Shown here: positions 1-64,000 of the stretch, piece after piece
How the letters are laid out: each line of letters opens with the position of its first letter
Numbering within the stretch: the first letter of the stretch is position 1
Assembly (NCBI GenBank): GCA_025917655.1
Contig: CP084613.1
Coordinates: 4,156,001-4,220,000 of the forward strand
DNA: 64,000 nt
Direction: 5' to 3'
DNA from: Chlorella sorokiniana
Lineage: Eukaryota; Chlorophyta; Trebouxiophyceae; Chlorellales; Chlorellaceae
Translations under genes and position numbers: made by a program
The notes under the pieces: model-generated
Databases searched by the model: none
What the model was told of the DNA's origin: nothing
The model's input: only the letters and a program-made list of their open reading frames with translations

Positions 1-204
1 GCTCATGGCTGCACAGCCGCGGTGTGCATCTCCTGCCCTGGCCGGTCTCCGCGGCTGGCCCAGCCGGCCAGCCCGGCCGCTGCGACTGGCCGGCGCCTTC
101 CTGACCCACCCTGCTGCCGCGCTCCGTCAGCACCTCCTCCCACACCCTGCCATCCCACCCACCCAACACCTCCACACGCCCACTCTCTGCGCCCCCCTTT
201 CCAG

Positions 205-383
205 GCACATCCGTGTATTACGCCCTCAAGGACGCCTGCTACGCCGCCCGCAAGGACGCGGGGCTCCAGGGCTGGTTCCGCCTCGACCTGCCCGCCACCC
301 CCGAGCGCCTGCGCATGGCCTGCGCCGACCACATCACCGCGGCCTACGCACCTCCCGACCTGGTGTGCAAGATCTCGTGCTGA
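205..383 (+). CDS. XDH: Xanthine dehydrogenase, last exon (5' part outside window)
   Basis: Molybdopterin-dependent oxidation of hypoxanthine and xanthine to urate in purine catabolism. Only the C-terminal exon is visible. A tttccag acceptor ends at 204, the open frame starts with the second base of a split codon and stops at TGA. The translation carries the conserved C-terminal signature of the family: YYALKDACYAARKDAGL, then PATPERLRMAC. Plant XDH ends with a very similar GLTDWF...PATPERIRMAC stretch followed by a short variable tail. No catalytic domain is in the window, so activity cannot be judged. An aldehyde oxidase of the same fold is possible, but the motif matches XDH best. Bases 1-204 read as intron. 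Confidence 0.72.
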
Positions 384-910
384 GCGGCGCTTGGTCGCCT
401 GCGTCCATGCACGCATGGGCAGGCCGCCTCGCGGCTGAGCACGCAGGCCCTGGTTGGCTTGCAAGCAACCCCGAGAAGAAGCAATTCCAGCTCAACCCCT
501 CAACCCTGTTGTCTCTTTTGTACTCCTCCTTGCCCTTCATGGCCCCCGCATGCCCTGCACCCTTATCTATTGACGGCGCTGATCCGCAAGCGGTCGCCGA
601 AGATGCCCAGCGCAGGTTGTTGCGCCCTTGCCCCCTTGTTCACCCAATCCTGACTGCGAAGGCGTGCAGCGCGTGATCTGCCATTCCCACCCCTTTCCCC
701 TGCCTTTGGTTTGGTTTCCAGCAACACACCCTGACGTAACCGCCCTTCCGGTAGGAAGGCGGGCCAGCTGATTGGTACTGCCTGCTGACCTGGCCCACCA
801 TCCTCTTTTTCACACAGCAAGCATTGACCGGTGCAGTCGACGCTTTCCCCTTGATTTTAAGTTCTCTGTAGCCTCTTTTCTGTGCAACACATCTTTCAGA
901 CATCACAGCA
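384..910. other. Convergent 3' intergenic region
   Basis: This stretch lies between the ends of the XDH (+) and DIP13 (-) genes. I see no conserved coding segment and no clear TGTAA signal. The raw frame of the DIP13 last exon stays open down to 640, but the homologous reading ends at 911. Confidence 0.4.
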
Positions 911-1712
911 TCAGCGCGTGAGGATGGCTGCTCGTGCTGCGCCAATCTGTCCCGCCCGCTCTGCCGCCGCCGCCGCCGCCTGCACCCCCGGCAGCGCCCC
1001 AGCGCCGCCACCTCGGCCGCGTTGCGCTGCGTGACGGTCAGCAGCATGTGCGACGACTCAACCAGCCTGGACAGCGCGCTGTGCGTCTGGTCGATCACCC
1101 GGTCGAACGCCTCCTGCGGGGGCGCGGAGCAGGGGGCGACAGCCGCGGTCATGCTGCAGAGCATCCTGCTCGTTGCTCAAGCAGCTGGCAATCCCTAGCA
1201 GGCGGCTCTCCTTTTCGGATGTGGTACGCATTCCCTCGTTGCCCAAGCAGCTGCGGACCCCTAGCAGGCTGCTATGCTTCCCAGAAGTGGCACCTTTGCC
1301 GCCGCCTTCTTCTCCAGCGAGGCGTCCAGCTGGCCGAGGCGGCGCTGCAGCGTGGCCAGGTTTGCCGCCAGCTGCGCGCGCTCCGACTCTTCCTCCCTCG
1401 CAGCGGCCAGCAAGCTAGCCCGCTGCTGCTGCAGCTCCTCAAGGCCTGCGGGGCCAGGCCAGCCATGGGGAGGTCTGCAGCAGGGCAGGACTGGCCTGCA
1501 CGGGCGCAGTGGCAGCACGCGACAGCCCCCCGCCGGCCTGAGAGTTCCGTGCACCCTTCCGTGGGCCTTCAAACTGCATGGAGATCTTCCCAGTGGTGGT
1601 TGCTGTCCCTTCAGCGCAAGTCAAAGCCCTCCCCCGGACATGGCCGCAACCTCAACGCACATGTGCCAAGCTGTGTAACGTGCGTGTGCAGCGTCGCCGA
1701 TTGCTGCGCCAT
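911..1712 (-). CDS. DIP13: DIP13/SSNA1-like microtubule-binding coiled-coil protein
   Basis: Small coiled-coil protein of the SSNA1/DIP13 family. Family members form fibrils that bind and branch microtubules and sit at basal bodies, centrosomes and axonemes. Three exons join in phase: 1661-1712 (start MAQQSATLHTHVTQLGTC), 1294-1445 (LEELQQQRASLLAA to LEKKAAAK) and 911-1113 (EAFDRVIDQTHSALSRL, VESSHMLLTVTQR). The order and spacing match human SSNA1 (MTQQGAALQ, IEEL, NEFDRTIAETEAAY, ILESSQTLLSVLKRE). The codon split across the first intron is restored exactly (T plus GC). After TQRNAAEVAALG the raw frame runs on to 640. Reading one base over gives an Ala-rich tail with a stop at 911, which I prefer. 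Length is about 125 residues, normal for the family. Head-to-head with PSAK. Confidence 0.8.
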
Positions 1713-1906
1713 GGCGGTAGTTAAGGGGGCAAGCAAAAGGCCAATTGTCGGGAGCTGTTGCAGGCAACCGAAGCTGGGTGCCAGGGTCGACGTTTGCCAC
1801 GCTGGCCCAAATCTTTGCTATGCGCAGAGAAGGGGCCGTTGCGCGCCCGCTGATTGTCGTCTCTGCTCCCTTCACACCCCTAGTAACTTGAATCCACACC
1901 AGAAGG
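1713..1906. promoter_or_regulatory. Divergent promoter region, DIP13 / PSAK
   Basis: Only about 195 bp separate the two start codons, so both promoters and both 5' leaders must fit here. It contains a CCAAT-like ggccaattg near 1739-1747. I see no convincing TATA box. Coordinates are simply the gap between the ATGs. Confidence 0.45.
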
Positions 1907-2979
1907 ATGCAGGCGACCGCTGCCCGTGCTCAGCTCACCGCCCGCCCGGCCGCCCGGGTGAGTTTGGGCCCGCTGCGCTGCCCACTCGCCGCCGATTGCG
2001 GCCCGTAATCGTTATCAGCACGGATCGGCAGCCTGGCAACTCGACCCTCACCCAAGGCAGCACCCGGCGAAACTCCTCTACGAGCAGCTTGCACACCCCA
2101 GCTGCAGCCGCGGTCACACGCCACAGTGGCGCTAGAGCACTGGATGGCGGCAAAAGGCTGGCTAGGGTGCAACTGCGGCCACGGCGCCGCCCCTCTCGGC
2201 CGCCCCCGTGGCCACTCCTACTACCGCCCCTGAGCTCGCCCCCGCGCCTGCCTCCATCCCCTGCAGGTGGCGCGCCCCGCCGCCGCAGCGTTGTTGTGCG
2301 TGCAGGCTACCTGGGCAGCACCACCAACCAGATCATGGTGCTGTCCACCTTCCTGCCGCTGGTGGCGGGCCGCTTTGGCCTGGCCCCCACCTCCACCCGC
2401 CACACCACCACCGGCCTGAAGCTGCTGCCCGAGGACAAGTCCACCGGCCTGTACAGCGCCGACCCTGCTGGTGAGGCTGCTGTTGTTTTGAAGAGGCGCT
2501 GGGGTGCTGGGATGGGGGGATGGAGGGGTATGCAGCTGCCCGTCGCCGTGCTGCCCTGCTAACCGGTCGCTGTGCTGCCCTGTGCAGGCTTCAACGCTGT
2601 GGATGTGCTGGCCCTCGGCGGTGAGTTGCAAAAGGGTGTTGCAAGGCTTGATGTGGTGATGGTTGTTGCAATGTTGCAGTGCAATGTGGGGGAGCAGGTG
2701 GCGGGCGGCGTGGGGCGGCGCCCGCCAGCTGGCGACTGTTACCTCTCTTCTGGTGCTGACACTGACTCTTGCGCTCTCTTTTGATGCTCTAGCATTCGGT
2801 CACATCATCGGAGCTGGTGCTATCCTTGGACTGAAGGCCACCGGTGCGTTGCAGGCTGTGCTGCAATGCAAGCTGTGCTACAGGCTGCTGTGCAGGCCTC
2901 TCCGCCGGCACGCTATGCCTCAGGCTGCGCATGTGGTTGACCCTCCTCGCCCACCTTCCCGCTTGCAGGCAACCTCTGA
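1907..2979 (+). CDS. PSAK: Photosystem I reaction centre subunit PsaK (psaK), nuclear, plastid-targeted
   Basis: Peripheral PSI membrane subunit that helps attach LHCI to the reaction centre. Exons: 1907-1957 (transit peptide start MQATAARAQLTARPAAR), about 2267-2470, 2588-2620, 2793-2843 and 2969-2979. The mature part reads GYLGSTTNQIMVLSTFLPLV, AGRFGLAPTSTRHTTTGLKL, then DPAGFNAVDVLALGAFGHII and GAGAILGLKATGNL before TGA. This follows Chlamydomonas PSAK closely, with two transmembrane helices and the DPAGF...D.LA..GHxxG motif. The first exon ends in phase 0 while the second needs one carried base, so the first junction is unresolved: a one-base error or a tiny missed exon. The downstream junctions are in phase. 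Length, about 115-120 residues, is normal. A TGTAA signal follows 90 bp after the stop. Confidence 0.88.
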
Positions 2980-3068
2980 GCGGCCTGCCGCCTTTTAAGT
3001 GCTCTGTCCCCCAACGAGAAGAACAACCACCCCCTCACCCAGCCCTTCCTTGTGTACATTTAGGAGCA

Positions 3069-3073
3069 TGTAA
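3069..3073 (+). terminator. TGTAA poly(A) signal, PSAK
   Basis: The canonical green-algal TGTAA polyadenylation signal, 90 bp downstream of the PSAK stop. Confidence 0.7.
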
Positions 3074-3770
3074 TGCACACTGCCACCTATCAAGAACAAG
3101 CAGTAACTAATCAATCAGACTGCAGACAGCAGCTGGGCGGCAGATTGATTTTGAGATGAGGATGAGCGTGGCCAAGGCCGCAGGGCAGCTGCGGCACCTT
3201 TCCCACTGTTCAATCTGCAGCCTCATAGTCACGTTCTCTGATTAGATTCTGTAGACTAGATTGCTCTTGCCGCACTCATATTCGCCATCGAATGCAGGTG
3301 GGGCGAAAAGGTCCCGAAGTTGGTGGACGGAGCACAGCGAAGCAGGGTTGCATGCAACGATGCATTACTGCACATCGCACAATTAAGTCTCCATATCCCG
3401 CAACGTGCATACAGGCTCCCCCAACTCCCTCCTCTCCCCGATTATGCACCGGGTTTTCATCACACGCCGCCCAAGCCGCTGCTGCCCGCTGCGCCGCGCT
3501 CTCGACATCCGAGCCGCAGATACAGGCGAGTTATGCAGCCTGCAGGCGATGAACCACAGAGCAGAGGCGCAAGGTTGCCATTGTGACATGTCCTTCGCCC
3601 TAGCTCCACCGCTCAGTGCTCGCTGCCATTTAGGCCCCCTTCACCACCCAACAGCGCAGACATCTCCAGCACTGCTGGTGGCGAGAGCAAAGCTGTTCCA
3701 AGGCACTTCCAGGCGCGGCTCGCTCGTCGGTCCCCAACTGCGCCGACGGCCCTGCAGCCGGGCGGGCGGC
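3074..3770. other. No gene recognised
   Basis: Short unrelated open frames only. Base composition is more AT-rich around 3080-3420 than in the flanking genes. I see no conserved motif. Confidence 0.4.
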
Positions 3771-3996
3771 GTGGTTAATGCAGTCAGCAAGTCCTCGACT
3801 GTGGCGCCATCCAGGCCCTCAATCCACAAGCGAAGCATGGGACTGGCCGAACGCGGTGGGGGCGCAAAATCGGCCAGGCTATTTGCTTGCATTAGCGCCC
3901 CCGAAACGCGGTCGGCCAGCCGCCTGCTTTCCGCTTGTGGATCGAGGGCCTGAATGGCGCCACCGTCGAGGACTTGCTGAAATACATCAACCACAT
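3771..3996. repeat. Inverted repeat A (foldback of coding-like sequence)
   Basis: The left arm 3771-3865 and right arm about 3895-3996 are reverse complements at roughly 85-90% identity by eye. The apex is exact: gtgggggcgc faces gcgcccccg across about 29 bases. On the right arm (+) the sequence reads WIEGLNGATVEDLLKYINHI. On the left arm (-) it reads LWIEGLDGATVEDLLTAL. So both arms are diverged copies of one coding segment placed head to head. I do not recognise the protein family. Confidence 0.75.
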
Positions 3997-4243
3997 CATC
4001 CTGACCGGCGAAGATGGGCGAGAGGGGTGCTGCCCGCCTGCTGCCCCTACCGCTGCCCGGTCTGCTCCCAGGAGGCGACCGCCTGACCCCGCGCCTCGCA
4101 TCCCCACACCCATCCACCGGTGCATGCAGGCGCAGTCCATATGCAGCAGCTGCAAGGGCGACGCACCAGCAGCGGAGGACCTGCATGATGTGCTCGTCGT
4201 GCCGTGCCGTCCCGCCGGGCAGGCGCGAGCTGGCCACTGTCAG

Positions 4244-4642
4244 CAGCTCAGCCTAGGTGTACTCGCAGCCATCGATGGCCATGCTGTGAGTTGTGGTCCA
4301 TAGGCTGTCTTTGTTGCGCGCGGCAATCTCCTGGAATGTGGCGTTTCAGGTGGCGCCGCCTGTGCCCGTGACGGTGAGCAGCCTTCGCGGTCGCCCACCG
4401 TCGAGCACCGCGGTCCCGCCAGTGAACCTCATCAGTGAACCTCATCACTGAGCCTCATCATTGGTGGGACCGCGGTGCTTAACGGGCGCGACTGCGGTGG
4501 CGTGCTTACTATGACAGGCACAGGCGGCGCTGCCGACGACGTCACGTTCCAAGAGTTTGCCATGCACAGCGAGGACAGCCTATGGACCACCACACTTCGC
4601 GGCCTGGCCATTGATGGCTGCCAGCACACCCTGGCTGAGCTG
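4244..4642. repeat. Inverted repeat B (foldback of coding-like sequence)
   Basis: Arms 4244-4421 and 4462-4642 are inverted copies at about 75% identity, each about 180 bp. The right arm reads DSLWTTTLRGLAIDGC then HTLAEL. The reverse of the left arm reads DSLWTTTHSMAIDGCEYT. The loop 4422-4461 is three tandem copies of a 13-bp unit, g/ctga(a/g)cctcatca. Confidence 0.75.
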
Positions 4643-5006
4643 CAGCCAGCGACCAGCTCGCAACACAGGTGGGTGCAGGGGTTGCTCTGCCGCCTGCTGC
4701 TCTCCTGCTCTCCAGGCAGGTGGCGCGTGCAGGTCAAGGCAGGTCTTGCCCATGCCATCCACCCTCCCTTGCCTATTGCAGCCCCCAAGCAGCTGGAGCT
4801 GTTGGAGCGTTGATAGCCGGCGCAGCTGCTGGCGCAGCAGCTGGAGGGGCTGCTGTCCAGGTAAGTTTATGCCCCACGGCCTGCCACCGCTGGCGAGAGG
4901 GTGCTCTGCCTCGCCTGGGTGCGACTCATGGTACCGCTCGCTGCATACTCGGCTTACTGGCGCAGGTACAGCCGGCACCGGCGGCTAAAGATGGCCGCCA
5001 AATCAC

Positions 5007-5200
5007 GCTGGAAGCTGTCACCGCCGTGGAACCTTTCAATCGTCTTGAAGAAAGCGGCCTCATCCTTCTTGTGGGAGTTCGTCTTGCCATTTGCAGCAGT
5101 GGCAGTGCCGCCAATGGCAAGACGCATTTTCACAAGAAGGACGAGGCCATCCTCATCAAGACGGTTGAGAGGTTCAACGGCGGTGACAGCTACCAGCTGG
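5007..5200. repeat. Inverted repeat C (foldback of coding-like sequence)
   Basis: Arms about 5007-5090 and 5113-5200 are inverted copies at roughly 85% identity with a loop of about 22 bases. The right arm reads NGKTHFHKKDEAILIKTVER then FNGGDSYQLE. The reverse of the left arm reads NGKTNSHKKDEAAFFKTIER then FHGGDSFQ. Amino-acid conservation exceeds what random inverted DNA would give. Confidence 0.78.
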
Positions 5201-5532
5201 AGGTGGCGGCTGGAGGTGCCAGCACACCGGGCCCAGTGGCAACCGTGCCTCTCATGTCAAAAACAAACGCCTTCATGGTGGCAGAGACGAGCTCTGGCTC
5301 CTGCGTGCTGAACCTTGCGTGCAGTGAGGAGTCCCACAGGTTGTGCCCAGGGAGGCAAAGCGCACGCTGCGCCTTGGCCATGCCTGCATCACCATGCTGC
5401 GCTGCCGCGCCTGCTGACGGCGCCACAGCTGCATGCTCCCTGCACTACAAAACCCGTCCCCGAGGCAGGCACCAGCGCCTGCTCGCCGCTGCCGCTCTGG
5501 CCCGCTCCCTGCTGGGCCAATGCCAACATGGC

Positions 5533-5972
5533 CGGCGTGCTGCACTTAACTACCCACGCCGGCGTGCGCAGCAGCTGGTGGACACTCGGTATGGCCGCCG
5601 CATACCCCTACATGGTGACCTTTCCCAAGTGCATCGTTGCAGAGCTGTCATTCAAGCACGTCCCGGTGGGTTGCGGGCAGCGCTGGGGCGGGTTGATCAC
5701 CAGCTTGGGTGCCTTTGCAGGCTGCCCGGCAACACGCGCCTGGGCGCCTGTGTTCCTGCTGCCGCTTGCCTCCCCCGTGCTTACACGTCCGCGCTGGCGC
5801 GCACCCCTTGCAGTCGCGGGTCCGCAACTCTCCGGGACGTGCTCGAATGACGGCTGTGCGCCGATTCTCTCGGGAAGGTCGCCATGTAGTGGGGCATGCC
5901 CGCTCCCAAACTCAATGTCCGCCAGCTGTTGCACACTCCAGCGCCGGTAGTTCAGATGCAGCACCCCTGTCT
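5533..5972. repeat. Inverted repeat D (foldback with longer spacer)
   Basis: The left arm 5533-5677 and right arm about 5818-5972 are inverted copies of a segment whose minus-strand copy reads GVLHLNYRRWSVQQLADIEF, then APLHGDLP and SFEHVPESCG. The plus copy holds the same blocks (GVLHL, QQLVDTRYG, PLHGDL, SFKHVPVGCG) scattered over different frames. The spacer is about 140 bases. Confidence 0.7.
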
Positions 5973-6105
5973 CGGTGGCGCTGGCCAGCAGGGTGCGGGC
6001 CAGCGCTGCGGCGGCGATGGGCGGGGAGGCGCCGGTGCCTGCCTCAGGGTGCGGGCTGTAGTGCATGGAGCAGTTCCGCCCCAGCGTCGTCACCAGCTGC
6101 GGCAT

Positions 6106-6326
6106 GATGATGCCGGCATGGCAAATGCGCCAGGTGCGCTCGGTTTCTGCCTTCGCGGGGTACCCCTGGTGGTAGTGCTCGCTGCATTCAAAGTTGGCCA
6201 CGTAGACTGACATCACGCTGGCCCCTACGTGGCCATCTTTGAGTGCGACGAACACTACCACCAGGGGTACCCCGCGAAGGCTGAGGCCGAGCGCACCTGG
6301 CGCCTCGGCGATGCCGGCATCATCAA
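6106..6326. repeat. Inverted repeat E (tight hairpin, 100-bp arms, 19-nt loop)
   Basis: Arms 6106-6205 and 6225-6326 are inverted at about 88% identity with only 19 bases between them. Both arms encode YVA(N/I)FEC(S/D)EHYHQGYPAK followed by AE(T/A)ERTWR and AGII. Most arm-to-arm differences are conservative at the protein level. Confidence 0.82.
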
Positions 6327-7149
6327 AACGCGCAGACGCCGCTCCAGCTGACGCCGCTCCTGCTGACGGCGCCGCAGCGGTTTGCTCCCTGCGCTATGAC
6401 CGGCACCGAAGGCAGGCACCAACGCCTACCCACCACTGCCGCGCAGCGCTAACCCGCACCCCGCTGCCACCGTGCCCGGGTTTTCCCATCAACTTGCCAC
6501 TCTGGCGCGTGCAGCAGCTGACCAAGCGGCAACCGTGCCTTCCGCGCCCACAAAGATGCCTTGCATGGCGGCAGAAACCAGCGCCAGCTCCTGTTACAGC
6601 ATGCTGGCACTGGCGGCTGAAGATGCGGAGAGCGTGACATCACTCCCTGCCGCCACCACTGTCGGTCCTCATCTTCAGCCTGCCTCCCAAAGTCACCTGG
6701 CACCTGCTGAATGTGCCCAGTTCTTGACCTGTTACCAGGGGCACTCATTACCACAAGTGTCACATTGTCTAATGTGATTGAACCCATGCAAGCTGGAGAG
6801 GAGATCAGTGCTGATGGCCCAGCGGATTGGTGTGTTTCAGCCGTCAGCACAGTGCCGCCAACTCCACCCACCGACCGCGGCAGCTGGATTGCAAGCAGCG
6901 GGAGAGGAGACAGCATGCATTTGTGATCATTCACGGCAACCCAGCATGCATTAAGACGGTGGTTTGACATGCGGGGCGTCAAACTGGCGAGAGAGATGGG
7001 GCTTCACGCACAGCAGGAGGGCCTGCGTGGGTGGTAGGAGGATAACACCCTCGTTGGCGTGCTGTCGTGATTTCCTGATTGCCAATTGGCTGCCTGGGAC
7101 GGCCAGCGAAGCGTCGGAGTCCTTCGCTCATCACTAGCGTCGAGTCAGG
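6327..7149. other. Degenerate continuation of the inverted-repeat family; no intact gene
   Basis: About 6340-6640 repeats, in direct orientation, material also present at about 5230-5560. Shared blocks are PADGA(T/A)A(A/V)CSL, an EAGT(S/N)A-like block, and ATVP...AETS(S/A)(G/S)SC. The rest (6640-7149) shows no recognisable coding signal. Confidence 0.5.
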
Positions 7150-9270
7150 ATGGCCTCTCTCGCCCTGTCGCGCTGCAGCAGCCGAGCGATCGGCTCCCGG
7201 CAAGCAGCCGCCCCCGCAGGCTGTCTGCGGGCTCCAATGCCCGCAGGGTGGCAGTGCGGGTCGCGCAGGTCGAGGCCAAGAACTCGGTGAAGCCAGGCAA
7301 GCTGTTGAAAGCTGCAATCTGGGGTGCAACGAAAATGTGCATGATGTGGCCAGCGGGGCCGGCGATCCAAGCTCCGGGGGCTCGCCTTTCCCAAAGCCTC
7401 CCGACGCCGCGGCTGGGGCTTTGGTCCTGCCGCCGCCAGAATGCCGAAATGGGCCTTGCGAGATGCATCTCTCGCTGCAGAGAAGGCCGAGAAGAAGTCG
7501 AAGCACGAGGAGGAGGAGGAGGAGCTTGAGGGCGAGGAGGACGGCCTCAACCCGCAGCAGGTGCGCTCCAAGCGCCGCCGCGCGCTGCGCGCTGTTCTGT
7601 CGCCCGCCCCGCTGCTTCTGGAGGCAGTCAGGCTGTGCCTCCATGCCCTGCCAAAGGGGCGCTCGGTCACCAGCGCCCTTGCTCTGCTTGGAGGGCTTTC
7701 TCTTGACTGTTGCCCTTAAATCGGCCTCCGGATTCACGGCAAGGGGGCTTGCGCACATTCAGCCCTGGCTGGTGACTCGCATGCATGGCGCGCTGCATGC
7801 AGGTGGAGAGCTTCCTGTCAGTGCTATGCGAGGAGACCGACATCGCCGAGGTGGAGCTGAAGATGGGCAGCTTCAAGATGCGCGTGCGGCGCAGCCTGAG
7901 CGGCGCCGCCGCGGCCCCCGCGCCCGTGCTCGCCGCTCCCGTCGTGCCCGTCGCCGCGCCGGCGCCCGCCCCGTGGCGGAGTCCCCTCGCGTCGGCCAGC
8001 TCCCTTGACACCGTGGATGAGGATGAGAGCCTGCTGGAGGTGACCGCCAACAAGGTGAGCCACGGGGGAGGAGGGGCGGCAGGGCCCGGGGGGTTGGCAT
8101 GCAGGGCTGCCCGGGGGTGGCAGAGCGTACGATGCAAGCATGTGGATGTGAACAGCAAGCGAGGGCTGGCCTGCTTGAGGTGGTAAATGTGCACTGCCCA
8201 AACTTGACCTTCACAGCTCGCTCAAGACCAAGTCGTGCCGCCTGGCTGCCCACCCCCGACCCCCGACCCCCACCCCAACAGGTGGGCATCCCTGCGCCGC
8301 GGGCGCTACGTCAAGGGCAAGCAGGTGGGCAAGGGCGTCATGGTGCAGCCCGGCGACCAGGTGAAGAAGGGGCAGACGCTGGCCTTCATCGAGCAGCTGG
8401 GCACCCACTGGCCCGTGGAGGCGCCCCAGGTGGGCATCCTGCACCCACCTGCTGTCCCCGATCGCTGGCGCCGCGCTGCCTGCCGGCCCCATACCGCCCT
8501 TTCTTCTGCTGCTGCCGGCGCCCGCGCTGCGCTTGTGTGGCGCCTGCTGTGGGGCGGGCGTCGCGGGCTTGCGACGCCGCGCCCACATCCCTGGGCTGGC
8601 TTGCCGCCCGCCTGACTGTTGAGCGTGCGCCCTTTCTTCTGCCGCCAGGCTGGCGAGGTGGTGGAGTTCCTGGCTGACGAGGGCTCCCCGTGGAGTACAA
8701 GCAGCCCGTGCTGATCATCTCCCCCTACTTTGGTGAGCCGGGAGGCGGGTGCGGGGTCGCGTGGCAGCATCCGCGGCCAGCTGAGGGGCACTTCAGGCTG
8801 ACAGGTGTGCCTGGCACGGTTCCCCGCCAAAACGCACCGGCATCCTTTGCCGCAGCTGCACAGCATCCGTTTGGGTGGGGGCTTTGCTGCGCTGTCTCCA
8901 CGCCGGGCGCGCTGCACGCGCACCCCTGCCGCCCCTGCCTCTGATGCACCCCTTTCTGCGCTGCCTTGGGCCCGCTTGTGAAGGCGTGTCGAGCCCGGCC
9001 ATTCGGCTTGAGCGGCACGCCTGTGCAACGACACCCCGGCGCCTGGCTTTGCCGGTGGGTGCATGGCACTCCCCACCAGTCCGTTTTCTGGCACTTGGCT
9101 CACATGCCGCGGCCCACGATAAAACGGAATGCAGTGCCCGCCCTCGGGCGCTCCTTTCCACGGCTGCGCCCACCCGGACTCCAGTGCCGGTTTCCCACCC
9201 TGCTGACCTCTCTCTGGCCTTGCCCTGACCCGCAGGCGGCCACATCATCGGCGACAAGAAGCACGCCTAA
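7150..9270 (+). CDS. BADC-like biotin/lipoyl attachment-domain protein (non-biotinylated BCCP relative), plastid
   Basis: In plants, BADC proteins resemble the biotin carboxyl carrier subunit of plastid acetyl-CoA carboxylase. They lack biotin and lower ACCase activity by replacing BCCP. Exons: 7150-7286 (Ala/Ser/Arg-rich transit peptide), 7440-7560 (acidic HEEEEEEL linker), 7803-8054, 8282-8429, 8649-8732 and 9236-9270. Central block: VESFLSVLCEETDIAEVELK then MGSFKMRVRR. C-terminal domain: RYVKGKQVGKGVMVQPGDQV, FIEQLGTHWPVEAPQAGEVV, EYKQPVLIISP. The hairpin that carries the biotinyl lysine in BCCP (EAMKM) is IEQLGTHWP here, as in plant BADCs (YIEQLGGQIPIES), so no modifiable lysine is present. 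The frame is one base short near 8690 and the 8054/8282 junction is out of phase. TGTAA lies at 9692. Confidence 0.82.
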
Positions 9271-9691
9271 GCGCCTGGACCCGAGGCCTAGCTCTGCTGC
9301 CAGTGCCGTGGCCCGGTCCGCCCAGAGAGCCCGCCTGAGGATACGAGGTGGCACCGACAGCCCTCCATCACCCCGAGCTGCTTCACCTTCAGGAGAGCTG
9401 GCTGACACTTTTCATTGAGGAGACGAGGTTCTAGCCTTGGCAGGCGCCTTGGCGGCGACGGCTCGCTTGCTTCCTCTCCAGTCCTGCTCTCTCTCCGTTC
9501 AAGACTTTCCACTGCCCGCCAGTGCGTGGTGTGCCACAGCCGCACGCCACCGGTGCAATCGCGCAGATGCTGCCGGCTGGCGCCCGCCCTGTCTTTCTCC
9601 CCCTGCATTCCTCTCTTTACCATCACTCATTCGCTCTGGACAGACCCTGTACTGTGCCCGCCCAGCTGGGTTTTTGCTGCTTGCCGCTTGT

Positions 9692-9696
9692 TGTAA
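9692..9696 (+). terminator. TGTAA poly(A) signal, BADC-like gene
   Basis: The algal poly(A) signal about 420 bp after the stop. It lies within 90 bp of the end of the convergent VMA12 gene, so the two 3' ends nearly touch. Confidence 0.6.
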
Positions 9697-9780
9697 GCAT
9701 TGCATCGCATAGCCTGAGCAGGGTCAGATGTCGGCAGGGGGCATGTTGGGCCGCGCCTTGCAGGTCACTCTTCCTTCTTA

Positions 9781-11162
9781 TCAGCGGCTGCCTTCCGGCC
9801 GCCAGGCGTCCGCGGCTCGTCCGCAGTTCTCACCCCGACCCCGGCCGCCGCTGCCGCTGTGCTGCTGCTCGCTGCAGCCCCCTGCCGCAATCTCGCGCTT
9901 GTGCCGCTCCTGCTGCTCCGCGACTCGGGCCGCCACCGCACGTGCCGCCGCCGCCGCGTGCAGTTTGGGCGGCACCGATGTACGCAGGATGTACAGCACT
10001 GTCTCCAGCAGCATCGCCGACACCATCAGCACCAAGCCGCAGATGGGGTGCTGCAGGCGGTGAGCGACACAGGGAGGGAGCGCGGGGCTGGCTTGTTTGT
10101 GCATGCAACAGCGGCACGGGCAAAGAAGTCAGCAGGAAGCTCTAGGCGTGCAGTCGCTCTGCAGGCGGGCGGCAGGCGCATGCGTGCGGTCCCACCGAAG
10201 CCAGGCTGCAACGCAGGGAGCCTTGCAGAGAGGCCTGGTGTTCCAGTGAGCCAGATGTGTTCAAGGAGGGCAGCCAAAGACTGTAGCTCTAATGCGCGCC
10301 GCAGAGACAAGCCGGCGCCCGTCATCACCCACCAGCGCCTTGTTGCTGGTGAGGGCCATGCCCGCCACATGGCCAAAGGCGTAGAAGGCGGCCATCATGG
10401 CCAGCACGTGCAGCCCAAAGGAGATCTGTTGGCGGTAGGTGACGAAGCCGCCCTCGCGCGCCGCCGCCGCGCGCCGCTCCCCCTGCAGGCACAACGCTGG
10501 CAGCGGGCTGTGAGGGGCTGAAATGGGGGCGAGGCTGCTGCTGCGTGGCCAACAGCATGCTCCTGCTGCGATCCTTGCTTGACGAGGGGAAGGGGGGGAG
10601 GGGGTCGCAGCAGGCAGTACCTGTGTCACGTCGGCCACCATGGCGTCGTACTGCTGCTGCTCCAGCTGGGCTTTCAGCTGCTGCAAGCGCCGCTGCAGCT
10701 CCTGGGGCATCCCGTCACGCTTGCGCGGCCCGGGGAACGCGATGCCGCTGCCTCTGCACACCTGCAGCGGCGCGCACAAGGGGTCGGGGAGCAGAGGCGG
10801 GTGCGAGGGCGTGCATGGCCTGTGGCCCACCGCAAGGCGGCCTGCACCCGGCTGCAGACTCTCAACCGCACCTCATCCAGGGGGGCATGTTCGGCACCCT
10901 TTACGTGCTGCGCATGCTGCGCAACAGCCTTCACGGTGGCCCACTCCACGCTGGCGCCGCCTGTTCCGTTGCTGCGGCAGCGGCAGCGGTCCTCACATCC
11001 TGCAGGGCACGCAACAGCTTCGTGGCAAGCTTAACGCTACCTTTGACTACTTAGGTAACGATTTCAACGAGACAGCCTGCGAATGTTCACCTGGGGTAAG
11101 GTCTGATCGCTGGCTGCCTGCTTGAGGAGCTGCTGCAGGGCAGGTGTAAGCTTCAGGTTCAT
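9781..11162 (-). CDS. VMA12: V-ATPase assembly factor VMA12 / TMEM199 family
   Basis: ER membrane protein of the Vma12/Vma22 complex that assembles the V0 sector of the vacuolar proton pump. Exons: 11091-11162 (start MNLKLTPALQQLLKQAASDQ), about 10872-11029, 10621-10761, 10333-10482 and 9781-10050. The middle exon holds PQELQRRLQQLKAQLEQQQY, the conserved helix before the membrane part. The next holds FVTYRQQISFGLHVLAMMAA, the (T/S)YRQQ-hydrophobic signature of the family and TM1. The last starts HPICGLVLMVSAMLLETVLY (TM2) and ends in an Arg/Glu/Gly-rich cytosolic tail. Exons 3-5 join exactly in phase 0. Exon 2 needs one extra base near 10965. About 235-240 residues, typical of the family. 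Confidence 0.8.
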
Positions 11163-11585
11163 GGAAGCGCTCAAGGTAATGAAAAGATGGCAATGCGGGC
11201 CTTGGGACTTTCAAGAATACCTAGGTGCTGAGGAAGCAGGACATGCTGGCCTGGACGCACATTCTGCTGAGCTCGCTCCGTTTGTCTGCAAACAGCTTTC
11301 AACGATTTACAGTCACATGGATCAGCAGTGGCTCGAACAGAGCACTGCCGTGGCCGCAGTGTAGAGGCTGGCTAGGTCCTCTCACGCGACTCGCACAACG
11401 CACATTCGTAGCTGCACATGGTGTCGAAGTCGTTGGGCTGACAGCGACGTAGGTGCGCACTCCACAAACCCTCACCGCCGTTGCCCTGCCTGACGAACCC
11501 CAGGGAGGGCTGCTGCCTGCGAGTTGCAGCAATTGTGGGCAAGCAATCATCGCCATGATTGGTTGGCGCGCGCCTGAGGCTGCTC
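11163..11585. promoter_or_regulatory. Divergent upstream region, VMA12 / ubiquitin protease
   Basis: About 420 bp between the VMA12 ATG and the first candidate USP start. No conserved coding segment or specific motif was recognised. Confidence 0.35.
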
Positions 11586-14500
11586 ATGGAGCCCAGCCGC
11601 CCTCGCCGGCGCGTGCTGCCAAGCGCCTGCGCACTCCCTTGGTCCTCGCTCCTGCAGGCGCAACAAACAGCCTGGCTCATCCTGTGCCAGCGCATGGGCC
11701 ACGAGCTGCCCCCAGACGCTGCTCGGTTGAGGGTGGCCACAGACGCGCGGCTGTGCAAGCTCAGCGCCGCCCCGTGCAGCCCTCGTCGCCCGCCGTTTCG
11801 CCGTCACGCGCGAGAGCCGCCGCGCTGGCCCGCCCCAGCAGCAGCAGCCGCTTTGAACGCGCGGGCCTTCAGCTGGACACCCTGCCCGCGGCAGCACCCA
11901 GCATGGCGGTGGGGGCAGCGGTGCGGCCCCGGACGCCGCTGGGAGCGGCGGCGGCGACGCGCGGGAGCCGCCGCTGCCCAACGGCGCCGCCCACCACGCC
12001 ACTTCGTCTTCCGGTGGATCTTCCGACCAGGCCAGCCCCGTTTCCTGGACATGCTGCGAGCCTCGCTGCCACGTGAGGACGACGCGGACGGCGGCGGCCA
12101 GCACGGAGTCCCCAGCGGCACCCTCGCCGCTCTGCACGCCCTGAACAGCCACAACGCCGCGGCAGCGGGGGGTGCGGGCGAGGGGCTCGCCAACGGCGGC
12201 GGTGCCGTGGGCGCGGGAGGAAAGAAGCACAAGCGCGGCCTGCTGGGGCTGTTCCGCGGCGGCAAGGGCAGCAAGGCAGCCAGGGGGCTGACCCCGCCGA
12301 GGCTGCCGCCGAGGCTGCCGGCGGCAAGCGCAAGAGCGGCAGCACGTGGTTTGGCGGCGGCAGCAAGGCAGCGTCCAGCAGCAGCAGCGCCGCCCCCTCC
12401 CCCAGGCCCGCCCCTCCGCAGCTGGGCCCGCCGCCGCGGGAGCAGCACAGCGGCGTGCTGCTGCCGGGGCTGCCGGTGCATCCTGCGGGCAGCACCGACG
12501 GCGGCGGCAGCGGCGCCGACGAGCACCCCGGCTCGGCACGCGGCACGCTGACCGCCGGCGGCACGCCAGCATCCCCGATGCCTCTGGGGGCAGCCGCCCT
12601 CGCCTCCGCTTCTTCCCGTGAGTGCAGGCGGTGCTCGGCCGCATGCTCGCCAGCCGCTTGCCGCCAGCCGTGTTTGTGAGAACCTCCAGCGAGCTGCCAG
12701 CCGCCCACGTGCCCGCTGTGGTGCCCACCGCCGCGTTTTCGCCGTGCCCCCGCCTGCCCGCCCGCCTGCCTGCAGTGCCGTCCAGCGCGCAGCCCTCGCC
12801 CGCAGCGGGCTCGCTGGGCCTGCCGCCCGGCATGGAGGCGCCGGGGGCGGCAAGAAGGGGCACCGCCGCCACCGCTCCATCTCCTCCATGCTGCTGCCCG
12901 GCTGGCGGCGGAAGGGCAGCGCATCGGGTGCGGCAGGCGGCTGCCTTCAGTCCCTCAGCTTTTTGTGTGTTGGCGTGTACACTCTGTTGGGAGTTCCTGT
13001 GTTATCTTTTGGCGGCGGCTGCCACTTCATTGTTGCTGATGGATGACTCTTCCCCCTCATCCTTTCCCCCGCCCTGGCCGCAGCCGGCAGCGAGGCTGAG
13101 CTGGCGGGCGACGCCACGCCGCCCGCGGCGCCAGCCTGCTGCCCTCCCGCGCCGCCAGCCCCGCTCCCAGGTCTGCCGAGGCCCTGGCTGCAGCCTTCAG
13201 CGAGGGCGAGCTGGTGCTGCGCCGCGGCGCTTCTGAAGCGGAGGCGCTGCTGCCGCCGGCGCCGCTCCTTCCGCCGGGCATCACCGGGCTGCGCAACATT
13301 GGTGCGGAAAGATAGAAACGTTACTAGGAGGGCTATGACGCGTGGGGCCTATCTAGCGCTGGCGCCGAGGTCACTGCTCACCATGACCCCGCCAGCTGAG
13401 CATGAAGCGCGCAGCATGACGCAGCCCTCATTCCCCTGTCCCGCAGGCAACACCTGCTTTGTGAACGCGGCGATACAGTGCCTGCGGTACACTCCCTCCC
13501 TGCCGCTACATGTGGCTCCCGACCTGCTGGCGAAGGCGGCGGCGGCGGGGGCCCCAGCGGCGGCGCCGCCCGCCGCCGAGCCGCCGCCCACGGCCGAGGA
13601 TGTTCATGCCCAGGCCTTGGCCCGCGCTTCGGTGGACCAACGGCTGCCGGCATCTGCAACACCGGAAGCTGCCCCTGAGCCTGGGGATGAAGCCGTGACG
13701 GCGGCAGCGGGCGCGGCAGCGCCAGTGCCATCCGAAGCAGCGCCGCAGACAGCAGCAGAGGCAGGAGGAGGAGCAGTGGGCAGCGAGGTCGACGAAGCGG
13801 CTGCCGCCGCCGCCGCCACGGGCGCCGCCGCCAATGAAGAGCCTGCTGGCAGCGCCGCGCAGGTGGCGCAGGCCGAAAAGGTGCCAGCACAGGCGGAGGC
13901 GTCGGGTGCCGAGGCGCCGCCGCCGTCGGCGGAGGCGCCGCTTCCGGCCGCGGCCACAGCGCAGCCAGATGCGTCGGGCGCCGAGACGCCGCCGCCCCGC
14001 GGCCGCGGAGGGCGAGCAGCAGGCCGGGGCAAGCCCAGCGATGGCTGCTGCCCCCACGGCGGCAGCGCCAGCCGAGGCGACTCGCGCCGTGGCGGCGCCT
14101 GCCCCCTCGCCGGCCAAGCCGGCTCGCCCGCCCGGGGCGCCCTGCTCAAAGCCTTTGCCGACCTCATCACCGAGCTCTACCTGCCCTCCAGGAGCGGCGC
14201 TTCGGGGGCCGCCGCCGCTGCGTGCGCCACGCCGCTGCTGCGCACGCTGCGCGCCTTCCCGTCGCCGCCGACTACTTTGACGGCGGCCAGCACGACTGCC
14301 AGGAGGTGCTGCGGGTCATCATGGACCTGCTGCACGACGACCTGGTGAGCCCTCGCTTCCCCCTTGTTTTGTGGTCTGTGTGTGTGGGGGAGACGCGTGG
14401 GGTGGTGGTGGTGATGTGTGTGTGTGTGTGGGGGGGGCTCTAGTCGTTGCGTGGGCCAGGTGTCCATAAGTGGGTTGGTGGAGAGGTGAGGTGGTGGTGG

Positions 14501-17138
14501 TGGGTGGGGGCATGAGAAGCAACCGACCAATGCATTGGTCCTAGTGGGAGGGAGACAGGCTGCAGTGATTGTGGAGAAGGGCGCCAGGGAGGAGGGCACG
14601 CCTGAGGAAGCGACAAATGCCACAACCAGCCGGGAATCACCATCTGGGAGCTTGGCTGAATGTGACCCCCCTGTTGCCGCAGAACCGCGTGCCGCCACGG
14701 CCCTCATCCGCCGTGACGCCCGACGCCGGCAAGGCAGCAGCAGCTGCAGCTGGCGATCAGCCTGTGACCCTCCCCGCAGACACTTCGATCGCCGCAGAGG
14801 CTGGCGACGACGCGCAAGGGCAGGCGGCGGCAACGGCAGGCGCCGAGCAGCCGAGCGATCATCCTTCGCCCGCCGCCCAGCAGGAGCAGGCAGAGGAGCA
14901 GCCGGGGCATGCACAGGCTGCAGCAGCCGATGCCGAGCCCCGGGCACCCCCTGCCGACGCTGGCGGGGTCGGTGGCAGCCCCGTCGACCGGGGGCAGGAG
15001 GGGCAGGAGGGGCAGGCGGCGGCGGAGGACGAGTCGGCCAAGGCGGACCGCTTCTGGCGGCAGTACCTCGAGCGGGACGACAGCCCCATCACCGACTTGT
15101 TTGGAGGCCAGCTGCAGGTGCGTGTGTGGGGGTGGGATCAGTGGGAGGAAATCAAGCTGCTCGCATGCTTGCTCAATGTACACTTGTGTGGGGTTGCATG
15201 TGGGGTGGGGTGGGGGAGAGGCAGGGGGCGCGGTAGGGTTTTTTCGTCGCCCGGCACGCAACGGGGCTTCCTCACAGACAACCCCCCCCCCCCTCCCCCT
15301 AAACATACGTTTCAGAGCTCGGTGACGTGCCACAAGTGCGGCGGGCGGTTCACGATGTACGAGCCCTTTTGGGACCTCAGGTGCGCCGCTGTTGACAGGG
15401 GTGGTGCCAGCCCTGCTCTGGCACGCACGCATGCCCCCCTCTCCTCCTCTCCCCGCTTCCTTCGCCCCTCCTCGTGCTCACGTCTCAGCCCCCTAATTCC
15501 TGCTATTGCCTCAATGCCCCTTCCTCCTCCTCTTGTCTAACACCCCCCCCACAACCCCCCAACCCACCCACCTACGTGCAGCCTGCCCCTTGCTCGGGAG
15601 TCCAAGGGCGGCTCCTTCGCCTGGCTGGGCCTCAAGGGCGCCACCCCGCATCCATCCAGGACTGCCTCACCGCCTTCACAGCCGACGAGCGCATGGAGGT
15701 GGGCGCCGCCGCTGCCGCCCACCAGCGCCGCCAGCACGCTCTGCCTGGGGCGCCCGCTGCCCCGCCCGGCTGCCGCGCCGCACTCTGCAACGCCCGCTGC
15801 GGGGCTGTAGCGCTGTGGCCACGAGACGGGGTGTCCCCATCAGCCACCCACTCTCCTCACTCGCTCCCAACCACCCACTCTCACTCGAACCCATGCACCA
15901 CACTGGCACCCCATGCACCCATCCACCCACCCACCCTCTGTCCCCCTCCTAACACACACACACACACACGCTCACACCCTGCAGGGCGTTGAGGCCTTCC
16001 ATTGCGAGCGGTGCGGCGAGAAGACGGCCGCCACCAAGCACCTGCGCGTGCACCGCTTCCCCGAAGTGCTGGTGCTGCACATCAAGCGCTTCAAGCTGCG
16101 GGTGAGGGCGCAGTGCCAACGCGGTGCATGGCTGGGGGCGGGGGGGGGGGGGGGGCTCTGAGAAGACGGCCGCCGCCACCCCCCTGCCGCTTGCTGCTGC
16201 TCACGCCACCCTCGTTGGTGCCTGTGTTACCCATCTATCACCCCAACCTAACCAACCACCCAACCACCCGCCCACGCACACACGCCCCTGCTCCCCCTCC
16301 CACACACCCACATCACAGGGCGCCTCCACAGACAAGCTGACTGCCAGCGTGTCCTTCCCCCTGGAGGGCCTGCGCCTGCACGCCTTTGCCTCCCCAGAGT
16401 GCCCCGCCGCCCCAGCCGAGTGCACCTACAACCTGTTTGCTGTTTCCAACCACTACGGCAACCTGAGCGGTGAGAAGTCCGCCGCGTTTGTTTGTGGCGG
16501 GGTGCAGAATGAGGGGGGAACGATGATCGGTGGCTGCCCTGCAGCCGCAAGAGCTGGATTTTGGCAACTGCGGGCACAGCTGACGTGCTTGAGGGCCGCC
16601 TGTTTGGCCCCGGCCCGGCCCACCCAGCCCCGGCCACGCGCCCATGCGTTCACCGCCTTTACCTGCCACCGCCCCTCCCTTGACTCTTTCAGGCGGCCAC
16701 TACACGGCCATGTGCCGCGTGCCACAGGCGGGCGGCGACGACGCTTGGTACTCCTTCAACGACGAACAGGTGTCGCGCGTCAGCCCCAGCCAGGTGCGCG
16801 CTTCGCCGGCTGGCCGCGCCGCCGGGTGCTGCCAGCGCCCCCGCTCGTCTGTTTCAGATTTCACGAGTGTGTGCGGCCCTCAAGCGCGTTGATGGCAGGG
16901 CTGCCTTGCTTCTGATGTTATTTATGGGATATCAGGCCCGGCAGCGCTCCGCTGCTGCGGCCCTAGCCACCTGCCCGCCGCTGCTGACCTGCTCGTCTGC
17001 TTGTACCGCCTGCCTTTACCGCAGGTGGTGTCGCAGTACGCCTACATCCTCTTCTACGTGCGCTCCCGCGCCTCCTCTGTTGCGCACCACCGCCGCAACC
17101 ACAGCGCGGCCTCGGCGGGCAATGCTGCTGTGCAGTAG
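11586..17138 (+). CDS. Ubiquitin carboxyl-terminal hydrolase, USP (C19) family
   Basis: Cysteine protease that removes ubiquitin from proteins. Likely exons: 11586 to about 12610, 12776-12927, 13084-13301, 13447-14344, 14683-15117, 15316-15380, 15582-15698, 15985-16101, 16319-16469, 16693-16793 and 17025-17138. The Cys box spans the 13301/13447 intron: GITGLRNIGNTCFVNAAIQC (catalytic C in GNTC). Next comes YFDGGQHDCQEVLRVIMDLL. The zinc finger uses CHKCGG and CERCGE, followed by PEVLVLHIKRFKL. The His box is GGHYTAMCRV, then WYSFNDEQVS and YAYILFYV. Two Ala/Glu/Pro-rich inserts (about 230 and 130 residues) split the catalytic domain. The N-terminal 500 or so residues are Gly/Ser/Ala-rich with a basic KKHKRGLLGLFRGGKG patch. 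The start is uncertain, and frame breaks occur near 12290, 14270 and 15645 among others. Confidence 0.85.
16140..16155 (+). repeat. G16 homopolymer in USP intron
   Basis: A run of 16 G in the intron following the LHIKRFKL exon. It is a likely site of copy-number error in sequencing. Confidence 0.9.
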
Positions 17139-17755
17139 TGACCGCTGTGGGATCCAGCCCCTGCTTGCCAACGGTGCCCAGCACCGCCACCCAGGCCAGC
17201 CGCATCGCATGCTGTTGGGCAGGCGCCGGAATCGGACTGACTGTTGCCCGCGGGCTTTCCGGCTGGGCTGTTCCCGTTGCATGAGGCCTGGGAAGGCTGC
17301 TCAAGCGCAGCCTTCGGGGTACCCCTCGCCCTTTTGGTTGGCCGCCTGGGCGACCCCCCGCTTCATCTCCTGCATCTGTTTCGCAACTTGAGGGCTAAAA
17401 ACGTGTACGTCTTGTGTTGTTCTCTGTGCAGCAGTGCTCCTCAATGCCCCTGCCTGACTCCGCCGCTTTTTGCTCTTGGGCAGTCAGAGTGACGTGCTGG
17501 TGCATCAATGTGTGCCGTGCTTTTGTGCCCCCTTCCCCCGCCCATTTTTGTCGTCTTGCATGTGTTCCGTTACCGCACCCCAGCATTGCCATTCCTGTTG
17601 TCTTTATTAGCCGCCAGCATTCCCCAGTCCCGTCCACTTGCGCGGGACACAGGCGGCACGCCCGCTGGGGAAAGCTGCTCAAAACGGCCCTGACGGCGCT
17701 TCCCTCCTTGTTTTTCACCGAGCAGCACCTCTACCCTCCCCGTGCAGTGCGTTGC

Positions 17756-17760
17756 TGTAA
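17756..17760 (+). terminator. TGTAA poly(A) signal, USP gene
   Basis: TGTAA about 620 bp after the USP stop and about 170 bp upstream of the next gene's ATG. Confidence 0.55.
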
Positions 17761-17928
17761 AACATTGGTCCAGACTCTGATAGCTGCACATCAGGCCTGC
17801 CACGTCGTCACCCACCTCTCCTCGGTTGCCACCCAGCGATGTTGACCTGCATCCATTGCCCGTCGGTCTAGCAGCATTGCAGCGACTTTGAAAACTGCAT
17901 TCTCGGCTGCCAGCGTCGCCCTGGGCAC

Positions 17929-20900
17929 ATGTCCAAGCGCAAGGCTTCCGAGGCGCTGGGTGGCCTGCCCTCGACACTGGTGCAGGAGCCCGCCGGCACC
18001 AGTGGCACTGGACCATTCACAGTCCATTTCCCGAGCCGCTTCGACCCCACCGGGGATGTGGCATGCGAGTGGGACGCCTACGCCCACAGCGAGCGCAGGA
18101 ATCAGTATGTGGTCGTGGCTCGGACGGTGAGCATCCTGATGTTGGCGCTGAGGTGCACGCCACAGCCCAACAGGCTCCGCCGCCACTCGCAAGCGCACCG
18201 CCGCCACTTTGGGAACCTGCTGCTGCCGCTTCTGCAGAAGAGCGAGGTGGACTTTGTGGGGAGCACTTCTAACCCAGAATACAGCAGCGCACTGCCATGC
18301 AGGCAAGGCCTGTCTTTGCAGCGCCGCTGCGCGCCGCTGCGTGCCGCAGGCAGCCGCTTTGCCGCTGCCGCCGCTTTGCGGCCTGCCCCGCAGCCAAAGT
18401 CCGACGGCGATCACCCCCGTTGATCTGCTGTAAGAAATCCGGCTGCCAGAGCAACCCACGGAATGCATCGTACTGGCTGGGCGGCTGCCTGTCGCCGCAC
18501 AGCAATTTAATGCTCCGCACAATCACCCGCGTGCTGCTCCCTCCCCCCCAGCCTGCCTCATGTCCGATGCCGCCGCCGCGCCACAGCCCGTGTTGCTGTC
18601 CCAGCTTGCCCTTGACCACTCTGGCTGGTGCCAACTTTGGTGGTTTTCATCCTTCCCATTTTGCCGCTGTGTCTCTGAAGGTACGCGCTGGGGCGGTTTG
18701 ACCGCGCCGCCGGCACCCTGGAGGTGATGCCTGCTGAGGGGGGCGCATCCTGCGGCTGGAGCCGCGCGTGCGCGGCCAGAGCTACGGCCCGCGCGGCGCC
18801 GCCACGGAGGTGGAGCAGGGGGCGCTGCGAGACGCCAACATGCGGCTGGTGGAGGAGTTTGGCTCGCAGGCAAGCCGCCGCCTTTATGGCTGCTGCCTTT
18901 ATATATATGACCGCCGCCCTCACGGCTGGCATGGCAGCCCTCGCTGCCCGCGTCAGCCGCTGCCAGCCCCGCTGCCTCCCTGCCCTGGCAACATGCTGCA
19001 CCAGCGCGGAGCATGGAAGGCAGCACGGTGGGGGTTGTTCCGCTTCCTCCCTATGCTAACCGCGCCCTCCGCCGCTGACGCGCCCCCTGTTGCGCCCCGC
19101 CCCGCCCCGTCCCTGCAGCGTCGCAAGCGGCAGCTGAAGGCGCGAGAGGCAGGCCGGGTGGAGGCCCAGCACGTGTCGGCGGGTCAGGCGGTGCTGGGCC
19201 TCATCTCAGGCGTGGGCCAGGCGGCCGGCGTCAGCAAGGTGGGGCCCCAAGTGCTGTCGTTGCGCTTGAGGGTTGCTGTCGCGTGGCCGGGTGCCAGCTC
19301 GGGCTGGGCAGGAGACCCTCAACGCTTGCATGCATCTAGCTCTGCAGCCCCGGTGTGTCCCAGGCATGAGTTGAACCGGCCGATCATGAGTGAAGCCAAG
19401 CTGCGTGCTGTTTCCGTCGGCCCCCACCTTGCGTCTCTCCCCTCCACTCACCCACCCGCGCAGGCGGAGCTGATCAAGAGCTCGCTGGCGCAGCGCAACA
19501 TCCCGCCCCACCATCCTGAGGCCACGACGGCGGAGGAGGCGTACCGCTCCGAGGAGATTGTACCGCCCGCTCTGCGCGACGCGCTGGAGGTCACCAAGCT
19601 CTTCCCCGCCGCCAACAAGCCCGACTACCGGCAGCAGCTGAACAGCAGCGGCATGGTGAGCTGCGCCGGGGGCTGCCCGCGTCGGCGTGCCCTGACGTGG
19701 CGCAGCAGGCTCAGCGGGCTGAGCAGCCAGCTCAGCTGGGGTTGCAGACCTTGGGATGATGGGTAGCCACTGTGCAAGCTGCCAAAGTTGTGCCCCCGAC
19801 CCCTGGCCCTCACTTTGCTTGTGGGCACACGGATGTTGTGCACACACATAACATAACCCCTGCCCCCGACCGCCGCCGCAGTTTGGCGGCGGCTACGTGC
19901 TGACGCGGCTCAGCCTGCTGGCGGTGCCGGACAAGGTGCTGCGCGAGGAGCGCTGCCGCATGCTGGCCCTGCTGGGGCACCTGCTGAAGCTGGCGCAGCC
20001 GCGGTGGGGCGTGCTCAAGGCGGGGCCGGGCGGGCTGCAGGAGCTGGCGGAGAAGGTCAAGGCTGCGGTGAGGCGGCGTGCAAGGGACTCGACGCCTGCG
20101 TTTCCGTGCCAGCTGGCGTGCCGCTGCCTCCCCTGCCGCGCCTGCCTGTGAGAGCGCTGTTCAGCTGCAGGCGTGCATGTGCGGCTGGCCTGCGTGCAGC
20201 AGGAGCGGCTGCGATGCCCGCCTGCCACGAAATGCCTGCTGCGCCCCCGCTGTGGTCTGCAGCCCAGCGTGCTGGAAGGCCTGCTTGAGCTGTTCTACAG
20301 CGAGGAGGCGGGGCCCTTCGAGGGAAAGAAGTACTTGCTGAGGTGGGAAGGCAGCAGCGCGCGCAGAGGCCCGGGTCGGGACCACCTTGGCGCCGCCGCA
20401 GCGCCGGTGCCGCTCCCTGCCACCCACCCTCCCACTCCTCGTGTGTTGCTCCGGCCTGCCTACGCTCCGCAGCAAGGACAAGCGCGTGCTGCTGCTGGGC
20501 TGGGTGCTGGTGCTGGCGGTGAGGGTGGAGGCGCAGTGCTGCCTGGAGCCCGAGCACTTGCAGGCGCGCCTGCCGCCCCGCCCGCTGCGGAGTGCGGGGG
20601 ATCACGCAGTTCCACAGCATGCTCTGCTTTGCTGCGCGCAGCATGCCCAGCTCTGTTTGTTCCGAGGGAATTCGGACAGGGCTGCCCCCTGTTCATGTGC
20701 TGCAAGCGCCGCACCCAGCCCCTTCCAACCCAACGCAACCCAACGCCCGCACCCACCCGGCTCTGCTGCTGCAGGCGCTGGCGGAGGAGCTCAAGGTGCG
20801 GCCCATGGACCTGGTGCAGCGCTACCGCGAGCTGGGCTGCGTGGACGTGGCCGTCACGGCGACAACGCCGGAGGGCGGCCGCACGCGGGGCTACCGGGTG

Positions 20901-21157
20901 CGCACCCGCTGCACGCCTGCAGCGCAGCTGTGGCAAACGGGGGGCCGGCGACGGCGGCCCGCGTCTGCAAGCACCCCTGTGTCGCTGGCGGGAACCCGCT
21001 TGCCTGCCGAGCGCACCCCTGGCTGCCTGCCGACTGCTCCCCCTTCTGACATCTGAACCCTCCCCCCTCCCCCCCGGTGGGGCTCTGGCCGCTGCAGATT
21101 ACGCTCATGCCGCCGTCTGCCGAACAGAAGACCCTGGGCGACTACTTCCCGCCCTGA
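17929..21157 (+). CDS. RPA49: DNA-directed RNA polymerase I subunit A49 (RPA49 / POLR1E)
   Basis: Pol I-specific subunit that pairs with A34.5 and aids initiation and elongation of rRNA genes in the nucleolus. Exons: 17929-18126, 18238-18302, 18681-18869, 19119-19238, 19464-19655, 19882-20067, 20263-20342, 20473-20518, 20775-20897 and 21098-21157. The N-terminus (FTVHFPSRFDP, EVDFVGST, CRYALGRFDR) is the A34.5-dimerisation barrel. The linker has MRLVEEFGSQRRKRQLKARE, the conserved helix-basic motif. The C-terminal tandem winged helix includes ALRDALEVTKLFPAANKPDY, RMLALLGHLLKLAQ, KRVLLLGWVLVLA and VRPMDLVQRYRELGC. Two introns (after 18302 and 18869) use GC donors (CAG|gcaag). One base is missing near 18745. 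The last codons are ambiguous: the in-phase reading stops at 21157, while another frame reaches 21180. Confidence 0.87.
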
Positions 21158-21788
21158 AGCTGGGCGCCAAGAAGCGGTGACGCAGCCCCAAGAAGCGGCT
21201 GGCGCCGGCAGCGCTGCACCTTCATGCCGCGGCTGCGCTGCGGTCCAAACTGCACCCTGTCCATTCCTCTTCGGAAGGCGGCAGGCTCACGCTCGTCGCT
21301 GTCCTGCCTTCTGCTGTCAATTATGACTGTCAAGCGATAATGGTTAAGACCGGAGCAGACACAAAAAGCGAAGGGCAGCAATGCGAAGGGCAGCAATTGC
21401 AGTTCCGCTATGCGTTGCGTCATGGCGGCGCATGACGGTGCGTGGGGGAAGGGACATGAAGCGCGCGTCGCATGCACAGCCAAAAATGGGCGCGAGGCGG
21501 CCGGCCAAACGATTCACAATGGCTGAGCAGGGGCTCTGCGCAGGAAGGGCTGCTAACCCATCAATATCAGCGTGCCGCGGTCAGCAGCACGGGCATAACG
21601 GTAGTACAAGGAAGGGAGCAGCCTGCCTGCCACACCCCAGCCAGGCTGGCAAGACTGGCAAAGACAGGAAGAGGCTGCAAGCGAGCGCCGCAGCTTTGGC
21701 CAATGAGGCATCCAGACCGGCGGCAGGCCCATGGAACGACGCTTGCGCCGCCTACTGTACCACTAGCAGTGCCACAGTACGGTACTGC

Positions 21789-24161
21789 TCAGTACGACTC
21801 GCTCCACTCCTTCTCCACCTCCCCCTGGCTCAGGTAGTACTGCAGCGCGTTGGTCACCAGCTGGCACATCGGCTCCGACAGCGGCTCGCCGTGGTAGCTG
21901 CCGGGAAGGAGGCGGGGTGCAGGGTTGGGGAATTCTGGTAGGTGCAATGACGGAGGAGGCATCGCCGGCATTTGCACTGCCGACAGCGGCATGGGGCTGC
22001 TTGCATGCCGCGGCAGCGGGACTGGCAGCCGCCAATCTGCTCACTGCGCATCCCGCAGCGCTTGCCCCTTGTGCACGCGCGCTTCCCAGGAACCCCCCCC
22101 TCCCCCCGCCCCCATGGCAGCCTGCCACAGTGGTGTGCGGCGCGGCGTGGAGTCGAACCCACGCAGGCAGCAACGCTGTCGGCGGCGGGGGCTCACGTGA
22201 TGTTGAAGCGGTCGACGGCGTTGCGGCCGATGGTGTCCACCTCCGCGGACACGACGTTCAGGTTGACGTCCTTGAGCACGCGCACAATGTCTATGCGGCG
22301 AGAGTCGGGGTATGGGGCGTATGGGTGGGTGGCTGTGCATGACAGCGGCAGCAGCAGCGGGTGTGGGGGCAGGCCGGCATGCCGCGCCCTCTGGTCCGCC
22401 CATCCCCGCTCCCAGCCTTCCATTGCTCCCTCCCCGCTCTTCCCCCTTCCAGCCCACCAATCGCCGCCTCCGTTCCCCAGCCCCGCCTCCCAGCCCCATC
22501 AGCCGCCCTTCCCACCTGTGAGCAGGCCGGGCGGTCGAGCGTGTTGACCAGCAGCACCGAATGGGTGCCCGTCTCGTGCTCCCGAACCTCGATCTGGGTG
22601 ACAATGCCACGGCGGGCGCCCAGCGGCGACGTGATGTCCGCGTCCCGGGTCACCACGGCTGCGGAGTGTGGCAGGGGGCAGAGGAGAGGGGCGGGCAGGC
22701 GGCAGAACGCGTGAGCCAGGTCCGCGGCGCCGGGGGCACCATGCAGGGCAGCACCACGCCCAGCCTTGGTCACCCCTCTTTTGCCTGCTGGGGCCAGCTC
22801 CCGGCCGAGAGCGGGCCGGCAGCAGCCACGTGGCAGGCAATGAAAGCGCTCCCCGCGACGCGTGCGGGGCGGCGGCGAGGCGCACCAGCGCGTGCGGCGT
22901 TGCCCCACGCCAGCTGCTCCCCCGACTCCGGGTGGAAGGCCAGCAGGTTGTTCAGGATGGTCAGCCGGATCTCCTCCAGCTTGGCGCTCCTCAGGATCTG
23001 CGGCAAGAAAGCAGAAGCAAGCAGACCAACCGAAATCACATGCAAAAGAGTGCACGTGGAGCGCGAACGCGCTTGAGCGTGTTGGGAGAAAGGCGGAGGG
23101 GCGGAAACGCAAGGCTGTCAGCCAGAAACTGAGCAACGGGCGCTGCTGGCATTCATAAGAGCCCAGGACGCAGCGCCAGCAAGGGATCCCCACCTCACCC
23201 CCCTCCCTGGAAGCCCCCCCCGCCTAGCCACGCAGTGCGTGCACCGGCCGCCCCGCCCGCCCACCTTCTCGCTGTTGCGCGCGTCTGTGACGTAGAAGCG
23301 GTGCTCCTTGTCGCTCTTCAGCTTGGCGCGGCGGATGTTGAGGCCCAGGGCCTTGAGCGATGCCACCTGCAACCGACACAAGCGCAAGGCTTCAACAGGA
23401 TGGCAGCCGCAGCGCCCACAGACATATCCACCCCTTCTGCTCTGGCGGCAGCAGGCCGTGGTTTTATGACTGCCGAAAGCAGGCTACAAGCAGAACAGGC
23501 GCGCGTGCCAGGTCGCCACCGCAGCTGCCTGGGCATTCAGACTTGGCAGCGGCAGCGCCGTGGCGTGGCGGCTCCCCACCGTATCAAGGAGCTCCCCAGG
23601 CGATCGCCATACTCGATTGTCACCACAGTGGCGAAGGGATCGCGCTCATTGTCAATCTTGACCACCGGTTCAGGCACAGTGGCGGAGGTGCTGCCGTTGG
23701 TGCTCTCAGACACAGCCCTGCGCACCAACGGGAGTAGGGGCGGTCAGGCAGCAGGGCAGGCTGCAGCGGCTGATCCGGCGCGCCATTGTGCGGCTAGGGC
23801 ATCCTCTGGGACGTTCACGGCTCGCGAGGGCAGGCAGGGCGCGCAAAGAGGCGGGTTGGCAGCACGACTGTCATCAGACTGGCAGCCGCAACACGTGCTG
23901 TCGGTCGAGAGTAAGTTTGCTCTAGAGGATTACCTAAGAGGCTCTAGCCGAGACCTGCGCTGCGGGGCTGCGCTGCTGCAAGGCACGGGCCTGCAGGCAT
24001 CGGTCGAGGGCTTGTAAGGTCTCGACGGTTGCAGCGTTGCGCATATGCAGTCGGACAGGAATCGCCTCGATCGCTCACCTGACGGCGTGCCGCACCGCCC
24101 TGGCGCCAACAACCGGCCCAGCCACCACTGGGCAGGTTTTTGCTGCCACCACCAGCTGCAT
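21789..24161 (-). CDS. ACR11-like plastid protein with two ACT domains
   Basis: ACR11/ACR12-type proteins carry two ACT domains and a plastid transit peptide. In Arabidopsis ACR11 is linked to the plastid GS2/Fd-GOGAT nitrogen system. Exons: 24079-24161 (transit peptide, MQLVVAAKTCPVVAG), 23580-23717, 23265-23366, 22886-22997, 22516-22658, 22197-22290 and 21789-21897. ACT1: DPFATVVTIEYGDRLG, VASLKALGLNIRRAKL, then EEIRLTILNNLLAFHPESGE, which matches the Arabidopsis TVINNLLEFHPESSSQLA region. ACT2: VLLVNTLDRP, DIVRVLKDVNLNVVSAEVDT, then PMCQLVTNALQYYLSQ at the end. Frame breaks near 22510 and 23595 are repaired in homology by one base each (RPGLLT; GDRLGELLDT). Convergent with RPA49. Effector binding cannot be inferred. 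Confidence 0.85.
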
Positions 24162-24362
24162 ACTGGCCACTAAACGTAAGCTGCTTGTATGTGCTATTTC
24201 GGAGATCAAATGCGCTTGCAAAGAACACTGCACATATGAAAGCAGCGGGGGTGAGCTGGCGTCGGCAGGTGCAGCGCGATTGCTCATGAAGATGTGCAAT
24301 CCAAGGCAATCTACAAGGCCGGCCCCCCATCCGACTGCGCGCTCAACCTGGTTGGCAGACAG

Positions 24363-24367
24363 TTACA
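24363..24367 (-). terminator. TGTAA poly(A) signal, TM9SF3-like gene
   Basis: TGTAA on the minus strand about 86 bp after the stop codon of the nonaspanin gene. Confidence 0.6.
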
Positions 24368-24452
24368 GCGGTAAACAGTGATGCAAAGGGAGCGATACGA
24401 AAAACGAGAGCAAAAAAGGGAGGCATGCAAGCCGCGGGGCAGCGACCCGCCG

Positions 24453-27400
24453 CTAATCCACCTTGACCTGCGCGAAAATTCTGCGCACAAAGGCCAGGCT
24501 GCCCAGGTACCCCACCGCGCCGCACATCATGCTCAGACCTGCAGCAACCGAGGCAGGCCGGTCAGCTGAACAGAAAACCAGGCGGCCTGCGGCGCTGATT
24601 GCTTTGGCGCATGAGCCTTGAGGCCCGTGCCGCAGCCCGCCGCCAAAACCCAGCCCACCTATGCAGAACATGAGGGTGTAGCCGAAGTAGAAAGCCGTCT
24701 GGAAGAAGCCCGTCATCTTCGTCTTCATCACAAAGTAGTGCACCGAGTAGAGCATGACGTACACGGCTGGATGGGAGCGGTGGGGAGGAGCACACCGTTA
24801 GGGCACACAAGAGATCAGCCGACACGCAAGCTGAGCGCTGAGTGCCGGCGGGACGCATTCCCGAGCAGGGAAGCCCACTGCGCCCATGCAGCACGGCCTG
24901 GGCGGCCCCAAAGCTCACAGGTGGAGGCCCCCGCTGAGAATGCGGTCCAGTGCCAGTGGTAGTTTTCGGCGTTGAGCAGGAAGTAGGTGCCCACGATGGT
25001 GACGCAGACCTGGAGGGAGTGGGTGGGGTGAGGCGGGGTGGCAAGGGGGCCCGAGCAATAGGCACAACAAAAGACATGCCACATGGCAGGGCAGGGCTGC
25101 TGGGAGATGCTGTGCCAGGCAGAGCCGGGCCGCGCCGTCACGCAGCAGCGAGCAATTGAGCAGTGAGCACGCAGCGGGGGGCTCACCGTGACGATCAGCA
25201 GGATAAGGAAGACGAGGAGGAAGAAGCCGTACACGTAGTACACCTGCAGTACCGACAGGGACCACCCAGTCAGGGCAGAAGGGTTGAGGGTTGCCAGCGC
25301 TGTGCACGTGCCGCTCGCAGCAATGCGCGGCAGGAGCCGGTTCCAAGCCCAGCCACTGCACATGGATCAACGTCTGCCACCTTCATGCAGCTGATCTGTG
25401 CGGTACGGGCGTCCCGCACGCACCTTGTAGTTCCAGAAGGAGGTGAAGATGAAGTACATTTCGATGAAGATGGAGCCAAAGGGCAGCAGGCCCCCACCAG
25501 TGCAATCACCCAAGGCCGCAGGTACCACTTCTTGTCTGGGATGGGGGAGGGGATGCGCTTGACCCTGCAGGGGCCGCGGGATTGGGTGAGAGGCGGAGCG
25601 GCTGGGAGGCTCAAGACGCAGACAGGGAGAGGGAGAGGCAGCTGAGGGGATGACGCGTCCCGGCATCCTTCCCACGGGCGATGGGACCTGGGGCACCAGG
25701 CTGCATGCGTGCTGGGACACCAGGCTGCGCGCATGCAGGCTGCCCACCCCCCACCCCACCTGCAGGGGTAGTTGGGCGTGCCCGCCCAGTTGCGGCCCAC
25801 CACGGTGCCGAAGAGGCAGAGCGGGAAGGAGATGAACATCCAGATGAGGAGCACAATCACGATCGAGCCAAAGGGGACGGCCGCCAGCGACTGGTAGAAG
25901 ATGGCGATGGTGTTGAGCACAAAGGCGATGCCGAAGCAGGAGAGGGGGAAGAGGCAGGCGGTGACCAGCATCGTCTGGATCCAGTTCTTGCCCTCGTTGC
26001 GCGCGTAGAAGCCGCCGCTCACGTAGCTGTCGGGCGGCGGGGTGGAGGCAGAGGCAGGCTTGATTCACAGCAGAGCACAGCGCGCACGCTAGAGAGGCCG
26101 GGCAGCATCTGGCCAGATCCGGCCGGCAGGCCCTTGCCTCCCTGCCTCCCGGCAGTTGCTGGAGGCAGGACGGCAGCTTACACATCGGCCCTTCCTGCAT
26201 CCGCAGCCCTCACCCGCCCACAAAGGAGGTCAGAGCGTAGCAGATGATGAAGACGGTGACAATCGTGCCGCGCTCGACAAACAGCGTGCCTGAAACCGAG
26301 GGCATGACCGAGCGGGCAGGGCAGAGTGTCAGCAGCAACAAACCACCCCAGCCGCAGCCTCGGGCGTGGCTGCTGCCAGCAACCAGTGCCAGCCAGCCAG
26401 ACGACGGCAGTGCTGCTGAGCGGCCGCAGCCCCCTTCCATCCTGCGCAGCATCGTGCAGTCGCCTCCCCTCCCATGCACCGCTTCATGCCCTTCACTCAC
26501 CCGCGATGGTGATGAGGATGACGGCCAGGACCAGCAGCGCCAGCTGCACGCCTGTGCCGATCGACGCCGCCAGCACCTCCAAGAAGCGGGGTGGGCGGAA
26601 GACGTCGCCGTGCACCTGGCGGTACAGGAGGGGCGCAACAAGAGGCACAGGACGTAATGTGTTGATGCGGTACCTGGGGGCAGCTGCCCGCATGCACAGC
26701 AGGCAGGTGGCTGCGTCATCTCCCACCAACGGCCGGCCCATGCACCCTCCAGCCAGCGCGCGGTGCCAGCTGGCTCCCTCCCAGAGCGGGCATAGAGCAA
26801 GGAGCAGCGCGGCAGGGCGCACCAGCTTCCACCCGCTCTCCTCGCTCATGTCGCGCTCCAGGGACTCGAGGTCGTCGGTGTCGCGGGCGGTGTACCGCGC
26901 GTAGTCGCGGCGCAGCGTGCGCAGCAGGATCATGGACACCAGGCCCGTCAGGAAGATGACCATCATGAAGGAGTTGAAGATGGAGAACCAGTGGATCTGC
27001 GCGGGGGGGGTTGACTGTGTGTGTGTGTGAAGGGGGGTTGAGAACGGCATTGGAGCGCGATTGCAAGGAGTGAAGGCAGCATTGGAGCCAGGGTGTGGAT
27101 GCTGGTGCAGCTTGGGATCAATGGAATCACGGGGATTCAGGCTGAGTCCCTGCACACACGCTGCGAGTTTCTCTGTCCCTTTGCTGCTTGAGACCGTGGC
27201 TCGCAACGCCTCCCTTTTCAAGTCACAGACCAGCAGCACACACGGCAGAAAGCAAGGCTAAAGCAGCACCAGCATGCGACCAAGCCAGGCCCAGCGTGTT
27301 TGGCACTGGGCCTTGGGCCATGCACAAGAGCCTGCTGCCGCCCCCTCCCACTGTTGCTGCCCTGAGCCCTGCTGCCAGCTACAGCCTGAGCTGCCAACCC

Positions 27401-29127
27401 CATTGAAGGCTGTATGCTGCTGCCACGGCCTCCACTGCTGCCACGCCGCTGAATACAGCTTGCTGTGGCAACCACTCCTGCTGCTCATTTGGATCTGGAT
27501 CGATGTAAAACCTGCTTTCAGCCTGAACACAACGCAACCCACCTGGTGCTCAAAGAAGTTGAAGTCCAGGTAGCGCTCGAAGCGGCGCACAAAGGGGATG
27601 GAGGTGGCCTTCCATTGCACCGAGTAGGTGAACGCCAGCTGCCCGCCCGACGACAGCGGCTGCGGCGACTCGCTCGTCAGGTTGATGTGGATGATCTGCG
27701 CGCAAGGGAGGAGGGCACGTGCCGTTTTTCGCCTTTGTTCAATTAATCTAGGGCAGACCGTACTAAAAGACAGCACGCCACGGCCGATTGGGCGCTACAC
27801 GATAAGGAGGGGGCGGGATGCCGCCAGCAGGGCCGCAGCAGACGAAGGCAAATGCCCCACGCCCTCCTGTCCGTCCCTGAACCCGCTTGTTGCCCGTGGC
27901 TGCGACAGCTGGTGCAGCACCCAAAAGAGTCACCGCCACAATGGGAAAACATCCAGGCGCCCACCCTGTCCCCGTTGTACGCAATGTCCAGGGTCTTGTG
28001 GGTGTAGATGTAGACCGAGGTGTCGTCCTTGGTCTGCTCCGGCGGCGGCCCCACAAAGCCCCAGATGGGCAGGTCGTCCGCAAAGAACTCGTACCAGTAG
28101 TGCCGCCGTACCGCCTCCGTGAAGTCTTCCACCTGCGGTACAAGAAGCAGTGCAAGAAGCGGTGCGATCGGCAACGAAGTGGCGGCCGGACGGGTGGGCA
28201 GGCCACGGCGGATGGGCAGCGACGAGAAGCGCCGCCGTCTTGACGGCATGGCGGACGCAGCGGTCGCGACCCCTCCTCATACCGCGCCAGCACGTAGCCG
28301 GGTGCGGCAAGGACACCTCGCTTTCCTCCCCACCAAGAGACGTGCTGCCCTGGGACACACCCCAACCCAAGACACGCCCCCACCCGCCCCCAGCGCCGAC
28401 CCACCCACTGGTGGGTGGCCGCCCGCCCGCCCACACACCTTGTCGTCGTCTAAGGTCACCGTGCAGATGTCGGTTTGGGCAGGTCTGTGCGGAACTTGAG
28501 CTCCAGCTGCGAGTCGATGAGCTCATTGCCCTGCAGCACCTCCCCAGCCCGCCCCACTTGTGCCGCGGCTTCTCAGCCGGCTTGGGCTTGCAGAAGGGCA
28601 GCAGGTAGTAGTTGTCTGATGGTGGGATGCATAGGGGGGGACAGGGGCGCACGGGCAATCAGTCGCACTGTGGTGCTGGCGTGGGAGCCGCGCTTGGCAG
28701 AACGGCGGCTCGTGCGGCTCATGGCAGCCCGTTGCAGACGGCGCCGCGTGCGCTCACATGTCTCCTGTGGGTTGTTGTAAGGCCCCACTTTGTTGACCCA
28801 CAGCGTGACTGTGTCGCCTACTTGGTACTGCACAGCGAAGGGGGTGCAGGGCAAATCAAGAGGACCGGGACGGGGGCTGGCGGGCTCGGCAGGGCGCACA
28901 AGCGAGTGCAGGCTGGGGAAGGCAGCCGACAGCGCAGGCGGCTGTTCGCTGCCTGGAGCGCATCATGCAGACGTCCATGGCTGGAAGGGCCGCCGCAACA
29001 CAGGGAGAACTGCACCGATCGTTGTGTCTTCGGCCGCCCTCACCCTGTGGTTGTGCTCGTCCGCTGCTGCCAGGCCAACCAGAAGAGCTAGCACTGCCGC
29101 CACAGCGGCTGCTTGGGCCCCTCCCAT
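24453..29127 (-). CDS. Transmembrane 9 superfamily protein (nonaspanin, TM9SF3 type)
   Basis: Endosomal/Golgi nine-TM protein (EMP70 family) involved in membrane-protein sorting. Fourteen exons: 29044-29127 (signal peptide [20 protein letters not shown]), 28758-28827, 28439-28615, 27965-28132, 27543-27695, 26823-26996, 26501-26615, 26214-26289, 25760-26026, 25424-25564, 25187-25243, 24919-25009, 24659-24766 and 24453-24538. The luminal domain has [20 protein letters not shown] and [20 protein letters not shown]. The membrane part has [71 protein letters not shown] and [19 protein letters not shown]. It ends [18 protein letters not shown], and human TM9SF3 ends VRKIYTNVKID. That C-terminal K-x-D is the COPI-binding signal known in this family. 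Frame breaks lie near 25493, 28470 and 28540. Confidence 0.92.
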
Positions 29128-30419
29128 CGCTCCTGCTGCTGCTCCAGCAACCGATTGGGCGGAGCGCCCCTGGCAGTTGAAGCAGGAAACTGCGTTCCAG
29201 CGTCGATAACCACTGCAGGATTAGATCGCCGATGTTACCAAGCTCTGAAACCAGCCCCTGCGCATGCTTGACACGCAGAAGAAAGGCGGTTAAATGTGTT
29301 CATCCGAGGGCTCTATTCTGCTTGCTCCAACATTGTCTGCTGCGAAAGGCTGAAGGCGAATTTCTGGCAGATCGACGCTCCCAAGATGAGCCCTGCCAGT
29401 TGCTTTGGACAACCCCAACTCCCTTTTGGGAGCTCCAAAGTGATACAGCAGCAAAACACAGGATCATGAGCAAGTTAACGGCGTGGTGAATGCACTAGAG
29501 GGGCTGTAACGCCCCTTCTAGTCAACTACAGGCTGGCACTGTCGGCCCCCGTAAGAGCGGTATTGTGTGGTGAGGGCTTGGCGCTGGTGCTGACCTCGCT
29601 GGTGCTGACCGCATCACCACGACCTGCTGTGAGTATTGGAGTTTCATGAGGCGGGTGATGAAATGAGGAAGGTCAGTTTGGCCTCCCCCAAGATGGGGAA
29701 AGCAGCAAGTCGCTTCACAAACGGTAGCCTCCTTGCTCTTCTGCGCTGGCCAGCTTGCAAGGTGGACTTGCGGCGTTGTCGATGCAAGGTCGCTGCCGTT
29801 TGACTGGTTTGTGTACCGGTATGTAGTTCATCCTGAGGTTGGAGACTGTTGATAAGTGCTTGGAGCAGACTGCTGACCAGGGCTGCGGTGGTGACGGTGC
29901 CGTCCGGGCATTCGGCCCTCACCCAGTCAGGCAGACTTGTGGGTCGGTGTGCACAAATGATATTGATCATTGTTTTGGGGTCTATCAGTATCGATGAGCA
30001 CGGCAATGTCGCCTTCAGCACACACATTAAGGGGGCAGGGGCAGGGGGGGGCAGCACACTAATCAGGCGGCCAGGCGGCTGGATAGTTCCGCAAGGTCTC
30101 ATTGCGGCATTTTTGTCAACGCTGCAGTCCTTAATTTTCTGTCGACACTGATACTGTCCGTAATTGTAGCGCAAGAAGCCAAGTAGCAGAGAGCAGCGCC
30201 AACTTGTGTTTATGTCGGCGGCTCTGTGGTCCCCAAGGCCGCGGGGGAGGGTCTTTATGTTGATGTAGCACAGGTGATGTCTGCGTATGAGCGGTGTGTA
30301 TCATAAACGTCACTGGGTCGACCCGCCCGCTCAGCGGCTGCACCACCAGTTGGCACATCGGCCTTGCACTGAAACGCGTAGTGTTGCATAGCCAAGACTG
30401 CCACTTGTGCCTGTTACAG
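29128..30419. other. Divergent intergenic region with a short hairpin
   Basis: This lies between the TM9SF3-like start and the first clear choline kinase exon. It is the least GC-rich part of the window and may hold an unrecognised 5' exon of the kinase. At 29494-29520 a near-palindrome ctagaggggc-tgtaac-gccccttctag forms an 11-bp stem. The open frames here lack recognisable motifs. Confidence 0.4.
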
Positions 30420-33040
30420 GTGCTCCTGAATAGTAGGGATGCACTGCAGCCTGTGCTGGAGGCCACCCCAGGATGGAACCAGGTGCGCCGCCGCAGCCGT
30501 CCTTCCCCCTTGCTGTGTTCGCTCCATTCCTCACAGCCGCCACTTAATGCCGCTGCCAGCCCAAGCGCTGCCGGTCCGCACCCACCCACGCAACTCGTGC
30601 TTGCCGCAGGCGACCGCCGCCGCTGCCAGCGTGGAGCAGGTGAGCGGGCGTTGACCAACCTGGTGTACCGCTGCACCTCGCCCACCGCCGCCGCCAACTC
30701 CACCGTCATCATCCGCGTCTTTGGCTCGGGCGGCAAGCTGTTCAGCCAGCGCGACGAGCGCAACATCTTCCTGCTGGCGTCTGAGCTGGGCGTGGGCCCA
30801 AAGTGCCTGGTGGGTGACGCAATGGGGCGGGGGGGGCGGGCAGGCTGCGCTCTTGCCAGCCTTTGGTGGCCGCCTGCCAGGGCCCTCCCTTGCAGGCCAG
30901 CAACGGGCTGTGCTCAGCGTCTGGATGTGCTCAGCGTCCGAAGCCCCAGCAGCTGCGTGTTCTGCAGGTGGAGTTTGGCAACGGGCGGGTCGAAGAGTTC
31001 CTGCCGGGGCCACCCTGTCTGCTGCCACCATGAAGGTGCCCGCGGTGTCGGCCGCCATCGCCGCCGCCCTGGCTGCCTTCCACGTCCGCATGCTGGCACA
31101 GCTGCCCGCGGCGCGACACACGGCGGCGCTGCGGCGAGTGATGCTGACAGTGGCAGTATGGCGGCGGCAGACGGGCTGCAGGATGCGCAGCAGCAGCAGC
31201 AGCGGCGGCAGCGGCAGCAGCACGGGGATGGCGAGGCAGCACCGGGGCTGCAGCCAGCCATCTACGGCCGCATCCTCACATGGCACGCAGCTGCACAGCA
31301 GCTGTGCGGGGATACTTTGAGGGAGCTGGGGCTGGGGGACCTCCCTCGCGAGGTGAGCCGAGAGATGCGCGCTCATGCGCTGCGGCACAATCGTGCTGAT
31401 GACCTGCGCTGCCGCAGCATGCCTCCCTCCCGGCAACGGTCGCATGCGTGTGACCCGTTGCGTTGTGTATACGTCTGGTAGCCAGGCGTTGTGTCTGGCC
31501 TCCGTTTGAGGGGGGAGACGGAAGGGAGCGGGGCAGATGGGCTGGCAAGTTGCGTTGCACCATCTCAGAGGCCGCCCACTCCGCTGCGTCACCCCCGCCC
31601 ACTGCCCTGGCCCCCTGCTGCAGCTCGACGCGTTCCGGCAGCGGATGGACGCGCGCTTTCCTCCCTGGATCGGCTTCTGCCACAACGACTTGCAGTACGG
31701 CAACCTACTGCTTTTCGGCGGCGACAGCGGAAGCGTAGCGGCAGGCAGCGGCTGGGCGGCAGACGGCAGCAACGGAGACGGCACGGTATCGGCGGACGGT
31801 CCGGCGGACGGCGCGGCGGCAGGGGATGGCGAGGGCGTCGGCGGCCTGTTTGTGAAGCTGATTGACTACGAATACAGCACGCTGAACGGTGAGGGCTGAG
31901 GGCGGTGCTCCTCCGCGTTTTGTTCTGGTGCTCTTGGAGCCTGCCACTGCTGTGCTGCCTGCACGGAGCAGCACCATCCCCGAACGAGCAACGACTGCTG
32001 GCTGCGCCGTCGGCGCCGTGAGCGCAGCAGCTGGCTCCTGCCGCTGGCGCTGCGGCGCACGCTGTCGTGGCGTCTGGGCGCGTGCATGATGGGGGGCCAC
32101 GGTGTGGCACGAGCCTTCCTAGCCTTCGATCCACCCATCCCGCTGAGCCTTGCGCCAGCCTGGGTGTCGGCCGCTTCACCCTGCCAGGCCGCCGCCTCAG
32201 CCCCTCGCCGCCCGGCCCCCTGCCACCCCTTCAGATGTGGCCTTTGACGTCGCAAACTTCTTCTGCGAATGGGCATTCGACTACCACTCAGGTCTGCGTG
32301 GCGGCACCGGGGGACACAGCGCAGCCTGGCCGCCGAGCGGCGGCCGCCGCGCTGAGCTGCGCTGCGCCTGCTGTGACACCTGCCCTGAGCTGCCAGGGGC
32401 GGCAGGCTTGAGCCGCTGAGCCTGTTTCCCGGCCCCGCATCGCGTTCAGTGCTGAATGAGCCACCCTCTTGCGAGGGTAACTTGCGAGGGCCCCCCACTC
32501 CCCACACACACACACACACACACACCAACAGCACCACACCATCACCCGTCACACGCACAGCCGCCGCCCCCACCGTGCATTGCCGCCACCACCACCACCT
32601 CACGCACGCATGGACACCTGCCCCCATGCAGACGAGGCTCATGTGTTCCACGACAGCTGGCTGCCCAGCGAGGAGCAGCAGCTGTGCTTTTGCCGTGCCT
32701 ACGTGGCAGCAATACGCGGCGCTGCAGCAGCCGCCGCAGCCGCCAGCGCCACCGAGCGGCGCGGTGCGGAGGGCGGCTCGCAGCCGCCGCCGCTGCCCGA
32801 CGCTGGGGTTGCACTGGCAGGCTGCATCCTGTCCGCAGCAGCTGCCAATGGGGCCTCCAGCGAAGAGGCAGGAGCACGCCTGCTGCAGCGCAAGGCGGCG
32901 GCGCACATGCCGCTGTCACACCTCAAGTGGGGCTTGTGGGGCCTGATCCAGGACCGGCTGTCTGACGTGGACTTCGACTACATTGGCTACGCCCGGATGC
33001 GATCGAGCGGTACCACAGCACCAAGCGCAACGTGCTGTGA
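30420..33040 (+). CDS. Choline kinase
   Basis: ATP-dependent phosphorylation of choline, the first step of the Kennedy pathway to phosphatidylcholine. Exons: 30420-30482, 30610-30810, 30968-31352, 31624-31888, 32235-32291 and 32632-33040. Motifs: ALTNLVYRC, VIIRVFGSGG and RDERNIFLLASELGVGPK (ATP lobe), then GRVEEFLPGATLSAATMKVP. The catalytic Brenner loop IGFCHNDLQYGNLL is at exon 4, followed by LIDYEYSTLN, then DVAFDVANFFCEWAFDYHSD. The C-terminal lobe HLKWGLWGLIQDRLSDVDFD leads to YIGYARMR. These match plant choline kinase (GFCHNDLQYGN, IDYEYSS.N..AYDIANHFCE) better than ethanolamine kinase. One base short near 30650, 31010 and 33010; with the last restored the protein ends ERYHSTKRNVL at 33040, otherwise at 33131. 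An acidic Ser/Gly/Asp loop follows the Brenner motif. The start exon is not identified. Confidence 0.85.
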
Positions 33041-34031
33041 TAGCTTGGCCGGCCGTGCTGCTCTGGAAGCGCAGCCAGCGAGGCATGCCCCGCTCGTGCT
33101 GCCAAGCCTTTCGGTTGTGAACTCTTCATGATTCCCTCTCTGAACTGCGTGTTGCTCTGACAGTGTCATTTTCGAAAGTGATCAAGTAACTGGTCAGCAA
33201 GGACTGCAGAGTGCCCTCACGGATGGAGGGATGCTCCAGTATCACTTGGTTGCACATCGGCCCTGGGCCTGCCTGCAGGGTGAGCACCGGCCGCGGCCAC
33301 TCGCCGGCTGCGCTGGTCTCCACGAGGCGGGCACGCGCATGCCTCCATGTGTGAGTGTGGCCTGCGTGAGTGCCCTGGCGATAGCGCGATGCTGCAAGCT
33401 CTCGCATGCAACTCTTGCAGATGGCCAAACCGCAGTCTTTCGCAGAGAGGGGTGCCAGTGGCAGCCTGTCCGCGTGCCGCCACGGCTGCATGGCAATGCA
33501 CAGCGCTGAAGCGGCGACTGTTGCGGCCCAGTTCCACCTGCCTCGCCGGTGCTTCCTGTCATTCCTGCCACATGCAGGCGTTGATTGCACAGGACTGACT
33601 CATGCGTGGACGGAAATGCTGCTCTTCAATAAAGCAGGCTGCTGAAGGGGCAGAAGAGTGCAATTGGAGGCCAAATACGAGGCCATGGATCGGGGAAGAA
33701 GGAGGGGGAAGAAGTGGGGGCCGCACGTTCTTTAACGGGAAGTTTGCGTTCATCAAGGGGGAGGTTGCCAGGCACATGGATACCAGCAGAAGGTTGTGTT
33801 CGTGAAAAGAGCGCTTTATTCAAGTACAACAAAAGAAGAAGGATGGGAGGGAGGCTGCTTTTTGTGCAACGCCCGACAGAAAAACATGAAGGCGCAAGCA
33901 AAGATTGATGGACTGGGCAACGCGAGCATCGCTGGGTGTACCGGTGTATCTGCTGCATGAATTTGAGAGGCTTGGTAGTGAAAAAGTCGATGGACTCACA
34001 GAACCGACAGACCTTGCATGTTCGGGAACAT
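33041..34031. other. Convergent 3' region, no gene recognised
   Basis: This lies between choline kinase (+) and the first LysM-FAS1 gene (-). Only short or unconvincing open frames are present, and no clear poly(A) signal was found on either strand. Confidence 0.4.
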
Positions 34032-35572
34032 TCAGGCCCCGCGTGTGCGAGGCCCGCCCTCACTGGGCTCCTTGTCACCCTCAGGCTTGTCGCCGTTGCC
34101 AGGCTCCTTGTCGTCCTCAGGCTTGCCGCCGTCGCCATCAGCAGCGTTCTCAGCGTTGTTGTTGAGCCCAGAGTTGCCTGGCGGGTCCTGGTCACCGTTG
34201 CCAAAGCCGTTCTGCAAGAAAGGGTGGGGTTGCGTGGGGTGCGGAGGTCACGACACAAGCGGCAGCAGCAACTGGCTGGAACATTGCCAAGACGACGCTC
34301 TTCTGGCTGCCTTTGCGACAAGCAGCTGCTTATCCCCCCCACCCCCAATCCCCGCGTCCGTCGCTCACGTTTTCGTCCTCAGGCTTGCCGCCATCGCCAG
34401 GCTCCTTGTCATCCTCAGGCTTGCCGCCATTGCCAGGCTCCTTGTCATCCTCAGGCTTGTCGCCGTTGCCAGGCTCCTTGTCATCCTCAGGCTTGCCGCC
34501 GGCGGCATCAACAGCGTTCTCGGCGTTGTTGTTGGGCCCGGAGTTGCCTGGTGGGTCCTGGTCACCGTTGCCATAGCCGTTCTGCAAGAAAGGGTGGGGT
34601 TGAATGGGGTGCTGCGGTCACGACACAAGCGGCAGCAGCACCTGGCTGGAATGGGCGAAGCTGCTCTGTGCAGACTGCTCTTGCTACAAGCAGCAGCTTC
34701 TGGGCCCCCGCCCCCAACCCCGCGTCCGTTGCTCACGTTTTCGTCCTCAGGCTTGCCGCCACTGCCAGGCTCCTTGTCATCCTCAGGCTTGTCGCCACTG
34801 CCAGGCTCCTTGTCGTCCTCAGGCTTGCCGCCGTCGCCATCAGCAGCGTTCTCGGCGTTGTTGTTGGGCCCGGAGTTGCCTGGCGGGTCCTGGTCACCGT
34901 TGCCAAAGCCGTTCTGCAAGAAAGGGTGGGGTTGCGTGGGGTGCGGAGGTCACGACACAAGCGGCAGCAGCACCTGGCTGGAATGGGCGAAGCTGCTCTC
35001 TGCAGGCTGCTCTTGCTACAAGCAGCAGTTTCTGGGCCCCCCCGCCCCCAACCCCGCGTCCGTTGCTCACGTTTTCGTCCTCAGGCTTGCCGCCACTGCC
35101 AGGCTCCTTGTCATCCTCAGGCTTGTCGCCATTGCCAGGCTCCTCGTCGTCCTCAGGCTTGCCGCCGTCGCCATCAGCAGCGTTCTCGGCGTTGTTGTTG
35201 GGCCCGGAGTTGCCTGGCGGGTCCTGGTCACCGTTGCCAAAGCCGTTCTGCAAGAAAGGGTGGGGTTGCGTGGGGTGCGGAGGTCACGACACAAGCGGCA
35301 GCAGCACCTGGCTGGAACAGTGCCAAGACGACGTTCTGCTGACTGGCTTTGCGACACGCAGCTGCTTCTTCCCTCCCCCGCCCGCGTCCGTCGCTCACGT
35401 TTTCGTCCTCAGGCTCGCTGCCATTGCCAGGCTCCTTGTCATCCTCAGGCTTGTCGCCGTTGCCAGGCTCCTTGTCGTCTGGCTTGCCGCCGTCACCATC
35501 ATCAGCGTTCTCGGCGTTGTTGTTGGGCCCGGAGTTGCCTGGCGGGTCCTGGTCACCGTTGCCAAAGCCGTT
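34032..35572 (-). repeat. Tandem array of five duplicated exon+intron units
   Basis: Five copies of one exon with its flanking intron, start to start 325, 334, 332 and 370 bp. Exon lengths are 174, 177, 177, 213 and 180 (last, with stop). Every internal copy begins right after ttgcag and ends at GAAAAC|gtgagc in phase 0. The intron copies also share long identical blocks, so whole genomic units were duplicated. Confidence 0.9.
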
Positions 35573-38500
35573 CTGCAAGAGGGGGTGGCCCCAAGTGGGG
35601 CTTAGTTGTTAGAAGGTCCCATCACCAACACCTACAGTACCTTGCACATGGAGGCAGCTGGCTATGACCTGAAGGCCACTAGTTCAACCCAACTTCAACT
35701 CACATTTTCATTATCAGGGTGCTTGGGCGGTGGGGGGAGAAGTCCGGGTGCTCGGGAGGAGGGGGAGAGAAGTCCGGGTGCTCGGGAGGAGGGGGAGAGA
35801 AGTCCGGGTGCTCGGGAGGAGGGGGAGAGAAGTCCGGGTGCTCGGGAGGAGGGGGAGAGAAGTCCGGGTGCTCGGGAGGAGGGGGAGAAGTCCGGGTGCT
35901 CGGGAGGAGGGGGAGAGAAGTCTGGGTGCTCGGGAGGAGGCGGCGAGAAGTCCGGGTGCTTTGGAGGAGGAGGGGAGAAGTCCGGGTGCTCGGGAGGAGG
36001 GGGCGAGAAGTCCGGGTGCTCGGGAGGAGGGGGAGAGAAGTCCGGGTGCTCGGGAGGAGGGGGGAGAAGTCCGGGTGCTCGGGAGGAGGGGGAGAAGTCC
36101 GGGTGCTCGGGAGGAGGGGGAGAGAAGTCCGGGTGCTCGGGAGGAGGGGGGAGAAGTCCGGGTGCTCGGGAGGAGGGGGAGAGAAGTCTGGGTGCTCGGG
36201 AGGAGGCGGCGAGAAGTCCGGGTGCTCGGGAGGAGGCGGCGAGAAGTCCGGGTGCTCGGGAGGAGGGGGAGAGAAGTCTGGGTGCTCGGGAGGAGGCGGC
36301 GAGAAGTCCGGGTGCTCGGGAGGAGGGGGAGAGAAGTCCGGGTGCTCGGGAGGAGGGGGAGAGAAGTCCGGGTGCTCGGGAGGAGGGGGAGAGAAGTCCG
36401 GGTGCTCGGGAGGAGGGGGAGAGAAGTCCGGGTGCTCGGGAGGAGGGGGGAGAAGTCCGGGTGCTCGGGAGGAGGGGGAGAGAAGTCCGGGTGCTTTGGA
36501 GGAGGAGGGGAGAAGTCCGGGTGCTCGGGAGGAGGGGGCGAGAAGTCCGGGTGCTCGGGAGGAGGGGGAGAGAAGTCCGGGTGCTCGGGAGGAGGGGGAG
36601 AGAAGTCCGGGTGCTCGGGAGGAGGGGGAGAGAAGTCCGGGTGCTCGGGAGGAGGGGGAGAAGTCCGGGTGCTCGGGAGGAGGGGGAGAGAAGTCCGGGT
36701 GCTCGGGAGGAGGAGGGGAGAAGTCCTCCGGCTTGGGCGGCGGTGGGGAGAATTCCTCAGGCTTGGGTGGAGGGGGAGAGGCGTCCTCGGGCTTGGGTGG
36801 AGGAGGAGAGGCATCCTCGGGCTTGGGCGGCGGGAACGCCTCAGGCTCCTCCTTGGGGGCGGGGGAGAGGCGTCCTCGGGCTTGGGTGGAGGAGGAGAGG
36901 CATCTTCCGGCTTGGGTGGCGGGGGAGAGGCGTCCTCGGGCTTGGGTGGAGGGGGAGAGAAGTCTTCTGGCTTGGGTGGAGGAGGAGAGGCATCCTCCGG
37001 CTTGGGCGGTGGGAACGCTTCAGGCTCCTCCTTGGGTGGAGGAGGAGAGGCATCCTCCGGCTTGGGCGGCGGGGGAGGCATCCTCGGGCTTGGGTGGAGG
37101 AGGAGAGGCATCCTCCGGCTTGGGCGGCGGGGGAGGCATCCTCGGGCTTGGGTGGAGGGGGAGAGGCGTCCTCAGGCTTGGGTGGTGGGGAGAGGCGTCC
37201 TCGGGCTTGGGTGGAGGAGGAGAGGCATCCTCGGGCTTGGGCGGCGGGGGAGGCATCCTCGGGCTTGGGTGGAGGGGGAGAGGTGTCCTCGGGCTTGGGT
37301 GGAGGGGGAGAGAAGTCTTCTGGCTTGGGTGGAGGAGGAGAGGCATCCTCCGGCTTGGGCGGTGGGAACGCTTCAGGCTCCTCCTTGGGTGGAGGAGGAG
37401 AGGCATCCTCCGGCTTGGGCGGCGGGGGGAGGCATCCTCGGGCTTGGGTGGAGGAGGAGAGGCATCCTCCGGCTTGGGCGGCGGGGGAGGCATCCTCGGG
37501 CTTGGGTGGAGGGGGAGAGGCGTCCTCAGGCTTGGGTGGTGGGGAGAGGCGTCCTCGGGCTTGGGTGGAGGAGGAGAGGCATCCTCGGGCTTGGGCGGCG
37601 GGGGAGGCATCCTCGGGCTTGGGTGGAGGGGGAGAGGTGTCCTCGGGCTTGGGTGGAGGGGGAGAGAAGTCTTCTGGCTTGGGTGGAGGAGGAGAGGCAT
37701 CCTCCGGCTTGGGCGGTGGGAACGCTTCAGGCTCCTCCTTGGGTGGAGGAGGAGAGGCATCCTCCGGCTTGGGCGGCGGGGGAGGCATCCTCGGGCTTGG
37801 GTGGAGGAGGAGAGGCATCCTCGGGCTTGGGCGGCGGGGGAGGCATCCTCGGGCTTGGGTGGAGGGGGAGAGGCGTCCTCCAGCTTGGGTGGAGGGGGAG
37901 AGGCATCCTCGGGCTTGGGTGGAGGGGGAGAGGCGTCCTCCGGCTTGGGTGGAGGGGGAGAGAAGTCTTCTGGCTTGGGTGGAGGAGGAGGAGAGGCATC
38001 CTCCGGCTTGGGCGGTGGGAACGCTTCAGGCTCCTCCTTGGGTGGAGGAGGAGAGGCATCCTCCGGCTTGGGCGGCGGGGGAGGCATCCTCGGGCTTGGG
38101 TGGAGGAGGAGAGGCATCCTCCGGCTTGGGCGGCGGGGGAGGCATCCTCGGGCTTGGGTGGCGGGGGAGAGGCGTCCTCGGGCTTGGGTGGAGGAGGAGA
38201 GGCATCCTCCGGCTTGGGCGGCGGGAACGCCTCAGGCTCCCGCTTGGGTGGCGGGGGAGAGGCATCCTCGGGCTTAGGTGGAGGAGGAGAGGCATCCTCC
38301 GGCTTGGGTGGCGGGGGAGGCGTCCTCGGGCTTGGGCGGCGGGGGAAGGCATCCTCGGGCTTGGGTGGCGGTGGAGAGGCATCTTCCGGCTTGGGCGGTG
38401 GGTGAGATGCGCCCGTGGGGTTTTGGGGCGTTGTGTCGTGTGTCACCGGAGGCGGTGGCAACCGTGCATGCTCGCTTGGCTTCGGCGGGTGCTGCCCAGC

Positions 38501-40800
38501 TGGGATGGACCCCGGGGGTGGTGCCCTCCCGGCTCCCCCGCCTTCGTGCCGCTCCTTGCCACCGCACGCGTGGGCCAGCCTCCTCCACCGGTTGTGAAGG
38601 GAGTGCAGAGTGGGGCTGTCAGTGATCTCTGGCAGCAACACCTGCAGTGCACCAGCACAAAAGCGCGTTACAGCGCCTCGTCAGGGCAGCCTGCAGAGAA
38701 TGGGGCGCCCGCTCGTCTGCTCCCTACCGCTGCCGCCACCCCACTCCAGCTGGCTGCTGCCAGCCCCGCCCTCAGACACAAGCTGGGCTCAGGACGGGCA
38801 TTGCCAGTGTCCAAATCAGCGCCACCCCGCGCCCACCTCTTTGACGACGTGCACGATGGATGCGCCCGCCTCCAGGTCCGCCTCAACCACCTTCACCTCC
38901 TGCCCGGTGGTGGTGTTCAGGAACACGTGGCGGCGGCGTTGGCGGCGCCGCCACTCGACGTCCACCTGCGCGCAAAGCGGGCGGTGGCGGATGGGGAGTG
39001 GGTGTAGGGTGCACGCGTCTGCGGCACCCTGGTTGGCGGGGTGGGGTGGCAGCAGGCGGGTCTTGGATCTGCAGGGCGGAGCCGAGCTTGCGGCGGCAGC
39101 GTTCTGCCGGGCTGCCCGCCGGCCGCTGCACCTGGACAAGTGAGAGTGCGTCGCCCAGCCTGGCTGCCTACACACATCCGCATGCCCGCGGGCTGCCGGT
39201 GCTGCTACCGGGCTGTTTGTTCTGGCGCAGCGGGCGGGTGGGCATGGGGCCAATGCAAAAGCCAAAGTGAGGCCTCCCTGCCCCCTCCCGGGCTGCCCCT
39301 CACCTCCAAACTCTCGTTCTTCAGCAGGGTGTGCAGGTTCTGGCCATCCCGCAAGTCTTCTGCCCTGGCGACCAGGCAGGGCACGATGTGGTAGGACAGC
39401 ACAGCGGCCAGCGTCTCCTGCAGGGGGCCAGGGCCAGGGGGCAAGCTGGTCTGGGCGGGGCTGAGTTGGTGGGAGGGGGCTGCGTGCCGCCGCTGCCGAC
39501 CGCTGCAGAAGTGGGCTGCTGGCAACAACTTGGGGCTGCTCCCAGGCGGCCTCGCACTCGCTGCCTCTGCTGCCTTCAGATGCGGGCATCGCCCTGGAAG
39601 GGCGGGAGCGGCGGCGCTGCTGCTGCGCGGCAGGCTGCCTGCAGCAGCCTCTGCCCCGCAACTCACATTCTCCGCCAGCAGCTCCTCGGCGGTCACGTTC
39701 AGCGCCGCCAGCAAGGACTCAAAGGCGCAGTTGTCGGGTGCAAAGAACGTCACGTGCACGCGGGGGTCTGCGGAGATTGCAGGCGGGGGCGGGGGGTCGG
39801 ACGAGGGAGCAGGCGAAGCAGCAGCCAGAGCAGAGGGAGCAGCGGCCGGGGCAGCGGCGCGCCGAGGGCGGGGCAGCGCCGGAGCAGCGCTGCGCTGAGC
39901 AAACGAGCTTGCCTTGCAGGATGTCAAACAGGCCCACAGTTTCGGCGGCCCTCGCCAGCAGGGTGAGGTCGCCTCGCTGCGCCAGCAGGTCAGAGATGGA
40001 GCTGCCGTTCTTGGCGGCGGCTGCAGGGGGTTGGGAGAGGCGCCGCAGCCAGCGCCTTGGCAACATAAGCACTGCAGCAGCCCACCTGCGGGCTGGGGAA
40101 GGCCTGACGCGGCGCTGCTGTAGTGAAACGTGCGGCGTGGTGCGGCGGCTGGCGCAGCTCACCCTCGCAGGGAAGGCGGACGGTTTCGCCGCGGTGCAGA
40201 CTGGCGTGCGGGCTGTGGATTGAAGGGTTGATCAGCTCCAGGGCAGATTGGGCCAAGTCGTAGTGGTCAGCAACCTGCAGGGTATGGGGTGGGGGAAGAT
40301 GGTGAGGTCAGCAGCCGCCAGCCGCAGGCTTGTGCGCGCGCAGAGCAGAAGGCGGCCACCGCAGGCCAGCAAGCAGGCGGCCGCCGCGAAGCAGCACATA
40401 AAATATTGAATCCCCGCTCACCGTCCATAGGTCCTCGCCACGCTTCACAGTGTGCTTGCATGGCAACTCAACGGGGCAACGGTGGAGGTGGTGGTCGGAC
40501 GGAGGACGCCGGGTAGCTGCAGCGTCGTTATGCAACGCACTGTTAGTTGCTGCAGTACCCGACAATTAGACGTCCACGAGGGAACGGTCGGCTACATGGA
40601 TTCATTGGATATCATTCGCACCCTCCCCGCCAAACCCAACGGGGCGGGGCCCGATGGCGCATGCCGAGGCACATGCCGCCAGACCGGCCTCACCGAAGCG
40701 TTTCAATCGTGCACTGGCAATATAAGCAGAGGCAGTCACCTGACGCAACGCCGCTTGCAGCGAGGAGCGCCACCACTATCAGCAGGTGGCGGCGCGCCAT
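34032..40800 (-). CDS. Secreted LysM-FAS1 protein with giant proline-rich repeat and tandem Asn/Asp/Gly-rich exons (paralogue 1)
   Basis: Predicted secreted or wall-anchored adhesion protein. Exons in order: 40740-40800 (signal peptide MARRHLLIVVALLAASGVAS), 40422-40516, 40163-40274, 39913-40020, 39667-39767, 39304-39417, 38837-38965, 35704-38641, then five repeat exons 35399-35572, 35071-35247, 34737-34913, 34369-34581 and 34032-34211. LysM: HTVKRGEDLWT, then VADHYDLAQSALELINPSIH and GETVRLPCE. FAS1: SISDLLAQRGDLTLLARAAE, VTFFAPDNCAFESLLAALNV, TLAAVLSYHIVPCLVARAED, HVFLNTTTGQEVKVVEADLE. The big exon encodes PEHPDFSPPP and KPEDASPPPP repeats. The C-terminal exons encode NGFGNGDQDPPGNSGPNNNA and (KPEDDKEPGNGD)n. 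All core junctions are in phase; the 39913 donor is GC. The single frame cannot be followed through the big repeat. Confidence 0.8.
35718..36720 (-). repeat. 30-bp minisatellite, PEHPDFSPPP repeat (about 33 copies)
   Basis: A near-perfect 30-bp unit on the minus strand encodes P-E/K-H-P-D-F-S-P-P-P. A few units are one or two bases shorter, which shifts the frame locally. It is part of the large exon of LysM-FAS1 paralogue 1. Confidence 0.92.
36721..38405 (-). repeat. 28-30-bp minisatellite, KPEDASPPPP repeat (about 57 units) with 353-bp higher-order period
   Basis: Units encode K-P-E-D-A/F-S-P-P-P-P in one frame. A distinctive unit (KEEPEAFPPP) recurs near 36831, 37011, 37364, 37717, 38015 and 38222. 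The 37011-37364-37717 spacing of 353 bp marks a higher-order repeat of 12 units. Units of 28 and 29 bp occur beside 30-bp units inside each block. Confidence 0.9.
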
Positions 40801-42044
40801 CACCATCAGCGGCAGGCTGCACCAAGGACCCTGCCACCAGTGAAATCGCTCACTTGCCGACTTTCTGATCAACCTTGAGCAGAAAAATATGGATCAAGTT
40901 AATAGAATGAGCCCGCACAACGCATAGCCCTTGGATTTGCTTGCTTTCTTTTACCCCGACCCGAGGACCTCGCAGCCTCGCTGGGAGCTGTGCGGCCGCC
41001 TTCCTGCCCAACTTCCACCCCCCAAACGCGTGTCTTCCATGTCCTGACTGATCCAGGGCCATATTTCCATTCCCATTGAAGAGATTTGTGGCATTCTGGC
41101 AATTTGGGCCCCTGGAATGCAGCAGGGGAGGTTGCCACCGCCCAGGCTGGCTGCGGCAGTCCTGCCCAAAGTCCAAAGTGAGCAGTAGCTGCAGTAGCTT
41201 AACTTCACCTCAGTAGCCAACTTTCGGTCGCACGTGCAAAGCCATGCAGAAAGGCATTCCATGCGCAACACAGGCAGCAGCCTGTCGAAATGCCGCCAAG
41301 CCCTCAGGGTCCAGCCAGCCCCCTGCCCTCAGGCCCCCACCGCCACCGCTCCGCCTGCCGTGAAGGGAGGCTGCCCCGAGAGCTGCACTACATCTAAGCC
41401 GCCTAAAGTCGCGTCCTGCAGTGCCTGGTTCGGCGTTTTGCGTTGACCGGCGCAGAGCCTGTGTGCAGCGTGCAGCGCTCGGCACGCTCACGGCTGTCGA
41501 TGTTGGATGCGCGTCGGGCGGCGGCAGCACCGCCTCAGCCTGCAGCCCGCTGGCAGTCAGACTTGATGCTCCTTGATGCCTGCTCATCCGCTGCAGGGCG
41601 TTCACACCTGGGTTCCGTGTCCACTAGGGCTACCTGACAGTCTCAGCTGCGGCGCTAGGGACCCAGGGAGCTGCCGCTGGCAGGTGCATGGCACGGGAGG
41701 TGTTGTACAGCTCAGCCAGACACGCACCACCCGCCTGACCAGCCCAGCTTGAATTCCACGTGCGTTCGAAGCACGGCGCAGCCAGGCGCCAGGCGTGGGA
41801 GTGCAAAAATTTACAGATGGGGACTGTTGCGCAGCTGGGCTGCCAGGGCATCGGGGGATGAATGGGGGAATGAAATGAAGGGGGCAATTGCCGCCCACGT
41901 TGGGGAGGGGGGCCTAGAGGGGGCTGAGATATATCATGTTCCTATCACTCAATCAGGGGGGGGCACGAAATTTTGCCGCCCAGGCTGACAGTCTGGCATG
42001 GCTCGCTCGCTCGTCGTGCTCGCGCGCTGCAGCTGGCACACACC
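40801..42044. other. Intergenic region between the two LysM-FAS1 genes
   Basis: This includes the promoter of paralogue 1 and the 3' flank of paralogue 2. No coding segment was recognised. A minus-strand TGTAA for paralogue 2 is annotated separately. Confidence 0.45.
41811..41815 (-). terminator. TGTAA poly(A) signal, LysM-FAS1 paralogue 2
   Basis: TGTAA on the minus strand about 230 bp downstream of the stop at 42045. Confidence 0.6.
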
Positions 42045-45000
42045 TCAGCAGGGCAGGATGATCTCTTGGCCTGCGGTCACAGTTACAGAAACAGGGGCAG
42101 CTGAGCAGGCAGCTTCGCTGGCGCCGGGAGGCAGCAGCGCATACGCGGGCGCAGCGCCTGTGGCCAGGGGCGCAGCGGCGAGGTGGCACTGTTGGCAGGC
42201 CGGCGGACAGGCGCATCATGGCACGGTCTCGTGGCCAGGCTGCTCCCCTCACCGGGATAGATGAGGCTGGGGTTGCGGATGGAGGGGTTCAGACGCACCA
42301 GCTCAGCCACGCTGGTGCCGTAGCGCTGCAGGGGAGCAGGCAGGATGGGCACAGCACGCACAGCGCATGTGAGGGTCGCGCAAGCGCAATGTAGGGTCGT
42401 ACGCGCATTTGTGCTAGCGGTTGTCAGCTATACTCCGCGTGCAGAGGCATGCCGCAGCAACAGCGGCAAGGGGGCGCTGGTAAACGTCAGCTGGTAAAGA
42501 GTAACAAATGCAGGGCACAGAAGAGCCCCCACCTGAGCAATGGAGTACAGGTACTCGCCCCTCACAACAGTGTGGGTGCAAGGGCGGTGATCCGGAGAGG
42601 GGGTCGGGCGGTGGTCGGGGGAGGGGGACGGGCGGTGGTCGGGGGAGGGGAGGGGCGGTGGTCGGGAGAGGGGGAGGGGCGGTGGTCGGGAGAGGGGGAC
42701 GGGCGGTGGTCGGGAGAGGGGGACGGGCGGTGGCTGGGAGAGGGGGAGCGGCGGTGGTCGGGAGAGGGGGACGGGCGGTGGTCGGGAGAGGGGGTCGGGC
42801 GGTGGTCGGGGGAGGGGGACGGGCGGTGGTCGGGGGGGGGGAGGGGCGGTGGTCGGGAGAGGGGGAGGGGCGGTGGTCGGGAGAGGGGGACGGGCGGTGG
42901 TCGGGAGAGGGGGAGGGGCGGTGGTCGGGAGAGGGGGACGGGCGGTGGTCGGGAGAGGGGGACGGGCGGTGGCTGGGAGAGGGGGAGCGGCGGTGGTCGG
43001 GAGAGGGGGACGGGCGGTGGTCGGGAGAGGGGGACGGGCGGTGGCTGGGAGAGGGGGAGCGGCGGTGGTCGGGAGAGGGAGACGGGCGGTGGCTGGGAGA
43101 GGGGGAGGGACGATGATCCTCCTCACCGGGCAGCAGCACCTGCAGCAATGAGAAGGGCAGCAAGCATGCTGTGCAGCAACCGGGGTGGGCACGCCCGCAA
43201 ATGAGCAAGACCCTCGGGCACTGTACACCTCCTTGCCTCCCCCCACCCCACACCCACCCACCCACCCACAACACAAAACACGCAACCCTCGCGATGGCTG
43301 CCGCCACTCCAGCAGCCGCCCACCTGCTCCACAACATGGATGATGGAGCGGCCTGCCTCCAGGTCCGCCTCGATCACCTTCACCTCCTGCTCGCTGGTGG
43401 TGCGCAGGAACACGTGGCGCCTGTCCAGCTTCACCTGTGGGGAGACCAGCCCGGGGCGCGATTTGGTGTAAGGAGGTGGAGCCAGCCTGGCACTCGTCGG
43501 ACGGTGAACTGCTCCTGCCTCTGCTGAGAGGCGAGCACTGAAAGAAGTGCATGGGCTGCTCAACGCCAGCCGCCCCAGCCGTCGCGTCGGGCTGGTCCCC
43601 CTGGAAGGCTGGCAGATGTCCGAGACACATGCTGCCAGCCGCGGCGGCCCCCACGCTGCAGCCTGGCCGCCCAGCCGCCGTGCACCTTCAAGCTCTGCCC
43701 CTCCAGCGCAGTGGGGAGCTCCTGTCCGTCGCTCAGGTCCTCTGCCTTGGCAGCCACGCTGGGCACGACGTGGTAGGTCAGCACGCGCACCAGAGTCTCC
43801 TGCGGGTCAGAAGTGGCGGCAGAGCAGGTGTTGATCATGGTCAGCGGTCAGCCATGGTCGGTGATAGGGCAGGCAGGCGAGGCGGGCTGGCCTGGGGCGA
43901 TCGAAGGGCAGAGGGTGGAGGAGGTGGTGGGCTGGCCCGGCGAGGTGCGTGGCCCGACCAGTTAAGACGAAGCATTGGACAGGTGTCTCTTCTGTCTCTG
44001 CTTTTCCACCCCCTTCCAACAGCCCACCTTGTCGGCCAGCAGCTCCTCGGCGGTGACCCCCAGCTGCTCCAGCAGCGCCGCGAAGGCGCAGTTGGTGGGC
44101 GCAAACAGGGTGGCCTCCAGGCGGCGCTCTGCGGCAGGGATGCGCAAGCGTTGCACACGACGCACGGAATTGGGCAGCACTGGGATGTGCTGGCCGTGGC
44201 AGAACAACGAAAGGGGTGGTCAGCAACGGTGTGTCGGGCATGGTTGGGCGGTTGTATTGTTGCGAGGGGCGCACCAGACAGGGTCTCCACAATCCCTGCA
44301 GCCTCTGCAGCCTGGACCAGGATGGAGAGGTCGGGCGCTGGGTCAGCAGATCCGCGATAGAGCGGCCCTCGGTGGGGAGCTCTGCAGTTGAGGGAGGCGG
44401 AGGGTGGGCGGGACGACAGCGCGTGTTAAGAGGGGAGGATGGCAACGGGTGGTGGGATGAGAGGAAAGAAAGCAGCAAGACACCACCTGGGTTGCAAGCG
44501 CTACTATCAGCTGCCAAGAGGGAGAGGAGAGAAGGGATCGTCTGTGTCGCAAGTTCCACTCCGGAAAGAAAGCCCATAAGCCCAAACAAGCAAGCCAAGT
44601 GGGAGAAAGGATGCAAAGTGCATTGACGGCCGGCCGATGGCAGGCTCTCACCACAGGGAGGTGCACAGTGTCGCCGCGGCGCACGGCATGCGGGTCGTGC
44701 ACATGGGGGTTGGCAGCAGCCACAGCCTCACGCTCCAAGCCATAGCGGTCGGCAATCTGTGGGGCAGGGGTGTAAGGGCGAGCGTGCAGCGGGGAAGGCT
44801 TCAATGCCTCTGGGGGAAGAAGGCAGGTTCCCAGCATGCAGGGGCTGTGCGCAGCGTGGCTGTGCGCAGCGTGTGCTGGCGGCGGTGGCCCAGCACCCAA
44901 AACTCACCGACCACAGGTCCTCGCCACGGACGACGGTGTGAGTGCAGGGGACCTTGAAGTCGCATCCATCGTCGTGAGGGCGGCGCTCGGGGGTGGCGGG

Positions 45001-45267
45001 TGGCTGCGATCAAGGGGGCGCGACCGTTGCGCTCCTGGGTGCCAAAAATAAAGACTACGATGGGCAGCACAATGCTGCAAAGAGCCTGCGCAAATGCTCC
45101 GGCGCCAACAGGCGACAGGTGGCTGCCGCGTTTTGATGGTACGCAAATGACGAGGCTGCTCCGCATTTCATACCGCGTTGCCCAATGCATTGAATTCCGC
45201 AGCACTTGCCTGATGCCAGGCCGCTGGCCAAGAGGAGCGCAGCAACCAAGACGTGGCTGCGCGCCAT
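42045..45267 (-). CDS. Secreted LysM-FAS1-(SPDHRP)n-LysM protein (paralogue 2)
   Basis: Paralogue of the downstream gene with the same core exon plan. Exons: ends about 45210 (signal peptide MARSHVLVAALLLASGLAS, start 45267), about 44908-44990, 44652-44756, 44275-44381, 44028-44128, 43686-43799, 43324-43434, 42533-43139, 42253-42325 and 42045-42070. LysM1: PCTHTVVRGEDLWS, IADRYGLEREAVAAANPHVH, RRGDTVHLPV. FAS1: GRSIADLLTQR, ATLFAPTNCAFAALLEQLGV, TLVRVLTYHVVPSVAAKAED, HVFLRTTSEQEVKVIEADLE. After the SPSPDHRP repeat comes a second LysM: CTHTVVRGEYLYSIAQ, RYGTSVAELVRLNPSIRNPS, then PGQEIILPC and stop. The 101- and 114-bp FAS1 exons match paralogue 1 exactly. The 107-bp exon is one base shorter than its 108-bp counterpart (frame break near 44325), the repeat exon is one base over frame at a G10 run (about 42831), and the exon 1-2 junction is unresolved. 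Confidence 0.78.
42590..43115 (-). repeat. 24-bp minisatellite, SPSPDHRP repeat (about 21 copies)
   Basis: The coding (minus) strand repeats S-P-S-P-D/S-H-R-P/R. The plus strand is a G-rich array of cggtggtcgggagaggggga-type units. It lies inside one exon between FAS1 and the second LysM of paralogue 2. Confidence 0.92.
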
Positions 45268-45954
45268 GTTCTGATTGACTGGTCAGGGAGGTGCAAACCA
45301 CAGTGTGGTTGGCAGAAGAAGGGATCAGTGAAGCAGGGAGGTCTGGCAGTCAAATTGAAGAGAATGCATGCCAAGCCTGGAGGCAAGCAAGGTTTTGAGG
45401 AGTTCTGGCGACTTTCTTCCCCCTCACCGCTTCCTGGCTGGTGGGGAGCTGCTTGAACCTCTGAACTCACCCACAACGCGTTCATTTCGACATTGTACAA
45501 CAAAGCTCGATAAAAGGCGCGTAAAAGCTGAAAATTTTTCTGACCCAACACTGCTGTGTGCTCAAGTGCAGCGAGCAGGCGCATGCGAAGACCTGTGCCT
45601 GCATCAGTGTGCCTGTTGTATGGGTAGTAGGGAAGTGGGGAGCCTCCTGCGGAAGAGTTTGCAGCGTACCAGCGCATGCATTGAGGTGGAGAGATTGCAC
45701 AGGGCGATGCCGTCGCAGTGTACACGACACATCCTTTCATATGTGCCATGGCGGAGGGCAAATCAATACATGACGCCATAGTAGGCTCACCCAGCATTCT
45801 CATTGCCAACGCGAACCTGCAGACTCACATACCTCGATCTGCTGCCTTGTGCCTCCTATGCACTCAGCGGACGGCTGCTCCGTAGGCCGCCCCAGCATGG
45901 CGCCAGAGCAGCCGGCCAAAAGCAGCGGACAGTTCTGAATGATTGTTCGGCTTT
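45268..45954. promoter_or_regulatory. Divergent upstream region, LysM-FAS1 paralogue 2 / acyl-protein thioesterase
   Basis: A 690-bp gap between divergent start codons. A 213-residue minus-strand open frame covers it and runs into the signal-peptide exon in another frame, but has no conserved features. I treat the gap as non-coding. Confidence 0.4.
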
Positions 45955-47965
45955 ATGACCACCTGGCGGTTTACCGCCTTTGTTAGCTCACTGTTTGCCT
46001 GCTTTTGCTGGGCTGCCTACTTTGTGCGATCGACCGCCACCTGCTCTGCTTCAGGAGCCGCCGGCCAGCGGGCAACAAGAAGTTGCGATCCACGCATATC
46101 AGACCTAGCGGCCCGACCGCCGCCACCGCCAGCCCCCGGCATGTTTCCTTTCGGCCCCGTCATCCGCCAGCCTGCCCTGGGCCGCCACACCGGCTCGGTG
46201 ATTTTGCTGCATGGCCTGGGCGACACAGGAGATGGTGAGCAAGGCATCCAGAAGGACCAGCTGTAGGCTTTGGCGGCAGCAGCTTTTGGGGGTCAAGCCA
46301 TGCCATGGCACCCGGTTCACCCTGGCTGCTGCTGCGCCACGCTGAGCCGCAGGCTGGGCACCCGTCGGCCCGCAGCTGCGCCTGCCCCACATCAAGTTCA
46401 TTTATCCTACGGCTCCCACACGCCCCATAACAGTCAACATGGGCATGCGCATGCCTGGGTGGGCGTCCGGGCTTTGTCTCTTTGCGCGGTGCAGCCTGCC
46501 GCCATGGCATCAGCGTTTGGTCGGCAGCAACGCTTGGGTTGACAGCCGATCGCTTGGCTTTGATTGTGTGTCTGCTTAGCTGACTGAACATGTGCTTGTT
46601 CTGAATCATCGATGTTGTGCAGCTGGTTTGACATCACCCACTTGGATCAGTCTGGTCTCCAAGACATGATGAAGGGTGGGGGCCTAACGGCTGCTGGGCC
46701 CCTCGGCAGCCCCCAGCTTGCGCGTCTTGCAACCTGCTCTTGCTCGTCCTTCTGCCCCTCCTTGGTCAGCTTGCTGCCAGCGCAGCTCGCGCAGCGTGTG
46801 TCTGCCTGCGCGCCGCTTACGCTGCGCCGTGCCGCCGCCGCTGCAGGCAAGCCGTTTGACCCCGAGGGCGTGGCGGCGGCGGTGGCCCACGTCAACACGC
46901 TGATCGAGGAGGAGGTGGCGGCGGGGGTGCCGCGGCACCGCATCGTGGTGGGGGCTTCTCACAGGGCGGCCACGTGGCGTACAAGACGGTGCTGAGCGCT
47001 GCGCAGCCGCTGGCAGGCTGCATCGCGCTGTCCACCTGGCTGGAGCCTTCGCTGAAGGAGGTGTGAGCCTGGGGCGGGGCCTGAGCTGTGCTGCTGCTGG
47101 AGGGTGGTGGGGTGGCCCCGCCGGGCTCACGCCTGCCGGCAACCACACGACGCTGTGGGGTTCTTCTGCTGTGGGGGTCCTCCTGCTGAGCTTCCCCACA
47201 GCCCATGGCTGCGTGCCCAGCCGGTCCCCTCCCGCCTTGCCCCCTCCTCGTTCGCAGGTGCCCCCGCCAACCTGAAGCTGCCCTTCTTTGTGGGGCACGG
47301 CAGTGTGGACAACTTGATTCCCCCGTCATCGCCACCACCACGCATGAGGTGCTGGCGGGCCTGGGCTGCAGCAGCGTGGACTTCCACATGTGAGCGGGGG
47401 GAGGCGGGGGCGGCTGGAAGTGCTGCTGAGCTTGCTCGCATGCGTGGCTGGCTGGAGCTTGGGGCTCCCCGAAGGTCTACAGCGACGGGGTGCCCGCCTG
47501 TCAGCTGTTGGGTGCAGCAGGGAGCACAGCGATCGTTGGCGGTTGAGCCTGGTGGGGCAGTGCGTGTTGCGGGGCTGGGTTGAAGCTGCAGGCAGATGTG
47601 GGCACAAGCTCAAGCTGCTCCCACTCTGTCGCTGCTCAGGTACACGGGCATGGGGCACAGCAGCTGCCCCCAAGAGCTGAAGGACGTGCGGGAGTGGCTG
47701 CTGCGGTGAGCCCCTTTTTCGGATTTTCTACCTCCACCCCGCGTCAGTGGCAAGGCGGCCCTGGAGCTCCCACCCAGCCTCCCACGCACCAGCCTGCATC
47801 CCTGCCTCGCGCTGCAGGGTGCTGCCCGACTCGGCGCCAACCCAGGAGGAGGTCAGGGGCATGAGCGTGGCGCAGCTCAAGGCCTTCCTGGCCAGCAGGA
47901 ACGTCAGCACGTCGGCCATGTTCGAGAAGGGCGAGATGGTGGAGGCAGCGCTGTCGCAGCTGTAG
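45955..47965 (+). CDS. Acyl-protein thioesterase (APT/lysophospholipase-like alpha/beta hydrolase) with C-terminal SAP-like segment
   Basis: Serine hydrolase related to APT1/2, which remove palmitate from proteins. Exons: 45955-46234, 46353-46458, 46623-46675, 46847-47060, 47258-47389, 47640-47705 and 47818-47965. The N-terminus (WRFTAFVSSLFACFCWAAYF) looks like a signal anchor. Core: GSVILLHGLGDTGDGWAPVG, LRLPHIKFIYPTAPTRPITV, then GGFSQGGHVAYKT with the nucleophile in GFSQG. Asp lies in HGSVDNLIPP and His in YTGMGHSSCPQEL. The order matches plant APT-like esterases. After REWLLRVLPDSAP there are about 35 extra residues (SVAQLKAFLASRNVSTSAMF then EKGEMVEAALSQL) resembling a SAP/ARMET-C helix-turn-helix, not part of APT. 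Frame breaks occur near 46955 and 47330. Confidence 0.85.
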
Positions 47966-48430
47966 GGCAGACGCGCAGCGCGCGTGTGGAACATGCTGTC
48001 CTTAAATGTACCACTATCTGCCATACATCAATGCTGTTCGAAACTCATGGGGTGCGATAATCGATGCATGATCACAGATGGGCCTGTGCTTGGTGACTCC
48101 GCGCTCCAAGGTGGCGCCCCATGCGGCGGCCTTGATGGGACTGCATCTTGCCCATCGCAGGGGCCAGCTGACATAACTGCTACCCAGCGATTCTTGATAT
48201 CTGAATTCGTCAGCTGCGACGGACAAACTCGCTTTTACTGCTGGGGTTCACGCCTAGGCCGGGCACCAACAGCAGTGCCGACCGAGGGCGATATCTCATC
48301 AGCAGCCCTGATCCGGACATTGCAGTCCCACGGGTTCCGCCTCCCGCCAGCCATTGACAATATGCCCTGGAGGTGGGTTGCACTCCCAGCTGCACTTGCT
48401 GCGCTCGCGTGGGGTGTGCTTGGGCACAAT
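47966..48430. other. Short intergenic region before pyruvate kinase
   Basis: Contains no recognised motif. Bases 48280-48372 could be a 5' exon or leader of pyruvate kinase because they end in a good gtgggt donor, but nothing conserved supports that. Confidence 0.3.
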
Positions 48431-51400
48431 GGCCAGTGCAGATCTCGATTGCGCCCGCCCCGCGTCGCGCACCAAACTGTTGGCCATCGCCGCCGCTGCT
48501 GTCGCTCTTGGCCGCCGACCTCTGTGCAGGCTGCGTCGCGGCTGCTGTGCAATGTCTTGCAAGCCGCGCACCACCTCCTCATGAGCTGATTCCCTGCTTG
48601 AACCACGCATTCGTTCCCCTCGCTGGCCTGTCAAGTTTCCCGCGGTCATTGATCACTGCACGGCCTGCCTCAAGCGCTAGCATGCTCACGTGTGCTGGGT
48701 GCTGCTCGCAGGCAGCACAAGGCCAAGGCCCACGTGTTCATGGATGTGGGGATGGAGGAGGTGGTGAAGCCCACCCCCGACCACGAAGTGCGGGCGGGGG
48801 CCGGCAGCAAGGTCGTCATCACCATAGGCCCCAGCGTGAGCGCCGCTCTGCAGCACCCCCGCTCCTCCGCGCCCTACGTCTCCCGCTTGTCACTGGTTCA
48901 GCTAGCACCGCAGGCTTGCGTAGAGGGTTGGTTCGCGTGCGATTGCTGCACCTCAAGTGGCGCTTGCTGCTGGGCTGCCGCAGCATTGCCGCCCAGCCCC
49001 TTCGCCGCCGCTGCCGCCGCCGCCGCCATGCCCCGCAGTGCCAGGACGTGCCCACTCTCGTGAAGCTGCTGGAGGCGGGCGTCACCTGCGCGCGTGAACC
49101 TGAGCTGGGGAACCCGCGACTACCACGCCCGCTCCCTGTCCAACCTGGCAGAGGCGATGAAGCAGACGCGGAGGCTGTGCAGGTGAGCGGGACACCTCTC
49201 CCGGCCTGCCCTGTGAATGCAGCGTGCTGCAGCGGCCGGCCGGCCCGCCACGCGGCGTGCTGCAGCGGCCAGCCTGCTGCAGCAATCAGGGGGTATTCTC
49301 AGGCGGAGCATGCGTGTGGCACGTGTGAAGGCGGGGCGACAAAAGGGTTGCCGTTCTGGCGGCGCGGGCTGGTCAGGCTGCTGCATCTCCCTGGGCTGCT
49401 TCCCCCACCTTTGCTCCCCCCACCCTGCAGCGTGTTCCTGGACACCGTGGGGCGCGAGGTGGTGGTGCGGCGTCCGGTGCAGTTTGACGAGCGCGGGTGG
49501 CCCTCCCAGAAGGGCGACAAGCGGTTTGAGATCAAGCAGGACCAGGTGCGGTGGCTGCACCTGAGGCAGGCTGCAGGGGCCACCTGAGGTTTTGTGTTGC
49601 GGCGTGGACAGCGACTCAAGGGGCACTTCTTTAAGAACCGCCATACTGCCGTCTTTCCCCCAAGAAACAAACACCCACCCCATCTGCGCTGTGCCCGCGC
49701 CCCAGGTCATTACCATCACCACTGATCCCGCCGCCGAGGCCACCGCCACCCTCTTCCCTGTATCCTACCCTGGTGAGCCCTCATCACGCCGCATACGCCG
49801 CCCCCGAGCTCACACCCTGAGCCTCCCACACAGCACCCTGCTCAACATTTAGTCAACCAGGCTCACCCGCCACCCCCTGCCCATCGTCCTCGCCTAAAAC
49901 CGGCCGCCATGCTCATTCCGGCATGAGGCCAGCGGTGCCACCCAAGCACCCTGCCTGCCGTCTGCACTCCCCCACTTGAACCCGCTGCATCGCCACCTTC
50001 CCTCCCGCTTCCAGGCTTCCCGAGCTGGTGGAGGTGGGCCACCAGGTCCAGTTTGGGCGCTTCCTGGCCACAGGAGCAGAGGGCGCCTCCGTCTATGCCA
50101 GCGTGAGTCCCTTGGGGCGGCCTGCCGCGCCTGTGGGGTGTGGCGGCAGCCTGCCCGCCTGTGGGGTGTGCCGGGCGGCAGCATGCTGCGCAGGTGGAGT
50201 GTGGCGGCAGCATGCTGCGCATGTGGGGTGTGGCAGCCTGCTTTTCGCCGCGGCTGCCGCTTGGCATCCTTGGCCAGCGCTGCCCGCCTGGGCCGGCAGG
50301 GCGGGGCTCATCGCTCGCGCTGCGCCCGCTGTGCCCGCTGTGCCCGCCGTGCCGCCCGCAGGTGTTGGAGAAAACCGCCACCACGGTGACCTGCAAGGCG
50401 CTCAACTCAGCGGTGCTGGACGGCCTGCTGACGGTGATGATCTGCCACGCCGACGACGAGCAGTACGAGGGCGACTATGCGCTGCCGCTGTTCACGGAGC
50501 AGGACGCGGACTGCATCCGCTGCCTGGGGTGCGCCGGCGCTCCGCCCCGCGCCCGCTGCTGCCGCCTGCCGGGGCGGCGCTGGCGCTGCCGTTTGTTCGT
50601 CCGCTGCGAGGGCCGGACTCTGGCTGTTCGCGAACCCGGCGTGCCTTCAGCGGCGCGGTGCCCCTCGCCCAGCCGGGCCAACCTCGCCCCCCCTCCTGTC
50701 GCCCGCCGCCTGCTGCAGCTCCCGCTTCGAGGTCGACTACCTCAGCCTGTCGTACTGCAACCGGGAGGAAGACCTGTACGCCGCCCGCTCCTTCCTCGAC
50801 TCCTCGGCATGCAGCACACCAAGATCGTGGCCAAGGTGGGAGGTGGTGTGTGGGTATGTGTGTGTGTGTGGTGGTGGTGTGGGGGTGGGGGGTGGGGGGT
50901 GGGGGGGGGGGGGCGGCGTGCGTGGGCCTGCTGTGGGCGCTGTGACGCTGGGCGTGCCCTTCTCTGTGGGCTGTGATGTTTGTCAGGTGTCCTGTGATGC
51001 GCCTGCGGTGGCCAAGCCCTTTGGGGGCTTTGAAGCGGTTGGGGGAAGGTGCTGTCGTGGCTCTCAATCTCCAGCCTCTCGGTTCCCCACCCGCTACCCA
51101 CCGCCCCTTGTCACACACAACCCATTAACCACACCCGCCATGCCGCCAGCCCCACCGATCCAAACACACACACTCACACATACACTGCCCCCAACGACGG
51201 CGGGCAGGTGGAGCGCAAGAGCGCGGTGCGCAACTTTGAGGGCATCGCTCACGTTGCTGACGGCATCATCGTGTCGCGCGGCAACCTGGGCCTCGACTTT
51301 GAGCCCGAGGTGAGAGCCTGGGGCGCTTGTGCTGCAGGCGTGCGTGCCGATGCGGGTCCTCGGCCGCGGCCCTCTGGCACTGTTGGCTGGCCAGGGAAAA

Positions 51401-54400
51401 CGTCGGGCTGTGCGCTGCGTCTGTGCACCGCCTGCTTGCGCCCTGGCGATCCTGGCCGCCGCCGCCGCCCCCCCCGTGCCCCGCCCGCAGGCCGTCGCGC
51501 TGCTGCAGAAGCGCATCGTCTCGCGCTGCAACCACCTGGGCAAGCCGGTGCTGATCACACGGGTGGTGGACACGATGGTGACTGTGCCGCGCCCCACGCG
51601 CGCAGGTGGGGCCTCCCAAACCCTCCTCCCCTCCCCTGCCCTCGTCCCCCGTCACGCCTCTCCCGCTGCTCTGCTGCCACTCCCCTGCTGCTCTGCCTTC
51701 TGGCTCTCATCGCTGCGTCGGGCAGCTCTTGCATGTGTATCGCGTGCCCTGCTTTCATCGGAGGTGCCGCACGTTGCAAGGCCTGCAACGTCTGTCGCTT
51801 GCGTCCTCGCCAGCGCCGCAACCTCCCGCCACCACCTCCCCACCACACGCACACACGCACACACCCACTCATCACCACACGCACACAGTAACGCACACCT
51901 CACACGCTTGTGGCAACTTTCGCCCTGCAGAGGCCACCGACGTGGCCAATGCTGTGCTGGACGGCGCCGACGGGCTGCTGCTGGGCGCGGAGACGCTGCG
52001 GGGCCTGCACCCCGTGCTGACGGTGGAGACCGTGCTGCGCCTGTGCCACGCCGCCGAGAAGCACTTTGACTTCCGCAGCCACCACGAGCAGCTGATGGGG
52101 AGGCGTATGAGGTGAGCGGCGGCGGCGCCAGCTCCTGCCTTGCTCGCTGCCCAGCGCCTGCTGGTGAGCTGCGGGTGGGTGCCTCGAACACTTGAGCGTG
52201 GCTTGCAAGTTCTGCTGCAAGTGGTGTCCTGCATTCTCTACATAAATACTAGCGACTACAGCCTGTCGAGCACAGCCCCCACCTCCCGGGATGCCCACCG
52301 AGTCGAGGCGGCTCCTGATCCGGGCCGGCCGTCCTGATGCGCCTGCGTGTGCCTCCTCGGCTCCCCGCCGCCGCAGGAGGAGGTGGCGATGCCGCTCGCT
52401 CACGACTCCGTCTCAGGTGCGCCCCTCCCTGCATCGCTGCTGCCTGTGCGGCTGTCCAGCCAGCAGGCCTGCCCGTTTGTGCGCTCATGCTGCAGCTTGC
52501 TGCCCACGCCATACTCCCCAACCCTCCCCAGCCCCACCTCTCTAGCACACTCACAACGTCGCCTCCACCATCGCGCACCTCACACTCGTCCTCCCTCCCC
52601 CTCGCACGTGTTGCTTCAGACTTTGGGATGTACCGCAGCGGGGACGCTCTCCAGACCACTCCATGCACACCCTCACCTCCCAGCCGCGCCTGCGCCCTCC
52701 GGCGGCAGCGGCCTGCCCCCTGCCGCCCGCCAGCCCGCCGCCGCCGGCGGAGCGGCGGGAGGGCCGCGAGGGCGCGCACGGCGCAGCCCCCGCCGCTCCG
52801 GGCGCCGCCGACACCAACGGCGGCCTGGCCTTGGAGGCCTCCGTGGGCTCCCCGCTCAGCCCTACGTCTCCGTGTTTGGCAGCCTGCCGCCCAAGCTGGC
52901 GGGCTCCTCGCTGCAGCTCAGCCGCATCCTACAGACACACGCTCCCTACATGAACAAGCTCGAGTCCCTGGCCTCCTCTGCAACCCGGTGCGTGCGGGCG
53001 CCTTGGATGCATGGAAAACGATACACCATGCATGCATTAGAAAGCAGCCCTCCACAACACGCACACGCTCTCACCTTACCACCACCACACCCACCCACGT
53101 TCAAGCAGCGCGTGCCACTCCTGTCGTGAGCCTGCAGCTCACACGCCTCCTCTCCTTTCTTGCCCTTTGTCCCCCCCCCAACACACACACACACACACAA
53201 CACCACCACCCTTAACCCACCTACCCACCCACCCACCTTGACAGGGTGGCTGAGAAGATCAATGCGGGCCTGATCATAGTGATGGTGCAGAGCGGGCGCA
53301 CCGTCAGCCTGGTGGCAAAATAGTGAGCGTGCCTGCTGCAGTCCCAGCAGCTGCACGGCACCACAGCCCCGGCCTGGTGCTGTGCTGCCCTGCCACTGAC
53401 GGCCTGTCAGTATCAAAGCGACGTGCGGCGGGGCGGCGGGGGCATCTGCTCACCCCAGTGCGTCCCTGCTGACGCTGGCTCCCCGTTTGCCCCGCCTGCA
53501 GCCGCCCCCATGCCCATCATGGCGGTCGTGGTGCCCAAGCTCAAGTCCACGCGCTTGGGGTGGCAACTGGAGGGTGAGGCGCGGCGGCGGGGCGGGCCGG
53601 GCTCTGCCAAGAGCTCATCTCACCCGCCAAGCGGGCGCTGTCATGCCTCCCACACGGCTGGGTTGTTTCTGCACAACAGCACAGCCACACAGTCCTCCCT
53701 CAAGACTGCTTTGCATGCTTGCTTGGGACCCCCTCCCCCTGCCCCCCTCTCCAGGCAAGTACCTTGCCCGCCAGACGTGCCTGCTGCGCGGCGTGGTGCC
53801 CATGCTGGCGGCCCCCATGTCAGAGGGCTCAGGTGCGCCCTCCCATTGCTGCCGACGCGGCACGCACCCTGGCTGCATGCGCGTTTGGCAGCTTGCTCGC
53901 ACGGCTGCCCGCGTGGCCCCACGCTCCCCACAGCGCGCGCAAGCCCCTTTCGCCCGTGCCGCCCTCCTACGAGCCCGCTTCTGAACATGTTGGCATGTTC
54001 CCCATCCCCCATCCCTGCACTGCCTTCTCTGATCCTCCCGCAGAGGACTTGATCAGCGAGGCTGTCTGCGCGGCCCACACGCAGCGCCTGGTGAAGCCGG
54101 GCGACTATGTGGTGTGCCTGAAGAGCGTGAAGGGGTCCATGGTGGTCAAGGTGGTGCAGGTGGGGCCCCGCAGCCCCGCTGGCGGGGGGGGGCGGGCGGG
54201 CGGTTCGCTCTTGGTGTGGCTGGCCACAGCTTGCTGCTGGAAGTAGCTACAGCTTGCTTCGGGGGAGAGGTAGGGGGCGGGCGCTGCGGCGCTGTTGAGC
54301 AGGAGGGCTTTTCGAACGGATCCAGCCAGGAGAGGGAACCGCCACAGGCAGCGCACACGGGGGCACCCTCGATGCGGCAGCAGGAGCAGCGGCAGGCGCA

Positions 54401-55054
54401 GGCTGCGAGGGGCTCGTGTGGCCAGCCTCTCTCGCAGCCGCTTCCGCTGTTCTAGGCGCCTTTTCGGGCCCCCTTGTTGCACGCCGCTGCCTCCTTGCCC
54501 TGCACCCAGCTACCACCCAGTTGCCACGTGCCCACCCAACTCCCACTGCCACCCCACGGCCGCAGGTCAACCACAACGGCACCGGGCTGCGTGTGATGAC
54601 GGGCCCCAACAGCTCTGCTGGCTTTGCGGGCGAGGAGGCCGACATCATCGGCGACGACTCCCCCTTTGGCGGCTACGTGCTGCCCTCCAGCCCCACGGGT
54701 GAGGCTCCAAGGCCGCGCTGTGCAGCCCGCGCCGCTGCTTGCTGCAGGCAGGCATGCCTTACAAGGCGGCAGCGGCAAGCTTGCTGCCTGCAGCCGCGAC
54801 GTCTAGCCCCCGCCCCCATCACTCGCTGGCCCGTGGGCGGCGCTGCTGTGCATGCGCTCTTCCCCCTCACACCACCAGCACCACACGCGCATGACTCGCC
54901 CCCACGCTTTCAACCCGCCCCCGCCCCATTCAGCGCTGGCGTCCGCCGCGGCAAGCGCCCGCAGCAACCGGCTGTCGCCGCGCGGGCGGGGCCCGTGCTG
55001 GGGGCCGGCAACGGCTCCGGCCTGATGAGCACGCTCAGCGAGGCGCTCCGCTGA
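48431..55054 (+). CDS. PYK: Pyruvate kinase, plant cytosolic type
   Basis: Converts phosphoenolpyruvate plus ADP to pyruvate plus ATP. About twenty exons, first confident one 48712-48835 ([10 protein letters not shown]), then 49039-49182 ([20 protein letters not shown]), 49431-49545, 49706-49772, 50025-50102, 50362-50528, 50719-50835 ([18 protein letters not shown]), 51208-51309, 51491-51605, 51931-52110, 52377-52416, 52620-52986, 53245-53322, 53502-53573, 53755-53832, 54044-54159, 54565-54698 and about 54930-55054. Active-site block: IVAKVER, then [16 protein letters not shown], as in the plant cytosolic clade (LSRGNLG rather than ARGDLG). Then [10 protein letters not shown] and [21 protein letters not shown]-domain: [30 protein letters not shown]. 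About 120 extra low-complexity residues sit before KLESLASS, and the C-terminus is extended. The start (48431, [15 protein letters not shown]) is a guess. Several one-base frame breaks, for example near 49095. Confidence 0.87.
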
Positions 55055-56156
55055 CCAAACGGCATGCTGCTTGTCCAGCAAGCGGCTCCGCTATCAGCAC
55101 CCTCCCCATCCGACGCCATGAGTCGGCCACCCTGCACTTTTTTTGTCGTTGGACCAGCCCCATTCCCGAGCCTGCCTCATTTTTTCACTCTCGCAGTAGC
55201 CCCTGCCCATTTCGGCATCTGCTAGCATGGCTTTCGATGCAGCGAGCGTATTCTTGTGTCCAGAATGTCCACGCCCTCCGTCTTTTTGGTTGCTGCGGCA
55301 CGGGCAGCAGGGCCGGCTGGCCACCGTCGCTCCGGGAACTGGCAGCCGTCCATCCACCTGCTGCCTGCGCCCAGGTCTCCCTACCGCCTCCCCTGTTTCC
55401 TGGTTACCAACCACCTTGCATGCCTCGTTTTCTCGAGCATTAGGCACTGCAGGTTCTTGAAACTGCACACTGAGATGAGAATGTCTTTTGAGCGGCAGGG
55501 GCGGGCGCGCGGCCCCCACCCCCTGTGCATGCACCATCAATCATGTGATGTAACGCACAGCTGTGAGCTGCCTGGTCGCAAACTCTTGGTTGGTGGCAGA
55601 AGCCGTTTGCCCGTGAGCTGCTCATCGGCTGGGGTGAAGGCAGCCAGCCGTCAAGCCTCCAAGTCACCCCCTTCCCAGCTGCCTCGCCGCCGAGCGGCCG
55701 CCCCGCCACGGCGCGCCTGCGGTTCCTGCTGTGCGGCTGCTAGCGCGTGTGCCTGCTGGCCTTCCGCATCTGCGTCGCTGCCGCAGGAGCTGCAGCTTCT
55801 GCGCAGGGCATGCACGGTAGCATGTCAGGTGCTGCGTGTCTACCCAACCCTTGGTTGGGCAGCTGCAGGTCAGTGCAGAGGGAGAGTCTTACCGGAACCC
55901 GAGGCAACGCTTCTTCTTAGAATGTCTCACCTGGAGGCTAGCTCGTGGTGCTGCTGCGGCTGCTTCCTCCCCCTCCTCCAGTACATTTTCCTGCAGTGTG
56001 CTTGGTGCAAACAGCCCTCAACTGCCGTGCAACAAGCACCTGCAAAAGGGCTGCCTGCTCTCTTCCCCCGTCCTCTCCAGTCGGCTTGCTCAACAAGCTG
56101 ACCGCCATTCTTACCTCTTCTTCTCTCACACTTCCCGTTATCCTGAGCCCGCAGCG
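55055..56156. other. 3' flank of pyruvate kinase, no gene recognised
   Basis: Contains a TGTAA at 55549-55553, about 495 bp after the pyruvate kinase stop and a plausible poly(A) signal. The open frames have no recognisable protein features. Confidence 0.45.
55549..55553 (+). terminator. TGTAA poly(A) signal, pyruvate kinase
   Basis: First clear TGTAA downstream of the pyruvate kinase stop. Confidence 0.5.
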
Positions 56157-56500
56157 CCTGTGCGCATCAGCTGCCGCCCCGTTGGGCCAGCAATCAAGCA
56201 AGGGCCTGCCCCGCAGGGCCTGTGCCCATCAGCTGCCGCCCCGCAGGGCCAGCAATCAAGCAAGGGCCTGCCCCGCAGAGCCTGTGCCCATCAGCTGCCG
56301 CCCCGCAGGGCCAGCAATCAAGCAAGGGCCTGCCCCGCAGGGCCTGTGCCCATCAGCTGCTGCCCCGCTGGGCCAGCAGTCAAGCAAGGGCCTGCCCCGC
56401 AGGGCCTGTGCCCATCAGCTGCTGCCCCGCTGGGCCAGCAGTCAAGCAAGGGCCTGCCCCGCAGGGCCTGTGCCCATCAGCTGCCGCCCCCTTGCCATCA
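56157..56500 (+). repeat. 62-bp tandem repeat, five full copies plus a partial
   Basis: Units begin at 56157, 56219, 56281, 56343, 56405 and 56467, each starting cctgtgc(g/c)catcagctgc. There are only a few substitutions between copies. The unit length is not a multiple of three, so the frame shifts at each copy. No gene could be assigned to it. Confidence 0.93.
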
Positions 56501-57264
56501 ATAGCGCAAGCCACCGCTCCTGCATTGACGACTAGCACTCTGCTTCAGATGGAGAGCTTCAGATGGAGACATTGGGTGAGTGAGTGTCAGACGCGCAGTG
56601 CTGGCCGCCCGTGGTGGGCGGCTGCCAGGGCTGGGCAGTGGTTGCTTAGCTGAAATGTGGCTGCCAGAGCGGAAGGCGGCTGAAGCCGCCGGCACCGCAG
56701 CGGCTTGCCCGCCTTGTTGCACGCGCCACGCCCCCGCTGCCTGTCTCTTTCACCTAGGACTGCTTTGGACAGCTATTTGCACGCCGCCCAAGGCGGGGCG
56801 CGGGCGGAGACCGGCCGGACTCCATCAGGGCGGGCGAACCCTAGCCCAAACTCCTCAGTTTCGCTGCTGCCGCCCTGAGATCGTCCAGGCGGCTCAGAAC
56901 AGCAGCAATTGGGCCTGGTGCTGGCCCTTGGCCGGCTACCTAGCAGGAGTTGCACTGCACTCTACAATAAACACAGCATTGGGGCGCTTCCAGGGTCCAG
57001 AACCGCAGCTCCATGGCCCGGCGCTCTTTTCAGGGCTTGCGCGGCCAGCAGCCCCTTCCTCAACTTGCCGTCGCCGTGCTGCCGCCAGGTGTGCGCCCCC
57101 ATGGCAGCAGCACTCGACAGCTGCCTCGGATCACACTCCCCCTTCTATGTGTGCTGATGCGCCCAGAGATCGCGCTGGGGCGGGCGTTACAGGGCGTCGA
57201 CGACTTGCGCAGCGCAGCTGGCTACCTCTGGCTCCAGCGCTCGGCCACATCTCCAAAGCATTGG
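56501..57264. other. No gene recognised; 3' flank of the FAM184-like gene
   Basis: A minus-strand TGTAA at 57187-57191 lies about 75 bp after the stop of the FAM184-like gene. Nothing else is recognisable. Confidence 0.4.
57187..57191 (-). terminator. TGTAA poly(A) signal, FAM184-like gene
   Basis: Minus-strand TGTAA about 75 bp beyond the TAA stop. Confidence 0.6.
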
Positions 57265-60200
57265 TTATAGCGGGCGCCGACCGCCCTCGGTCGCAGCCTC
57301 ACCCACGCCCACCCCGCCCGCCGCTGCCACGGCGTCCAAGCGCTGGTAGCCGCGATGCGCTCTTGCCGCTGCCGCCGCGCCCCTTGCACCGGGCCCCGCC
57401 GCCGCCTTGATCATCCAGTCTGTCAGGCTGGCGGGGGCGGCGGCGGCGGCACCCACGCGCATGGCCTCCGCCGCGCCCCCAGCCGCAAACGTCTTGTTGT
57501 ATGTGTCCTCTCGAAGCAGCAGCTCCCGGCGCAGCCGCTGGCAGCGCTGGTCGGCGGTGGCGGCCTCCCGCCGCGCCTCTGCCAGCTGACCCTCCAGCGC
57601 CGCAATGGCGGCGAGGTCCTCTGGCCGCGCCTCCCTGCACCCAACAGAGCCATCACAATGCCGTTGGAACATACACCATGTTGTCCAAACAAATATTAGA
57701 ATGTGTTCCGCAAATGTCAGAGCGTGGGCCAGGGGTGCCGCAGCCCAACCTCCCAAAAATCGTGCCACAAGCGGCGGCTGAAGCGACAGCCGGTGCCCAG
57801 CCAGCCAGCCGCACCTGCCCAGCCGGTCCCGCAGCTGCGCCGCCTCCGCCAGCAGGGCGCGGCGCTCCCCTCCAGCTCAGCCACCTGCTTGCGGGCGGCA
57901 CGGCGGCACAGCAGGTCTGGATCCCCGAGCCGAGGGGTGGCACGTGAGCGATTCGCTGCAGTAAGCCAGCAGCAAAACACCGCAAACAATGGTGGGCGCT
58001 GCAGCGCGTCCCCGCAACCCACACCTTCTGCTCAAGCCGGGCCGCCACCGCCGCGGCCGCAGACTCCGCCTCCAGCCGTGCCGCCCGCATGTCGGCTGCG
58101 TGTGCGGCGGCGGCGGCGGCGGCGGCCGCCGCCGCCCCGCCCGCCTTTGCCTCCAGCACGGCCCTTGCTTTGAGCAGCTGGCGCTCGGAGGATTCCAGGC
58201 GGGACAGGCCGTCGCGCAGGCGGGACGCCTCCTCCTTGTGCCGCCGCTCCGCCGCCGCCAGCTGGCGCCGATGGTCGCCGCCCGCCACCGCCAGCGCCTG
58301 AGAACGCAGCCGCTCCAGCCGCTCGGCCTCGGCCGCCCAGCGCTGCTGCCACGCCTCGTCGCAGCGCTGGAGCTCCTGCCGGTGGGCCGCCGCCGCTTGG
58401 CTGGCCCGGCGGCCAGCCTCCTCCAGCTGCTGTGCATGCTGCGCCGCCGCCGCCTGCAGCGCGGCACCGTGCTGCTGCCCAAGCTGCTCCAGAGCGGCGC
58501 CCATCTCCCGACGCAGAGCCTCTTCGGCGGCTTCCTGTTGCTGGGTCGCTCGATCCGCCGCTGCAGCCGCCGCTTGTTGCGCCCTCTCGGCGGCAGCTTC
58601 CAGATCGCGCGCTGCGGAAGCCTGCACCGCCAACACCTCAGCCGCGAGCGCAGAACACTGCTGCTCCAGTTCCTTTCTGCTGGACTGCTCGGCTTCTAGC
58701 GCGAAAGCGAGCTGTGCCAGCTCAGCCTGCAGCCTTTCCTCGCTCTCTGCCAGCGCCGCCGCCCCGCGGCCTCCGCCGCCGCCACGCGCTCCGCGCAGCG
58801 CCCTCCCACTCCAAGCCCAGCTGCCGCAGCTCGCTCTGCCGCCGCTGCTCTGCCGTCCGCTGCCGGTCCTCCGCCGCCACGCTCGCCGCCGCCAGCTGGC
58901 GCTGCAAGGCCGCCAGCTGGGCAAGCGAGTAGGCGTGCCGGGCGTGCAGGCTGCGGGTGACGCGGTACAGCGCTGCCAGCTGGCGATGTACTGCCGCCAT
59001 GGCCGCCGGCGGCTCCGGGCCCTGCTGCTGCGCGCCGCTGGGCTGCTTTTTCTGCGTTTCTGTGCCTGGGGTTGGACAGGGGCGAGCTCAGCAGGCTCAG
59101 CAGCCAGCCGCACGTGCTCAGCTGTGCAGGATAGGCTGTCTGCAAGCTGCACCAGCTGAGCAGCCAGCTGGCCGCACAGCGCCCCCAGCACGCCTCATGC
59201 GCCTCCGCCTCAGCCCCCGCCGCCGCCCGCTGCCGCTGCGTCTCACGCTCAAAGTCCGCAGCGGCGGCGGCCAGCTGGCCCTGCAACTGCTCCTCCCGTG
59301 CGGCAAGCGCCTCCGCTGCTTCTTGGCGCTGCCTGGCCAGCTGGGCAGCGGCAGCGGCCTGTACCCTGGAGATCCGCTGCTCCTGCAGCTCAAGCCCCAG
59401 CTGTATCTCAGCTTCCCGCCCCAACCGCTCCTCCGCCACCTCAGCGAGCGCCACCTCAGCGGCCCTCTGCGCCTGCGCCAGCTGCCTGCGCAGCTCGCCG
59501 GCAGCCGCCGCCGCCTCCGCTGCCTGCGCGGCCGCCGCCCGTTCCGCCGCCGCCGCTGCCGCCGCCGTCCCCTCGATGCGCCCGCTCAGCAGCTCTGCTT
59601 GCTGCCTTTGCGCCTGCAGCTCCGCCCCAGCTGCTCCCGCGCCGCTTCTGCCGCCGCCAGCAGCCGCTGCTGCTCCCCCGCCTGCTGTTGCAGCGTGCTG
59701 AGCAGGGCGTGGGTGGCAGCGTGCTCAGCGCGGCTCTCCGCCAGCTCAGCGTGCAGGGCCTCCGCCTGGCGTCTGCGGCACACGGGCGGCAATCGACATG
59801 TGACAAAGGTCACAAAGAGCGTCGCTGCAAGCATTTCAGTGTAACAACAGCGTAAGCGTAGGCAGGTGCTGCAAGGTAAACCGGCCCCCACCCGGCCCCT
59901 CCACCCCCGCCCCCACACAAATACATACACACCGCCACTGCATCCCTATCCCCACACTCACTTGTGCTGCTCTTTGGCCGCCGCCAGCTGGGCCTCCTGC
60001 TCCTGAATGCGACCCCCAGCAGCCTCCAACTGCCGCTGAGTCTCCTCCCCTTGCCGCCGAGCCGCTGCCGCCGCGTCCTCCGCCGCTTGCAGGCGGCTGC
60101 CCAGATCGGCAGCGAGCTCCTCGGCTGCCCGCGCCTCTCCCTGCAGCCGCCGCAGCTGCTGGGCAGCTTCCGCCAGCTCGGAGGACAGCCGCTGCACCGC

Positions 60201-61093
60201 CAGCTGGAGGTCTGCGGCCGCCAGCTCAGCAGAACCGGCTCGGGCGCCCTCCACGGCCGCCTGTTGCCGCGCCTCGGCGCACTGCAGCCGCAGGGCATTC
60301 GCCTCCCGCTCCCAAGCGCTTTGCAGCTCCTGCTGAGCGGCGCCCAGCCGCTGCCGCTCTGCCTGCCATGCGCTTGCAGCCGCGACGTGCTCCGCCGCCG
60401 CCCGTGCCGCCGCCGCCTGCTGCTCCGCCAGCTCCCGCTGCAGGCTGGCAGCTGCAGCAGCTGCATCTGACCGCACCTGTGCCAGCTCTGCCTCCAGTGC
60501 TTCAGACCGCCGTTCCGCAGACGCCAGGGCGTGTTGAAACGCCGCCGCGGCAGACTCGTGCTCCTCTGTCGCTGCTTGCAGCTGGCTGTGGGTCGCAACC
60601 GCACGCTCCTCCCACGATTTTGCTGCGTGTGCGGCAGCGCTGCATGCCGCTTCGCTCTCAGCCAGCCGCCGCTGCAGCGCGCCCAGCTCCGCTTCTGCGC
60701 AGCTGAGCCCCTCTGCCAGGCGTGCCCGCTCCGCTGCGTGCTGCTCCCGCAGCGGCGCCAGCTCCGCTTCCAGCTGCAGCTGCTGCGCATGGTGCTCTGC
60801 TTGGCGCTGGAAGCCTCTAATGCGCTCGGCCGCATCCAGCAGGGCCACCTTCAGCGCAGCGTCTTGCTCTGCAGCCTCCCTGGCGGCGGCTGACGCTTCG
60901 ATGGCCGCACCGGCTGCCGCCTCCTCTCTGCCGCTAGCTGCCGGGGGCCCGCATGCCAGCTGCTGGATCGCACGCGACAGGTGCCCCAGCCGCTGGCCCA
61001 GGTCCCGTTGAACCCCGTCAGAAGCTGCTGCATGTCTGCAGGCTGGGTGGAGGCCACTTCCCCTGCCGCCGCCCTTTCCGCCGCCAGCGCCAT
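57265..61093 (-). CDS. Long coiled-coil protein, FAM184-like
   Basis: Ala/Glu/Gln/Arg-rich coiled coil over almost its whole length of about 1,080 residues. Exons: 59962-61093, 58025-59772, 57815-57884 and 57265-57634. The N-terminus has MQQLLTGFNGTWAQRLGHLS then RAIQQL, comparable to the KIAQLTKVIYALN start of FAM184A. The body has heptad runs such as RGFQRQAEHHAQQLQLEAEL. The last exon gives the best family evidence: REARPEDLAAIAALEGQLAE then RRELLLREDTYNKTFAAGG, parallel to the FAM184A C-terminal block (RESRPEDLQLIAELKDMVAE ... RETNFNKVF). The 57815/57634 junction restores the arginine codon. Frame breaks fall within the 58.0-59.8 kb exon. FAM184 function is poorly known. The assignment rests on remembered motifs, so an unrelated coiled-coil family remains possible. 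Confidence 0.65.
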
Positions 61094-61494
61094 TGCTGCT
61101 GGAGGAAACACGGCCTCCCTACTGTCCGATATCCACGGTAGCCTCCATCTTTCTCGCTAAACCTCGGATAGCGCCCACTCAAAAGGCGGAACCTGCTGGT
61201 CAGCGCGGTTGCCTGGCTGGGCGTCGGAAGATTGCGGGCAGGGCAATTGCAGCGTTTGTGAACTAGAACAATTGAGGACCTACCTGATTTCGACAAATCC
61301 AGCACCCCTCGAAATAGCGAGGTACATCAGTGTGCCGCCGCCCGTCCATTACCACCGCTGCTGGCCTCGCCCAGTTGCCCCCTCCAAGCCTCATGCCTAC
61401 TCCTGCATTCTTTATTTCTGTGTCTTATACTGTGTTTCACCTAAAGAATACTTTGATTAGCACAGTTCTACATTTTTCAGGCTCACACATCGCC
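61094..61494. promoter_or_regulatory. Upstream region of FAM184-like gene / 3' flank of helicase gene
   Basis: A 400-bp gap between two minus-strand genes, noticeably more AT-rich than its neighbours at 61410-61490. No specific motif was identified. Confidence 0.4.
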
Positions 61495-64000
61495 TTAACC
61501 AGCAAAGCCGGCGTAATCCGCCAGCACCGCCCCCAAGGCCCGGCCTTGTAGGCTTGCAGCGTCTTGCGGCTGCCGACGACGACGCACAGGTGGCGGGCGC
61601 GAGACATCGCCACGTTGACGCGCCGCCGGTCCCGGAAGAAGCTGCGGGACGAAGTGGCAGACGGTCAGCTTCCGAAGCTGGCGCAGCGGAAAGCCTGGCT
61701 GGCCGCTGGCGCAGCTACAAGTAAGGGCGGGCGGCTCGGGCACAGCTGGAAGCAAGTCGCAGCCAGTGTGTGGCGCAGCCGGCCCCCACCTGCTAAGGCA
61801 GCGGCTGCTGCCGTTGCCGCCGCAGAAGACGTTGCGCACAGTGGACACAACGACGGCGTCGGCCTCGTCTCCTTGGCACGCATCGATGGACAGCACCTGC
61901 GGGAGCAGCGGCGGGCCCTTTCGCTGAACAGCGCCGCGGGGCTCAAGAGTGCACGCATTAATCTGATTTGTAGTGACTATGCCGAGAGGGGCGGCTCTCA
62001 GTTCCCTGCAACACGGGCTCACCTGGCAGTCGGCGGAGGCCTTGAACCCGGCGCTGGCCAGCAGGCGCTCCAGCAGGTCGCGCTGCCGGTTGTAGATGCT
62101 GATGAGGAAGATGCGGGGCGGGCGATGCCCAGGCCGCGCAGCTGGGCGGCTGCCTGCCGCGCCGCCTTGACCGCCCTGCGGGCAGCGGGGCGCGGGATGC
62201 CTGGAGCTGGGCTGGCCGCTCGCTCGTAGCTTGAGCCAGCTGGGAGGAGGAGCAGCAGCAGCGGCAGCGGCAACAGGGCGCCAGCCTCAGCTGTCAGCTC
62301 TCTCCCTGCCGGCCCACCTCTCCGCCTCCTTTGCGTTTGTGTAGCCGCCGCCGACGAAGCAGCGCTCCCAGCCGTGCACGTCCACAAAGCGGCAGGGCTC
62401 TGCCAGCGTGCTGCGCTTCCTCACGGCGGCGGCGGTCAGCAGGCGGCCGGCGTAGAACTCGCCGGAGACGGCGGCACAGATGGCTGGGTGCATGCGGTAC
62501 TGCTCGGTCAGCATGGCGGCGGGCACACCCACCGCCACCGCTCGCTCCATGAAGCTGCGGTCGAAAGTCCGGGGGGTCCAGTAAAATGCAACGGCAGTTC
62601 AGCAGGCCCCCAAACAGCTGCACGAGGCGCCCGGCAGTGCAGCAGTGCCGCCAACTGCACCGTGCCGCCCACTCCTCACATATGGCCGCAACCCGCAGGT
62701 TTCCGCGGCGCACCTGCGCGTGTGGTTGGGCGGCGGGGCCACCAGGTCCGTGTATGCCGGCAGCTGCAGGTGGTCCCCCACCAGCACCAGATTGGCGGGG
62801 GCCAGGCGGATGAGCGTCGGCAGGGCCATCTCCGCCACGCACCCCGCCTCGTCCACCACCACCGTGTCGATGTCCACCCTCACCTGTACCGCGGGCACCA
62901 GCAGTACAAGCATGTTGCAGTACAACGTGGAGAGGCCCCCAGGCAGAGAGAGACACCAGTGAGAGGATGGCAGGTTGCTGCCGCTGTGGATCGACATGTC
63001 GTGTGCAGCGAGCGCAGAGCGTTGCGGGGCGGGGGCTCGCGGCTCGCACCTCGCACATCGAGCTTGCTCAGGGCAGCCGCCATTCCAGGCGTTGCATCGA
63101 TGGTGCACGCATACACCCTGCACAGCGCACGGGCTGGCGGCGTGGGCTGGCGTCGCGAGGGGAGGGCAGGGGCAGGGAGACCAGCGGGCACGTCAGCAAG
63201 CCCCCAACGCGGCCAGCGGGCGGCGCACCCACCGCGTCTTGGAAAGGATCTCCTTCTCCGCGCGTGCCTTCACGGCATGAAGCACCTTGACCAGCAAGCA
63301 ACTGATGGCTGGCTGCAAGATTTGTGCGTCCACTCCAGGGCGGTTCCGAGCCTGGAGCAGTGGCACACGCGAGCTGTGGCTTGTGCAACAGAGGTGCCAC
63401 AATTTTTGAAGGCAGCTGCTTCGGGGGCCAGTAGGCATCACCAGCCGCATCACGTGCTGTGCCTTCTGCTGCAACACCCCCAACGCCGCGAGGTGCACGG
63501 CGGGAGCCCCGCGCCAGCCCCCAGCGCCGTCACCGGGCGGCGGCAGCGCTGCCGCCAAGCCCGCTGCCGCCTCCGCGGCCGCCTTGCCCAGGGCCAGTTC
63601 CCCGTTCTGCAGTCGCTTCTGCAGGCCCTGCAGCCTCTCGACGCACTCCAACCAGGCTCTGACGTTTGGGTGGCGGGCCAGCCGTGCCTCCAGCGTGAAG
63701 CGCTTGGCGGTGTCCCCCAGCCGCTCCTCCCGCCCAAACACCAGCAGGCTGCCCTCCACCCGCGCCAGCTTGCCCACCACGGCGTCCACCGCCTGGTTGC
63801 GGGAGCAGGTGACCAGCACCTGCGCATGCGTGGAGCGACACAGAAGTTCAGGCAAGCGGCAGCACAGCGGCAGTCGGTGCGGCTGCGTGCAGGGGTCCGC
63901 CCAGCGTTTTTGCACCGGCAACCGCGCAGCGTCTCAGAGCTCCACGTCGGATGCGTGCGGCAGCTGGCCACGTCACCTGGGCCCTGGGCTGCACCCTCGC
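61495..64000 (-). CDS. UPF1-like superfamily 1 RNA/DNA helicase (5' part outside window)
   Basis: C-terminal two-thirds of an SF1 helicase of the UPF1/SETX/NFX1-type group. Exons: 63232-63819 (probably containing an intron), 63060-63117, 62714-62883, 62318-62554, 62023-62239, 61800-61896 and 61495-61641. Motif Ia: VLVTCSRNQAVDAVVGKL. After VYACTIDATPGMAA comes motif II VDIDTVVVDEAGCVAEMALP (DEAG box), then motif III LVLVGDHLQLPAY and motif IV AAMLTEQYRMHPAICAAVSG. Then RIFLISIYNRQRDLLERLL, motif V VLSIDACQGDEADAVVVSTV, and motif VI RRRVNVAMSRARHLCVVVGS. The Walker A exon must lie beyond 64000. There is no obvious CH or zinc-finger domain in the visible part, so the exact subfamily is open. 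One base is missing near 62120. The stop is TAA. Confidence 0.85.

What the first reader, a model, noticed from the sequence alone, without database searches (positions are those of the whole stretch)
34032..45267. Tandem pair of secreted LysM + FAS1 proteins with diverging repeat tails
Both genes encode a signal peptide, an N-terminal LysM (GlcNAc-polymer binding fold), one FAS1 adhesion domain, then a proline-rich spacer. The LysM-FAS1 core shares exon lengths (108/107, 101/101, 114/114 bp) and phases, so the pair is a tandem duplication. After the core they differ. Paralogue 1 has PEHPDFSPPP/KPEDASPPPP repeats and five Asn/Asp/Gly exons. Paralogue 2 has SPSPDHRP repeats and a second LysM at the C-terminus. 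LysM and FAS1 are each well known, but I do not know this combination as a described family. Inference: cell-wall cross-linkers in algae whose walls contain glucosamine polymers.
Basis: partly seen in the sequence, partly recalled or inferred. Interest (0 to 1): 0.78.

Follow-up and report, generated by a model that had tools for sequence, protein, structure and literature searches.

The report
Algal secreted FAS1–LysM wall-protein family
A green alga carries a small family of secreted proteins that join a sugar-polymer-binding module (LysM) to a cell-adhesion module (FAS1) and a stretchy proline-rich arm, probably to tie proteins to its chitin-like cell wall; each part is well known, but I did not find the combination described.

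Summary
The two genes are real and lie on the minus strand. Paralogue 1 (P1) reads without a break from signal-like start through LysM and FAS1 into the proline-rich region (8 exons, in phase). Five Asn/Asp/Gly exons follow, each a multiple of 3 with GT-AG borders. Paralogue 2 (P2) has the same core plus a three-exon C-terminal LysM. In this assembly its frame is broken in exon 4 and at two repeat units, and the exon 1/2 phases do not fit. P1's long repeat needs 14 frame changes to keep one reading.

The main new result is that the pair is not alone. The same genome has a second tandem pair with LysM-FAS1-LysM (C4) and a tandem trio in which two genes are FAS1-LysM (C8). In Q1 the end of FAS1 and a whole LysM share one open exon, so the fusion does not rest on guessed splicing. 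Of 90 prokaryote and viral-contig FAS1 relatives scanned, none showed LysM.

I judge it a new architecture of known parts, most likely tethering matrix proteins to a GlcNAc-containing wall polymer; that function is inferred. The FAS1 domains group apart from carotenoid-binding AstaP. My paper searches found no description; no eukaryote protein database could be searched.

The parts
40740..40806 (-). P1 exon 1: start and signal-peptide-like segment (MVMARRHLLIVVALLAASGVAS)
   Evidence: GT donor, phase 1
40422..40516 (-). P1 exon 2: linker and first part of the N-terminal LysM
   Evidence: Pfam LysM
40163..40274 (-). P1 exon 3: rest of the N-terminal LysM (ends LPC)
39913..40020 (-). P1 exon 4 (108 nt): start of FAS1; GC donor
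39667..39767 (-). P1 exon 5 (101 nt): FAS1 FAPDNCAF segment
39304..39417 (-). P1 exon 6 (114 nt): FAS1 SYH segment
38837..38965 (-). P1 exon 7: FAS1 C-terminal segment
35704..38641 (-). P1 exon 8: last FAS1 strand (VLLPE), proline-rich spacer, KPEDASPPPP array, PEHPDFSPPP array; 2938 nt, needs 14 frame changes to stay in the motif frame
35399..35572 (-). P1 Asn/Asp/Gly exon 1 (174 nt)
35071..35247 (-). P1 Asn/Asp/Gly exon 2 (177 nt)
34737..34913 (-). P1 Asn/Asp/Gly exon 3 (177 nt)
34369..34581 (-). P1 Asn/Asp/Gly exon 4 (213 nt)
34032..34211 (-). P1 Asn/Asp/Gly exon 5 (180 nt) with stop
45210..45267 (-). P2 exon 1: start and signal-peptide-like segment; GC donor
44908..45003 (-). P2 exon 2: linker and first part of the N-terminal LysM (phase does not fit exon 1)
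44652..44756 (-). P2 exon 3: rest of the N-terminal LysM (ends LPV, closing Cys absent)
44275..44381 (-). P2 exon 4 (107 nt; 105 from the acceptor that keeps the LysM frame): start of FAS1 with a 1-nt frame break at about 44335
44028..44128 (-). P2 exon 5 (101 nt): FAS1
43686..43799 (-). P2 exon 6 (114 nt): FAS1
43324..43434 (-). P2 exon 7: FAS1 C-terminal segment
42533..43139 (-). P2 exon 8: last FAS1 strand (VLLPG), SPSPDHRP 24-nt array (two 23-nt units), first part of the C-terminal LysM
42253..42325 (-). P2 exon 9: C-terminal LysM, middle part
42045..42070 (-). P2 exon 10: C-terminal LysM end (QEIILPC) and stop

Best explanation
P1 and P2 belong to a small family of secreted green-algal matrix proteins built from one FAS1 domain joined to LysM. 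The LysM modules dock on a GlcNAc-containing wall polymer. FAS1 holds another matrix or surface protein. The Pro/Ser-rich arm, expected to be hydroxylated and glycosylated like extensins, spaces the two. Members with LysM at both ends (P2, Q1, Q2) could bridge two polymer strands; P1 has one LysM and an acidic tail instead. Shown here: gene anatomy, domain identity, FAS1-LysM fusion within single exons, recurrence at three loci, shared C-terminal LysM exon layout. Inferred: secretion, GlcNAc binding, glycosylation, tethering.
For: Domains by Pfam in P1, P2, Q1 and Q2. FAS1 end and a whole LysM in one open exon in Q1 (L017 3888-4265). Last FAS1 strand and first LysM half in one exon in Q2 and R2. 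Same C-terminal LysM intron places in P2, R2 and R3 (for P2; R2 and R3 read by eye). Signal-peptide-like starts in P1, P2, Q2 and the three C8 genes. The C-terminal LysM of Q1 has chitin-binding Ecp6 as best solved relative and also matches chitinase LysMs 5k2l/5yzk. The genome has chitin-synthase-like, GH19 and deacetylase exons. Variation in repeat units leans to third codon positions, anchored positions left out: 16 of 18, 16 of 26 and 11 of 19 cells. The ten FAS1 domains of this genome put in the tree group together, away from AstaP (94/85).
Against: No transcript, proteome or binding data. P1's LysM is a weak Pfam match (9.5e-6). Bacterial peptidoglycan-enzyme LysMs (LytE 8i2e, 4uz2, 4xcm) rank between Ecp6 and the chitinase LysMs for Q1's C-terminal LysM, so the sequence does not single out chitin. 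P2 and Q2 are frame-broken in the assembly and P1's tail is not one open frame, so not all copies need be functional. dN/dS of 0.5 between P1 and P2 is only moderate constraint. At least five FAS1 loci of the genome show no LysM in the stretches seen, so LysM is not needed for FAS1 function here.
Confidence: 0.5

Rival explanations
1. Soluble LysM decoy or shield: the proteins coat or mop up GlcNAc polymers, as Ecp6-type fungal effectors do, protecting the wall from chitinases (of grazers, fungi or viruses) rather than cross-linking it.
For: The C-terminal LysM of Q1 has Ecp6 as best solved relative; two LysM per protein in P2, Q1 and Q2 could clamp one oligomer.
Against: FAS1 and, in P1 and P2, a long repeat arm are not needed for a decoy; P1 has only one LysM.
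Confidence: 0.2
2. Carotenoid carrier: FAS1 binds a pigment as in AstaP and LysM fixes it to the wall as a sunscreen.
For: AstaP chains are the best solved relatives of P1's FAS1 (4e-18), and 8c18 the best of Q1 (3.4e-20). Several tunnel positions stay aliphatic (57 L/L/L/M, 118 I/V/L/V, 176 V/I/V/V); P2 keeps Val111 and Ala138.
Against: AstaP tunnel Trp79 is V/A/A/A in P1/P2/Q1/Q2; position 111 is kept in 1 of 4. The FAS1 tree separates them from AstaP. W79F was neutral in the cited mutant work and position 56 is variable there, so these residues do not exclude binding (PMC10147662, section 10 part 1 read).
Confidence: 0.07
3. P2 (and Q2) are decaying pseudogenes; only P1 and Q1 work.
For: Exon 1/2 phase misfit, shifted exon 4 acceptor, exon 4 1-nt break, two repeat-unit breaks, closing LysM Cys lost in P2; one break in Q2.
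Against: The remaining P2 splice borders are intact and no stop codon lies inside the pieces read; the breaks in exon 4, in Q2 and in the unit at 42851 lie in or next to C/G runs; FAS1 dN/dS 0.47.
Confidence: 0.25
4. The repeat arrays are non-coding minisatellites and the proteins end soon after FAS1.
For: 28- and 29-nt units recur in P1's arrays; literal frame stops at 37727.
Against: 30- and 24-nt units, codon-position-3 lean, five downstream in-frame exons, and in P2 the C-terminal LysM starts in the same exon after the array.
Confidence: 0.15

Closest known systems
Volvox algal-CAM and plant fasciclin-like arabinogalactan proteins (FLAs)
   Same: Secreted FAS1 domains with a Pro/Ser-rich region; adhesion role (PMC6032426, passages seen).
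   Different: Algal-CAM has two FAS1 domains and an N-terminal Pro-rich region; a text search of that review gives 0 for LysM. Here one FAS1 with LysM at one or both ends.
AstaP carotenoid-binding FAS1 proteins
   Same: Secreted FAS1 proteins of green algae; best solved relatives of P1 and Q1; 31-43% identity to the four.
   Different: Tunnel Trp in the two AstaP rows, Val/Ala here; separate in the tree. PMC10147662 main text has 0 hits for LysM.
LysM chitin binders: Ecp6 and chitinase LysM (5k2l, 5yzk, 5bum)
   Same: LysM motif; Cys directly before the first strand also in 5k2l.
   Different: No FAS1 or Pro-rich arm that I know of (recalled); chitinases carry a catalytic domain (recalled).
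Chlamydomonas LysM-lectin combinations (PMC6362431)
   Same: LysM joined to another binding domain in a green alga.
   Different: Partners there are C-type lectin and fucolectin domains; the survey names only GNA and hevein motifs for Chlorella NC64A (passages seen; its supplementary tables were not seen).

Membership tests
LysM (PF01476) | Profile match above curated cut-off (20.9 bits) | tested here: met
   P1 25.9, P2 85.2, Q1 81.4, Q2 70.8 bits (P2 and Q2 read with X at breaks)
LysM (PF01476) | Binds GlcNAc-containing glycan | not testable with these tools
   needs protein
Fasciclin/FAS1 (PF02469) | Profile match over nearly the whole domain (positions 2-123 of 123) | tested here: met
   P1 75.2, P2 92.3, Q1 77.8, Q2 76.6 bits, cut-off 22
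Fasciclin-like arabinogalactan proteins / algal-CAM | FAS1 with Pro/Ser-rich region | tested here: met
   SPPPP and SPSP repeat arms in P1 and P2; glycosylation itself not tested
Fasciclin-like arabinogalactan proteins / algal-CAM | Two FAS1 and N-terminal Pro-rich region (algal-CAM) | tested here: not met
   one FAS1, arm C-terminal to it, LysM present
AstaP | Groups with AstaP among FAS1 domains | tested here: not met
   AstaP pair 96/87; this genome's ten sampled FAS1 together at 94/85, unrooted
AstaP | Trp/Phe at position 79 and Val at 111 | tested here: not met
   79: V/A/A/A; 111: A/V/S/G, so P2 meets 111 only
AstaP | Carotenoid binding | not testable with these tools
   needs protein
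LysM effectors (Ecp6 type) | Secreted, LysM as the only domain | tested here: not met
   FAS1 present

The most novel reading that the evidence does not exclude
FAS1-LysM is a previously undescribed class of algal matrix link protein. It arose once by fusing a C-terminal LysM to a FAS1 domain and spread as tandem arrays on three contigs; the members at two of the three loci (C3 and C4) also carry an N-terminal LysM. It physically couples the protein matrix to a chitin-like wall polymer, a job for which I know of no dedicated green-algal protein (recall, not searched).
Probability: 0.35. Interest if true: 0.65.

Novelty: new variant of a known kind. Interest (0 to 1): 0.5.

Why it matters
As far as I know it is unsettled how Chlorella-type walls hold their chitin-like rigid layer to proteins, and the toughness of such walls limits use of microalgae (PMC8759652, start of abstract seen). 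A gene family with a sugar-binding end and an adhesion end gives direct candidates to knock out, tag and test. The arrays also show a lectin-adhesin fusion changing by tandem duplication, module loss and repeat growth.

Tried and rejected
Prokaryote or viral origin of the fusion: the search for related loci with A1 gave 10 viral-contig loci and the best 80 of 502 genome loci. All 90 open frames matched Fasciclin and none showed LysM among the 25 of 38 families displayed; single-member families are sorted by E-value there, so a LysM hit better than about 0.003 would have shown. The loci were picked by FAS1 patterns, so other LysM-FAS1 proteins could be missed. Q1 had no match in phage records at 1e-5.

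Literature: LysM+fasciclin+Chlorella 0 papers; LysM+FAS1+algae 1, a lichen MAG paper, listing seen only; two of LysM domain/fasciclin/green alga 145, 20 listed; Chlorella+LysM 32, 15 listed, passages read in PMC6362431, PMC7941945 and PMC3310802; LysM+fasciclin 58, 30 listed, passages read in two; Chlorella wall terms 168, 15 listed; algal-CAM 40, 10 listed; LysM+Volvox+chitinase 3, listing only; FAS1 domain+LysM domain 3, passages read in one; Chlorella variabilis+fasciclin+adhesion 2. Nothing that I saw described the fusion; unlisted papers were not seen.

Not run: structure prediction. Its stated rule admits only proteins read letter for letter from the DNA, and these are spliced; not tried.

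Dropped: a KPED 'otherhalf' count was out of register and is not used. The codon counts are biased because the search pattern fixed some positions; one search leaves those out. P1-Q1 and P2-Q1 dS look saturated and are not used. Loci L117-L121 were fetched and not analysed. A weak FAS1 hit at C3:241305 (0.004) was not followed. Other genes of the window were not surveyed.

Incomplete: Q1's first exon and signal peptide were not found; the end of Q2's exon 3 is not settled; R1-R3 are exon fragments, not full models.
Full report
What is there. The window is G000:C3:4156001-4220000 of a 38.8-Mb genome in 15 contigs. rbcS exons in this genome match chloroplast Rubisco small subunits, 8q04 best, then 9hvm and 1gk8; I recall 8q04 as Chlorella and 1gk8 as Chlamydomonas, the tool gives no organism. 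Both genes of the finding are on the minus strand, P2 (45267-42045) upstream of P1 (40806-34032).

P1. Eight exons join in phase from ATG into the proline-rich region with GT or GC donors and AG acceptors, giving signal-like segment, LysM, FAS1 and spacer with no frame break. Exon 8 then runs 2938 nt to a GT donor at 35703. Its arrays carry KPEDASPPPP and PEHPDFSPPP in 30-nt units, but 28- and 29-nt units recur, and 14 frame changes are needed to keep that reading. Five exons of 174-213 nt, all multiples of 3 and phase 0, follow with stop at 34032; neighbouring exons are 75-99% identical and neighbouring introns 41-94%, so exon plus intron was duplicated as a unit of about 332 bp. Leaving out positions fixed by the search pattern, non-consensus cells at codon positions 1/2/3 are 2/0/16 (PEHPDF, 26 units), 6/4/16 (KPED, 25 units) and 5/3/11 (P2, 19 units); as distinct variants 1/0/5, 2/1/4 and 2/1/5. 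This leans to coding, modestly, since copies are not independent.

P2. Same core. Exon lengths 107, 101 and 114 face P1's 108, 101 and 114. The missing base shows in this assembly: the frame giving LPTEGRSIADLLTQR ends and that giving PDLSILVQAAEAAGIVETLS begins at about 44335. Exon 3 ends in phase 0, so the LysM frame enters exon 4 only from an acceptor at 44379, 2 nt beyond the one that gives 107 nt. Exon 1 ends in phase 1, whereas exon 2's LysM frame needs phase 0 from its acceptor. Two of the 21 unit steps are 23 instead of 24 nt. The C-terminal LysM is on three exons, SIAQ|RYG and IYPG|QEIILPC-stop. The closing Cys of its N-terminal LysM is lost.

Domains. Pfam: P1 Fasciclin 6.6e-21, LysM 9.5e-6; P2 Fasciclin 3.4e-26, LysM 2.9e-24 in two stretches; Q1 and Q2 likewise Fasciclin plus two LysM stretches.

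The family. Whole-genome searches with Fasciclin, LysM and proteins led to two further loci; these searches see exons and give lower bounds. C4 (L017): Q1 with LysM, FAS1 and LysM, no break from the first LysM exon to the stop; Q2 with the same layout and one 1-nt break at about 5969. Q1's last exon (L017 3888-4265) holds the end of FAS1, a spacer and a whole LysM in one open frame. C8 (L147+L148, minus strand): three tandem genes with signal-like starts; R2 and R3 have FAS1 and a three-exon C-terminal LysM with introns where P2 has them (read by eye), R1 has FAS1 and no LysM that I found, and I found no N-terminal LysM in any of the three. So five genes carry the C-terminal LysM (P2, Q1, Q2, R2, R3) and four the N-terminal one (P1, P2, Q1, Q2). 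The N-terminal intron, after DLWT, DLWS, LYD and AFA, falls at one place; the C-terminal one, after IAQ, ALAQ, IAQ and IAN in P2, Q2, R2 and R3, at another; Q1's C-terminal LysM has none. The simplest history is FAS1 with a C-terminal LysM first, the N-terminal LysM added before the C3 and C4 pairs parted, and C-terminal loss in P1. Polarity is inference: the FAS1 tree does not resolve it, and the six LysM-bearing domains need two changes on it.

Other FAS1 loci without LysM in the stretches seen: C2 (L023), a similar pair on C6 (L144, L146), C6 (L149) and C10 (L150). LysM loci without FAS1 in the stretches seen: C11, C1 and C5. Within what I looked at, the fusion is limited to three tandem loci.

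Cys. Eight of the nine LysM modules of this family (P1N, P2C, Q1N, Q1C, Q2N, Q2C, R2C, R3C; not P2N) have Cys just before the first strand and at or soon after the last, likely a disulfide clamp (inference).

Relatives. FAS1: P1 closest to AstaP, then TGFBI/periostin; Q1 closest to AstaP 8c18, then TGFBI. LysM: Q1's C-terminal one closest to Ecp6, then bacterial LytE, 4uz2 and 4xcm, then chitinase LysMs 5k2l/5yzk, so sequence alone does not choose between chitin and peptidoglycan. Of 90 prokaryote and viral-contig FAS1 relatives none showed LysM (limits under Tried and rejected). In a tree of 26 FAS1 domains (14 of 89 usable prokaryote or viral-contig ones sampled), the ten domains of this alga group together at 94/85, apart from AstaP and the prokaryote ones (unrooted; C10 is 48% filled).

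Function. Docking on a GlcNAc polymer through LysM with FAS1 as the protein-binding end is the reading I favour (0.5). Support from the genome: chitin-synthase-like exon, GH19-like and deacetylase exons; from print: glucosamine in C. vulgaris wall extracts (PMC8759652, passages). AstaP-like pigment binding is disfavoured by Trp79 to V/A/A/A and the tree, although W79F was neutral in AstaP (PMC10147662, section 10 part 1 and passages) and P2 keeps positions 111 and 138.

Novelty. Both modules and the HRGP-like arm are known; the joined architecture was not found in the searches listed. FAS1 proteins of a microalga have been surveyed with no mention of LysM in the text (PMC7590803, 0 hits), as in a FAS1 review (PMC6032426, 0 hits). 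Hence new variant of a known kind.

Noticed in passing
G000:C11:1276217-1285007 (L116, L018): A chitin-synthase-like exon (PF03142 2.2e-8) lies about 4 kb from a cluster of LysM exons on the same strand; a possible chitin wall locus.
   Followed up: partly
G000:C6:2378703 (-) and C6:2408088 (+): Two very similar FAS1 genes in opposite orientation about 30 kb apart, no LysM in the 3-4.5 kb seen around each.
   Followed up: partly
window 56148-56490: Tandem array of 62-bp units, 5.5 copies, 96% matches.
   Followed up: no
window 39913 and 45210: GC instead of GT splice donors (AG|GCAAG) at P1 exon 4 and P2 exon 1.
   Followed up: no
window 42851, about 44335; L017 about 5969: 1-nt frame breaks in or next to C/G runs in otherwise conserved coding sequence, suggesting homopolymer errors in the assembly.
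   Followed up: partly
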